DNA from: Deltaproteobacteria bacterium | GTDB lineage: Bacteria > Desulfobacterota > Desulfarculia > Desulfarculales > Desulfarculaceae | Direction of reading: 5' to 3' | Assembly (NCBI GenBank): GCA_021811275.1 | Contig: JAJZPI010000010.1 | Coordinates: 1 to 46,275, forward strand | Length of the DNA stretch: 46,275 nucleotides | Shown: positions 1 through 46,275 of the stretch, piece by piece | Layout: each line of letters starts with the position of its first letter | Numbering within the stretch: the first letter of the stretch is position 1 | Notes under the pieces: model-generated | Database searches by the model: none | The model's input: the letters and a program-made list of their open reading frames with translations, nothing else | What the model was told of the DNA's origin: nothing | Translations under genes and position numbers: made by a program

Positions 1-525
1 GTCAAAGAGATCACAACTCCTATCTAAGGCATAGCTCAAGTCATTAAGGAATTCTTTTGTATTTTCTATTATATTTAAGATATTATTTGGTGTAATATTT
101 GCTTCTATAAATACATCATTTATTGTGCAAGCATTAGAACGATGCATAAAAGCTTTATTTCTAAGGATTGAAACTTTCCTCCATTGTGTTGCAAGGACAT
201 TATATTTTGCTTTCCAGCTTTGCAATCTATTATCACCCTGAGACTTAGACCTCCCTATCATTCTCAATAATTCATGTATGTTATACGTATCCTTGCGTTT
301 CTCATATAACATGTAAAGAGCGGCCAACGTCGCAACAAAATGAGCGTGAATAGCTGTCAAAAAAAACCTAGGATACTTATTCATCGTGTCAAAATATTGT
401 GAGCGCATTTTGTCTTCTTTATATATCCACCAAATTTCGTAATTAAATTGCGAAATAGTTACTAATCGGCTAATCTCTGATAAATAGGTTTTTATTTCTT
501 CGTTCATGTTATCACTAATATTCAT
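1..525 (-). CDS. HEPN-domain protein, AbiU2-like (3' end cut by window edge)
   Basis: This AT-rich open frame (about 35% GC against about 70% around it) enters from the left edge, so its C-terminus is missing; 175 residues are visible. The translation is helical and lysine/asparagine-rich. Residues 122-128 read RNKAFMH, which fits the HEPN RNase motif (R, a polar residue, about four residues, H). The N-terminal pattern (EISRL, IWWIY, then HAHFVATLAALYMLYE) resembles the AbiU2-type HEPN family of abortive-infection proteins; this assignment is from memory. HEPN proteins of this kind usually act as toxin-like RNases in phage defence or toxin-antitoxin pairs. No partner gene lies on the visible side; one could lie beyond the edge. 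Starts at 525 or 507 are possible. A putative -10 box overlaps 525, which favours 507. Base composition suggests horizontal transfer. Confidence 0.6.
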   Translation of the reverse strand, partial: MNISDNMNEEIKTYLSEISRLVTISQFNYEIWWIYKEDKMRSQYFDTMNKYPRFFLTAIHAHFVATLAALYMLYEKRKDTYNIHELLRMIGRSKSQGDNRLQSWKAKYNVLATQWRKVSILRNKAFMHRSNACTINDVFIEANITPNNILNIIENTKEFLNDLSYALDRSCDLFD

Positions 526-553
526 AAATAAGAGCATTGGGTGATCCGGGCAA
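525..553 (-). promoter_or_regulatory. Putative promoter of the HEPN gene
   Basis: On the minus strand TTGCCC (548-553) and TATTTA (525-530) are separated by 17 bp. The -10 box lies in AT-rich island DNA and the -35 box in GC-rich DNA, so the promoter straddles the composition boundary. From 531 to 705 I find no gene; it is GC-rich sequence of unknown origin. Confidence 0.35.
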
Positions 554-705
554 TTCATTGTCCGGGTCGCGTAGCGACAAGCGGTGCCGGTGCGAGGTCT
601 CGCTGAACCATCGCTTTCCGCCGAACCGCCTCCTCCCGCACCGCCACTTGCGCCTTCGGCACCCGGACCGCAAATTGTGCGGGCCACCCGGACGGCCTGC
701 CAGCC

Positions 706-1401
706 CTACACTTCTGGCTTCCTCGCAAACACATAAGCCCTGCGGCTTGGGTACTCCACCCCGGGATAGGGCTCCCGCTCGATCATCTCTATCCTTTCAA
801 ATCCGCACTTCTCCAGGCAACCTAAAATGAACTCCGTGCTGAACAGCATGAAATCTATGTCAATCTTCTTCCCGAGAAACTCCTCGATATGGATGGTCTC
901 CCCGCCGACGTGGAAGGTGAACAGAAATATTCCCCCCGGCCGCAGGACGCGGAGCACCTCGCGCAAAGCTGTCTCGACCTGCTCCTCGCTGAAGTGGACG
1001 ATGGCGTAGAAGGCCACGACGCCGGCGATGGAGCCCTCCCGGAACTCAAGCTCCAGGATGTTCCCTCGGCGGAAATGTATCCCCGGATGGCTGGCCCTGG
1101 ACTGCTCCAGCAATTTTTCCGAGAGGTCCAGTCCCGAGGCTTGGGTGCCGAGACTGTTCAGATAAGCCGTGGTCTGCCCTGGACCGCAGCCGAGGTCCCA
1201 GACCGGCCCCCTGCCCCCGACCTCCCGCACGAACTTTTGCAGCACTTCCTGGTCTTGGGGCTTCTTGTCGTGCTCGCCGGCGAACGCCAGCGCGTACTCC
1301 TGGGCCACGGAGTCGTACACGCTCTCGATCTTGCGCAAGTCCTGGTCCAAAGCCAACGCCCCACGTGTTGTTTGGCCTCGTAGGTTGGGTTTCGGAGCCA
1401 A
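706..1401 (-). CDS. Class I SAM-dependent methyltransferase
   Basis: The 231-residue product has a Rossmann-fold methyltransferase core. Motif I is VWDLGCGPGQTT (around 68-79), followed by an acidic motif II region (GLDLSEKLLEQS), FYAIVHF in the motif IV region and LRVLRPGGIFLFTF as the post-core strand. This is the Methyltransf_11/25 pattern of small-molecule methyltransferases; the substrate cannot be read. It lacks the spaced cysteines of the arsenite methyltransferase ArsM, so I do not link it to the arsenosugar genes downstream. The start taken is a TTG at 1401 preceded by GAGGAG; a start slightly inside is possible because the first 15 or so residues look non-conserved. A promoter lies at 1511-1540, and the gene seems monocistronic. 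Confidence 0.8.
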   Translation of the reverse strand: MAPKPNLRGQTTRGALALDQDLRKIESVYDSVAQEYALAFAGEHDKKPQDQEVLQKFVREVGGRGPVWDLGCGPGQTTAYLNSLGTQASGLDLSEKLLEQSRASHPGIHFRRGNILELEFREGSIAGVVAFYAIVHFSEEQVETALREVLRVLRPGGIFLFTFHVGGETIHIEEFLGKKIDIDFMLFSTEFILGCLEKCGFERIEMIEREPYPGVEYPSRRAYVFARKPEV

Positions 1402-1510
1402 GGCTCCTCAAGCCAACCTCTTTACCCTTCCAGTCTCTTGCCTTTTTCTGGGGGTCTTATCGGCAGGCAAACGCAACACGCCCTCGCGCCCCCCCAGCGC
1501 GTTCGACCAC

Positions 1511-1540
1511 ATTCTAGCAACGCCAGCGACCCGACGTCAA
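1511..1540 (-). promoter_or_regulatory. Probable sigma-70 promoter for the methyltransferase gene
   Basis: Minus-strand TTGACG (1535-1540) and TAGAAT (1511-1516) are 18 bp apart. The site lies between the amphi-Trp stop codon and the methyltransferase, so the methyltransferase can be transcribed separately from recG. Confidence 0.5.
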
Positions 1541-1548
1541 ACGCCCGC

Positions 1549-1777
1549 CTATTTGGCGCTCCAGCGGAACTGGAACTCCAGCTCCTGCTCGTCGCCCTCG
1601 CGCTCGATGTTGAACACCGCCGTGGCGGGGATGCTCAGGCGCTCGCCGGCCACCTGGATGGTGAACGTTTTGCCCTGCTCCAGGCAATCGGCCAGGCGGC
1701 GCAGCTTTGCCGCCAGTTGCCCGTGCCTGTAGCTCTTCTCTATGTCGCGGTCCGGCTTTTTTTAGGCTTCCCTCCAT
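1549..1777 (-). CDS. Amphi-Trp domain protein, with apparent +1 frameshift at an A7 run
   Basis: After the recG stop, an ATG at 1777 (1 bp past the recG TGA, with GAGGCGGGAT just upstream) opens a frame MEGSLKK. It then loses the conserved sequence. One base over, a frame reads KSYRHGQLAAKLRRLADCLE and continues through FTIQVAGERLSIPATAVFNI to ELEFQFRWSAK and TAG at 1549. That is the amphi-Trp domain pattern (short amphipathic protein ending in a conserved Trp). The conserved frame has an in-frame TAA just upstream and no usable start. Removing one A from the seven-A run (1758-1764 on the plus strand reads T7) gives a clean 75-residue protein. This is therefore an assembly homopolymer error, a real frameshift mutation, or slippage-dependent expression. 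The function of the family is unknown. Confidence 0.6.
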
Positions 1778-1778
1778 G

Positions 1779-3887
1779 TCATCCCGCCTCGGCCAGCCCC
1801 AACCTGCGCCCCCAACGGCGCAGAGTCTCGGCCTTGACCGGGGCCAAGTCCTCCCCGGCCATCTCCGGGTCACGCGCGAGCCACGCCGCGATGACCTCGC
1901 GCAGTCGCGGAACCAGCTCGGCGTCGCGGCTCCACCTGGCCACGCGGAAAGGCGGCAGGCCCGACTGGCGCGCGCCCAGGGCCTCGCCCGGGCCGCGCAG
2001 GTGCAGGTCCGCCTCGGCGATCTTGCGGCCGTCGTTGGTCGCCGCCAGCACCTTGAGCCGCTCCTGCGCCAGCTCGCTCGGCCTCTCGCCGGCAACCAGC
2101 AGGCAGGAGCCGGGCTTTTCGCCCCTGCCCACCCTGCCCCGCAGCTGGTGCAGCTGGCTCAGGCCAAAGCGCTCGGCCCCCAGCACCACCATGAGCGTGG
2201 CCGCCGGCACGTCCACCCCGACCTCGACCACGGTGGTGGCCACCAGCAGCGGGGCCGCGCCGGAAGAGAACTCGGCCAGCGCTGCCTGCTGGGCGGCCGA
2301 ATCCATGCGCCCGTGCAGTAGGCCGACCTTGTAGTCGCCGAAGTACCTGCTCAGGCGCTGGTGGGTCTTGACCACGTCCTGGGCCTCAACGGCCTCGCTG
2401 GCCTCCACCAGGGGGCAGATGACATAGGCCTGCTCGCCGCGGGCGAGCGTCTGGGCGATGGCCTCCACGGCGGCCTTGCGCTGCTCGAAGGCCAGCACCG
2501 TGGTCTTGACCTGGGGCTGGCCGTGCGGACGCTGGGGCAGGTCGCTCAAGTCCAGATGACCGGCCAGGGCCAGGGCCAGGGTGCGCGGGATGGGCGTGGC
2601 CGATAGCACCAACAGGTGCGGTTCGCCGCCCTTGGCGGCCAGCTTGAGCCGCTGGTGCACACCGAAGCGGTGCTGCTCATCGATGATGACCAGACCCAAG
2701 TCGCGGAAGGCCAGCCCGGCGGATATGAGCGCGTGGGTGCCCACCACCACGTCGGCCTCCAGGGCGGCGGCCAACGCGGCCTGGCGCTCGGGGCTGTTTT
2801 GGGAGCCGGTGACCAAGGCCACCTTGAGCCCCAGGGGCTTGAGCCGCGTTTCGAAGGAGGCCGCGTGCTGGCGGGCCAGCACCTCAGTGGGGGCCATGAG
2901 CGCGGTCTGCACGCGGGCCTCGGCGGCGATGACCGCCGCGGCCATGGCGACCACGGTCTTGCCGGTGGAGACGTCGCCGCAGAGCAGGCGGCCCATGGGG
3001 TGGGGCCGGGCCAGGTCGGCCTTGATGGCCTTCAAGGCCTCACGCTGGCCGAGGGTGAGCTTGAAGGGAAGCGCCTCGCCAAAGGACTTGAGAAGGCGGT
3101 TGTCGCCCTTCATGGGCCGGGCGGGGGCGGCCTCGCGGCGACGGCGTTTGAGCGCCAGGCCCAGCTCGAAGCAGGTCAGCTCGTTGACGGCCAGGGCGCG
3201 CAGCCAGGGCGCGTTATCGCCCATGAGCTCGGCGGGCTCGGTCTGGTTGCCGGGCAGGTGGGCCATGAGCAGGGCCTCCCCGGCGGCCAGGGGGTAGATC
3301 TCTTTGGGCAGCAGGCCATGCAGGGGGTCGACGATGCGCGGGGCCATGGTGGAGACCAGTTCGGCCATTACCCGCTGGAGCTTGCCCGCCGCCACGCCCT
3401 CGATATCCGGGTAGATGGGCACCACCCGCTCCAGGCCGGGGTGGCCCCGAGCCTCCTCGGCGCTGAAGATCAAGGGGTGGGTGACGCTGAGCCCGCCGGC
3501 CTTGTCCTGGACCGGCTCACCCACCAGGATCAGCTCCTGGCCCTTGGCGTAGCCTTCCAGGTGGGCCTTCTTGAAATGGAACCACAGACAGGTCACCCGG
3601 CCGCCGGCATCGGCCACCACCATGCGCCAGGCCTTGCGCCGACGCCCCAGGGGCCCGTTGGCAAGCACCCTGCCGGCCATCACCGCCTTCTGCCCGGCCA
3701 CCAGCTCGCGCATGGGGGTTACGCTGCGGCGATCCTCGTAGCGCAGAGGCAGGAAAAACAAGGCGTCGCCCCAGGTGGAAAAGCCCCGCTCGCGCAAGGC
3801 CCCCGCCGTGGCCGGCCCCACCCCGGGCAGGGCGGTGAGCGAGCGGGCCAGCTCGGGCAGGTCGAAGGGGGCGACGTTGGGCAGCAA
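1779..3887 (-). CDS. recG: ATP-dependent DNA helicase RecG
   Basis: RecG remodels stalled replication forks and branch-migrates Holliday junctions. The 702-residue protein is of normal family length. It has an N-terminal helix-hairpin-helix-like segment (LPGVGPATAGALRERGF, 20-36), an OB-fold wedge domain (about 60-145), and an SF2 motor. Walker A is GDVSTGKT at 304-311 (commonly GDVGSGKT in RecG). Motif II is DEQH at 403-406, motif III is LSATPIPRT, and the C-terminal part has QLRGRVGRGEKPGSCLL and the RecG-type ADLHLRGPGEALGARQSGLP segment. The start is a TTG at 3887 with AAGGAGG 5 nt upstream. The amphi-Trp gene follows almost immediately and is probably co-transcribed and translationally coupled. 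Confidence 0.96.
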   Translation of the reverse strand: MLPNVAPFDLPELARSLTALPGVGPATAGALRERGFSTWGDALFFLPLRYEDRRSVTPMRELVAGQKAVMAGRVLANGPLGRRRKAWRMVVADAGGRVTCLWFHFKKAHLEGYAKGQELILVGEPVQDKAGGLSVTHPLIFSAEEARGHPGLERVVPIYPDIEGVAAGKLQRVMAELVSTMAPRIVDPLHGLLPKEIYPLAAGEALLMAHLPGNQTEPAELMGDNAPWLRALAVNELTCFELGLALKRRRREAAPARPMKGDNRLLKSFGEALPFKLTLGQREALKAIKADLARPHPMGRLLCGDVSTGKTVVAMAAAVIAAEARVQTALMAPTEVLARQHAASFETRLKPLGLKVALVTGSQNSPERQAALAAALEADVVVGTHALISAGLAFRDLGLVIIDEQHRFGVHQRLKLAAKGGEPHLLVLSATPIPRTLALALAGHLDLSDLPQRPHGQPQVKTTVLAFEQRKAAVEAIAQTLARGEQAYVICPLVEASEAVEAQDVVKTHQRLSRYFGDYKVGLLHGRMDSAAQQAALAEFSSGAAPLLVATTVVEVGVDVPAATLMVVLGAERFGLSQLHQLRGRVGRGEKPGSCLLVAGERPSELAQERLKVLAATNDGRKIAEADLHLRGPGEALGARQSGLPPFRVARWSRDAELVPRLREVIAAWLARDPEMAGEDLAPVKAETLRRWGRRLGLAEAG

Positions 3888-3917
3888 GTGTCCTCCTTGG
3901 GCCGACGGGGTTACTCA

Positions 3918-3946
3918 GTCATGCCTTGGCTGGAGGCGGCTGTCAA
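3918..3946 (-). promoter_or_regulatory. Putative recG promoter
   Basis: A minus-strand TTGACA (3941-3946) is followed after 17 bp by CATGAC (3918-3923). The -35 box is perfect and the -10 box weak. It lies 31 bp before the recG start. Confidence 0.4.
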
Positions 3947-4007
3947 CCCGGCGCGGGGCAAATATCGAGAACGCCGGTCAGGTTTCCCTCGCCCGCTCCT
4001 GAACCAT

Positions 4008-4035
4008 TTGCGCGGGAACGTGTTTCTGATAGGAT
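4008..4035 (+). promoter_or_regulatory. Putative purM promoter
   Basis: TTGCGC (4008-4013) and TAGGAT (4030-4035) are separated by 16 bp, about 50 bp before the purM start in the divergent recG/purM gap. Confidence 0.35.
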
Positions 4036-4082
4036 CATGACACCAGATTCCAGCCTGGGGAATCCAAGGAGGGCGTGTCGAG

Positions 4083-5126
4083 ATGAGCGACAGGGATCAG
4101 TACCGCGAAGCGGGGGTGGACATCGAGGCGGGCAACCAGTTCGTGCACGCCATCGCCCCCCTGGTCAAGGCCACCCACAACTCCTCGGTGCTAACCGACA
4201 TCGGCGGGTTTTCCGGCCTCTACTCCCTGCACGCCGACCGCTTCAAGAATCCGGTGCTGGTCTCCTCCACCGACGGCGTGGGCACCAAGCTCAAGATCGC
4301 CTTCCTCATGAACAAGCACGACACCGTGGGCATCGACCTGGTGGCCATGGTGGTCAACGACATCGTGGTCTGCGGGGCCCGGCCCCTGTTCCTCCTGGAC
4401 TACCTGGCCATGGGCAAGCTGGACCTGGAAATCTCGCGCCAGTTGGTGGCCGGCATCGCCGAGGGCTGCCGCCAGGCTCACTGCGCCCTCATCGGCGGCG
4501 AAACCGCCGAGATGCCGGGTATGTACCCCCCGGGCGAATACGACATGGCCGGCTTCGCGGTGGGCGTGGTGGACCGCGACGACATCATGGACGGCTCCTC
4601 CACCACCGTGGGCAGCGCGGTGGTTGGCCTGGCCAGCAGCGGCCTGCACAGCAACGGCTACTCCCTGGTGCGCCGCATCGTCCTGGAGCAGATGGGGCTC
4701 AAGATGGACCAGCGCGTGGACGACCTGCCACGCACGGTGGGCGAGGAACTGCTAACCCCCACCCGCATCTACACCGAGGCGGTGCTCAACATCCGCCGCG
4801 ACTTCAAGCTGCACGCCGCCGCCCACATCACCGGCGGCGGGCTGCTGGAAAACCTGCCCCGGGTGCTGCCGGCCTCCTGCCGGGCCGTCATCCGCCAGGG
4901 TTCCTGGCCGATGCCGCCCATCTTTCCCTTCCTGCAAAAGGCCGCAGGGCTTACCCAGCGCGAGATGTACCGCACCTTCAACTCCGGCGTGGGCATGTGC
5001 CTGATAGTGCCGGGGACGGAGGCCGACGAGGTAGTCGACCGCCTGGACGGCATGGGCCAGCCGGCCTTCATCGTGGGCGAGATCGCCCCCCGCGAGGCCG
5101 GCCAGGAGCCGGTGGAGATTGTTTGA
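4083..5126 (+). CDS. purM: Phosphoribosylformylglycinamidine cyclo-ligase (AIR synthetase)
   Basis: PurM closes the imidazole ring of formylglycinamidine ribonucleotide with ATP to give aminoimidazole ribonucleotide, the fifth step of de novo purine synthesis, in the cytosol. The 347 residues match the family length. Visible landmarks are YREAGVDIEAGNQFV at the N-terminus, the nucleotide-binding STDGVGTKLK (62-71), VAMVVNDIVVCGARPLFLLDY (88-108), ALIGGETAEMPGMY, GLASSGLHSNGYSLVR and AHITGGGLLENLPRVLP. The ATG at 4083 follows AAGGAGGG. The following DUF523 gene overlaps its end by 8 bp. Confidence 0.97.
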   Translation: MSDRDQYREAGVDIEAGNQFVHAIAPLVKATHNSSVLTDIGGFSGLYSLHADRFKNPVLVSSTDGVGTKLKIAFLMNKHDTVGIDLVAMVVNDIVVCGARPLFLLDYLAMGKLDLEISRQLVAGIAEGCRQAHCALIGGETAEMPGMYPPGEYDMAGFAVGVVDRDDIMDGSSTTVGSAVVGLASSGLHSNGYSLVRRIVLEQMGLKMDQRVDDLPRTVGEELLTPTRIYTEAVLNIRRDFKLHAAAHITGGGLLENLPRVLPASCRAVIRQGSWPMPPIFPFLQKAAGLTQREMYRTFNSGVGMCLIVPGTEADEVVDRLDGMGQPAFIVGEIAPREAGQEPVEIV

Positions 5127-5613
5127 ACCCCATACCTCCAGCCTGATCCTGGTCTCGGCCTGCCTGGCCGGCCTGACCACACGTTACGACGGCCGAGCCC
5201 TGCCCGCCCACTCCGCCGTCGCCGCCTTGGATCCGGCCCGTGTGCTGGCCCTATGCCCGGAGGTGCTGGGCAACCTGCCCACCCCGCGTCCCCCGGCCCG
5301 CTTCGCCGATGCCCGCCCAGGCCATGAGGGCGAGGACGTGCTGGCCGGCCGCGCCCGGCTGCTGGACGCCATGGGGCGGGACGTCAGCGCGGCCTTCATC
5401 GCCGGGGCGCGGGAGGCCCTGGGTCTGGCCCTGGCCGCCGGCGTGGGCCAGGCCTGGCTCAAAGACCGCTCCCCCTCCTGCGCCCACGACCCCCGGGGCG
5501 CAAACCCCCTGGGCGGCCCCCGCCAGGGGGTGCTCACCGCCCTGCTCCTGGCCCATGGCATAAAAGTGGTGGAAATGCGCCTGAGCGCCTCCCCGTCGCC
5601 ACTGGCGCGTTGA
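5119..5613 (+). CDS. DUF523 domain protein
   Basis: This 164-residue protein has the DUF523 signature: an N-terminal LVSACLAGLTTRYDG, then LCPEVLGNLPTPRPPA, and LKDRSPSCAHDP near the C-terminus, with conserved cysteines in the first and last blocks. The biochemical role of the family is not established as far as I know. The TTG start at 5119 lies inside the last codons of purM, giving an 8-bp overlap, so translation is probably coupled to purM. The C-terminus falls just short of the ispG leader. Confidence 0.85.
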   Translation: MFEPHTSSLILVSACLAGLTTRYDGRALPAHSAVAALDPARVLALCPEVLGNLPTPRPPARFADARPGHEGEDVLAGRARLLDAMGRDVSAAFIAGAREALGLALAAGVGQAWLKDRSPSCAHDPRGANPLGGPRQGVLTALLLAHGIKVVEMRLSASPSPLAR

Positions 5614-5638
5614 CAGCCCATCAGCCCAAGGGTAGAAG
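5610..5638 (+). promoter_or_regulatory. Putative ispG promoter
   Basis: TTGACA (5610-5615) overlaps the DUF523 stop codon, and TAGAAG (5633-5638) follows after 17 bp, 34 bp before the ispG start. Confidence 0.4.
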
Positions 5639-5671
5639 ATAAAAGGACCTTTCAGGAGCGCAGGGAGCGCC

Positions 5672-6760
5672 ATGGCCTTTTCCCGCCTGACAACCAGACG
5701 CATCAACCTGGGGGCCGTGCCCATAGGCGGCGGCGCTCCGGTGGCGGTGCAGTCCATGACCAACACCGACACCCGCGACGCGGCGGCCACCTTGGCCCAA
5801 ATCGAGCGCTTGGCCGCCGCCGGTTGCGAGATCGTGCGCTGCGCGGTGCCGGACATGGACGCGGCCCGGGCCTTCAAGCCCATAACCGCGGCCAGCCCCC
5901 TGCCCGTGGTGGCCGACATACACTTCGACGCCTCTCTCGCCGTGGCGGCGGTGGAGCGCGGCGCGGCTTCCTTGCGCATCAACCCCGGCAACATCGACGG
6001 CGAGAAGGCCATGGACCGGGTGGTGGACGCGGCCAAGGCCTTTGGGGCGCCCATCCGGGTGGGAGCCAACTCCGGCAGCCTGCCCAAGGACCTGCTCCAA
6101 AAACACGGCGGGCCGACCCCCGAGGCCATCGTGCAGGCCGCCCTGGGCCACGTGCGGCTTTTGGAGCAGCGCGGTTTCCACGAGATCAAGGTCAGCCTCA
6201 AGTCCTCCAGCGTGCTGGACACCATCGCCGCCTGCCGGCGCTTCGCCGAGGTCAGCGGCTACCCCCAGCACCTGGGCATCACCGAGGCCGGGGGGCTCAT
6301 GGCCGGCACGGTGAAAAGCGCGGTGGGCATCGGCGCGCTATTGCTCGAAGACATCGGCGACACCATGCGGGTGAGCCTGACCGCCGACCCGGTGCGCGAG
6401 GTGGAGGCGGCCTGGCACATCCTGCGCGCCTGCGGGCTCAGGCGGCGGGGGGTGGAGATAATCTCCTGCCCCACCTGCGGCCGCACCGAGATAGACCTGA
6501 TCGGGCTCCTGGAGGCGGCCGAGCGCGAGCTGGCCCTGATCCAGGCCCCGCTCACCGTGGCTATCATGGGCTGCGTGGTCAATGGGCCGGGCGAGGCCTC
6601 CCACGCCGACGTGGGCGTGGCCGGCGGCCGCGGCCAGGGGGTGGTATTCGCCAAGGGCCAGGTCGTGAAGAAGGTGCCCGAGGCTGATCTTTTGGCCGCG
6701 CTCATGCAAGAGGTGCAACGGGCGCAGGACGCTTTAATGAAAACAAAAAGGCAAGCTTAA
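5672..6760 (+). CDS. ispG: 4-hydroxy-3-methylbut-2-enyl diphosphate synthase
   Basis: IspG (GcpE) reduces methylerythritol cyclodiphosphate to HMBPP in the non-mevalonate isoprenoid pathway, using a [4Fe-4S] cluster. The 362-residue product starts with the TRRINLGAVPIGGGAPVAVQSM block, a TIM-barrel segment (ADIHFDASLA, INPGNI), and the cluster ligands C266 and C269 (SCPTCGRTEIDL) and C301 (MGCVVNGPGEASHADVG). The ATG is preceded by a purine-rich GGAGCGCAGGGAG. The last eight or so codons (LMKTKRQA) are abruptly AT-rich, unlike the rest of the gene. The border of the downstream AT-rich insertion therefore seems to lie within the 3' end of ispG and to have supplied its stop codon. Confidence 0.97.
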   Translation: MAFSRLTTRRINLGAVPIGGGAPVAVQSMTNTDTRDAAATLAQIERLAAAGCEIVRCAVPDMDAARAFKPITAASPLPVVADIHFDASLAVAAVERGAASLRINPGNIDGEKAMDRVVDAAKAFGAPIRVGANSGSLPKDLLQKHGGPTPEAIVQAALGHVRLLEQRGFHEIKVSLKSSSVLDTIAACRRFAEVSGYPQHLGITEAGGLMAGTVKSAVGIGALLLEDIGDTMRVSLTADPVREVEAAWHILRACGLRRRGVEIISCPTCGRTEIDLIGLLEAAERELALIQAPLTVAIMGCVVNGPGEASHADVGVAGGRGQGVVFAKGQVVKKVPEADLLAALMQEVQRAQDALMKTKRQA

Positions 6761-6789
6761 CCCATTTAAGTCGTTCTTTCTCATCAACA

Positions 6790-7455
6790 ATGATTGATCT
6801 TTATATGAGTGCACACAAAAAACCAACGGGAAGGATGGAACCTTTAGCAATCCCGGCTAATAACTCATTAGCTGGCCCCCATTGGCTTTGTCTGAAGTTT
6901 CCCGACAACAAAGCCGATATCGAGGGCTTAATTGTTGAATATTTTATTAAGCATTTTGACAATTTTATACGCATCGAGAGGAATCACGAAGACTCCTTTG
7001 ATTTTACAGTATGGCATAAAAATGGTCAGTTATACCTTGAGTTGATGGAGCTTATCTATCACGATTCAAACGCAAACCTTAGCCCATATATTGAAGAAAA
7101 TGCTAGCGTATATCCCGATAAGTTTGCAGAGCAATGCATAGAATGCATCATTAGCAAGTCTAATAAATATACATCACATTCAAACACACCAATTGTGTTA
7201 TTAACATATGTAACCCATTGGAGGTTCATCCTTCCAGAACTAGTTAAAAATATAATCACACGCCGGCTATCAAGTGAAATAACAAATTTTAAATCTGTAT
7301 ATCATCTTCATATATTTAAGCCAGGTTCATCCCAGCTAGATAGATTATACCCATGCGATGACAATATATTATCAAAAATACACGATGAAGAATTCAGCAA
7401 TAAGGCGTACACAATGGTCAATCCCTCAAGTTTTAACGTTTTGAAGTATAAATGA
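6790..7455 (+). CDS. Hypothetical protein, isolated AT-rich gene
   Basis: I do not recognise this 221-residue protein. Its base composition (about 36% GC, AT-ending codons) is sharply different from ispG and proS on either side, so it is very likely a recent horizontal acquisition. A segment around residues 66-84 has the order DSFDFTVWHKNG then YLELMEL. An acidic residue, a strand and a Glu resemble the active-site layout of PD-(D/E)XK nucleases, but the usual Lys is absent, so this is only a weak hint. A later hydrophobic stretch reads TPIVLLTYVTHW. No signal peptide or membrane segment is apparent. The start is uncertain (6790, 6805 or 6835), since none has a convincing ribosome binding site. 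Confidence 0.6.
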   Translation: MIDLYMSAHKKPTGRMEPLAIPANNSLAGPHWLCLKFPDNKADIEGLIVEYFIKHFDNFIRIERNHEDSFDFTVWHKNGQLYLELMELIYHDSNANLSPYIEENASVYPDKFAEQCIECIISKSNKYTSHSNTPIVLLTYVTHWRFILPELVKNIITRRLSSEITNFKSVYHLHIFKPGSSQLDRLYPCDDNILSKIHDEEFSNKAYTMVNPSSFNVLKYK

Positions 7456-7489
7456 GACAAAAACCGAACCCTGTTTGTAAGGACCGACC

Positions 7490-9205
7490 ATGAGATTCAG
7501 CCAGACCCTCATCCCCACCATGAAGGAAACCCCCTCCGAGGCGGAGGTGATCTCCCACCAGCTCATGCTGCGCGCCGGCTTCATCCGCAAGCTGGCCGCT
7601 GGCATCTACACCTGGCTGCCCATGGGCCTTAGGGTTTTGCGCAAGGTCGAGCGCATCGTGCGCAACGAGATGGACCGGGCCGGGGCGCGCGAGCTCTTGA
7701 TGCCCGGGGTGCAGCCGGCTGACCTCTGGCAGGAGTCGGGCCGCTGGGAGCACTACGGACGCGAGCTCTTGCGCTTCAAGGACCGGCACGACCACGACTT
7801 CTGCCTGGCCCCCACCCACGAGGAGGTCATCACCGACCTGGTGCGCCACGAAATACGCTCCTACCGCGACATGCCGCTGAACCTGTATCAGATACAAACC
7901 AAGTTCCGCGACGAGATACGCCCCCGCTTCGGGGTCATGCGCGCCCGCGAGTTCCTGATGAAGGACGCCTACTCCTTCGACGTGGACGAGGAAACCAGCG
8001 CGACCAGCTACCGGACCATGTACGCCGCCTACAAGGCGGTGTTCGACCGCCTGGGCCTGCGCTACTCCGTGGTTGAGGCCGACTCCGGGGCCATCGGCGG
8101 CTCCTTCAGTCACGAGTTCATGGTCCTGGCCGAAACCGGCGAGGACGACATCGCCAGCTGCGGCTCCTGCGACTTCGCCGCCAACGTGGAGAAGGCCCCG
8201 GTCGCGCCGCGCCAGGGGCAAGCCCCCGCCCCGGTGGCGCAGGTGACCGAGGTGGCCACGCCCGGGGCCCACACCGTGGAGCAGGTGGCGGCCTTCCTGA
8301 AGGTTGCTCCAGCCGACATCGCCAAGACCATGATCTACCTGGCCGACGGCCAGCCGGTGGCGGCCATGGTGCGCGGCGACCGCGAGGTCAACGAGGTCAA
8401 GCTAAAGAACATGACCGGAGCGGCCGAGCTGGTGCTGGCCTCGCCCGCGGCCATCGTGGAGACCACCGGCGGGCCGGTGGGCTTCTCCGGGCCCCTGGGG
8501 CTCAACATGCCGGTCTACGCCGACCAGGAGCTGGCCTTCTCGGCGGCGCTGGTGGTGGGCGCCAACAAGAAGGACACCCATTTGACCGGGCTGCACATCA
8601 CGCGCGACCTCCCCCAGGCCCGCCAGGCCGATTTGCGCAACGCCGCCCTTGGCGACCCCTGCCCCCGCTGCGGCGGCGAGATTTCCTTCGCCCGCGGCAT
8701 CGAGGTGGGCCACGTCTTCCGCCTGGGCACCAAGTACTCCGACGCCCTGGGCGCGACCTACCTGGACGCGGAAGGGCAAGCCAAACCCATCGTCATGGGC
8801 TGCTACGGTATCGGAGTAAGCCGCATCGTGGCTGCGGCCATCGAGCAGGGCCACGATGAAAACGGCATCATCTTCCCCCTGGCCATCGCCCCGGTCACGG
8901 TGGCGGTGCTGCCCATGGCCGTGGACGGCGAGGTCTGGGAGACGGCCAAGCGCCTGCACGACGAGCTGTGGGAGGCCGGCGTTGACGCCCTCCTGGACGA
9001 CCGCGACCTGCGGCCCGGGGTCAAGTTCAAGGATAGCGACCTCATGGGCACGCCCCTGAAGCTGGTTGTCGGCAAGAAGGGCCTGGCCGAGGGCAAGGTG
9101 GAGTTCAAGCTGCGCAACGGCGGCCAGGTGGAGATGCTGCCCCTGGCCGAGGCGGTGGAGCACGTGCGCAGGCTGGCCCGGGAGGGCGGGGCGCAGTTCA
9201 TTTAG
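7490..9205 (+). CDS. proS: Prolyl-tRNA synthetase
   Basis: This class II aminoacyl-tRNA synthetase charges tRNA-Pro. At 571 residues it is the long bacterial type with an inserted editing domain. The N-terminal catalytic half shows motif 1 ([27 protein letters not shown], in part), motif 2 ([26 protein letters not shown]) and the ATP-binding TPTHEEV-like [12 protein letters not shown]. The YbaK-like editing insertion spans about 240-390. Motif 3 is [11 protein letters not shown], followed by the anticodon-binding domain. The start ATG at 7490 follows TAAGGACCGACC. The gene sits directly after the AT-rich island. Confidence 0.97.
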
Positions 9206-9221
9206 CACACTGGGGGCGGTC

Positions 9222-9767
9222 ATGAAACGGGCGTTGCTGGTCATCGACGTGCAGAACGAGTACTTCACCGGCATGCTGCCGGTGAGCCACCCCGCCGGCA
9301 GCCTGGACAACATCCTGGCCGCCATGGACGCCGCCCAAGCCAAGGGCGTGCCGGTGGTGGTGGTGCAGCACAGTTCCCCCCAGGCGGGTTCGCCGGTCTT
9401 CGCCAAGGGCGGTCCCGCCTGGGAGCTGCATCCGAAAGTGGCCTCGCGCTCCCGCGCCCATTACATCGAAAAGAACCTGCCCGGCAGCTTCATCAACACC
9501 GACCTCGAGGCCTGGCTGAGAGGCCAAGGCGTGCAGGCCGTGGCCATCGCCGGCTACATGACCCAGATGTGCTGCGACACCACATCCCGCCAGGCCATGC
9601 ACCTGGGGTTCAAGGTGGAGTTTCTTTCCGACGCCACCGGAACCCTGGACATAGCCAACGCGGCGGGCAAGGTCACGGCCGAGGAGCTGCACCGGGCCAT
9701 CCTTGTCACCCAGGCCATGCTCTTCAGCCAGGTCATGACCACGGGGGAGTGGATAGCGGGTCTTTAG
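9222..9767 (+). CDS. Isochorismatase-family cysteine hydrolase
   Basis: The 181-residue protein has the isochorismatase-like fold motifs: RALLVIDVQNEYF with the catalytic Asp near the N-terminus, HYIEKNLPGSFINTDLEAWL with the conserved Lys, and the nucleophile block IAGYMTQMCCDTTSRQAMHLGF with the catalytic Cys, then LSDATGTL. Members hydrolyse isochorismate, nicotinamide, N-carbamoyl compounds or similar amides; the substrate cannot be read here. The ATG at 9222 follows a G-rich site (TGGGGGCGGTC), 16 bp after the proS stop. It may be co-transcribed with proS and with the (p)ppGpp gene after it. Confidence 0.9.
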   Translation: MKRALLVIDVQNEYFTGMLPVSHPAGSLDNILAAMDAAQAKGVPVVVVQHSSPQAGSPVFAKGGPAWELHPKVASRSRAHYIEKNLPGSFINTDLEAWLRGQGVQAVAIAGYMTQMCCDTTSRQAMHLGFKVEFLSDATGTLDIANAAGKVTAEELHRAILVTQAMLFSQVMTTGEWIAGL

Positions 9768-9803
9768 CCGCCAGGCCGCGGGGCGGGAGGTAGCCGGCGC
9801 GCC

Positions 9804-11948
9804 GTGCAGCGCATCAACGAAATAATCGACGCCGTCAGGGAGTATCACCCCCAGGCCGACGTGGGCGCGATCATGAAGGCCTACGTCTTTTCGGCCAAGG
9901 TGCACTCCGGCCAACTGCGCAAGTCCGGCGAACCCTACCTCAGCCACCCCCTGGCCGTGGCCGCGCTCATGGCCGAGATGCACCTGGACGTGGCCAGCAT
10001 CTGCGCGGCTCTCCTGCACGACACCGTGGAGGACACCACCGCCACCCTGGAGGAGGTGGGCAAGATTCTGGGCCCGGAAGTGGCGGCCCTGGTCGACGGC
10101 GTGACCAAGATCAGCCTGCTGGCCGCCCCCACCAAGACCGCCCGTCAGGCCGAATCCCTGCGCAAAATGATCCTGGCCATGGCCAGCGACATCCGGGTGC
10201 TGCTGCTCAAGTTGGCCGACCGCCTGCACAACATGCGCACCCTGGGATTCATGCCGCCCGAGAAGCAGCGCGCGGTGGCCCGCGAGACGCTCGACATCTA
10301 CGCCCCCATGGCCCACCGCCTGGGCATCCGCCGCTGGCAGGCCGAGCTGGAGGACTTGGCTCTCTACTACCTGGACCCCCAGCTCTACCGCCAGATTCAG
10401 GACGGGGTGGCCACCCGCCAGGGCGACCGCGAGAAATTCATCGCCGAGATGCGCGATCAGATCAAAAAGGTCATGGCCGAGCACGGCATCGAGTGCCGGG
10501 TGGACGGGCGGCCCAAGCACTTCTACAGCATCTACCAGAAGACGCAACGACGGGGCGTGGACATCGACGGGCTCTACGACCTCATCGCCTTCCGGGTGGT
10601 GGTGGGCACGGTAAAGGAATGCTACGACGCCCTGGGGGTGATCCACAACACCTGGAAGCCCATCCCGGGCCGCTTCCGCGACTACATCGGCATGCCCAAG
10701 CCCAACATGTACCAGTCCCTGCACACCTCGGTGGTCGGCCCCCTGGGCCAGCGCATGGAGGTGCAGATACGCACCGAGGAGATGCATCGCATCGCAGAGG
10801 AGGGCATCGCCGCCCACTGGCAATACAAGGAGCAGGGCGCGGGCGACGAATCCGAAGAGAAGCGCTTCTCCTGGCTGAGAAGGCTTCTGGACTGGCAGCG
10901 CGACCTAGAGGATCCCTCGGAGTTCATGCAGTCCCTACGCATGGACCTCTACCCCGAGGAGATATTCGTCTTCACCCCGGGGGGCGAGGTCAAGGAGCTG
11001 CCCCGGGGGGCCACTCCGGTGGACTTCGCCTACTCCATCCATACCGAGGTGGGCCACCAGTGTGTGGGAGCCAAGGTCAACGGCCGCATGGTGCCTTTGC
11101 GCCACGAACTGGCGACCGGCGACCAGGTGGAGATTCTCACCCAGGCCAACCACAGGCCCAGCAAGGATTGGCTGGGCTTCGTGGCCAGCAGCCGGGCCCG
11201 CTCCAAGATCACCTCCTTTATCCGCGAGAGCGAACGCACCAAGGCGGTGGCCCTGGGCCGGGAGCTCATGGACCGCGAACTCAGGAAGCACAGCTTGACC
11301 TTGAACGGGATCATCAAGGAGGGCAAGCTGGAGCCGGTGCTCGCGGCGCTCTCCTTCAAGGAGGCGGACCTGCTGCTGGCGGCGGTGGCCTATGGCAAGG
11401 TTTCGCCGCGCCTGGTGATCAACCGCGTCCTTCCCCGCCCGGAGGAGGAACCCAAGAAGCCCGGCTTCCTGGAGCGCTCCCTAAGCCGCTTCCGCAAGCG
11501 CCCCAGCGGCGGCATCAAGGTCCGTGGCGTGGACGACGTGCTGGTGCGCTTCGCCAAGTGCTGCAACCCCCTGCCCGGAGACCCCATCAGCGGATATATT
11601 TCGCGCGGCCGGGGGGTCAGCGTGCATCTTGCTTCCTGCCCCCAGCTCGCCCAGGTGGAGCCCGAACGCCGGGTGGAGGTGGAGTGGGACGTGCCCGAGG
11701 ACCACCTCCGCCCAGTCCGGATACAGGTGGAGAGCGGCGACCGTTCGGGCATCCTGGCCGACCTGGCCGGGGCGCTCAAGCAACGAGGCATCAACATCCT
11801 GGAGGCCGAGGTGCATACCACCGAGAACCACCGGGGGATAGCCACTTTCCTGATCCAGGTTCACGACGCCGGACAGCTCAAGCTGGTGCTGGGCGACTTG
11901 AAACGCATCAAGGGCGTCAACAGCGCCAAGCGCCTGGGGCTGGTTTAG
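9804..11948 (+). CDS. Bifunctional (p)ppGpp synthetase/hydrolase (RSH family)
   Basis: This stringent-response enzyme makes and degrades (p)ppGpp. It is 714 residues, typical for long RSH proteins. The HD hydrolase domain is intact, with YLSHPLAVAALMAEMH and the HDTVEDT motif at 72-78, arguing for a hydrolase-competent Rel/SpoT-type enzyme. The synthetase domain follows (about 230-345, including GRPKHFYSIYQKT, GLYDLIAFRVVV and YIGMPKPNMYQSLHTSVVGP), then the TGS domain (about 390-450, IFVFTPGGEVKELPRGATPVDFAY in part). A conserved Cys-containing segment (RFAKCCNPLPGDPISGYISRG) precedes a C-terminal ACT domain. The start is GTG at 9804. It converges with rpmB, and a strong hairpin lies between them. 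Confidence 0.95.
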   Translation: MQRINEIIDAVREYHPQADVGAIMKAYVFSAKVHSGQLRKSGEPYLSHPLAVAALMAEMHLDVASICAALLHDTVEDTTATLEEVGKILGPEVAALVDGVTKISLLAAPTKTARQAESLRKMILAMASDIRVLLLKLADRLHNMRTLGFMPPEKQRAVARETLDIYAPMAHRLGIRRWQAELEDLALYYLDPQLYRQIQDGVATRQGDREKFIAEMRDQIKKVMAEHGIECRVDGRPKHFYSIYQKTQRRGVDIDGLYDLIAFRVVVGTVKECYDALGVIHNTWKPIPGRFRDYIGMPKPNMYQSLHTSVVGPLGQRMEVQIRTEEMHRIAEEGIAAHWQYKEQGAGDESEEKRFSWLRRLLDWQRDLEDPSEFMQSLRMDLYPEEIFVFTPGGEVKELPRGATPVDFAYSIHTEVGHQCVGAKVNGRMVPLRHELATGDQVEILTQANHRPSKDWLGFVASSRARSKITSFIRESERTKAVALGRELMDRELRKHSLTLNGIIKEGKLEPVLAALSFKEADLLLAAVAYGKVSPRLVINRVLPRPEEEPKKPGFLERSLSRFRKRPSGGIKVRGVDDVLVRFAKCCNPLPGDPISGYISRGRGVSVHLASCPQLAQVEPERRVEVEWDVPEDHLRPVRIQVESGDRSGILADLAGALKQRGINILEAEVHTTENHRGIATFLIQVHDAGQLKLVLGDLKRIKGVNSAKRLGLV

Positions 11949-11988
11949 AGCGAGGAGCGGCGGGGGGGCAGCGCGGCAGCAAAGCGAA

Positions 11989-12013
11989 CCGGGAGGGCCT
12001 GGGACCCTCCCGG
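11989..12013. terminator. Hairpin between convergent RSH gene and rpmB
   Basis: A perfect 9-bp stem (CCGGGAGGG / CCCTCCCGG) with a 7-nt loop sits between the two convergent genes. The U-tract is poor on both strands (TTCGCTTT on the minus side), so termination efficiency is uncertain. Confidence 0.5.
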
Positions 12014-12034
12014 CGTATGCGGCGGAAAAATAGC

Positions 12035-12226
12035 CTAGGCGGGCTTGACGATCTTGCCCGAGCGCAGGCAAGAGGTGCAAATCCGCACCCGGCGCACGCG
12101 GCCGTTCTCCAGGGCGCGCACACTCTGAAGATTGGGGTTGAAGCGCCGCTTGGTCTTGTTGTGGGCATGGCTGACGTTGCAGCCCACCTGGGGCCGCTTG
12201 CCGCAGATTTCGCAGACCTGGCTCAT
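12035..12226 (-). CDS. rpmB: 50S ribosomal protein L28
   Basis: The 63-residue basic protein has the L28 pattern: N-terminal [20 protein letters not shown], then [12 protein letters not shown] and a C-terminal [13 protein letters not shown]. Two CxxC pairs (CEIC and CTSC) indicate the zinc-binding form of L28. The ATG is preceded by an excellent ribosome binding site (AGGAGGTGATTCC). It is expressed alone from a promoter whose spacer contains a run of nine G. Confidence 0.96.
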
Positions 12227-12291
12227 GGAATCACCTCCTGCCTATTTTCATCCCCGGCAAGCCCCGGGGCGTGGCATTCGCTAGAGGCCGA

Positions 12292-12320
12292 AATATACCC
12301 CCCCCCACCGGGCCTGGCAA
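12292..12320 (-). promoter_or_regulatory. rpmB promoter with a G9 tract in its spacer
   Basis: On the minus strand TTGCCA (12315-12320) and TATATT (12292-12297) are separated by exactly 17 bp, of which the nine next to the -10 box are all G. The rest of 12227-12402 contains no gene that I can see. Confidence 0.6.
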
Positions 12321-12402
12321 GTGTTTTGAATGACTTTTCCGGCTTGGGCCGCCCGGCCGCGCCCCCTCGACGCAAGTGACGGACGCGGTTCGCGAGCCGT
12401 AA

Positions 12403-13098
12403 TCAGACATGGGCTGACAACTGTTGCCTGATGAAATGCGCCACCTCGGCTGCCGGGCGGAAGACTCCGTGATGGCCCTCGGCCAAAACGTCGGCCTCCA
12501 GGTCCAGCAGGCGCTGCATGCTGGACCGCCATTGGCCCAGATCCGAGCCGAAGGCGGGGGAGAACGGGCCGTGAATATCCTGGCCAAACAATATCTTGTG
12601 GCCATCAACCTCGCACCAGGCGCAGACCGAGCCCGGGGTGTGCCCCGGGGTGTGCACGATCCGGAGGGCCACATCCTCCCGTACTTGCAAAATATCGTCA
12701 TCCGTGAGCAGGGCGTCCGGCTGAACCGTCTCCAACCGCAGGCCATACCAGCTTGCCGCGCTACGCAGGGGGTCTCCGCTGGTCAGGACGGGGGCGTCCA
12801 ACCCATGGATAAGCACCTTGCAGCCGGTGAGCCGCTGGATCTCAGCCGCCCCGCCAATGTGGTCGATGTGGGCGTGGGTCAGAAGCAGATGGGACAAGGG
12901 CTGGTCGAGCAGGCCGCTGACCATGTCCAGTATCCGCCGAGCGCTGGGGCCGGCCCCGCAGTCTATGAGCACCTGGGCCTGGCTGCCGGCCACCAGGTAG
13001 CTCAGGCAATCCCGGGGGTCGCTCAAGTCGGGGCCGCCGACCATATGCACTCCGGTGGCGATTTTGCGCGGCGCGGCTGGCGATATATCGCGGGGCAT
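12403..13098 (-). CDS. MBL-fold metallo-hydrolase
   Basis: This 231-residue protein is a metallo-beta-lactamase fold hydrolase. The metal-binding motif THAHIDH is at 74-80, followed by H153 in HTPGHTPGS and D174 in LFGQDIHGPF, and a C-terminal EGHHGVF. It resembles the glyoxalase II-like branch; the substrate is unknown. It is transcribed divergently from the arsenosugar-type operon, with about 200 bp between start codons. The shared intergenic region could link them, but nothing in the sequence proves a functional tie. Confidence 0.85.
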   Translation of the reverse strand: MPRDISPAAPRKIATGVHMVGGPDLSDPRDCLSYLVAGSQAQVLIDCGAGPSARRILDMVSGLLDQPLSHLLLTHAHIDHIGGAAEIQRLTGCKVLIHGLDAPVLTSGDPLRSAASWYGLRLETVQPDALLTDDDILQVREDVALRIVHTPGHTPGSVCAWCEVDGHKILFGQDIHGPFSPAFGSDLGQWRSSMQRLLDLEADVLAEGHHGVFRPAAEVAHFIRQQLSAHV

Positions 13099-13236
13099 TG
13101 CGCTGTCTTCCTTGCCGGCTGGTTGATATTGCCTGGATTCTTACCGGGTTCAAACCAGGCGACGTTACTAGTATGAAGCCATTAACCCGCACCTTACAAG
13201 CCTCGTCAAGCCCCCGGCGGTCAAGGCCGCCCAAGG

Positions 13237-13265
13237 TTGCCAAAGCCGTTGGCCAAGAATAGTAT
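13237..13265 (+). promoter_or_regulatory. Promoter of the arsenosugar-type operon
   Basis: TTGCCA (13237-13242) and TAGTAT (13260-13265) are separated by 17 bp. Transcription would start near 13272, which fixes the first gene's start at the downstream ATG (13303) and not further upstream. Confidence 0.55.
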
Positions 13266-13302
13266 ATCGTTGCAGACCACCACCGACCCCCCGGAGACGC
13301 CC

Positions 13303-13635
13303 ATGGACAACTACTACGACCCCAGCGACCTGCAGCAATTCGCCCGGATCGGCGAGGACGCACCCCAATTGGCCGGAAAGTTCTTTGACTATTACCAGGC
13401 CGTGTTCGCCGAGGGCGAACTGAGCGCGCGGGAGAAATCCCTGATAGCCCTGGCCGTGGCCCACACCGTGCAGTGCCCCTATTGCATAGAGGCCTATACC
13501 AAGGCCAGCTTGGAGCAGGGCTGCTCCCGGGGCGAGATGGTCGAGGCAGTGCACGTGGCCTGCGCCATCCGGGGCGGGGCCTCCTTGGTACATGGCATGC
13601 AGATGCGCCGTCAGGCCGAGAAGGTATCAATATAG
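13303..13635 (+). CDS. Arsenosugar biosynthesis-associated peroxidase-like protein (CMD family)
   Basis: The 110-residue protein belongs to the carboxymuconolactone decarboxylase/AhpD-like family. The redox CxxC is C58-P-Y-C61 (HTVQCPYCIEAYTKASLEQG), followed by EMVEAVHVACAIRGGASLVHG, which is the pattern of the small CMD protein found next to arsS. I take the start at ATG 13303 (GGAG 6 nt upstream), since a longer reading would begin inside the promoter. The protein ends 12 bp before the arsS start, so the two genes are co-transcribed. A role as redox partner or peroxidase for the radical SAM step is proposed in family annotations but cannot be shown here. Confidence 0.85.
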   Translation: MDNYYDPSDLQQFARIGEDAPQLAGKFFDYYQAVFAEGELSAREKSLIALAVAHTVQCPYCIEAYTKASLEQGCSRGEMVEAVHVACAIRGGASLVHGMQMRRQAEKVSI

Positions 13636-13647
13636 GCGAGACGCGCG

Positions 13648-14598
13648 GTGCCCTCCTTCGCCCAGACCCTGCGCGCTCACCAGCTTGATTTGGTGCGCGG
13701 CGCAACCCAGACCTTGCAGGTCAACTTGGGGCTTAGGTGCAACCAGGCCTGCCGTCACTGCCACCTGGAGGCCGGCCCGGCCCGTAGCGAGCTGATGGAC
13801 CTGGCCACCGTGGAGGCGGTGCTGGCCTACGCCCTGCGGGGCGGCTTCACCACCCTTGACATCACCGGCGGCGCCCCGGAGATGAACCCAAACCTGGAGC
13901 GGCTCATCGCCGGCGCGGTCCGGCCCGGGCTACGGGTCATGTTGCGCGCCAACCTCACCGCCTTGGGCCGGCGCGGTCCGGAGCTTATGGAATTCCTGGC
14001 CGCCCAAGGGGTGGCGGTGGTGGCCTCCTTCCCCAGCCTGAGCCCGGGCCAAGCCGACGCCCTGCGCGGAGAGGGCGTCTTCGCGGCCTCGCTGGACGCC
14101 CTCGCGCGCTTGAACGCCCTGGGCTACGGCCGCCAAGGCAGCGGCCTGGAACTGGACCTGGTGGCCAACCCCACCGGGGCCTTCCTCCCCCCGGCCCAGG
14201 CCGCCACCGAGAAGCGCTACCAGGCCGAGATGAAACGGCGCTGGAACCTGAGCTTTAACCACCTCTACTGCTTCGCCAACGTGCCCCTGGGCCGCTTCGA
14301 GGGCTGGTTGCGAAGTTCCGGCAATTATGACGGCTATCTGGAGCGCCTGAGCTCCCAGTTCAACCCCTGCGCCGTAGCCGACCTGATGTGCCGCAGCCTG
14401 GTATCCGTGGACTGGCGGGGGCATCTCTTCGACTGCGACTTCAACCAGGCCGCCGGGCTGCCCATGAACGGCCGGCGCATCCACGTCGATGACATGACAG
14501 GCCTCCCGCCCCTTGGCCAGCCCATCGCCCTGGGTGACCACTGCTTCACCTGCACCGCCGGCGCGGGGTTCACCTGAGGAGGGGCCATCGCCGCCTGA
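13648..14598 (+). CDS. arsS: Arsenosugar biosynthesis radical SAM protein ArsS, probable selenoprotein (Sec at in-frame TGA 14575-14577)
   Basis: ArsS-type enzymes are radical SAM proteins reported to attach a 5'-deoxyadenosyl group to methylated arsenic. The cluster motif is C31-N-Q-A-C35-R-H-C38 (CxxxCxxC), followed by DITGGAPEMN and a C-terminal DUF3641-like region. The ordinary reading stops after 309 residues at HCFTCTAGAGFT. The next codons, GGA GGG GCC ATC GCC GCC TGA, extend it to GAGFT-U-GGAIAA. From memory, homologues end in CTAGAGSSC-G-G or carry selenocysteine at that Cys, and the family includes known selenoproteins. A hairpin that meets bacterial SECIS criteria starts 14 nt after the TGA. 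I therefore annotate Sec at residue 310, for a total of 316 residues. The start is GTG 13648, with a weak ribosome binding site. If Sec is not decoded, the product simply lacks its last seven residues. Confidence 0.8.
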
Positions 14599-14607
14599 GT
14601 TCAGGCG
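14575..14607 (+). promoter_or_regulatory. Putative bacterial SECIS element after arsS TGA
   Basis: After TGA (14575-14577) the mRNA can form a perfect 6-bp stem, CGCCTG (14592-14597) with CAGGCG (14602-14607), around the loop AGTT. The loop starts 20 nt after the TGA and has G in its second position. Bacterial SECIS elements need a loop 16-37 nt after the UGA, a stem of at least 4 bp and a G in the first two loop bases. The second stop (14596-14598) lies at the top of the stem. Confidence 0.55.
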
Positions 14608-14638
14608 CTGGCAAAACCGCCGGAGAACGGAGCCCCCC

Positions 14639-16189
14639 ATGCCTGACGCCTCTACCGACCCGCCCCGGGCCTCGTCCCTGCCCCTGGACGAACACAATCG
14701 GAGTCTCTTGGCGCGGGTCCGTCCAGAGGGTTGGACCAACCCCCAGCCCGCGCCGGGATACCATCTGGTGGTGATCGGCGGCGGCACCGCCGGCCTGGTC
14801 GCGGCCGTGGGCGCGGCGGGCCTGGGGGCCAAGGTGGCGCTGGTGGAGCGCGATCTCCTGGGCGGCGACTGCCTGAATGTGGGCTGCGTGCCCAGCAAGG
14901 CCCTGATCCGCGCCGGCCGGGCCATGGCCGAGCTGAAGCGCGCCGCCCAACTGGGCCTGCGCGGGGCCGAGGCCGTCAGCGCCGACTTCCCCGCGGTCAT
15001 GGCCCGGTTGCGCTCCTCCCGCGCACGCCTGAGCGCTCACGATTCGGCCGAGCGCCTGAAGGGCTTGGGCATCGACCTTTTTCTGGGCCAGGGGCGCTTC
15101 AGCGGGCCGGAGACGGTCGAGGTCGAAGGGCGCGCGCTACGCTTTTCCCGGGCGGTGATCGCCACCGGCTCCTCGCCGGGCGGGCTGCCCTTCAAGGGCC
15201 TCATGGAAACGGGCTACCTCACCAACCGCGATGTATTCAACCTGAACGAGCTGCCCCGCCGCCTGGCCGTGTTGGGCACCGGCCCCCTGGGTTGCGAACT
15301 GGCCCAGGCCTTCCAGCGCCTGGGCGCGGCGGTGGTCATGGTCGGCCGCTCGGGCCAGATCATGACCCGGGAGGACCCCGAGACCGCCGCGCTGGTGGCC
15401 CGCAGCATGGTCCGGGACGGCCTGGACCTCAGGCTAAACACCAACGTGACCCTGGTGGAAAGAGGCATGGGGGGCAAGCGCCTGGGCAAGCTCTTGCATT
15501 TGGAGTCCGGAGGCCGAGCCGAAGTCGTGGAGGTGGACGAAATCCTGGTCGGGGCCGGCCGCGACCCCAACCTGGCGGGCCTAGACCTGGAGGCCGCGGG
15601 CGTGGACCACGACCGCCGTCAGGGGGTCAAGGTGGACGACTATCTGCGCACCACCAACCATCGCATCTTCGCCGCCGGCGACGTCTGCCTGGCCCAGAAG
15701 TTCACCCACGCCGCCGATGCCGCCGCCCGCCTGGTCATCCAGAACGCCCTGTTCGCCCCTACCGCGCGCTGGAGCTCCCAGCAAGTGCCCTGGTGCACCT
15801 ACACCGACCCCGAGGTGGCCCACGTGGGGCTCTATCCCGATCAGGCCAACAAAAAGGGCGTTGTCGTGGAGACCATCCGGGTGGAGTTCAACGACTTGGA
15901 CCGGGCGGTGCTGGACGCCGAGGAGGATGGCCTGCTCAAGCTGCACCTGCAAAAAGGGGGGGACAGGATCCTGGGCGCGACCCTGGCCGCGGCCCACGCC
16001 GGGGAGATGATCGGCGAGATAGCCCTGGCCATGCGGGCCGGGCTGGGCTTGAAGACCGTGGGCCAGGTCATCCACCCCTACCCCACCCAGGCCGAGGTCT
16101 TCAAAAAGGCCGCCGATACCTTCAACCACACCCGCCTCACCCCAGCCGTGAAGCGCTGGATCGGACGCTGGCTGGCCTGGCGCGGTTGA
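14639..16189 (+). CDS. FAD-dependent pyridine nucleotide-disulfide oxidoreductase (mercuric reductase-like)
   Basis: This 516-residue flavoprotein has an FAD-binding Rossmann motif (VVIGGGTAGLVAA, 44-56) and the redox-active disulfide C78-L-N-V-G-C83 in GGDCLNVGCVPSKALI. It also has an NAD(P)H-binding segment (AVLGTGPLGCELAQAF), FAAGDVC for FAD, and a dimerisation domain ending in IHPYPTQAEVFKKAAD. It lacks an N-terminal HMA metal-binding domain and the C-terminal Cys pair of true mercuric reductase. It has a 40-residue N-terminal extension of unknown role. Such enzymes are frequent in arsenosugar-type clusters, and here it follows arsS by 40 bp. A thiol- or arsenic-reducing role is inference. 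Confidence 0.85.
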   Translation: MPDASTDPPRASSLPLDEHNRSLLARVRPEGWTNPQPAPGYHLVVIGGGTAGLVAAVGAAGLGAKVALVERDLLGGDCLNVGCVPSKALIRAGRAMAELKRAAQLGLRGAEAVSADFPAVMARLRSSRARLSAHDSAERLKGLGIDLFLGQGRFSGPETVEVEGRALRFSRAVIATGSSPGGLPFKGLMETGYLTNRDVFNLNELPRRLAVLGTGPLGCELAQAFQRLGAAVVMVGRSGQIMTREDPETAALVARSMVRDGLDLRLNTNVTLVERGMGGKRLGKLLHLESGGRAEVVEVDEILVGAGRDPNLAGLDLEAAGVDHDRRQGVKVDDYLRTTNHRIFAAGDVCLAQKFTHAADAAARLVIQNALFAPTARWSSQQVPWCTYTDPEVAHVGLYPDQANKKGVVVETIRVEFNDLDRAVLDAEEDGLLKLHLQKGGDRILGATLAAAHAGEMIGEIALAMRAGLGLKTVGQVIHPYPTQAEVFKKAADTFNHTRLTPAVKRWIGRWLAWRG

Positions 16190-16227
16190 GGGGACACGCG
16201 AACCGCCATGCCCTTCCTGAACGAACC

Positions 16228-17583
16228 ATGACCCGACCAGAGCGCCTGATCATCTTCACCAGGCCACCGGTTCCCGGCCAGGTCAAGACCCGCCTGATCC
16301 CAGCCCTCGGCCCGAAAGGCGCGGCGGAGCTGCACCGCCACCTGGCCCAGGGCGTGCTGGCCTGGGGGCTCAAGCTGGCCCTCTTGCGCCCGCTGGGGAT
16401 CGAGGTGCGCCACGACGGCGGTAATCCGGAAGAAATGCGCGCTTGGCTGGGCCCGGGCCCCTTCTTGCGCCCCCAGGGGCCGGGCGACCTGGGCCAACGC
16501 ATGGAGCGGGCGCTGGGCGAAGCGCTCCAGGAAGGGGCCAGCCGGGTCATCCTGGTGGGCACCGACCTCCCCGGCCTCACCGACCAGCATTTGAACCGGG
16601 CCTTGGAGGCTTTAAATGAACGCGACTTGGTGTTGGGGCCTGCCACGGACGGCGGCTACTATCTGGTGGGCCTGACCAGGCCAGCGCCGGAGATATTCAG
16701 CGGCATCAGTTGGGGCGGGCCGCGGGTGCTGGCCCAAACCCTGGCGGCCGCCCAGACGGCGGGTCTGGAGCCCGCGTTGATTCCCGGGCTGTCCGACCTG
16801 GACCGGCCCGAGGACCTGGCCGGACTCGGCCATGCGCCCGCTCCCCCAGCCCTTGAGCGCGTGACCGGCCTGATAACGGTGATCATCCCCGCCCTGAATG
16901 AGGAGCCCAACCTGGGCTACGTGGTGGAGAGCGCCCTGCGCGGCCAGGGGGTGGAGGTCATCGTGGTGGACGGGGGCAGTCAGGACCGCACCTACGCTCT
17001 GGCCCGCGCGCTGGGGGTCAAGGCGCTTATGAGCTTTGCCGGACGGGCGCGGCAGATGAATCTGGGCGCGGCCCTGGCGCGGGGCGAATACCTTTTGTTT
17101 CTGCACGCCGACACCCTGCTTCCCTCAGGCTGGGACGGCCAACTGCGCGATATGCTGAACCAACCTGGGGTAGTGGCCGGGGCCTTCCAATTCGGGCTGG
17201 ACGCCGGGGGGCCCGCCTATCGCCTGTTGGAAAGGCTGGTGGCCTGGCGTTCACGCTGGCTCCAGCTGCCCTACGGCGACCAAGCGATCTGCCTCCGAGC
17301 GTCTATGTTTGAAAATTTGGGCGGTTACGCGGAAATTCCCATCATGGAGGACTTTGAGCTGGTCCGCCGCCTGGCCCACCGGGGACGCCTGGCCCTGGCG
17401 CCTGCGGCGGTGCGTACCTCGGCCCGTCGTTGGCGGGTCCGGGGCCTCTGGCGCACCACCCTGATCAACCAGGCGATAGTGCTGGGCTATGGCCTGGGAG
17501 TCCCTCCCGCCCGCCTGCACCGGTGGTACGGCCGCAGCCGGCCCACCCGGCCCGGCCCACCCTCCCCACCGGGGAAAAACTAG
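16228..17583 (+). CDS. Fused DUF2064 / family 2 glycosyltransferase (arsenosugar-type)
   Basis: This 451-residue protein joins two glycosyltransferase-like domains. Residues 1-205 are DUF2064 (TIGR04282-like): RLIIFTRPPVPGQVKTRL, GTDLPGL at 111-117 and ATDGGYYLVGL at 139-149. After a short linker, residues 213-445 are a GT2 domain (TIGR04283-like): TVIIPALNEE (217-226), VVDGGSQDRT, FAGRARQMN, LHADTLLPSG and MEDFELVRRL. The two domains are often separate neighbouring genes in arsenosugar clusters; here they are one reading frame with no stop or restart between them. The likely job is transfer of a sugar to the product of the ArsS route, but the donor and acceptor are unknown. It ends the operon. 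The start chosen is ATG 16228; there is no strong ribosome binding site, and a start at 16207 is out of frame. Confidence 0.85.
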   Translation: MTRPERLIIFTRPPVPGQVKTRLIPALGPKGAAELHRHLAQGVLAWGLKLALLRPLGIEVRHDGGNPEEMRAWLGPGPFLRPQGPGDLGQRMERALGEALQEGASRVILVGTDLPGLTDQHLNRALEALNERDLVLGPATDGGYYLVGLTRPAPEIFSGISWGGPRVLAQTLAAAQTAGLEPALIPGLSDLDRPEDLAGLGHAPAPPALERVTGLITVIIPALNEEPNLGYVVESALRGQGVEVIVVDGGSQDRTYALARALGVKALMSFAGRARQMNLGAALARGEYLLFLHADTLLPSGWDGQLRDMLNQPGVVAGAFQFGLDAGGPAYRLLERLVAWRSRWLQLPYGDQAICLRASMFENLGGYAEIPIMEDFELVRRLAHRGRLALAPAAVRTSARRWRVRGLWRTTLINQAIVLGYGLGVPPARLHRWYGRSRPTRPGPPSPPGKN

Positions 17584-17586
17584 CGA

Positions 17587-17598
17587 AAACATTGTTAC
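17587..17598. promoter_or_regulatory. Dyad element 1 (AAACATTGTTAC), possible operator
   Basis: The core AACA-T-TGTT is itself a dyad. The full 12-mer is the exact reverse complement of 17681-17692. It lies 21 bp before the first -35 box, centred near -63 of the predicted start, where class I activators often bind. Confidence 0.4.
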
Positions 17599-17619
17599 GC
17601 GTTTTTCTCCGCCGAGGGG

Positions 17620-17649
17620 TTGACAGTTGTGAGCCACCTGAATTATATA
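17620..17649 (+). promoter_or_regulatory. Promoter P1 upstream of the fumarase operon
   Basis: TTGACA (17620-17625) and TATATA (17644-17649) are separated by 18 bp. The -35 box sits in a 12-mer GGGGTTGACAGT that recurs at promoter P2. Confidence 0.6.
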
Positions 17650-17680
17650 CTTTTGTGCAGGATGCAATCCTATTTTAAGG

Positions 17681-17692
17681 GTAACAATGTTT
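17681..17692. promoter_or_regulatory. Dyad element 2 (GTAACAATGTTT), possible operator
   Basis: This is the exact inverted copy of the 12-mer at 17587-17598. It lies 26 bp before the -35 box of P2, centred near -67, and downstream of the P1 start. Confidence 0.4.
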
Positions 17693-17700
17693 CTAGGAGG

Positions 17701-17714
17701 CGCCTGATCAGGCG
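17701..17714. promoter_or_regulatory. 14-bp perfect palindrome CGCCTGATCAGGCG
   Basis: This perfect palindrome ends 4 bp before the -35 box of P2, so it could bind a dimeric regulator. Its arms recur by chance-level similarity in the arsS hairpin, so functional meaning is uncertain. Confidence 0.3.
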
Positions 17715-17718
17715 GGGG

Positions 17719-17747
17719 TTGACAGTCGGACAGCCCACCAATAATAG
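17719..17747 (+). promoter_or_regulatory. Promoter P2 upstream of the fumarase operon
   Basis: TTGACA (17719-17724) and TAATAG (17742-17747) are separated by 17 bp, about 65 bp before the fumarase alpha start. Confidence 0.6.
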
Positions 17748-17811
17748 TAGGTCCCACATACCTTAATTCCGGCCCGCGCCTCTTCGCCCGGCCCGGGGGA
17801 GGTTTCCCAAA

Positions 17812-18660
17812 TTGTCAAGCCTGCGAACCATCGACGTGTCCCAGCTGCGGGACACGGTGGCCGGGCTTTGCGGCCAAGCCGATATTTTCCTGCCCGCCGA
17901 CGTCCGCGCGGCCTTCAACAAGGCCCTGGCCGCCGAGGAGTCTCCCGTGGGCCGCGAGGTCATCAGCCGGCTTTTGGAAAACGCCGACATCGCCGAGGCT
18001 GAAAGCATGCCCATCTGCCAGGACTGCGGTCTGGCCGTGGTCTTTCTGGACCTGGGCCAGGACGTGCACCTGGTGGGCGGAGACCTGACCGAGGCCATCA
18101 ACGAGGGCGTGCGCCGGGGCTATGAGCAGTCCTACCTGCGCAAGAGCGTCTGCCACCCCTTCACCCGCGCCAACACCGGCGACAACACCCCGGCGGTGAT
18201 CCACATGCGGGTGGTGCCCGGCAACCAGGTTCGCCTCTGGCTGGTACCCAAGGGCGGCGGCAGCGAGAACATGTCCAAGGTCTTCCTGGTCACTCCAGCC
18301 CAGGGCCTGCCGGGCATCAAGGACCGGGTCATCGAGACCGTGGAGGCCGCCGGCCCCAACCCCTGCCCTCCCATCATCCTGGGCGTGGCCGTGGGCGGCA
18401 CCTTCGAGGAGGCCGGCATCCGGGCCAAGCGCGCGCTGCTCCGGGAACTGGGCTCCGTGAACCCCGACCCCGAGGCCGCGGCCCTGGAATCGGAGCTCCT
18501 GACCTTGGTCAACAACCTGGGCATCGGCCCGGCCGGTCTGGGCGGACGCACCACCTGCCTGGGGGTGTTCGTGGACATCAAACCCTGCCACATCGCCAGC
18601 CTGCCCTGCGCGGTCAACGTGCAGTGCCACGCCGCCCGGCACAAGGAGGCGGTACTATGA
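17812..18660 (+). CDS. Fumarate hydratase class I, alpha subunit
   Basis: This is the N-terminal-domain subunit of the oxygen-sensitive [4Fe-4S] fumarase (also called TtdA/FumA alpha type), which interconverts fumarate and malate. The 282 residues include MPICQDCGLAVVFLD (Cys 69 and 72), KSVCHPFTRANTGDNTPAVIH, PKGGGSENMSK, the second cluster Cys in GPNPCPPIILGVAVGGTFE, and the third in LGGRTTCLGVFVD. The start is TTG 17812, with GGGGGAGG 9 nt upstream. The beta subunit overlaps its stop codon (ATGA), as expected for the two-subunit form. The close tartrate dehydratase cannot be excluded by sequence alone, but the neighbouring fumarate reductase favours fumarase. Confidence 0.93.
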   Translation: MSSLRTIDVSQLRDTVAGLCGQADIFLPADVRAAFNKALAAEESPVGREVISRLLENADIAEAESMPICQDCGLAVVFLDLGQDVHLVGGDLTEAINEGVRRGYEQSYLRKSVCHPFTRANTGDNTPAVIHMRVVPGNQVRLWLVPKGGGSENMSKVFLVTPAQGLPGIKDRVIETVEAAGPNPCPPIILGVAVGGTFEEAGIRAKRALLRELGSVNPDPEAAALESELLTLVNNLGIGPAGLGGRTTCLGVFVDIKPCHIASLPCAVNVQCHAARHKEAVL

Positions 18661-19211
18661 GCGAGATGATTAGGCTCACCCCGCCGCTCACCAGCGAAGC
18701 GGTCAGCCTGCTCAAGGCCGGCGACCGGGTCCTCCTTTCCGGCACCATTTACACCGGCCGCGACGCCGCCCACAAGCGCATCGTGGAAACGCTTTCCCGA
18801 GGCGAGCAGCCGCCCTTCCCTCTGGCCGGCGCGGTCATCTACTACGTAGGCCCCTCGCCCGCCCCGCCGGGACGGGTCATCGGCGCGGCCGGCCCCACCA
18901 CCAGCTACCGCATGGACGCCTACGCCCCCACCCTCATGGCCCAGGGCCTGAAGGCCATGATCGGCAAGGGCAAGCGGGGCGAGGAGGTCAAGCAGGCCAT
19001 GAGGGAGCACAAGGCCGTGTACCTGGCCGCCATCGGCGGGGCCGGGGCGCTCATGGCACGTTCCATCAAGCAGGCCGAGGTCATCGCCTACCCCGAGCTG
19101 GGGCCGGAGGCCGTGCGCCGGCTGGTGGTCGAGGACATGCCCCTGTTCGTGGTCAACGACGTGCACGGCGGCGACCTCTATCAGCAAGGCCGCCAAGCCT
19201 ATCAACGCTAG
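18657..19211 (+). CDS. Fumarate hydratase class I, beta subunit
   Basis: The 184-residue protein is the C-terminal-domain subunit of iron-sulfur fumarase. It has the swivelling-domain pattern RLTPPLTSEAVSLLKAGDRV, LLSGTIYTGRDAAHKRI, YYVGPSPAPPGRVIGAAGPTT (in part), GPTTSYRMDAYAP and AAIGGAGALMARSIKQ. The ATG at 18657 overlaps the alpha stop by 4 bp, giving translational coupling and matched subunit supply. It ends 42 bp before the cytochrome b gene of the fumarate reductase, so the five genes probably form one transcript that joins malate, fumarate and succinate. Confidence 0.93.
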   Translation: MSEMIRLTPPLTSEAVSLLKAGDRVLLSGTIYTGRDAAHKRIVETLSRGEQPPFPLAGAVIYYVGPSPAPPGRVIGAAGPTTSYRMDAYAPTLMAQGLKAMIGKGKRGEEVKQAMREHKAVYLAAIGGAGALMARSIKQAEVIAYPELGPEAVRRLVVEDMPLFVVNDVHGGDLYQQGRQAYQR

Positions 19212-19253
19212 ACAAACGCCTGCCCGGGCAGGCTTCAAGGCATAGGAGCGATC

Positions 19254-19907
19254 ATGACGACCATAGACACCGCCATTTACGTCAAGCCCCCCAGCCGGGT
19301 GAGCGCCTATCTGGACTGGCTGCAGATGCTCACCGGTGCCGGGCTCATCGCCTTCATGTGGAGCCACATGATCCTGGTGGCCAGCGTCAACCTGGGCGTC
19401 AAGGTTATGAACGCCATAGCATGGTTCTTCGAGGCCACTTACATGGCCCAGGTGGGCGGGCCCTTGATCGGGGCCACCATGCTGCTGCACTTCGTCCTGG
19501 CCGCGCGCAAGATTCCCTTCACCACCAGCGAGCAAGGGGCCATCTGGCGGCACGCCAAGATGCTCCATCACACCGACACCTGGCTGTGGGTGATCCAGGC
19601 GGTCACCGCCATGATCATCCTTATCATGGGCTCGGTGCACATGTGGACGGTGCTCACCGACCTGCCCATCACCGCCCAGAAGAGCGCGGCGCGCATCCAG
19701 GGCGGGTTCTGGATGGTCTTCTACCTGATCCTGCTGCCCATGATCGAGCTGCACGTGGGCATCGGCTTCTACCGCATCGCGGTCAAATGGGGCTTCATCA
19801 GGCGGGCCGAGCGCAAACCGTTCAAGCGTTTCGAGAACATCCTCACCGCGGTGATGATCCTGATCGGGCTGATAACCATCATCCGCTTCGCCACCCTGGC
19901 TATCTAA
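19254..19907 (+). CDS. frdC: Fumarate reductase/succinate dehydrogenase cytochrome b subunit
   Basis: This 217-residue integral membrane protein has about five transmembrane helices, with histidines placed in or near them (MWSHMIL, TMLLHFVL, HAKMLHHTDT, MGSVHMW, IELHVGIGF). This matches the di-heme, single-subunit anchor of Wolinella-type quinol:fumarate reductase. It anchors the FrdAB part to the inner membrane and exchanges electrons with menaquinone. The ATG at 19254 follows CATAGGAGCGATC. The flavoprotein gene follows 12 bp later, after AAGGAGG. The direction (fumarate reduction or succinate oxidation) cannot be decided from sequence. Confidence 0.92.
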   Translation: MTTIDTAIYVKPPSRVSAYLDWLQMLTGAGLIAFMWSHMILVASVNLGVKVMNAIAWFFEATYMAQVGGPLIGATMLLHFVLAARKIPFTTSEQGAIWRHAKMLHHTDTWLWVIQAVTAMIILIMGSVHMWTVLTDLPITAQKSAARIQGGFWMVFYLILLPMIELHVGIGFYRIAVKWGFIRRAERKPFKRFENILTAVMILIGLITIIRFATLAI

Positions 19908-19919
19908 GGAGGTCGCAAC

Positions 19920-21761
19920 GTGGCTTACGAAACCTTCTACAGCGACCTGGTCTGCATTGGGGCCGGCCTGGCCGGCGAGCGTGTGGCCATAGAGGCCGCC
20001 GCAGCCGGATTCAAAACCATCCTGCTCAGTCTGGTCCCGCCCCGGCGCTCCCACTCCTGCGCCGCCGAGGGCGGCATGCAGGCGGCTCTGGGCAACTGCG
20101 CCATGGGCGAAGGCGACAGCCCGGACGTGCACTTCGCCGACACCGTCAAGGGATCGGACTGGGGCTGCGACCAGGAAGTGGCCCGCATATTCGCCGACAC
20201 CGCCCCCATCGCCGTGCGCGAGGCCTCCCACTGGGGCATGCCCTGGAACCGGGTCGAGGCCGGAAAGTCCATGTGCTTCAAGGGCGGGGTCTGCTTCGAG
20301 GTCGAGGACAAGGCCGAAAAGCACGGTCTGATAACCGCCCGCGCCTTCGGCGGCACGGCCAAATGGAGGACCTGCTACACCGCCGACGGCACCGGACACA
20401 CCCTGCTCTACACCCTGGACAACAAGGTCACCCAACTGGGCATCACCGTCCACGACCGGATAGAGGCGGTCAGCCTCATCCACGACGGCGACCGCTGCGT
20501 CGGCTGCGTGGCCCGCTGCCTGAAGACCGGAAAGCTCAGGGTCTACCTGTCCAAGGCCACTCTCATCGCCACAGGCGGCTACGGCAAGCTCTACAGCGAG
20601 ACCACCAACACCGTCATCAACGAGGGAGGCGGCCACATCGTGGCCTTGGACACCGGCCTGGTGCCCTTCGGCAACCCCGAGGCGGTGCAGTTCCACCCCA
20701 CGGGCATCGTGCCCACCAACATCCTGGTCACCGAGGGCTGCCGCGGCGACGGAGGCACGCTCCTGGACGTGAACCAGGAGCGCTTCATGCACATCTATGA
20801 GCCGGAGAAGGCCGAACTGGCCAGCCGCGACGTGGTTTCCCGCTGGATGATGCACCACATCCGCGAGGGGCACGGCGTGCCCAGCCCCTACGGCCCGCAT
20901 CTCTGGCTGGACATCCGCCACCTGGGCGAGAAGCACATCACCACCCGCCTGCGCGAGGTGTATGACACCTGCATCCACTTCCTCGGCGTGGACCCCATCA
21001 CCCAGCTCATCCCCGTGCGGCCCTGCCACCACTACTCCATGGGCGGGGTGCGCACCAACAAGGACGGCTACGCCTACGGCCTCGAGGGCCTGTTCTCCGC
21101 CGGCGAGTCCTGCTGCTGGGACATGCACGGCTTCAACCGCCTGGGTGGCAACTCCCTGGCCGAGACCATCGTGGCCGGCCGCCATATCGGCCGGGCGGTG
21201 GCCGATTACCTCAAGGGAGCCGAGACCACCCTGCGCACCGACCTGGCCCGCCAGGCCGTGGCCAGGGACGAGGAGCGCATCAAGCGCATCGTCAGCGGGG
21301 CCGACGGCAAGGAGAACGTCTACGATGTTCGCAACGCCATGCAGAAGGAAATGATGGACAACGTGGGCATCTTCCGGAACGGGACCGACCTGCAGAAGGC
21401 GGTGGACAACCTGCGCGAGCTTCTGGTCCGCTCCAAGAAGGTCGGCCTGCGCTCCTCGGGGGTGGGCTCCAGCCCCGAGCTGGCCATGGCCATCAAGATT
21501 TCGGGCATGGTGCGCATGGCCATCTGCGTGGCCTACGGAGCGCTGATGCGCACCGAGAGCCGCGGCGCCCACGCCCGCGAGGACTACACCGCGCGCAACG
21601 ACCGCGACTGGCTCACCCGCACCCTGGCCTACTGGCGAAACCCGGACGCCGATCTGCCGACCCTGGAATATGAACCGGCATCCCCGGTCTTCCACCTGCC
21701 TCCGGGCGACCGCGGCTACGGCAAGTGCGAAATAATCTGCCGCGAAGAAATGAACGAGTGA
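19920..21761 (+). CDS. frdA: Fumarate reductase/succinate dehydrogenase flavoprotein subunit
   Basis: The catalytic subunit, 613 residues, carries covalently bound FAD. Landmarks are the dinucleotide fold at the N-terminus (CIGAGLAGERVAIEAA), SHSCAAEGGMQAALGN, where the early His is the likely flavin attachment region, and the active-site segment VQFHPTGIVPTNILVTEGCRG (in part). RPCHHYSMGGVRTNKDG and GFNRLGGNSLAETIVAGRHIG follow. The C-terminal helical domain ends with the ESRGAHAREDYTARND pattern. The sequence is of the Wolinella/delta-proteobacterial FrdA type. The start is GTG 19920, with AAGGAGG 7 nt upstream. It is followed by the iron-sulfur subunit after 8 bp. Confidence 0.95.
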   Translation: MAYETFYSDLVCIGAGLAGERVAIEAAAAGFKTILLSLVPPRRSHSCAAEGGMQAALGNCAMGEGDSPDVHFADTVKGSDWGCDQEVARIFADTAPIAVREASHWGMPWNRVEAGKSMCFKGGVCFEVEDKAEKHGLITARAFGGTAKWRTCYTADGTGHTLLYTLDNKVTQLGITVHDRIEAVSLIHDGDRCVGCVARCLKTGKLRVYLSKATLIATGGYGKLYSETTNTVINEGGGHIVALDTGLVPFGNPEAVQFHPTGIVPTNILVTEGCRGDGGTLLDVNQERFMHIYEPEKAELASRDVVSRWMMHHIREGHGVPSPYGPHLWLDIRHLGEKHITTRLREVYDTCIHFLGVDPITQLIPVRPCHHYSMGGVRTNKDGYAYGLEGLFSAGESCCWDMHGFNRLGGNSLAETIVAGRHIGRAVADYLKGAETTLRTDLARQAVARDEERIKRIVSGADGKENVYDVRNAMQKEMMDNVGIFRNGTDLQKAVDNLRELLVRSKKVGLRSSGVGSSPELAMAIKISGMVRMAICVAYGALMRTESRGAHAREDYTARNDRDWLTRTLAYWRNPDADLPTLEYEPASPVFHLPPGDRGYGKCEIICREEMNE

Positions 21762-21769
21762 GGTGTGGC

Positions 21770-22513
21770 ATGAGCAGACAGCTTAAATTCAATATATTCC
21801 GCTACAATCCCCAGGACCCCAATTCGGTCCCCCACACCGACTCCTTCTGGCTGGACGAAACCCCCAGCCTGACGCTCTTCATCGCCTTGAACCGTCTCAG
21901 GGAGGAGCAGGACTCCTCGCTGAACTTCGATTTCGCCTGCCGCATGGCCATCTGCGGCTCCTGCGGCATGGTCATCAACGGCCGGCCCGGGCTGGCCTGC
22001 CGTACGCTCACCTCCGATCTCCCCGGCGAGATCACTCTGATGCCCCTGCCGGTCTTCAAGCTGGTGGGTGACCTGGCGGTGGACACCGGCACCTGGTTCA
22101 GGGCCACCAACGAGAAGATCGAGTCCTGGATCCACACCGACCAGGAGTTCGACCCCGAGGCCCTGGAAGAACGCATGGAAAACGACCTGGCCAACTCCAT
22201 CTTCGAGCTGGAGCGCTGCATCGAGTGCGGCTGCTGCGTGGCCAGCTGCGGCACGGCCAACATGCGCGCCGACTTCGTGGGGGCCTTCGCCTTGAACCGG
22301 GTAGCCCGTTTCGTCATGGACCCGCGCGACAAACGCTCCGACGCCGACTACTTCGAGGTGGTGGGCACCGACCAGGGCATCTTCGGCTGCATGGGCCTTT
22401 TGGCCTGCGAGGACGTCTGCCCGCGCAAGATACCCCTGCAGGACCAGTTGGGCATCCTGCGCCGCAAGATGGGCTTCATCGGCCTCAAAAACCTCTTCCG
22501 CCGCAAGGTCTGA
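21770..22513 (+). CDS. frdB: Fumarate reductase/succinate dehydrogenase iron-sulfur subunit
   Basis: The 247-residue electron-transfer subunit has a plant-type [2Fe-2S] domain (FACRMAICGSCGMVINGRPG, then LACRT). Its ferredoxin-like C-terminal domain carries the [4Fe-4S] and [3Fe-4S] ligands (CIECGCCVASCGTANM and CMGLLACEDVCPRKIP). It passes electrons between FAD in FrdA and heme in FrdC. The ATG at 21770 follows GAGGTGTGGC. It is the last gene of the block, and a strong hairpin terminator begins 14 bp after its stop codon. Confidence 0.95.
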   Translation: MSRQLKFNIFRYNPQDPNSVPHTDSFWLDETPSLTLFIALNRLREEQDSSLNFDFACRMAICGSCGMVINGRPGLACRTLTSDLPGEITLMPLPVFKLVGDLAVDTGTWFRATNEKIESWIHTDQEFDPEALEERMENDLANSIFELERCIECGCCVASCGTANMRADFVGAFALNRVARFVMDPRDKRSDADYFEVVGTDQGIFGCMGLLACEDVCPRKIPLQDQLGILRRKMGFIGLKNLFRRKV

Positions 22514-22526
22514 TCCAATCACCGCC

Positions 22527-22570
22527 GCGAGGCCCTATCCCCGCCCCCGGGGATGGGGCCTCGCCCTTTT
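22527..22570 (+). terminator. Rho-independent terminator of the fumarase/fumarate reductase operon
   Basis: A 17-bp stem with one G-U pair (arms GCGAGGCCC-TATCCCCG and CGGGGATGGGGCCTCGC) and a 4-nt loop is followed by CCTTTT. It starts 14 bp after the frdB stop. Confidence 0.75.
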
Positions 22571-22605
22571 GGGGGGGCAGGGGTGGAGGGCGGGGGACAA
22601 TGTGT

Positions 22606-22634
22606 TTGACAAGATACCCGACCTGTTCTATTTT
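22606..22634 (+). promoter_or_regulatory. hpt promoter
   Basis: TTGACA (22606-22611) and TATTTT (22629-22634) are separated by 17 bp, just after the operon terminator and about 64 bp before the hpt start. Confidence 0.6.
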
Positions 22635-22697
22635 GGTCTGTAATTGAAATGTGATAGCCGGCCAGTTCCCCTTAGGCGGGCCGTCCGGAAGGAAACC

Positions 22698-23231
22698 ATG
22701 ACCATACCCACCAAGGACCTGGAGATGGTCCTGCTGCTCTCGCCGGAGCGTATTCAGGCCCGGGTCAAGGAACTGGCCGAGGAAATATCGGCCGACCTGG
22801 GCGATGAGCCGGTGCTCCTGGGCGTGCTCAAGGGAGCCTTCGTCTTCCTTAGCGACCTGGCCCGCCACATGACCGTGCCGGCCCAGGTGGACTTCGTGCG
22901 TCTGGCCTCCTACGGCTCATCCAGCATATCCTCGGGCACCATCACCATGAGCAAGCCGCCGGAACTGGATCTGACCGGACGCACCGTGGTGGTGGTGGAG
23001 GACATCGCCGACACCGGCCGCACCCTTAGCTGGCTGATCGGCCACCTCAAGGAGCTGGGCTGCCGTCAAGTGAAGGTCTGCGCCTTCATCGACAAGCCCG
23101 AAAGGCGCGAGGTGGCCCTGGACATAGACTATGTGGGCTTCCATGTGCCCCAGGGGTTCCTGGTGGGCTATGGACTGGATTTCAACGAGTGCTACCGTTG
23201 TCTGCCCGGAGTCTATGAGGTCAAGGTTTGA
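22698..23231 (+). CDS. hpt: Hypoxanthine phosphoribosyltransferase
   Basis: This purine-salvage enzyme makes IMP or GMP from the free base and PRPP. The 177 residues show VLLGVLKGAFVFLSDLARHM, the flexible-loop segment RLASYGSSSISSGTI, and the PRPP-binding motif VVVVEDIADTGRTLSWL. The C-terminal base-binding block reads FHVPQGFLVGYGLDFNECYR. I choose ATG 22698 (AAGGAAACC upstream) over an in-frame ATG at 22644, because the family starts here and 22644 lies only about 10 bp from the predicted transcription start. Confidence 0.94.
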   Translation: MTIPTKDLEMVLLLSPERIQARVKELAEEISADLGDEPVLLGVLKGAFVFLSDLARHMTVPAQVDFVRLASYGSSSISSGTITMSKPPELDLTGRTVVVVEDIADTGRTLSWLIGHLKELGCRQVKVCAFIDKPERREVALDIDYVGFHVPQGFLVGYGLDFNECYRCLPGVYEVKV

Positions 23232-23263
23232 ACCCTGAACGCTAGCCCGGCTGGTGCTGCTCA

Positions 23264-24127
23264 ATGATCGTCCAATGCCAACAATGTGACACCAAGTTCA
23301 ACCTCGACGAGACCAAGATTCCCGCCGAAGGCGCCTGGGTGCGTTGCAGCAAGTGTCAGGAGGTATTCCAGGTCATGCCGCCGGGCGGCAAGCCGCCCGC
23401 CATGGAGGATGAGGAGGTATTGGACCTGGACAACCTGCCCCCCGGGGGCCCTCCAGGCGACGTGGACTTCGGCCTGGACGTGGACAAGGCGCCCGCGGGC
23501 GCCAAGGGCGGCGGGCGCGGCAAGGGATTCAAGGTCATCTTCTGGCTGCTGGCCATCCTGGTGCTCCTGCCGGTGCTCATGCTGGGAGCCCTGGTGGCCT
23601 TGGATCGCCTGCACATCGCCCCCGCCCTGGTTGAGCGCTTCCGCGGCTTGCCCGCGGTGGGCTCCCTGCTCGGCAAGGCCGGCGGGGCCCAGCCCGCCGC
23701 CACGGCCACGGCCCCCGACAACGCCGGACTCGCCCTGGCCCAGGTGCGAGGCTACTTCCGGGTCAACCAGCAATCCGGGCGCATCTTCGTTATCCAGGGC
23801 CTGGTCGAAAACCAGCAGCAGCAGAACCGCTCCGGCATTCTGGTCCGGGGCAAGTTGAACGACGAGCAAGGAGCGGTGGTGCGCCAGGCCGTGGTCTACG
23901 CCGGCCCCATCTTCAACCCCGACGAGCTGCGCCAGCTCTCGCTGGATGCGATACAGGCTCGCCTGGGCCAGCCCGCCAGCCCCGACGGGACCAAGTACGC
24001 CGCCGGGCCGGGCGGCAACATCCCATTCATGATCGTCTTTGGCAACCTGCCCGACAACCTCTCCCACTTCACCGCCGAGGTGGTGGGCTCGGAGCCAACA
24101 GCGCCATCATCGACCACGGCGCGATGA
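23264..24127 (+). CDS. Zinc-ribbon (MJ0042-type) and DUF3426 membrane protein
   Basis: The 287-residue protein begins with a zinc ribbon, C-x2-C at MIVQCQQCDTKFNLDE and C-x2-C at VRCSKCQEVFQV, the MJ0042-family finger. An acidic and Gly/Pro-rich linker follows, then one transmembrane helix near residues 88-108 (VIFWLLAILVLLPVLMLGAL). A DUF3426-type domain comes after it (LRGYF-like VRGYFRVN, IFVIQGLVENQ). The layout suggests a cytoplasmic finger and an extracytoplasmic beta domain. Its function is unknown; it may sense or respond to redox state or metals, but this is inference. The gene lies between hpt and the K+ channel gene, which begins 34 bp later. Confidence 0.8.
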   Translation: MIVQCQQCDTKFNLDETKIPAEGAWVRCSKCQEVFQVMPPGGKPPAMEDEEVLDLDNLPPGGPPGDVDFGLDVDKAPAGAKGGGRGKGFKVIFWLLAILVLLPVLMLGALVALDRLHIAPALVERFRGLPAVGSLLGKAGGAQPAATATAPDNAGLALAQVRGYFRVNQQSGRIFVIQGLVENQQQQNRSGILVRGKLNDEQGAVVRQAVVYAGPIFNPDELRQLSLDAIQARLGQPASPDGTKYAAGPGGNIPFMIVFGNLPDNLSHFTAEVVGSEPTAPSSTTAR

Positions 24128-24161
24128 AAACTCGGAGAGAAACCGGGGCCGGAACCGGCTT

Positions 24162-25172
24162 TTGAACGATCCCAGCAACAACCGCGTGACCCTGGGCATC
24201 GCGATTCTCACCCTGGTGCTGCTGGGCGGCACCCTGGGTTTCGTCATTATTGAGGGCTGGTCGTTCTTCGACTCCCTCTACATGACCATCACAACCGTGA
24301 CCACCGTGGGCTTCGGGGAAGTCCACCCCTTGAGCCGGGCTGGACGCAGCTTCACCATGCTGCTGATCGCCGGTGGGGTGGGCTCGGTGCTCTACATCCT
24401 CACCGTGCTGGCCGAGGAGGTGGTGGAGGGCAAGCTCCGCCAAGTTTTCGGGAGGCGAACCTTGGAGCGCAAGATCAGGTCCCTCAAGGACCATTACCTT
24501 ATCTGCGGTTACGGCCGCATAGGTTCTCTGGTGGCGGATATGCTCCGTGAGCGGGGCTTGGACATGGTCGTCATCGACGCCGACCCGGAGATCACCCGCC
24601 GGCTGGAGGCCGAAGGCCTCTATTACGTGCTGGGCTCGGCCACCGAGGAGGAGTCGCTCCTGGCCGCGGGCATAGACAGGGCCAAGGGCCTGGTGGCCAC
24701 GGTCAGCTCCGACGCCGATAACGTCTACATCGTGCTCACCGCCAAGGGCATGCGGCCGGACATCTTCACCATCGCCCGGGCCACCGAGCCGGGCAGCGAA
24801 CGCAAGCTCAAGAGGGCCGGAGCCGACAAGGTGGTCTCCCCCTACTACATCGGCGCCCGCCGCATCGCCCAGACCGTGATCCGGCCCTCGGTGGCCGATT
24901 TCGTGGACTTGACCTTCCACAGCACGGACTTGGCCCTGCAGATGGAAGAGTTGGTGGTGGGGCGGGGCTCCAACCTCGTGGGCGTCACCCTGCGGGATTC
25001 GGGCATACGCCAAAAACTCGATGTAATCATCCTGGGGGTGAAGAAGGTTGACGGGCACATGCTCTTCAACCCCCCGGCCGAGACCATGCTCGCCACCGGG
25101 GACACCCTCATCGCCCTGGGCTCCCACGCCTCCATGCAGAAGCTGGGCAAGATCCTGGACGACAACGGCTAG
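24162..25172 (+). CDS. Potassium channel with TrkA-N/RCK domain
   Basis: This 336-residue protein has a two-transmembrane pore module. TM1 is GIAILTLVLLGGTLGFVII, and the selectivity filter TTVGFG is at 47-52, where Phe replaces the usual Tyr. TM2 is FTMLLIAGGVGSVLYILTVL. It is followed by a cytoplasmic RCK N domain (YLICGYGRIGSLVADMLRER, with the VVIDADPE nucleotide pocket) and a TrkA-C domain (about 250-336). It is likely a ligand-gated K+ channel controlled by nucleotide or ions. The start is tentatively TTG 24162; GTG 24186 is possible. It converges with the EamA gene, and the two stop codons overlap by 4 bp. Confidence 0.88.
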   Translation: MNDPSNNRVTLGIAILTLVLLGGTLGFVIIEGWSFFDSLYMTITTVTTVGFGEVHPLSRAGRSFTMLLIAGGVGSVLYILTVLAEEVVEGKLRQVFGRRTLERKIRSLKDHYLICGYGRIGSLVADMLRERGLDMVVIDADPEITRRLEAEGLYYVLGSATEEESLLAAGIDRAKGLVATVSSDADNVYIVLTAKGMRPDIFTIARATEPGSERKLKRAGADKVVSPYYIGARRIAQTVIRPSVADFVDLTFHSTDLALQMEELVVGRGSNLVGVTLRDSGIRQKLDVIILGVKKVDGHMLFNPPAETMLATGDTLIALGSHASMQKLGKILDDNG

Positions 25173-26032
25173 CCCCAGAGCGCCACCACCACCGCCCCGG
25201 CGACCAGGACGGCGCTGGCCAGAAGGTGCTGGGCCAAGCGTCCCTCACCCAGAAGCCAGGCACCCCAGAGCACCGCGAAGAGCGGGCTCATGCGCTTGAC
25301 CGCGATCATGTAGGCGGTCTGCACCTGGCTTATGGCCAGGAAGTGACAGACAATCTCCACCCCGATGCAGGCGGACAAGGCCGCCAGGGGCCAGGGCCGG
25401 CGCAGCCAGCGCCAGCGCATCTTTCCCGCCAGCCCCACCGCCAGATAGACGCAGGCCCCGGCCGGCAGGGGGTACAAGGCCCCCATGAACAGCGGGGTCG
25501 ACAAAAGCGCCCCCTGGCGGCCCAGGACCGAGGTATAGCCGAAGATGACGCTAACCACCAGCATCATCCAGGAGCCCTGCTCGCGTCCGATGGCCAGCAG
25601 CGGCTCGCGCCAGCCCGCGCCGACCCGGTGCAGGTTAAGCCCGTAGGCCCCGGCCGCCAGCAGCCCCATGCCCAAATACCCGGCCCAGGAGGGCAGCTCC
25701 CCCAAAAGCATTTGGCTGGGCAGGAGGGTGAACAGGGGGGTGAAGGAGAGGAAGGGCTGGGTCAGGGCCAGGGGGGAAGCCTGCAAGGCGCGCAGATAGA
25801 GGAAGCTGGCGGTCACCTCGGCCGGCAGGGCCATGCCCACCGTGAAATAGAAGCGGTGGTCCAGGGCCGGCCAGGGCAGGATTATCAGAAGCGTCACGCA
25901 TACCGGGGCCACGCAGGCGAAGCGGGCCAGGACTATCTCGGCCAGGTCGAGATCGCTGAAATAGCGCTTGGTGACCAGGTCGGCGGTGGCCAGGCCGAGG
26001 GCTGCGGCCAGGGCCAGCCAGAACCAGGTCAC
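25169..26032 (-). CDS. EamA-family (DMT superfamily) transporter
   Basis: This 287-residue protein has about ten hydrophobic helices arranged as two EamA repeats. It starts TWFWLALAAALGLATADLVTK and ends with a helix LAQHLLASAVLVAGAVVVAL. Related proteins export or import metabolites such as amino acids or sugars; the substrate is unknown. The start is GTG 26032, overlapping the PfkB stop (GTGA), so it is the last gene of the DUF3842-cooT-UPF0173-pfkB run. The overlap suggests translational coupling with the kinase. Confidence 0.85.
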   Translation of the reverse strand: MTWFWLALAAALGLATADLVTKRYFSDLDLAEIVLARFACVAPVCVTLLIILPWPALDHRFYFTVGMALPAEVTASFLYLRALQASPLALTQPFLSFTPLFTLLPSQMLLGELPSWAGYLGMGLLAAGAYGLNLHRVGAGWREPLLAIGREQGSWMMLVVSVIFGYTSVLGRQGALLSTPLFMGALYPLPAGACVYLAVGLAGKMRWRWLRRPWPLAALSACIGVEIVCHFLAISQVQTAYMIAVKRMSPLFAVLWGAWLLGEGRLAQHLLASAVLVAGAVVVALWG

Positions 26033-26976
26033 GGGGTCCCCCGGCCGGCGAGGCGGGCCACCTGCCCGCGGTCGGGCAGGGCCGAACGGCCGCCCAGGCC
26101 TGTTACCGAAAGCGCGGCGGCGGCGCAGGCCGTGGCCAGGGCCGGGGCCGGCCCCTGACCCAGGAGCAGGCCGTGGAGCAGGCCGGCGTGAAAGACGTCG
26201 CCCGCGCCGGTGGTGTCCAGGGCCTCCACGGTGAAACCGGCCTGGCGGTGCAGTTCGCCCCCGGCCAGCATCTCCGCGCCTCGCGCGCCCAGTGTGCGCC
26301 CAGCCCAGAGCGGACCCAGGCCGGCCAGCCGCTTCAGCGCCCGTTCGGGGTCCTGCTCGCCGGTGAGGCGTTGGGGATAGTCCTCGCAGCCCAGCACCAG
26401 GTGGCAGAGGGAGACAAGCTCCTCGCTGCCGGGATGGACCCGCTCGCCGTCCAAGCTGACCACCAGCCCCGCCCGGCGGGCCAAGCGCGCGGCCTCCAGG
26501 CTGGCCTCCTGGAAGTGGCCGTCCAGGTGCAGCACCTGGGCGCTGGCGACGAGCGCCGGGGCCAGGTCGGCGGGCTCGAAGCGACAGGCCTCATCACGGT
26601 ACCAGATTATGGTCCGCTCGCCGCCGTCCCGTTCCACCATGATGAAGGCCTGCTGGCTGCGTGTGCCGGGCTTGATGACCAGGCCGGCCGGGTCCACTCC
26701 CCAGGAGCGCAGCGCCGGCTCCGCCTCCCAGCCGGCCGCGTCGTCGCCACGGACCCCGGCGTAGGCCACCCTGTGCCCCAGCCGGGCCAGGGCGCAGGCG
26801 GCGGTGGCCGCCTGGCCTCCGCCGCCGACCTCCATCCTCTCCGTGCGCAGCTTGCCGCCCCGCTCGGGCCAGCCCGGAACCAGGCATAGGTGGTCCAGGG
26901 AGTTGAGCCCCAGGCAGAGCACGTCAAAAGGCCGGCCCTTGGAGCCGGCCAGGAGTCTCTCTAGTTCCCCAGACAA
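26029..26976 (-). CDS. PfkB-family carbohydrate kinase
   Basis: The 315-residue protein shows the ribokinase fold. The N-terminal substrate-binding block is VLCLGLNSLDHLCLVPGWPE followed by GGGGQAATAACALARLGH. The C-terminal catalytic motif is DTTGAGDVFHAGLLHGLLLG, with the anion hole (GAG) and the catalytic Asp. It phosphorylates a sugar or nucleoside with ATP; the substrate is not readable. The start is TTG 26976, seven bp after the UPF0173 stop codon, with GGAATGAG upstream. Its operon partners (nickel protein, hydrolase, transporter) do not suggest a clear pathway. Confidence 0.85.
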   Translation of the reverse strand: MSGELERLLAGSKGRPFDVLCLGLNSLDHLCLVPGWPERGGKLRTERMEVGGGGQAATAACALARLGHRVAYAGVRGDDAAGWEAEPALRSWGVDPAGLVIKPGTRSQQAFIMVERDGGERTIIWYRDEACRFEPADLAPALVASAQVLHLDGHFQEASLEAARLARRAGLVVSLDGERVHPGSEELVSLCHLVLGCEDYPQRLTGEQDPERALKRLAGLGPLWAGRTLGARGAEMLAGGELHRQAGFTVEALDTTGAGDVFHAGLLHGLLLGQGPAPALATACAAAALSVTGLGGRSALPDRGQVARLAGRGTP

Positions 26977-26983
26977 GGGGGGC

Positions 26984-27631
26984 TCATTCCTTGGGCAGTA
27001 TCTTGACCGGCACCACGCCCTTTAGGGTCTGGGCAAAGCTCTGGGCGTCGGGATCGCCGCCCACGATGGCCCCGTAGTGCATGGGAATGGCAATGCCGGG
27101 CCTGATGACCTTGGCCGCCTCCGCCGCCTGGGTGGGGGTCATGACATAGGTGCCCGAGACCGGCAGCAGGGCGATGTCGACCTTTCCCAACTCGGACATC
27201 TCCGGGGTATGGTCGGTGTCGCCGGCATGGTAGATGGTCACGCCGTCCACCGTGACCAGAAAGCCAAGCCAGTTGTGGCCTTTTGGGTGGAACTGCTTGT
27301 CGGTGTTATAGGCGCGCACCGCCTTGACCGCCACACCCATCACCTCCAGGGATTGGCCGGGCTTCATCACCCGGGCCCGGCCGCCCAGCTTGGCCGCGCA
27401 GAGGGCCTCGGTGATGATGACTGTATCCGGCCCCAGCACCTTGGCCACATCCTCGGGTACGCAGTGGTCGAAGTGGTCGTGGCTGGCGAAAATTATGGCC
27501 GCCTTGGGCCCCGGCTTGATCTGGAAGGGGTCGAAGTAGATGGGACCGACGGAGCTATCAAGGCGGAAGGCGTCGTGTCCCAGCCAGTGCAGGGACTTCA
27601 CCACGCGGTCGATGACGGCGGAATCGGCCAT
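26984..27631 (-). CDS. UPF0173-type metal-dependent hydrolase (MBL fold)
   Basis: The 215-residue protein is a compact MBL-fold protein of the UPF0173/YtkL-like group. Markers are LHWLGHDAFRLD near the N-terminus, the metal motif SHDHFDHC (about 50-57), WLGFLVTVDGVTIYHAGDTD, and IAIPMHYGAIVGG near the C-terminus. Its substrate is unknown. The ATG at 27631 follows GAGGAGACC. It lies 44 bp after cooT in the same operon. Confidence 0.88.
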   Translation of the reverse strand: MADSAVIDRVVKSLHWLGHDAFRLDSSVGPIYFDPFQIKPGPKAAIIFASHDHFDHCVPEDVAKVLGPDTVIITEALCAAKLGGRARVMKPGQSLEVMGVAVKAVRAYNTDKQFHPKGHNWLGFLVTVDGVTIYHAGDTDHTPEMSELGKVDIALLPVSGTYVMTPTQAAEAAKVIRPGIAIPMHYGAIVGGDPDAQSFAQTLKGVVPVKILPKE

Positions 27632-27675
27632 TGGTCTCCTCGCCTGCTCGGGTTTATGCCAAACGGGAGGGCGGC

Positions 27676-27870
27676 CTATTGCTCGGCCAGCACCACCCGA
27701 TGGTTAACCAGGGACATGGACTTGATCTTGGCCTTCAGGACCTTCTGCTCGCCGTAGATCGAGACCAGGCGCATCTGCCCCCCCTCCTGGGGCTCAATCA
27801 GGTCCACGTCGGCCAAGAGCAGCTCCTCATCGCCGTTTTTCCTCATCAGGTATGCCGTGGCTTCACACAT
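27676..27870 (-). CDS. CooT-family nickel-binding protein
   Basis: The 64-residue protein matches the CooT family, small dimeric Ni(II)-binding proteins linked with maturation of CO dehydrogenase. It has the conserved Cys at position 2 (MCEATAYL), which provides the metal site, followed by LLADVDLIEPQEGGQMRLV and a short beta-barrel pattern to the end. No CODH genes lie in the window, so its client is unknown. Its ATG overlaps the DUF3842 stop region (ATGTGTGA, 8 bp), so the two are coupled. Confidence 0.88.
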   Translation of the reverse strand: MCEATAYLMRKNGDEELLLADVDLIEPQEGGQMRLVSIYGEQKVLKAKIKSMSLVNHRVVLAEQ

Positions 27871-28282
27871 GCTCCAACATCTCCTTGAGCCGTACCTTGA
27901 CGATCTCGTCCACCAGATGGGGCAGAGGTTCGCGGGCCACGCCCACCACCTCGACGTTTTCCTGGGTCAGCGGCAGCAGGAACTTGCGCGCCGACGAGCA
28001 AGCCACCGCCGCGGCCATGGCCGGAGTGACCTCACCCATCATGGCCTGGGCCAACACGATGCCGATGGGCCCGATGATGACGTCGGCCTCGCGGATGCTC
28101 CAGATGATGGCGTTCTCGCCGGTGGCCCCGCGGTTGGCGTGAGCCTTCATCATCTGGGCGGTGGCAATGGCGTTGGTGCCCAGGGCCAGCACCTCCACGT
28201 CTTCGCCAAACTCCTCCTTCAGGCGCCGGATCACCACGCTGCCGATGCCACCGCCTTGTCCATCTATTACGCAGACGCGCAC
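27863..28282 (-). CDS. DUF3842 family protein
   Basis: The 139-residue protein begins RVCVIDGQGGGIGSVVIRRL, a nucleotide-binding-like glycine loop. It continues with LALGTNAIATAQMMKAHANRG, ATGENAI and IGPIGIVLAQAMMGEVTPAM, the conserved pattern of DUF3842. Function is not known, but it repeatedly neighbours cooT, as here. I choose GTG 28282, with GGGAGG 4 nt upstream. A longer reading from 28360 would start upstream of the likely promoter at 28304-28332. Confidence 0.85.
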   Translation of the reverse strand: MRVCVIDGQGGGIGSVVIRRLKEEFGEDVEVLALGTNAIATAQMMKAHANRGATGENAIIWSIREADVIIGPIGIVLAQAMMGEVTPAMAAAVACSSARKFLLPLTQENVEVVGVAREPLPHLVDEIVKVRLKEMLEHV

Positions 28283-28303
28283 GTTGCCTCCCTGTTTTCT
28301 TGG

Positions 28304-28332
28304 AGCATACACCGCCCTCCACGGCCGATCAA
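28304..28332 (-). promoter_or_regulatory. Promoter of the DUF3842-cooT operon
   Basis: On the minus strand TTGATC (28327-28332) and TATGCT (28304-28309) are separated by 17 bp. The predicted start is 12-16 bp before the ribosome binding site of the DUF3842 gene, supporting the GTG start at 28282. Confidence 0.5.
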
Positions 28333-28368
28333 GCCTGGGGAAAATGGCCGGTGAAATCAAAACAGGAC

Positions 28369-28397
28369 TTGTGCGCTCCCTCGTGCAAGGGTATTAA
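28369..28397 (+). promoter_or_regulatory. plsY promoter
   Basis: TTGTGC (28369-28374) and TATTAA (28392-28397) are separated by 17 bp, divergent from the DUF3842 promoter and 34 bp before plsY. Confidence 0.45.
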
Positions 28398-28430
28398 CAT
28401 GAGCAGAAAGCGGCCGGCAAGGGGGAACAG

Positions 28431-29018
28431 GTGTCAATAGCTGAAGCGGGACTGGTGATAGCGTCATATCTCCTGGGGTCGGTGCCCTTCGGGCTGCTGA
28501 CGGCCCGCCTGATGGGCGGGCCCGATCCGCGCAGCGGCGGCTCGGGCAATATCGGGGCCACCAACGTCACCCGCCTGGCCGGCAAGACCGCCGGGGCGGT
28601 CACCCTTCTCCTGGACGCGGCCAAGGGCTGGCTGCCCATGGCGCTGGCCTTGGGCTGGTTCGATCCCTCCTGGGGCGCGGCGGCGGTGGGCCTGGCCGCC
28701 TTCCTGGGCCACTGCTATCCCGTCTATCTGCGTTTCAAGGGCGGCAAGGGCGTGGCCACCGCCCTGGGGGTGCTGCTGGCCGCCTCGCCCTGGGCCGGCC
28801 TGATCGCCCTGGGGATCATCGCGGGCCTGGCCTGGGGCACCGGACGCATGGCCGTGGGCTCCCTGGCCGGCTGCGCCGCCGCCCCCCTGGCGCTGCTGGC
28901 GCTGCGCGCTCCCGCACCCCTGACCGCCCTGGCCCTCGCGATGGCCGTGCTGGTGGCGGTGCGCCACCGTGACAACATCGCCCGCCTGCGCGCGGGACAG
29001 GAGCCCGGCTTCCGCTAA
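28431..29018 (+). CDS. plsY: Acyl-phosphate:glycerol-3-phosphate acyltransferase
   Basis: PlsY starts phospholipid synthesis in the inner membrane by acylating glycerol-3-phosphate with acyl-phosphate. The 195-residue protein is very hydrophobic with about five helices. The conserved motifs are all present: SVPFGLLTARLMGGPDPRSGGSGNIGATNV (in part), DAAKGWLPM, LGHCYPVYLRFKGGKGVAT (motif 2), and AVRHRDNIARLRAG (motif 3). The start is GTG 28431 with AGGGGG 6 nt upstream. Its end overlaps the stop of the convergent NYN gene by 4 bp. Confidence 0.95.
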   Translation: MSIAEAGLVIASYLLGSVPFGLLTARLMGGPDPRSGGSGNIGATNVTRLAGKTAGAVTLLLDAAKGWLPMALALGWFDPSWGAAAVGLAAFLGHCYPVYLRFKGGKGVATALGVLLAASPWAGLIALGIIAGLAWGTGRMAVGSLAGCAAAPLALLALRAPAPLTALALAMAVLVAVRHRDNIARLRAGQEPGFR

Positions 29019-29515
29019 AGCTTCTCCAAACGCCGCGCCTGGCGCCTTCTCGCCTTGGGTTCGCGCCGCGAAGGGCCCTTCTTGCGGGTGCTGAAGTCCC
29101 ACCCCTCGCCCTCCTCCTCGCCGCCGCCCTTGCCGCCCTGGGCCGTCTCCATCAAGCGCGCGGCGAAGGTCCGGGCAGGGATGACCTCGGCTCCCCTCTG
29201 GCGGCAGTATTCTCCCAACTGACGGTCGTCGGTGATGACCGTTAGCCCTTCCCCGGCCTGGCGGGCCAGCTCCACGATTACCTGATCAGCGGAGACCTCT
29301 GCCCCGGAGTAGATCACCGGCACCCCGGAAAGGGTGGCGCGGCTGGGGCCACCCTCCGGCCCGCCGTCGAAGACCACGGTGAACCGGTGGCCGCGTTTCT
29401 GGCGATACAGCTTGAGCGCGGCGGCCAAGGCCTCGCGCCCCCCGCCCCTGTCGTGGGCCGCAAAAAGCTCCGGGCTCTGATGGATGAGGTTGTAGCCGTC
29501 GATCACGAGATGCAT
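29015..29515 (-). CDS. NYN-domain ribonuclease-like protein (YacP family)
   Basis: The 166-residue protein has a PIN-like NYN domain of the YacP group: LVIDGYNLIHQSPE with the first catalytic Asp and YN at the N-terminus, TVVFDGGPEGG, and VITDDRQLGEYCRQRGAEVI with the paired acidic residues. A strongly basic tail (FSTRKKGPSRREPKARRRQA) follows. The B. subtilis relative (Rae1) cleaves mRNA on ribosomes; that role here is inference. It lies 8 bp after parB and is probably the last gene of the long minus-strand run. Confidence 0.85.
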   Translation of the reverse strand: MHLVIDGYNLIHQSPELFAAHDRGGGREALAAALKLYRQKRGHRFTVVFDGGPEGGPSRATLSGVPVIYSGAEVSADQVIVELARQAGEGLTVITDDRQLGEYCRQRGAEVIPARTFAARLMETAQGGKGGGEEEGEGWDFSTRKKGPSRREPKARRRQARRLEKL

Positions 29516-29523
29516 GGGAAGGA

Positions 29524-30423
29524 TCAGCGCAGAAACGCCAGCAACCGCTCCAGATCCTCGTCGGAGAAGAAATGCAGCACGATCTGGCCCTTCTTGCCCC
29601 GGCGCTTGATCTCGACCTTGGTGCCCACCTTCCGCTGCATCTCCTCGGCCAGGCTGGCCACGTAGGCCGCGCTCTGGGTGACGGGCTTGATTGGCTTGGG
29701 CTGGCGCAGGAGTTCCTTGACCAGGCGCTCGGTGGCGCGCACGCTCAAGGATTTTTTAAGGATATGGTCGCGACCCTTGCGCATGAGCGGCTCGCTGCCC
29801 AAGGCCAGGAGCGCCCGGCCGTGGCCGGCGCTGAGCCTGCCCGTCTCCAGGTCGTCCTGAATCATTTGGGGCAGCTTGAGCAGCCGCAGGGTGTTGGCCA
29901 CGGTGGAGCGGTCCTTGCCCACCCCGGCGGCGATGTCGTCCTGGCTAAGTGAGAACTCCTCGCCCAGCCTCTGGAAGGCGCGCGCCTCTTCCAGGGGGTT
30001 AAGGTCCTCGCGTTGGAGATTCTCCAGCAGGGCCAGAAGCAGGGCCTGCTCGTTGGTGGCCTGGCGCACCACCACCGGCACCGAGGTGAGCCCCGCCAGC
30101 TGGCTGGCGCGCAGACGGCGTTCGCCGGCGATGAGCTGGTAACCGCCCTCCACCGGCCGCACCACCAGGGGCTGGATCACCCCGTGCTGGGCGATGGAGT
30201 CGGCCAGGGTCTCCAGGGCCGTCTGGTCGTAGACCCGGCGGGGCTGGAAGGGGTTGGGCTCCACCCGCTCCAGGGGCAAATCGACCACCTTGTCGCCGGG
30301 GCGGGGGTCGGTGGTGGGTTGGCCGGCCACCAGGTGGTCGTCGCCCAGGAGCGCCGCCAGTCCGCGGCCCAGGGCCTGCGGCTTCTTGCGCAGGGCCGGT
30401 CTCTTCTCCGGAGCCTCGCTCAT
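29524..30423 (-). CDS. parB: Chromosome partitioning protein ParB
   Basis: This 299-residue ParB/Spo0J has the CTPase domain (GELIAGERRLRASQLAG-like QLIAGERRLRASQLAG after LETLADSIAQHGVIQPLVVR), the helix-turn-helix that reads parS (FSLSQDDIAAGVGKDRSTVANTLRLLKLP in part), and a C-terminal dimerisation domain after a linker. The N-terminus has the LGRGLAALLGDD ParA-contact motif. It loads at parS sites and organises the origin region. No parS consensus was seen in the window. Its ATG overlaps the parA stop by 4 bp. Confidence 0.95.
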   Translation of the reverse strand: MSEAPEKRPALRKKPQALGRGLAALLGDDHLVAGQPTTDPRPGDKVVDLPLERVEPNPFQPRRVYDQTALETLADSIAQHGVIQPLVVRPVEGGYQLIAGERRLRASQLAGLTSVPVVVRQATNEQALLLALLENLQREDLNPLEEARAFQRLGEEFSLSQDDIAAGVGKDRSTVANTLRLLKLPQMIQDDLETGRLSAGHGRALLALGSEPLMRKGRDHILKKSLSVRATERLVKELLRQPKPIKPVTQSAAYVASLAEEMQRKVGTKVEIKRRGKKGQIVLHFFSDEDLERLLAFLR

Positions 30424-31211
30424 GCCGCCAACCCCGCGTCGGCGTCCCCGCCGCGAGCGTTCATGACCTCCTGGGCCAGCTCCAGATAGCGTTGGGCCCC
30501 GATGCTCTTGGCGTCATAGAGCAGGGCCGGCTGGCCATGGCTGGGCGCTTCGGAAAGGCGCACGTTGCGCGGCACCACGGCCTTGTACACCAGGTTGCGG
30601 AAATGGCCCCGCACGTCCTCGGCCACCTGCCGGCTCAGATTGTTGCGGCTGTCGAACATGGTCAGCACTATTCCATCCAAAGCCAGGCTGGGGTTCAAGG
30701 TGCGCCGCACCCGGGCCACGGTGTGCAGAAGCTGAGTGAGGCCCTCCAGGGCGTAATACTCGCACTGCATGGGGATGATCACCCCGTCGCAGGCGGTCAG
30801 CGCGTTCAGGGTCAGGAGGCCCAACGAGGGCGGGCAGTCCAGCAGCACGTAGCGGAAGCGCTCGGACAGGGGCCTAAGGGCGACCGCCAGCAGGTTCTCC
30901 CGCCCGTGAGCGGCGGCCAATTCCACCTCGGCCCCGAAGAGGTTGACGTCCGAGCCGATGATCTTCAGATGGCTAAGCTGGGTGGGCCTCAGGGCATCCT
31001 CGGCCGCGCACTGGCCGATGAGCACATGGTACAGGTTGGACTCGCCCGGGGCGAGCTTCACCCCCAGGCCGCTGGTGGCGTTGCCCTGGGGGTCGCAGTC
31101 GACCAGGAGGGTATCCTGCTCGGCGGCGGCCAAGCTGGCGGCCAGATTCACGGCGGTGGTGGTCTTGCCCACACCGCCCTTCTGGTTGGCGATAGTAATT
31201 ATGCGACCCAT
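30420..31211 (-). CDS. parA: Chromosome partitioning ATPase ParA (Soj)
   Basis: The 263-residue ATPase begins MGRIITIANQKGGVGKTTTA, the deviant Walker A with the signature Lys. VDCDPQGNATSGLG follows as Walker A', and LLDCPPSLGLLTLNAL as Walker B. It is the short chromosomal Soj type without an N-terminal regulatory HTH domain. It drives origin segregation together with ParB. The gene lies 84 bp after secF and is probably part of the same transcript, so partitioning genes may follow the expression of the export genes. Confidence 0.96.
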   Translation of the reverse strand: MGRIITIANQKGGVGKTTTAVNLAASLAAAEQDTLLVDCDPQGNATSGLGVKLAPGESNLYHVLIGQCAAEDALRPTQLSHLKIIGSDVNLFGAEVELAAAHGRENLLAVALRPLSERFRYVLLDCPPSLGLLTLNALTACDGVIIPMQCEYYALEGLTQLLHTVARVRRTLNPSLALDGIVLTMFDSRNNLSRQVAEDVRGHFRNLVYKAVVPRNVRLSEAPSHGQPALLYDAKSIGAQRYLELAQEVMNARGGDADAGLAA

Positions 31212-31295
31212 GGCCTTGAACTTACCCGCGGCCGAGGCACCTTGGCAAGGCCCAATTGCGGCCCCGGCCGCGGGCAGGGTCCGGGGTCTTCGAGC

Positions 31296-32570
31296 CTAGC
31301 GGCGCTTGCGCTTGCCGCCGGCCACCCGCTTGGTCCTAGTTTTCTTGGCCGCCGGCTGAGCGGGCCGGGCCGGGCGACGTTCGGGTTCATCGTCCTCGGA
31401 TTCCGGCTCGGCCTTCTCCGCCCGGGGAGCTGGCTTGGCCGCCGGCCGGGGGGCCTGCCTGGCCGGAGCGGGCTTGGCCTTGCCCAGACTGGGCAGGACC
31501 ACGGCAGCCGCGCCGGTGGGGATGTAAACCAGCATGGGGCTGGCCACATAGATCGAGGAGTAGGTGCCCACCGCGGTGCCGATCAAAAGCGTCAGGGCGA
31601 AGTCCTCGATGACGCTGCCCCCCAAGGCGTAAAGGCTGATGAGCACCAGAATCACCGTGCCCACCGTGAGGATGGTGCGCGAAAGCGTCTGGTTGACCGA
31701 ATCGTTGATGGTGCTCTCCATATCCTTCTTCAGACCCTTGCCGAGATTTTCGCGGATACGGTCGTAGACGATGATGGTGTCGTTGATGGAGTAACCGATG
31801 ATGGTCAGCACCGCCGCCACGGTGGAGAGGTTGAACTCCCGCCCCAGCGCGGTGTAGATGCCCACGGTTATGAGCACGTCATGGGTCAGCGATACCACCG
31901 CGCCCATGGCGTAGCGCAGCCTCAAGAACCAGCAGGCCAACACCGTGACCAAGAGGCAGGTGATGATGAGCATCACCATGACCAATGATTCTCCCAAGTG
32001 CATCACCTCGGCCAGGAGCCAGTATTCGACCAGGGACACTCCGGCCAGGACCGCAGCCATGACGCCCGCTAGCACCCACTTGGCCTCGAAGCGCCCGGAA
32101 ATGTAGACGGCCATCAGCAGAAGCGAGAAAAAGATGGCCATGAGCGCCTTCTGCCGCAGGTCCTTGCCCACCTTGGGCCCCACGGTTTCGACCCGGCGCA
32201 CCTCGAAGCCTTCCTCGCCGTATACGGCCTTGAGAGCCTGGCCTATCTTGTCGCCCAGGCCCTCGAGGGACAGGTCGGGATTCTGGGAACGGATGAGGAA
32301 CTCGTTGTCTTGGGCCTTGCCGAAGGCCTGGACCAGGGAGTCATCCATCCCCATGGGCTTCAGGGCGTGTTTGATGGCCCCAGGCTCGGTGGGTTTGGCG
32401 AACTTGACCTGCACCAGCACTCCGCCGGCGAAGTCGATGCCGTAGTTGAACCCGCCGCGCAGGGCAACGGGGATTAGGGCCACCACCAAGAGGATGGCCG
32501 ACAGGGTCATGAGCAGCTTTTTCTTGCTCATGAAATCAATGTGTATGTCAGGCTTGATCAGTTGCAGCAT
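31296..32570 (-). CDS. secF: Protein translocase subunit SecF, with inserted membrane hairpin and basic tail
   Basis: SecF works with SecD and YajC to pull exported proteins across the inner membrane. The core is clear: YGIDFAGGVLVQVKF, ETVGPKVGKDLRQKAL, HDVLITVGIYTALGREFNLST, TIIGYSINDTIIVYDRIREN and NQTLSRTILT. At 424 residues it is longer than the usual 300 or so. Two additions explain this. Residues about 163-216 insert two extra hydrophobic helices (WVLAGVMAAVLAGVSL and LVMVMLIITCLLVTVLA) between RFE and the RYAMGAVVSLTHDV block. Residues about 365-424 are a Pro/Ala/Lys/Arg-rich tail ending in GGKRKRR. The tail is presumably cytosolic and could touch ribosomes, membrane or nucleic acid. 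The ATG is 60 bp after secD. Confidence 0.94.
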   Translation of the reverse strand: MLQLIKPDIHIDFMSKKKLLMTLSAILLVVALIPVALRGGFNYGIDFAGGVLVQVKFAKPTEPGAIKHALKPMGMDDSLVQAFGKAQDNEFLIRSQNPDLSLEGLGDKIGQALKAVYGEEGFEVRRVETVGPKVGKDLRQKALMAIFFSLLLMAVYISGRFEAKWVLAGVMAAVLAGVSLVEYWLLAEVMHLGESLVMVMLIITCLLVTVLACWFLRLRYAMGAVVSLTHDVLITVGIYTALGREFNLSTVAAVLTIIGYSINDTIIVYDRIRENLGKGLKKDMESTINDSVNQTLSRTILTVGTVILVLISLYALGGSVIEDFALTLLIGTAVGTYSSIYVASPMLVYIPTGAAAVVLPSLGKAKPAPARQAPRPAAKPAPRAEKAEPESEDDEPERRPARPAQPAAKKTRTKRVAGGKRKRR

Positions 32571-32630
32571 TTCAGCTCCGCGCTCTCGCCAAGGTTGCGG
32601 CCAACGGGGCCTGGCTCAGGGGCTCCAGAT

Positions 32631-34238
32631 TTAGATGCTCAAGGTCTTGGGCCGGTACTTGGTCAAGACGTAGTCGAATATCAAACGGGTGACCACGATG
32701 GCCGTGAACATGGAGCTGGCCAGGCCGATGGTCAGCGTCACCGCGAAGCCCTTGATGGGGCCGGTGCCGAACTGATAGAGCACCAGGGCGGCGATGACCG
32801 TGGTCAGGTTGGCATCGAAGATGGTGACCGTAGCTCGGGCGTAGCCGGCCTCGACCGCCGCCGAGGTGCTCTTGCCCAACCTCAGTTCCTCGCGTATGCG
32901 CTCATTGATCAGCACGTTGGCATCCACGGCCATGCCTATGGTCAGGATGATGCCGGCGATGCCGGGCAGGGTCAGGGTGGCCTGCATGAGCACCATGACG
33001 GCCATGATGATGACCACGTTCAGGACCACCGCCACGTCGGCGGCCAAACCCGAAAGCCGGTAGTAGACCAGCATGAAGAGGAAGACCGCCAGCCCGCCCA
33101 CCAGCGCGGCCATCAGGCCCTGGTTGATGGAGTCGCGTCCCAGGCTGGGGCCCACGGTGCGCTCTTCCAGCATCTTGACCGGGGCCGGCAGCGCGCCGGA
33201 GCGTAGCACCACGGCCAAGTCGCGGGCCTCCTCCATGGTGAAGTCCCCGCTGATGCGGGCCTCGCCGCCGGTGATGGGCTCCTGAATGACCGGAGCCGAC
33301 TGCACCTTGTCGTCGAGCACTATGGCCAGGCGCTTCTTGACGTTGCGGGTGGTCAGGTCGGAGAACTGGCGCTTGCCGATATCGTTGAAGGCCACCGAAA
33401 CGTAGGGCTCGCCGTTCTGGGAATCCAGATGCACCCGGGCGTCGGCGATGGTCTCGCCGGTCATGCTGGCCCGCGAGCGGATGACGATCGGCTCCTTGCT
33501 GGCCCGCCCGGTGGAACGATCACGCGTATAGATGTAGTTGAGCTCGCTGCCCGGGGGCAGCGCCGCCTTGCTGGCCGAGCGGGGGTCGACGGTGTCGTCG
33601 ACCATCTTGAACTCCAGTTGGGCGGTCTTGCCTATGACGGCGATGGCGCGCTGGGTGTCCTTTACGCCCGGCAGTTGCACCAGTATGCGTCCGCCGGCCT
33701 GGGGCACGATCTCCGGCTCGGCCACGCCGAACTGATCGACGCGGTTGCGGATGGTCTCCAGGGCCTGGCTGATGGCCTGTTCACGTATGTGCTGGGCGGC
33801 CTTGTCATGCAGCTTGAGCGCCACCGCCACTTGGCCATTGGGCAGGGTGCGGGCCGGTTCCATCACGAAGTCGGGCATGGCCTTCTGCACCAGGTCCTCG
33901 AACCTGGCCTTTTCGTTTTCGGCCATGAGGTTCAAGGTGATGCGCCCAGCGGCGTCCACCTCGGGCTTGGAGGACGGCAGCTTCTCCTTATCCTCGCGCA
34001 TCTTGCGCACCAAGTCCTGGCTGGCGCGCTCGATGCTGGAGGCCACCGCCTTGTCGGCGTCCACCTCCAGCACCAGGTGCATGCCGCCCTGCAGGTCCAG
34101 TCCCATGCGGATTTTTTCCGAAAGGAAGCTGGGCCACCAGGCGGGAAGCTTCTCGCTCAGGGTGGGCGCCAGCAAGAGCAGGGACACCACGATGATGGCC
34201 CCCACGCTCAATGCCTTGATGGTAAAGCTCCTAGACAA
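32631..34238 (-). CDS. secD: Protein translocase subunit SecD
   Basis: The 535-residue subunit has an N-terminal helix (ALSVGAIIVVSLLLLAP), then the SecD start motif RMGLDLQGGMHLVLEVD. A large periplasmic P1 domain (about 60-350) follows, and then VVVL-type segments with about five membrane helices. These include AVDANVLINERIREELRLG and TVIAALVLYQFGTGPIKGFAVTL, as in the RND superfamily. It is of normal length. It lies 96 bp after yajC with a hairpin in the gap, and 60 bp before secF. Confidence 0.96.
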   Translation of the reverse strand: MSRSFTIKALSVGAIIVVSLLLLAPTLSEKLPAWWPSFLSEKIRMGLDLQGGMHLVLEVDADKAVASSIERASQDLVRKMREDKEKLPSSKPEVDAAGRITLNLMAENEKARFEDLVQKAMPDFVMEPARTLPNGQVAVALKLHDKAAQHIREQAISQALETIRNRVDQFGVAEPEIVPQAGGRILVQLPGVKDTQRAIAVIGKTAQLEFKMVDDTVDPRSASKAALPPGSELNYIYTRDRSTGRASKEPIVIRSRASMTGETIADARVHLDSQNGEPYVSVAFNDIGKRQFSDLTTRNVKKRLAIVLDDKVQSAPVIQEPITGGEARISGDFTMEEARDLAVVLRSGALPAPVKMLEERTVGPSLGRDSINQGLMAALVGGLAVFLFMLVYYRLSGLAADVAVVLNVVIIMAVMVLMQATLTLPGIAGIILTIGMAVDANVLINERIREELRLGKSTSAAVEAGYARATVTIFDANLTTVIAALVLYQFGTGPIKGFAVTLTIGLASSMFTAIVVTRLIFDYVLTKYRPKTLSI

Positions 34239-34265
34239 GGTGCACTCCTTGGCTTGAATGCGCCA

Positions 34266-34298
34266 CTCTCGCCGCCGCCCTTGTGGGGGCGGCGAGAG
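34266..34298 (-). other. Intercistronic hairpin between yajC and secD
   Basis: A perfect 11-bp stem (CTCTCGCCGCC with GGCGGCGAGAG) encloses an 11-nt loop. There is no T-run after it, so it is more likely an mRNA stabiliser or attenuator between yajC and secD than a terminator. Confidence 0.45.
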
Positions 34299-34334
34299 CG
34301 GGACGGGCCCGGCCAGCCTCTCGGCTGGTCCAGG

Positions 34335-34697
34335 CTATTTCTTTTGGGGAGCGGCGGCTTCGGCGGAGCCGGCCAGCCCCGCGACGTGACCGCGCGCCAC
34401 CTTGATCCGCACCTGGGGGGCAACCTCGATGACCACCACTTGGTCGGTCAGGCCGGTGATCTTGCCGTAAACGCCGCCGGAGGTGATGACCTCGTCACCC
34501 TTGTGCAGGTTGGCCAGCAGATCCTTGTGGGCCTTGGCCTTCTTCTGTTGGGGCCTGATCAGCAGAAAGTAGAAGATGGCGAACATTAGCACCAGCATGG
34601 GCAGGGGGCCGGTGAGCAGTCCGCCCAGCCCTCCCTGCGCGGCCTGGCCACCAGCATCCTCGGCCCAGGCCAGTGACGTCGTCAACAGATCTAGCAT
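34335..34697 (-). CDS. yajC: Preprotein translocase subunit YajC
   Basis: The 120-residue protein has a single transmembrane helix (LPMLVLMFAIFYFLLIRPQQKKAK, in part) followed by the conserved cytosolic domain (LLANLHKGDEVITSGGVYGKI, VVVIEVAPQVRIKVARGHV). It joins SecDF in the holo-translocon. The ATG at 34697 follows GGGAGGAAACC. A longer in-frame reading (to 34763) would overlap tgt and lacks the family's start pattern. It lies just 10 bp after tgt. Confidence 0.94.
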   Translation of the reverse strand: MLDLLTTSLAWAEDAGGQAAQGGLGGLLTGPLPMLVLMFAIFYFLLIRPQQKKAKAHKDLLANLHKGDEVITSGGVYGKITGLTDQVVVIEVAPQVRIKVARGHVAGLAGSAEAAAPQKK

Positions 34698-34707
34698 GGT
34701 TTCCTCC

Positions 34708-35841
34708 CTAGTTTTCCGCCCCTGGCCCCTGGTGGCCCTGGGCCAGGGCGGCCAGGACCTCATGGGCGAAGGCGGGATAGCGATCTTGGGAGATGGCCTC
34801 GCGCAGCTCGGCCATCAGGTTCAAGATATAATGCAAGTTGTGCACCGTATTCAAGCGGTAGGACAACAGCTCCCTGGCCATGAACAAATGGCGCAGGTAG
34901 GCCCGGCTGTAGCGGGCGCAGGTGGGACAGGAGCAGTCCTCATCAATAGGCGCGGAATCGGCAGCAAAGCGGGCGTTGCGTATGTTCATGCGCCCATGCC
35001 TGGTGAGCAAAGTGCCGTTGCGGGCCATGCGCGTGGGCAGCACGCAGTCGAAGAGATCGACGCCCAGCCCGGCGCAGGCCACCAAGTCCGCCGGCTCGCC
35101 CACGCCCATCAGATAGACGGCCTTGTCACCCGGCAGCAGCGGGACCGTATCGGCGATGACCTGCATCATGGCTTCCTTGGGCTCTCCCACGCTAAGCCCC
35201 CCCAGGGCGTAGCCGTCCAAATCCAACTCGCATAACAACCCGGCGCTCAGACGCCGCAGGTCGGGATAGACCCCGCCCTGGACTATGCCCATGAGCGCGC
35301 CGCCCCCAGACCCGCGGGCGTCCCGCGCCCGCGCCGCCCAGCGGGCGTCGCGGGCGAGCGACTTCTCGACGTAATCCCGGGTCGAGCCGGGCGGCGGGCA
35401 TTCGTCGAGCATCATCATCACGTCGCTGCCCAGCTTCTCCTGAGCCGCCACCACCGACTCTGGGGTCATGGCAAGCGGGCTTCCGTCCAGGTGGGAGCGG
35501 AAGCTCACCCCCTCCTCCTCCACCTTGCGCAGGGAGGCCAGGCTGAAGACCTGGAACCCGCCGCTGTCGGTGAGGATGGGGCCCTCCCAGCCCATGAAGC
35601 GGTGCAACCCGCCAAGGGCCGCCACCACCTCCGTCCCCGGCCGCAGCATGAGGTGGTAGGTGTTGGCCAGGATCATCCCGGCCCCCAGCCCCGCCACCTC
35701 CTCGGGCAGGAGCGACTTGACTGTGGCCAGAGTGCCCACCGGCATAAAGGCCGGGGTCTCGACCGGGCCCCGCCGGGTCTTCAGCCGACCCCGCCGGGCC
35801 AGGCCCGAGCGGGCCAGTTCCTTGAACTCCAGCAGGCCCAC
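34708..35841 (-). CDS. tgt: Queuine/preQ1 tRNA-ribosyltransferase
   Basis: Tgt exchanges guanine 34 of tRNAs with GUN anticodons for the queuosine precursor preQ1. The 377 residues show LANTYHLMLRPG, DSGGFQVFSLA (with an active-site Asp), MMMLDECPPPG, GIVQGGVYPDLRRLSA and ALGGLSVGE. The catalytic VDLFDCVLPTRMARNG comes next, and the zinc ligands are CSCPTCARYSRAYLRHL with the later His. The start is GTG 35841, 3 bp after the queA stop, consistent with coupling. queA makes the next step on the same tRNA. Confidence 0.96.
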   Translation of the reverse strand: MGLLEFKELARSGLARRGRLKTRRGPVETPAFMPVGTLATVKSLLPEEVAGLGAGMILANTYHLMLRPGTEVVAALGGLHRFMGWEGPILTDSGGFQVFSLASLRKVEEEGVSFRSHLDGSPLAMTPESVVAAQEKLGSDVMMMLDECPPPGSTRDYVEKSLARDARWAARARDARGSGGGALMGIVQGGVYPDLRRLSAGLLCELDLDGYALGGLSVGEPKEAMMQVIADTVPLLPGDKAVYLMGVGEPADLVACAGLGVDLFDCVLPTRMARNGTLLTRHGRMNIRNARFAADSAPIDEDCSCPTCARYSRAYLRHLFMARELLSYRLNTVHNLHYILNLMAELREAISQDRYPAFAHEVLAALAQGHQGPGAEN

Positions 35842-35844
35842 CGG

Positions 35845-36933
35845 CTAAAAAATCAGCATGGCGTCGCCGAAGCTGTAGAAGCGGTAGTTCATCTTAACCG
35901 CCTCGGCGTAGGCCGCCAGCACCCGCTCCCTGCCTCCCAGGGCCGACACCAGCATGAGCAGCGTGGTGCGGGGCAGGTGGAAGTTGGTCAGGATGCCGTC
36001 GGCCACCTGAAACTTGAACCCCGGGGCGACGAGCAGATCGCACCAGCCCGCCCCGGGCCTGGGCACCCCCCCCGGCCCAGGCCGCCATTCCAGGGCCCGC
36101 AGGCTGGTGGTGCCCACCGCCACTACCCTGCCCCCTCGCGCCTTGGCCCTGGCCACGGCCCGGCTGGTCTGATCGGGGACCTCCACCCATTCGGCGTGTA
36201 AGCGGCCGGCCAAGAGATCCTCTGGCGCGGGCTCGGCGAAGGTTCCGTAGCCCACGTGCAGGGTCAGGCGCGCCGTTTCCACTCCTCGTTTCGCCAGGGC
36301 GGCCAGCAACTCGGGGCTGAAGTGCAGCCCGGCCGTGGGGGCGGCCACCGCTCCGGCCCGGGCGGCATACACGGTCTGGTAGCGCCGCAGGTCCTCGGCC
36401 GTGGGGCCTTGCGGCCGCTTGATGTAGGGCGGCAGGGGCACCTGCCCGCGCTGGCGGGCAATATCCAAGGCCCGGCCGGGTAGCCAGACCAGGCCCCGCC
36501 CACGGGCGCCGCGCTCCAAGACCCGCAGGGTCAGCGGCGGCTCGCCCTCCAGGATCAGCTCCTGACCTTCGGCCAGCGGCCGGTGGGAGCGCAGCAGCGC
36601 CTCATGCACCTGGCCGCCCTGCTCCTCGCGCAGCGGGTGGGCCGGGGCCAGGAGCAGCATCTCCACCCTGCCTCCGGAGGGCTTGCGCGCCCAGAGACGG
36701 GCCGGCACCACCTCGGTGTCGTTGAGCACCAGTAGATCGCCGGGAGAGAGCAGGCCCACCAGATCGGTCACCCGCGCGTGAACCAGCTCCCCGCCCTGAC
36801 GAGGCAGGACCAGAAGACGGGAGCGCACCCGGCGCCCAGCCGGGCGCTGGGCCACCAGATGGCCGGGGAGTTGGTAGTCATAGGCGCCCAGGGGGTCGTC
36901 CCCCCGGGAGGCCTGGGCGTTCAAGGCTGCCAT
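35845..36933 (-). CDS. queA: S-adenosylmethionine:tRNA ribosyltransferase-isomerase
   Basis: QueA transfers the ribosyl group of SAM to preQ1-modified tRNA, giving epoxyqueuosine. The 362 residues have the family blocks YDYQLPGHLVAQRPAG, DLLVLNDTEVVPARLW, VAAPTAGLHFSPELLAALAKRG (in part), HVGYGTF and NFHLPRTTLLMLVSA, ending YRFYSFGDAMLIF. The ATG at 36933 lacks a strong Shine-Dalgarno sequence. A good promoter lies 85 bp upstream, so queA heads the queA-tgt-yajC-secD-secF run that likely continues to parA, parB and the NYN gene. Confidence 0.96.
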   Translation of the reverse strand: MAALNAQASRGDDPLGAYDYQLPGHLVAQRPAGRRVRSRLLVLPRQGGELVHARVTDLVGLLSPGDLLVLNDTEVVPARLWARKPSGGRVEMLLLAPAHPLREEQGGQVHEALLRSHRPLAEGQELILEGEPPLTLRVLERGARGRGLVWLPGRALDIARQRGQVPLPPYIKRPQGPTAEDLRRYQTVYAARAGAVAAPTAGLHFSPELLAALAKRGVETARLTLHVGYGTFAEPAPEDLLAGRLHAEWVEVPDQTSRAVARAKARGGRVVAVGTTSLRALEWRPGPGGVPRPGAGWCDLLVAPGFKFQVADGILTNFHLPRTTLLMLVSALGGRERVLAAYAEAVKMNYRFYSFGDAMLIF

Positions 36934-37017
36934 TACCCAACGATTCTCTTGCGGCTCGGAGGCGGCCCGGCCGCCCCGTCTGGAGGGCTAACCCGCCTGT
37001 GTTCCATAAAGATCGGT

Positions 37018-37046
37018 ATCATATGCGCCCGCCACTGGCTTGTCAA
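37018..37046 (-). promoter_or_regulatory. Promoter of the queA-tgt-yajC-secDF operon
   Basis: On the minus strand TTGACA (37041-37046) and TATGAT (37018-37023) are separated by 17 bp, 85 bp upstream of queA. This is the closest consensus match in the window. Confidence 0.7.
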
Positions 37047-37105
37047 GCTTGAGCCCCCTTCCCCCTGCCCGGCCCCCCGCCCGCCGAGCGGAAGGCACTT
37101 TCGCC

Positions 37106-37137
37106 TTGACAGCGACGGGCAATATACCGACTATAGG
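37106..37137 (+). promoter_or_regulatory. Putative promoter for the small zinc-ribbon gene
   Basis: TTGACA (37106-37111) is followed by TATAGG (37132-37137) after 20 bp. The spacing is long, so confidence is low. Confidence 0.3.
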
Positions 37138-37200
37138 GGCCTGGCCGAAACCTGAACGGCCCACAAATTTCCAATTCCGCTGCCAACCAGGGGGTTAGGT

Positions 37201-37380
37201 ATGTCCAAGATTTACGTCAAGTGCAAGACCGAGGATTGCGGCGCCCAGGTGATGGCTCCCGAGGCTAACCAGGTTGCCGAGGACCAGCTTGCCTCCGTGC
37301 TGCACAAGAAAAACTACTACCTTTGCAACAAGTGCGGCAAGGTCTATGCCTACACCAAGGAAGACCACTTCGCGGCCTAG
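37201..37380 (+). CDS. Small zinc-ribbon protein, 59 residues
   Basis: The ATG at 37201, with AGGGGG 6-7 nt upstream, opens a 59-residue frame ending TAG at 37380. The protein starts MSKIYVKCKTEDCGAQ and has a second pair at LCNKCGKVYAYT. The four cysteines (C-x4-C and C-x2-C) form a likely zinc ribbon. The product is otherwise charged and soluble. I do not recognise a named family. It stands alone between queA (divergent) and the repeat protein (convergent), with its own ribosome binding site and terminator. These features support a real gene, perhaps a small regulator or a metal protein; this is inference. Confidence 0.75.
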   Translation: MSKIYVKCKTEDCGAQVMAPEANQVAEDQLASVLHKKNYYLCNKCGKVYAYTKEDHFAA

Positions 37381-37448
37381 CGGCCTGCCTCCGGGCCTCT
37401 TGCCACTGAGCCTCGCCACCGGGCGGGCCGTCCACCAGGCCGGCCCGC

Positions 37449-37473
37449 CCGGACCATTACGAGGTCCGGTTTT
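37449..37473. terminator. Terminator between small zinc-ribbon gene and repeat-protein gene
   Basis: A 7-bp stem (CCGGACC / GGTCCGG) with loop ATTACGA is followed directly by TTTT at 37470-37473. A stronger 12-bp hairpin (37419-37452) precedes and partly overlaps it. Together they can stop transcription from the plus strand and perhaps from both. Confidence 0.6.
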
Positions 37474-38218
37474 AGTCCTCCTTGCCGCCCGCGGCGCGCG
37501 CGCCCATGGTAAGCAGGACGCGCAACACCTCCACGGCCAAAAGCACCCCCAGCACCAGCCCCGCCACGGTGAGCAGGCGAGGCATGAAATTCTCCCAGCT
37601 CCAGGCTTGCCCGGAGAGCAGCCCGTCTTCTTCCAGCAGCCAGCCCAAGGGGCGCCACCCCGCGGCCCCCGGCAGGGGCTTGCTCTCCAATAGGCCCCGC
37701 ACCTTGTCCATTTCCAGCAGGGTTTCGGGCAGGCTGTTTATGTCCGGCGGCAGACCGCTCATCCCTGACGGCAGGCTGCTTATTTCCAACGGCAGACCGC
37801 TTACCCCGGACGGCAGATGCTTGATGTTCCAGGGTAGCGGAGGCCTTTCCTCCGGGGCCAGTTCCTCCACCTTGCCCCGCTTGACCTGGGACACACGGGC
37901 CTCGTGGATGATATACAGATGGGCCGAGGCCAGGGGGATAAGAGTCTCCCGCGAGAGCGTGAAAAGCTCCAGCTTGAAACGGTTTTCGTCGCGTATCATC
38001 TCCGAGGAAAGCAGTTCGGGGTCGCCGGAGGGCGTGGGATTGCCCAGCAAATCATGGCCGTAAGGGGGAAGCGGGGCACGCGGACCGTTTGGCGCGGCCT
38101 GCGGGCCCAGGGGCAGCAGCTCGCCGGCGGGAAACTGCTCGGCGCGGGCCGGAACCGCCGCCAAGAGCAGCCAAAACACCGCCGCCAGGCATGCCGATGA
38201 TGAAAAGAAACGGACCAA
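37472..38218 (-). CDS. Secreted/membrane protein with heptapeptide LP repeats, function unknown
   Basis: The 248-residue protein starts with a signal peptide-like segment (ACLAAVFWLLLAAVPARAE, cleavage after ARA). It continues with a Pro/Gly-rich region and a middle domain (RDENRFKLELFTLSRETLIP, LASAHLYIIHEARVSQ) that I cannot assign. Residues 135-166 or so carry five imperfect heptads beginning LP (LPSGVSG, LPLEISS, LPSGMSG, LPPDINS, LPETLLE). One C-terminal transmembrane helix (LLTVAGLVLGVLLAVEVLRVLL) and a short charged tail follow. The protein is probably anchored by its C-terminus with the bulk in the periplasm. I choose TTG 38218 (GGAGG 4 nt upstream), because it places the signal peptide at the N-terminus. 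Confidence 0.65.
   Translation of the reverse strand: MVRFFSSSACLAAVFWLLLAAVPARAEQFPAGELLPLGPQAAPNGPRAPLPPYGHDLLGNPTPSGDPELLSSEMIRDENRFKLELFTLSRETLIPLASAHLYIIHEARVSQVKRGKVEELAPEERPPLPWNIKHLPSGVSGLPLEISSLPSGMSGLPPDINSLPETLLEMDKVRGLLESKPLPGAAGWRPLGWLLEEDGLLSGQAWSWENFMPRLLTVAGLVLGVLLAVEVLRVLLTMGARAAGGKED
37728..37832 (-). repeat. Five tandem 21-bp imperfect repeats
   Basis: On the plus strand the unit begins GGCAG at 37728, 37749, 37770, 37791 and 37812, an exact 21-bp period. Each unit encodes one LPxxxxx heptad in the minus-strand protein. Copies 2 and 4 resemble each other (GGCAGACCGCT), as do copies 1 and 3 (GGCAGGCTG), so an older 42-bp duplication is likely. Confidence 0.8.
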
Positions 38219-38308
38219 GGGGCCTCCGGCAAGTCCAGGTTTGTCCCTCAGATTACGGTATCTAAGATAGCACGGCCGGGGGGGCGGGGCTACCTGCACC
38301 GGCCCGGC

Positions 38309-38337
38309 TTGACAGGGGGGCCCTCATGCCCTACGGT
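38309..38337 (+). promoter_or_regulatory. Putative promoter of the Yip1-family gene
   Basis: TTGACA (38309-38314) and TACGGT (38332-38337) are separated by 17 bp. A longer reading of the gene would begin on this -35 box, which supports the downstream GTG at 38381. Confidence 0.4.
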
Positions 38338-38380
38338 TCCTGACAGCGCCCATTTCCCAGCCGGCCCCCTGGAGGAAACC

Positions 38381-38998
38381 GTGGATTACGCCCAGCTGCC
38401 CTTGGAGTTCAACTGGCGACGCCCGCAGACCTTCTTCCAGGTGGCCATGGCCGCCACGCTCTCGCCCAGGGCCTTTTTCGCTCAGTTGCCCAGGACCGGC
38501 AGCCTGGCGTCTCCCATCCTGTTCGTATTGGCGGCAAGGCTCCTGCCCTCCCTGGCCGGTGCGGCCTTCGTGCTGGGTCAGGGTCCGGGCAAGGCCCTCT
38601 ACTTCCTGGTCTACACCATGGTATCTTCCTTGGTGCTGGCCCTGGCCCTCTCGGCCCTGCTCTACGCCGTGGTCCAGTTCCTCTTCCGCCAAAGCTCCCT
38701 GACCTTCGACCTGGCCATCCGCGTGGTCTGCTACAGCTGGGGCGTGCAGATACTCTCCCTGCTCAACATCATTCCCTCGCCCATGACCGTGGTTCTGCTC
38801 AACCTAGTCATCTTCCTGCTCATCCTTTACATTATCGGGGTGGGCCTCGGTGTCGTCGGCGGGCTCAGCAAGGGCCAAACCTGGGGCGCCCTGGCCCTGG
38901 CCCTGCTCATCCTGGGGGCGATCTGGATCGGTCTGACCAAGGGCATCGGGGTGGAAACCCCGACCCCACCGCCCGCACCAGCCCAGCCAGGCAACTGA
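38381..38998 (+). CDS. Yip1-family membrane protein
   Basis: The 205-residue protein has an N-terminal PLEFNWRRPQTFFQVAMAATL segment like the Yip1 domain, followed by about five hydrophobic helices (SPILFVLAARLLPSLAG, YFLVYTMVSSLVLALALS, VVCYSWGVQILSLLNIIP, VVLLNLVIFLLILYIIG, ALALALLILGAIWIG). It ends in a Pro-rich tail. The family is a set of bacterial homologues of a eukaryotic membrane-traffic protein, with unknown roles. The start is GTG 38381, with GGAGG 6 nt upstream. The adaptor gene of the exporter follows 43 bp downstream. Confidence 0.8.
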   Translation: MDYAQLPLEFNWRRPQTFFQVAMAATLSPRAFFAQLPRTGSLASPILFVLAARLLPSLAGAAFVLGQGPGKALYFLVYTMVSSLVLALALSALLYAVVQFLFRQSSLTFDLAIRVVCYSWGVQILSLLNIIPSPMTVVLLNLVIFLLILYIIGVGLGVVGGLSKGQTWGALALALLILGAIWIGLTKGIGVETPTPPPAPAQPGN

Positions 38999-39041
38999 CC
39001 TTAACCCGGCTCCGGCTCGCCGGTCCCCGCGAGGAGCTGTC

Positions 39042-40145
39042 TTGGTCAAAGCCAAAGCATGGAAAATCTCGGCCCTGGCCCTGCTCCTGGCGGCGGCCGC
39101 CGCCGGGCTCTGGGTCTGGCTTTCGCCCAAGGGCCAGGAGGAGACGGTCCAGGGCAAGGAGTTCAAGGTGCAGCGCGGCCAGGTCAGGCGCCTGGTCACC
39201 AGCACCGGCACGGTCAAGGCCCAGGTGGGGGCTGAGGTCAAGGTGGGCACCCGGGTCAGCGGACGGGTGGAGAAGCTCATGGTGGCCATCGGCGAGGAGG
39301 TCAAGGCCGGCCAGGTGGTGGCGGTGATCGAGCACGCAGACCTGGAGGCCAAGGTCAAGCAGGCCGAGGCGGAACTCAACGAGGCGCGGGTCAAGCTGGC
39401 GCAAGCCAAGGTGGACGCGGCCCGCCAACGGGCGCTCCGGGCCGAGGACCTGGTATCCCAGGATTCCTTGGACAAAGCTGTGCAGCAGGTGGAGGTGCTT
39501 GCCTCCCAGGAGGCCTCCGCCAAGGCCCGCCTGGTCACGGCCCAGGTCAACCTGGAGTTCGCCACGGTGCGCGCACCCATCGCCGGGGTGGTGGCCACCA
39601 TCTCCACCCAGGAGGGCGAGACCGTGGCCGCCTCCTTTAACGCCCCCACCTTCATGAACATCGTGGACCTGGGCCGGTTGCAGGTCGAGGACTACGTGGA
39701 CGAGACCGACGTGGGCCAGGTGGCGGTGGGCCAGGCCGCCTTCTTCGGCGTCGAGGCATTCCCCGAGCGCAGGTTCAAGGCCGAGGTGCAGGCCATCCGC
39801 CCGGCGGCCAAGCTGGTCGACGACGTGGTCTACTACACCGTGGACCTGAAGATAGTCGACGAGTACAAGGGCCTTCTCAAGCCTGAGATGACTGCCAACG
39901 TTTCCCTGATCGTCGACGCCCACCCAAACGCGCTCTGGGTGCCGCCGGACGCCGTGCGGCGCAAGGGCGGCGTGAACCTGGTCTACCTGCGGGAAAACGG
40001 CCGCACCCCCCAGCGCGAGGTCAGGGTGGGCTGGAGCGAGCCGGACCGCACTGAAATCCTGGAAGGGCTGGCCGAGGGCCAGGCGGTGATCGTGCCCCGG
40101 CACAATACAGCCGGACCCACGGTCAAGGGGCCCGGACTGCGGTGA
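39042..40145 (+). CDS. MacA-like periplasmic adaptor (membrane fusion protein)
   Basis: The 367-residue protein has an N-terminal membrane anchor (ISALALLLAAAAAGLWVWL) followed by the HlyD/MacA layout. A lipoyl-like domain (VGTRVSGRVEKLMVAIGEEVKAG, in part) precedes a coiled-coil hairpin (about 95-160, rich in A, E, K), and a beta-barrel (FATVRAPIAGVVATI) and membrane-proximal domain follow. It should link an inner-membrane exporter to the cell envelope. The start is TTG 39042 (GAGGAG upstream). The ATPase gene overlaps its end by 4 bp. No TolC-type gene is in the window, so the outer-membrane partner is elsewhere. Confidence 0.88.
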   Translation: MVKAKAWKISALALLLAAAAAGLWVWLSPKGQEETVQGKEFKVQRGQVRRLVTSTGTVKAQVGAEVKVGTRVSGRVEKLMVAIGEEVKAGQVVAVIEHADLEAKVKQAEAELNEARVKLAQAKVDAARQRALRAEDLVSQDSLDKAVQQVEVLASQEASAKARLVTAQVNLEFATVRAPIAGVVATISTQEGETVAASFNAPTFMNIVDLGRLQVEDYVDETDVGQVAVGQAAFFGVEAFPERRFKAEVQAIRPAAKLVDDVVYYTVDLKIVDEYKGLLKPEMTANVSLIVDAHPNALWVPPDAVRRKGGVNLVYLRENGRTPQREVRVGWSEPDRTEILEGLAEGQAVIVPRHNTAGPTVKGPGLR

Positions 40146-40876
40146 TCCGCCTCAAGGGCATCACCAAGACCTATCAGACCGGCCAGGTCTCCACTCCCGT
40201 CCTGCTGGGGGTGGATCTCGAAATCGCCGGGGGCGAATTTACGGCAATAATGGGCCCCTCCGGTTCAGGCAAGTCCACCCTCATGCACATCATGGGCCTT
40301 CTGGACCGCCCCAGCGGCGGCAGCTACCTGCTCGACGGCCATGAGGTCTGCGACCTGACCGACGACCAGCTCAGCGTCTTGCGCAACCGCAAGATGGGCT
40401 TCGTGTTCCAGGCCTTTCACCTGCTGGCCCAGGCCACGGCCCTGAAAAACGTGCTGCTGCCCTTTGTCTACGCCGGCCCTTACCCTACCGACGCCCAGGA
40501 ACGCGGACGCCGGGCCCTGGCCGCGGTCGGGCTGGAGCACCGTCTGAGTCACCGCCCGGGCGAGCTTTCCGGCGGCGAGTGCCAGCGGGTGGCCATCGCC
40601 CGGGCCCTGGTCACCGATCCGGATCTGATCTTCGCCGATGAGCCCACCGGCAACCTGGACCGCCGCTCCTCCTACGAGGTCATGGCCATCCTGCAAGGCC
40701 TGAGCGCCCAAGGCAAGACCGTGGTGCTGGTGACCCATGACAGCCACGTGAGCGAGATGTGCTCGCGGGTGGTGCGTCTGGTCTATGGGCGCATCGAGTC
40801 CGACCAGCGCAACCCCTCGCCGCTTTCGGCAGCCGCCATGTTGGCCGGGCTGCCGCCGGAGCAGGATCAGCCGTGA
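40142..40876 (+). CDS. ABC transporter ATP-binding protein (MacB/LolD-like)
   Basis: The 244-residue nucleotide-binding subunit has Walker [10 protein letters not shown] (38-46), the Q-loop region ([10 protein letters not shown]), signature [16 protein letters not shown], Walker [14 protein letters not shown] and the H-loop VTHD. This is the LolD/MacB subfamily that powers mechanotransmission-type exporters. In classical MacB the ATPase and permease are one protein; here they are separate. The GTG at 40142 overlaps the adaptor stop (GTGA), and the next permease overlaps its stop in the same way. Confidence 0.94.
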
Positions 40877-42093
40877 GCCGCTTCTCGCGGCTTCTGCGCG
40901 AGGCAGCGCGCTTCCTCTGGTCCTCGCGCGCCTACACTCTCCTGATGATGATTGGCCTGATCATCGGCATCGCTTCGGTCACGGTCATCTACGAGCTGGG
41001 GGCCGGGGTGCGCGAGCGGGTGGTCTCGATCATGAGCGGCATGGGATTCGGGGCCGACGCCTTCTTCGTGTCTTCCGGCGGCGGCCGACTGGGCGTCCGT
41101 CGTCCCGGAGGGGGCTCACGCACTCTCACCCCGGATGACGCCGCGGTCCTGGCCCGGGTGGACAATGTGGCCATGGTTGTGCCCCACTTGACGCTCCGGC
41201 GCGACCGGGTGAGCCACCGCGACCTTCACACCTCCACCGTCATCTTCGGCGTTACCCCGGATTACGGGGCCGCCCGGCGCTGGGATGTATCGATGGGCCG
41301 TTTCATCGACCAGCAGGACGAGAGCCAACGCCGGCGGGTGACGGTGCTGGGCTCCGCCACGGCCGAGGAACTGTTTCCCGGCCAATCGCCGCTGGGGCAG
41401 CAGATACAGGTTGGTAGCGTGCCCTTCACCGTGGTGGGCGTGCTCGAGCCCCGGGGCGGGGTGGGCGGCCCGGGTCGCTCGCGCGACGACCTGGCCCTGG
41501 TGCCCCTGTCGGTGGCCATGCGCCGGCTGGCCAAGGAGGACAAGCTCAGCAGCATCCGCATCAACGTGGAACGGGCCGACAACTTCCAGGACACGGTGGA
41601 GGAGGTGCGCCAGATCCTGCGCACCCGGCACAAGCTGGCCGCGGGCGTGCCCGACGACTTCACCATCGTCACCCCCGACGCCGTGGTGGAGCTCATCACC
41701 CGCCAAAGCCGGGCCATGGTGGTGATGCTCACCTTCATCTCCGCCGTGAGCCTGTTCGTCTCCGGCATCGTCATCATGAACATCATGCTGGTGGCGGTCA
41801 GCGAGCGCACCCATGAGATCGGGGTGCGACGGGCGGTGGGGGCGCGCCGTGCCGACATCCTAACCCAGGTGCTCATGGAGTCGGTAATGGTCTCCGTTTT
41901 AGGCGGCGCCCTCGGCTTCGGCCTGGGGGCGCTCCTGTCCTGGCTGTTGGAGTGGGGCTTCGACCTTCCCACCGCCTTCAGCCTCCAGGGCTCCGTCCTC
42001 GCCTTCGCTTTCAGCGCCGGCGTGGGGCTACTCTTCGGTCTCTTCCCCGCCCGCAAGGCCGCCGCCCTCACTCCCGTGGAGAGCCTGCGATGA
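40873..42093 (+). CDS. ABC transporter permease, MacB-type (first)
   Basis: The 406-residue permease has one N-terminal helix (YTLLMMIGLIIGIASVTVIYELG), then a periplasmic MacB_PCD domain of about 220 residues. A C-terminal FtsX domain follows with three helices, starting near VVMLTFISAVSLFVSGIVIMNIM and including SERTHEIGVRRAVGARR between helices. This is the MacB-like permease topology. The start is GTG 40873, overlapping the ATPase stop. It is followed by a second, different permease overlapping by 4 bp, so the two are likely made in equal amounts and form a heterodimer. Confidence 0.9.
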   Translation: MSRFSRLLREAARFLWSSRAYTLLMMIGLIIGIASVTVIYELGAGVRERVVSIMSGMGFGADAFFVSSGGGRLGVRRPGGGSRTLTPDDAAVLARVDNVAMVVPHLTLRRDRVSHRDLHTSTVIFGVTPDYGAARRWDVSMGRFIDQQDESQRRRVTVLGSATAEELFPGQSPLGQQIQVGSVPFTVVGVLEPRGGVGGPGRSRDDLALVPLSVAMRRLAKEDKLSSIRINVERADNFQDTVEEVRQILRTRHKLAAGVPDDFTIVTPDAVVELITRQSRAMVVMLTFISAVSLFVSGIVIMNIMLVAVSERTHEIGVRRAVGARRADILTQVLMESVMVSVLGGALGFGLGALLSWLLEWGFDLPTAFSLQGSVLAFAFSAGVGLLFGLFPARKAAALTPVESLR

Positions 42094-43316
42094 GCCGCCT
42101 TGGCCGGCTTTGGGGCACGGCCCTGGAGGGCGTAATGGCCCGCCGCCTGCGTTCGTCCCTGGCCGCCCTGGGCCTGTTGGTGGGCGTGGCGGCGGTGGTG
42201 GTGATGGTGGCGGTATCCCTGGGAACCCGCAACCAAATGATCGAGCAGGTCACGGCCCTAGGTAGCGACCTCATTACCGTCCGGGCCAGCAAGGCCGCTC
42301 CCAGCGGCATTCGCGCCGCCACCGTGAAGGAGAAAGCCTCCCTCACCCCGGCCGACGCCGCCGCGCTTACCCGCCTGGAGGGCGTGGCCTATGCCGTGCC
42401 CGGCATCAGCAAGGCCATGCGGGTCTCTTCCCAGGGGGCCACGGTGGACACTCTGGCCATCGCCTCTCTGCCCGAGGTATTCGCCGTGGAGGGTCAGACC
42501 GCCGGCGAGGGCCGGCTCTTCAACGAACGGGAGGAAAAGAGTTCGCGCCGGGTGGCGGTGGTGGGGGCCACCCTGCGGCGTAATCTTGTGGGCCAGGCCA
42601 GCCTGGTTGGCCGTACCATCGAGATAAGGAAGCAGCCCTTCCTGGTGGTGGGGGAACTGGCACCCAAGGGCCTGGACGCCAACGGCCAGGACCTGGACGA
42701 CCGGGTCTACCTCCCCCTGCGCAGCGCCATCACCCGGGTGATGGCCGCCCAGCGCCACGTCGAATATATTCTGGTCCAGGCCGAGCCCGGACTTTCCCTC
42801 AACGACTTGGCCGAAGACATCCGCCGTATCCTGCGCCAGCGCCACCGGCTTACCCTCCCTGCCGACAAGGACGATTTCCGCATCCAGACCCAGCTGGAGG
42901 CCCTGGCCACCCAGGAGGAGTACGGCCGCCTCTTCGGAGCCTTGACCGTGGGGGTGGCGGGCATCAGCCTGTTGGTGGCCGGGGTGGGCATCATGGCCGT
43001 GCAGCTCATCGGGGTGCGCGAGCGCACGCCCGAAATCGGGGTGCGCCGGGCGGTGGGAGCCTTGCGCCGGGACATCCTGGCGCAGTTCCTGCTGGAGGCC
43101 ATGATCCTGGGGCTGGGCGGCGGCGCGGCGGGGGCGGCGCTGGGCCTTGGTCTGGCCGCCTTGATACGTCCCCTGGCCGGCCTGGCCTTCGGCCTGCCCT
43201 GGACCTATGCCCTGCTTTCCCTCTTGGTGAGCCTGGCGGTGGCGGTAATCTTCGGACTCTGGCCGGCCAGGAAGGCCGCCGCCCTCACCCCGGTGGAGGC
43301 GGTCACCCGCTTCTGA
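42090..43316 (+). CDS. ABC transporter permease, MacB-type (second)
   Basis: The 408-residue protein has the same topology as the preceding permease: one helix (SSLAALGLLVGVAAVVVMVAVSLG), a periplasmic domain, and a C-terminal FtsX domain with RERTPEIGVRRAVGALRRDIL. The two permeases are clearly not identical, so they diverged from an old duplication. The ATG at 42090 overlaps the previous stop (ATGA). The gene ends 13 bp before the stop of the convergent flippase gene. The exporter substrate (lipid, lipoprotein, peptide or antibiotic) cannot be told from sequence. Confidence 0.9.
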   Translation: MSRLGRLWGTALEGVMARRLRSSLAALGLLVGVAAVVVMVAVSLGTRNQMIEQVTALGSDLITVRASKAAPSGIRAATVKEKASLTPADAAALTRLEGVAYAVPGISKAMRVSSQGATVDTLAIASLPEVFAVEGQTAGEGRLFNEREEKSSRRVAVVGATLRRNLVGQASLVGRTIEIRKQPFLVVGELAPKGLDANGQDLDDRVYLPLRSAITRVMAAQRHVEYILVQAEPGLSLNDLAEDIRRILRQRHRLTLPADKDDFRIQTQLEALATQEEYGRLFGALTVGVAGISLLVAGVGIMAVQLIGVRERTPEIGVRRAVGALRRDILAQFLLEAMILGLGGGAAGAALGLGLAALIRPLAGLAFGLPWTYALLSLLVSLAVAVIFGLWPARKAAALTPVEAVTRF

Positions 43317-43329
43317 GAGTACGGCTGGC

Positions 43330-44841
43330 TCAACGCGGCCCGCGTCCGCTCCGGAGGTCTGCCAGGCGTTCTCGCCAGAAAGCTCGTTCGGGGGGGTCTA
43401 GCGCCAGCAGCCAGAAAACCGGCGCGCAGACCGCGACCAAGGCCGCCCCCGCCCCGGCCAGGCCCGGCCAGCTTTGCACGTTCCAGGCCGCGAACAGCCC
43501 GGCCAGGGGCAGGGCGGCCGCCGCTGCGGCCAGCGCGGCCCGCGCCGGCCCGCGCATCCAGAACATCCCCAGCCCCAACTCGATGCGTCGGCAGGAGTAG
43601 GCCGGCAGCAGCCAAGGCCGAAGCAGCAGCAGGGCCGCTCCCAGACTGACGGCCGCGCCCAGCGGCCCCCAGCGCTTGACGGTGAACAGGCAGAGCCCGG
43701 CCATGATCGCGGTTTCGGCCAGGTAGAGCAGGCCGTTAATGCGGTGGCGGCCGATGCCATAGAGCAAGACCTCGCAGGGGCGCAAGGCCATGTAAAGCCC
43801 CAAGGGCCCCAGCAGGAGCCATATCACCCGCACCGCCGGCTCGAAGTGAGCCCCCAGCCAAAGCCGGATGAAGGGCCCGGCCAGAAAGGCCGCGCCCAGA
43901 ACCATGAAGGCGGCCAGCAGGGACGAGTAGAGCGACGAGCGCAACAGCAGAGCCCGGGTCTGGGCGCGATCCCGGGTGCTCTCCAAAACGGCGAAGCGGG
44001 GCAACGCCACCCCCACCGCCAAGTGCACCAGGTTGATCAGATAGCCCAGCAGGCGCAGTCCGACTCCCAGGAAAGGCACCAAGGCCGGTCCGGCCAGGGA
44101 GCCGGTCAGGAGCACCGGGCCGTCCTGGCGCAGACGCTGGCCCATGCTTATGAGCAATGAGTCGCGGCCATAAACCAGCATCTGACGGGCGCGGCGGCCG
44201 CTCCAACCTGGACGAGCCGGCTTGTCCAGACCGAGCCAACGCCGTCCCAGCATGAACATGACGGCATAACCGCCCAGGGTGGCCAGGGCGTGGGCCACCC
44301 CCACGGCCAGGAGTCCGCCCCAGATCTGAACGGCTACAAGCAGGGCGGCAAGGCGCGCCAAAGCGACGCAGCCCTCCACCAGCCCCACCAGGTGCTGCTG
44401 CTCGCGGGCTATGACTATGCCTTCGAAGAGGTTGTTGAAGAAGCTGGCGGCCACGCACAGGCCCATGATTATCAGCAGATACCGGCCCACCGGGGCGAAG
44501 TCCGGCCCCCAGTTGAACAGAGGCGCGCCCCACCAGGCCAGGCCCAGGTAGCAGGAGCCGACCACGGCGGCGATGGTCAGGTAGATGGTCAGGCCGTTGG
44601 CTACCGTCGAGCGGGCCGCCTCACGGTCGCCGCTGGCCAAGTCGGCGGCCAGGTGGGTGGTAACCGCGGAGGCCAGGCCCAGGTCCAGAAAGCCGAAAAC
44701 GCCAGTGGTGCTGGCCACCACCAACCACACCCCGTAGGCCGCCTGGCCCAGGTGGTGCAGCAGAAAAGGGGTGGTGACCAGCCCCACTCCCACTTCGGCG
44801 ATCAGGCCTATCCACCTGAACATGGCGTTGCGGATCAGCAT
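43330..44841 (-). CDS. Polysaccharide flippase-like protein (Wzx/MATE-type)
   Basis: The 503-residue protein has 12-14 hydrophobic helices and no signal peptide. It begins RNAMFRWIGLIAEVGVGLVTTPFLLHHLG and continues AYGVWLVVASTTGVFGFLDLGL, the start of the oligosaccharide flippase (PST/MVF) family. It ends with an amphipathic Arg-rich tail. It probably moves lipid-linked sugar repeats across the inner membrane. The glycosyltransferase gene is divergent, about 100 bp away, and both belong to the same surface-polysaccharide locus. Confidence 0.85.
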   Translation of the reverse strand: MLIRNAMFRWIGLIAEVGVGLVTTPFLLHHLGQAAYGVWLVVASTTGVFGFLDLGLASAVTTHLAADLASGDREAARSTVANGLTIYLTIAAVVGSCYLGLAWWGAPLFNWGPDFAPVGRYLLIIMGLCVAASFFNNLFEGIVIAREQQHLVGLVEGCVALARLAALLVAVQIWGGLLAVGVAHALATLGGYAVMFMLGRRWLGLDKPARPGWSGRRARQMLVYGRDSLLISMGQRLRQDGPVLLTGSLAGPALVPFLGVGLRLLGYLINLVHLAVGVALPRFAVLESTRDRAQTRALLLRSSLYSSLLAAFMVLGAAFLAGPFIRLWLGAHFEPAVRVIWLLLGPLGLYMALRPCEVLLYGIGRHRINGLLYLAETAIMAGLCLFTVKRWGPLGAAVSLGAALLLLRPWLLPAYSCRRIELGLGMFWMRGPARAALAAAAAALPLAGLFAAWNVQSWPGLAGAGAALVAVCAPVFWLLALDPPERAFWRERLADLRSGRGPR

Positions 44842-44943
44842 CCCCGACTAATCCCCTGCAATAGCGCGCTGCATAAGCGCGAGGTTTTTGTCATAATGGG
44901 GTCCAGCCGGCCCGCCCTCGGGCCCATGCTTGAGAGTCGACCG

Positions 44944-45984
44944 ATGATACCACGCGTTTCCGTGCTCATGAGCGTCTATAACGGCGCGGCCTATCTCGGC
45001 CGCACCCTGGAGAGCCTGCTCGGCCAGACCCTGGGCGAGATCGAGATCGTGGTCATGGACGATGGCTCCACCGATGGCACCAGGGACCTCTTGCAGGGCT
45101 TCGCCGCCGTTGACCCGCGGGTGCGTCCCGCGCGAAACTCCCGCAACCTGGGCCAGCCTGCATCCCTGAACCGCGGCCTGGAGTTGCTGCGCGGGGAACT
45201 CATCGCCCGCAACGACGCCGACGACTTGGCCCTCCCCGAGCGCCTGGCCCGCCAGGCGGCCTTCCTGGATGCCCGCCCCGAGGTGGTCATGGTGGGCTGC
45301 CAGGCCAGCCTCATCGACGACCAGGAACGCCCTCTCGGCGCGGCCGCGCCGTACCCCCTGAGCGATGCCGGTATCCGGGCGCTCATGCTGGCGAGCATCG
45401 CCTTCTGCGGACCGGCGATCATGTTCAGGCGCGGGCTGGTCCAGGAGGGGGGGCTCCGTTTCGATCCCGCCACGGCCTATGCCGAGGACTACGACTTCTG
45501 CTCACGGGCCATGGCCCATGGACGTCTGGCCAACCTGCCCCAGACCCTTTTGGCCTACCGGGTGCACCAGGCGAGCATCTCCCAAAAAAACACCGAACGC
45601 CAGGAGGACCTGGCCGAAGCTATCGCCTGGCGCAACATCCAGAACGCGGGCTTGGACAGGCTGTTCCCCCGCGAGGATCTGGCCCTGCTACGGGCCTGGG
45701 ACGTGCGTACCGCCGGCCTGAACCACGACCAGTTGGCCCGCCAGTGGCTGCTTATGCGGCGCTTCCTGGACCTGCTCCAGGGCCGGCTGCGAGTCGGATT
45801 CCTGGATCGAGCCATCATCCGGCGCAGGCTTTTAGCCAAGCTCCGCCACTCCCTGGCCATTCTCCCGGCCGCGGCGAGGCCGCCGCTCCTGCTGGCGCGG
45901 GTGAGTTCCGTCCAGCGCCTTGCCTCACTGGCCCAGCGCGGGGCCTGGCTGCTCAACGGCGGCAATGGCGCGGGAGGCGGCTAA
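44944..45984 (+). CDS. Family 2 glycosyltransferase
   Basis: The 346-residue protein starts VSVLMSVYNGAAYLGRTLESL and shows VVMDDGSTDGT (37-46) and DADD (91-94, the metal-binding DxD), followed by the acceptor-side GYRVHQ-like AYRVHQASISQKN motif. It is a GT-A fold inverting transferase that adds a sugar to a growing glycan. The start ATG 44944 is favoured by the conserved first strand; an upstream in-frame start at 44929 is possible. It lies divergent from the flippase gene. Confidence 0.88.
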   Translation: MIPRVSVLMSVYNGAAYLGRTLESLLGQTLGEIEIVVMDDGSTDGTRDLLQGFAAVDPRVRPARNSRNLGQPASLNRGLELLRGELIARNDADDLALPERLARQAAFLDARPEVVMVGCQASLIDDQERPLGAAAPYPLSDAGIRALMLASIAFCGPAIMFRRGLVQEGGLRFDPATAYAEDYDFCSRAMAHGRLANLPQTLLAYRVHQASISQKNTERQEDLAEAIAWRNIQNAGLDRLFPREDLALLRAWDVRTAGLNHDQLARQWLLMRRFLDLLQGRLRVGFLDRAIIRRRLLAKLRHSLAILPAAARPPLLLARVSSVQRLASLAQRGAWLLNGGNGAGGG

Positions 45985-46076
45985 TTTGGCCCAGCCGGCG
46001 GCGTTACGGCGCTAAAATGATGACGCCGGCCGAGGCCCAGCCAGCCAGGAAATCTTCACCGAGCGCGGATGCCAGA

Positions 46077-46275
46077 ATGAATGACAGGCCCCTCACCGTG
46101 TTGCAGCTGTCCTGGAGCCTCATGACCGGGGGGCTGGAGCGCGTGGTCCTGGACCTGACCCGTATGGGGGCGGGATTCGGCCTGCGCATGGCGGTGGCAA
46201 CCCTGGAGCAAGGCGGTCCCTTGGCCGAGCGGGCCCGCGCCTTGGGAGCATCCTTCCACATGCTGGGCAAGCGCC
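46077..46275 (+). CDS. Glycosyltransferase family 4, N-terminus (cut by window edge)
   Basis: The frame starts MNDRPLTVLQLSWSLMTGGLE and continues RVVLDLTRMG to the window edge, giving 66 residues. The pattern of a first beta-strand followed by GGLERVVLDL is the N-terminal domain of GT-B glycosyltransferases of family 4. In-frame ATGs at 46017 and 46020 would add about 20 residues (TPAEAQPARKSSPSADAR) that look like a disordered extension, so 46077 is preferred. The family is inferred from the first 66 residues only. Confidence 0.6.
   Translation, partial: MNDRPLTVLQLSWSLMTGGLERVVLDLTRMGAGFGLRMAVATLEQGGPLAERARALGASFHMLGKR

Follow-up and report, generated by a model that had tools for sequence, protein, structure and literature searches.

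A probable selenocysteine form of the radical SAM enzyme ArsS in a Desulfarculaceae genome, with its stop UGA inside the putative SECIS hairpin

Selenocysteine (Sec) is inserted at UGA codons, and the ArsS family is among the proteins catalogued as carrying it: in the selenoprotein tables of two papers, ArsS is entered as a bacterial selenoprotein with the motif GxxU and AAR34688.1 as its example, with Zhang and Gladyshev 2005 given as the source (PMC13188914, PMC9312934). For biochemical activity, a review cites the ArsS of Cheng et al. 2021 for adenosylation of arsenic (PMC12159101). NCBI groups the family under the model TIGR04167 (rSAM_SeCys, “ArsS (seleno)protein”), which is named for its Sec/Cys position. 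The characterised ArsS of Cheng et al. is reportedly a Cys form. Here we describe an arsS gene in a 46,275-nt stretch of DNA from a Desulfarculaceae bacterium (the window). It shares the family name with the characterised enzyme and shows a radical SAM plus DUF3641 architecture, but has a predicted Sec at the C-terminal position where the former is said to be of the Cys type. With TIGR04167 and AAR34688.1 it shares a full-length profile match over the cut-off, the C-terminal GxxU/GxxC Sec/Cys site and the partner genes TIGR04169, TIGR04282 and TIGR04283; it differs from the family in its own motif, GFT-U (Cys forms usually have GSS-C), in a stop UGA that lies within the putative SECIS hairpin, and in a host genome with no arsenite methyltransferase (ArsM) over the cut-off. 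The Sec reading of this gene is thus well supported but not new knowledge: it adds a member to a catalogued selenoprotein family, not a new kind of selenoprotein.

The gene occupies 13648-14598 on the forward strand, from a GTG start to the second of two in-frame TGAs, and would encode 316 residues with Sec at residue 310. The original prediction had placed the GTG, both TGAs and the hairpin arms, and the distances between them, correctly throughout. The ordinary frame stops at the TGA at 14575-14577, directly after HCFTCTAGAGFT; reading on in frame gives U-GGAIAA, with the tail GGAIAA at 14578-14595, and then the second TGA at 14596-14598. Against TIGR04167 (curated cut-off, 300 bits), the read-through protein scores 374.1 bits and matches profile positions 4-303 of 303. 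When cut at the first TGA, it scores 363.6 bits and matches positions 4-297; thus, the final positions of the model are matched by the read-through form only. Pfam assigns PF04055 (Radical_SAM) and PF12345 (DUF3641), both over cut-off; the radical SAM CxxxCxxC motif reads CNQACRHC in the translation, and the C-terminal CxxC and Sec lie in HCFTCTAGAGFTU, whose last four residues (GFTU) are of the GxxU type. The gene at 13648 thus very probably encodes the radical SAM enzyme ArsS in its Sec form.

What stands at the Sec site in other members? Among 47 homologues read from the family, class and phylum (own gene included), 32 have Cys and 15 have TGA, so that the TGA at 14575-14577 aligns with Cys in 32 and with TGA in 14 other genes. 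Each of the 15 TGA genes continues into a short tail of the GGAI/GGSI type, and the Cys homologues have related short tails. The homologues do not, therefore, all end earlier without Cys or Sec, an outcome that the original prediction had named as fatal to its claim; the alignment that it proposed finds Cys or TGA at the site and sequence continuing past it. The motif it quoted, GAGSS(C/U)GG, holds for the Cys forms but not for the TGA forms, in which the site reads GFT-U (14 of 15) or GST-U (1 of 15). Of 20 genomes in the taxonomic family, 12 carry a TIGR04167 match over cut-off; 11 of these 12 contain a single in-frame TGA, always at the arsS Sec codon and always followed by six codons. TGA is held by 14 of 17 matches at the class level; in the phylum sample, we counted it in about 26 of 88 matches. 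This distribution bears on whether the TGA could stem from a sequencing error, or from a recent nonsense mutation in a codon for Cys: although TGA is a single base away from TGC and TGT, the same TGA recurs in 14 other homologues from several genera and families, most of them with a matching hairpin, leaving such an origin with a negligible chance.

The sole Cys gene in the family (locus L029) has TGT in place of TGA and keeps the surrounding residues as GFT-C-GGSI, with no hairpin. Its genome still has tRNA-Sec, and L029 therefore looks like a Sec-to-Cys change and is unlikely to reflect loss of the machinery.

Bacterial SECIS elements (bSECIS) are hairpins that, in the published model (PMC13188914), have a loop of 3-9 nt, a stem of 4-16 bp, a spacing of 16-37 nt, a G within the first two loop positions and an energy of at most -7.5 kcal/mol. 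The candidate apical hairpin of arsS, CGCCUG-AGUU-CAGGCG at 14592-14607 (forward strand), pairs 14592-14597 with 14602-14607 in a perfect 6-bp stem around a 4-nt loop (AGTT in the DNA, 14598-14601) with G at position 2; the hairpin starts 14 nt and the loop 20 nt after the TGA at 14575-14577. The SECIS spacing and the loop G claimed in the original prediction are borne out, and the hairpin satisfies four published bSECIS constraints; it shares with the consensus its loop length, stem length, loop-position-2 G, 20-nt distance from the UGA and an energy below -7.5 kcal/mol. As an isolated 20-nt hairpin it folds at -9.5 kcal/mol (z -3.1), and the fold of its 42-nt context is unremarkable (z -0.87). 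How often would such a hairpin follow a TGA by chance? When the bSECIS limits, with a stem of at least 5 bp, were applied to every TGA on both strands of the GC-rich window, 152 of 1153 (13%) were followed by one; given this frequency and the ordinary 42-nt fold, the hairpin alone is weak evidence. An Rfam scan around arsS gave chance matches only.

What chance does not account for is conservation: tail, spacing and hairpin are found again in TGA homologues, and the TGA falls on a conserved Cys position. A strict hairpin test is passed by 11 of 15 TGA genes, compared with 2 of 32 Cys genes, and 10 of the 11 have a spacing of 20 or 21 nt; the four TGA genes that fail are L025, L026, L033 and L083. 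The covariation score is 0.170 against a shuffled mean of 0.086 and was equalled in one of 500 shuffles, a frequency that is not a probability because the sequences are related; in the two outer hairpin pairs, both sides have changed among homologues. Could this G+C-rich hairpin, located at the junction of arsS with the gene downstream, be an intrinsic transcription terminator or attenuator and not a SECIS? No T run lies downstream (GCGCTGGCAAAACC), the next co-directional gene begins at 14639, and genes with TGA at the site retain the hairpin whereas most of those with Cys lack it; a terminator is thus extremely unlikely.

A rival reading, that the protein ends at 14575 with an untranslated tail and a hairpin that is incidental in GC-rich DNA, can draw on the 13% of window TGAs with a SECIS-like hairpin and on the 363.6 bits that the cut form still scores. 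Yet the protein sequence encoded beyond the TGA (GGAI) is conserved and follows the profile up to its last position, genes that lack the TGA have nothing but Cys at the site, and TGA turns up at the same codon in many genomes; we consider an end at 14575 very improbable. The internal TGA of arsS is very probably read as Sec, in which case an automatic annotation would miss seven residues of the real protein. The selenoprotein reading put forward originally is in this way supported by the profile end, the Cys/TGA homologues, the SECIS-like hairpin and the presence of selA, selB and selD in the genome. In the proposed course of translation, the UGA at 14575 would be decoded as Sec, six further codons translated, and synthesis stopped at the UGA at 14596, placing Sec where a conserved Cys otherwise stands in a C-terminal CxxC-then-C/U motif. 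From the family, the Cys/TGA correspondence, the tail, the hairpin and the sel genes together, we conclude that Sec is very probably inserted into ArsS.

Is the second UGA a real stop? We take it as one because Cys homologues also finish within a few residues, ending in TAA, TAG or TGA at varying distances. Of the 15 TGA genes, 14 use TGA to terminate as well, and in 13 this stop lies at the same spacing in the same CCTGAG; thus, stop and SECIS overlap in 13 genes. The arsS hairpin departs from the bSECIS consensus in just this respect, spanning the end of the coding region with the terminating UGA (14596-14598) included. It is possible, though we put it forward only tentatively, that a terminating UGA is conserved within the SECIS stem-loop of the preceding Sec UGA, so that one structured element would serve as both recoding signal and stop. 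The passages on bacterial selenoproteins consulted here contain no statement of this overlap.

Sec insertion needs its own machinery, and the original prediction held that absence of selA/selB/selC would refute it. That result was not obtained: profile matches over cut-off identify selA (607.8 bits), selB (380.4 bits) and selD (366.4 bits) in the genome. The gene for tRNA-Sec, selC, was not found, but its expected site is cut by a contig end. Rfam RF01852 retrieved only other tRNAs below the gathering score (Trp, Ser, Gly, Leu and Lys among those checked); the best match to the selC DNA of a same-genus genome, G013, is the end of a tRNA-Ala; and ARAGORN found no tRNA-Sec in the 19-20 kb around selA, selB and selD. 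Two same-genus genomes, G013 and G014, have a tRNA-Sec with anticodon UCA. In G013 and nine other relatives, tRNA-Sec lies downstream of a gene of the CCA-adding-enzyme type (identity read from its sequence), by ~35 nt in L077 and by roughly 90-200 nt in the others, counted from the last matched residue. In our genome (245 contigs, 97.9% complete), only the first 172 residues of this gene are present: it is truncated by the end of contig C67, at base 5. Since the conserved neighbour of tRNA-Sec is cut there, an assembly gap best explains the missing gene, and selC most probably sits in it. The selD gene (locus L018, 1387-2430, reverse strand, contig C175) itself has one in-frame TGA, in the motif ARAAGUAAKIGPG, and its sequence makes SelD a likely second selenoprotein of this genome.

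A separate observation concerns L064 1501-1597 in G014, which matches the Rfam tRNA-Sec model at 56.7 bits, over the gathering score, and which ARAGORN calls as a tRNA-Cys (gca) of 97 nt, an unusually long one. It may resemble tRNA-Sec while carrying an anticodon for Cys, a type of tRNA that has been described before.

What might the enzyme act on? Upstream of arsS, 13237-13635 encodes a peroxidase-like partner, perox_w_seleSAM, with a CPYC motif (TIGR04169, 181.3 bits, cut-off 120). Downstream follow an FAD-containing pyridine nucleotide-disulphide oxidoreductase resembling mercuric reductase (14639-16189; NF004991, 732.8 bits, cut-off 620) and a fused gene (16228-17583, ATG at 16228) that joins in a single frame a CofC-like TIGR04282 part (200.5 bits) and a GT2 arsenosugar-associated glycosyltransferase part, TIGR04283 (250.6 bits), both over cut-off; all three genes are on the forward strand. 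With TIGR04169, TIGR04282 and TIGR04283 in one operon with arsS, these surroundings are, by the names of the models, the known neighbourhood of the TIGR04167 family. An arsenosugar role is nevertheless uncertain here because the genome (G000) has no ArsM match (NF008823) over cut-off. The same holds for six other ArsS-bearing genomes of the family (7 of 12 in all). Six of the 20 family genomes have ArsM, and ArsS accompanies it in five; its presence thus does not decide the substrate of ArsS. Adenosylation of a methylated arsenical would be the activity predicted for this ArsS from its family. In the C-As bond chemistry, Sec310 would probably act as a ligand reactive towards metal(loid)s or in redox steps.

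For the family, the immediate gain is a corrected gene end: ordinary annotation drops Sec and six more residues of a probable active-site tail. The gene also adds a clean Sec/Cys pair, including a probable Sec-to-Cys change within the family, at L029, that is accompanied by loss of the SECIS hairpin in a genome retaining tRNA-Sec. If the overlap of stop and SECIS is real, two UGAs only six codons apart would be decoded in opposite ways, and termination at the second would depend on the ribosome melting the hairpin.
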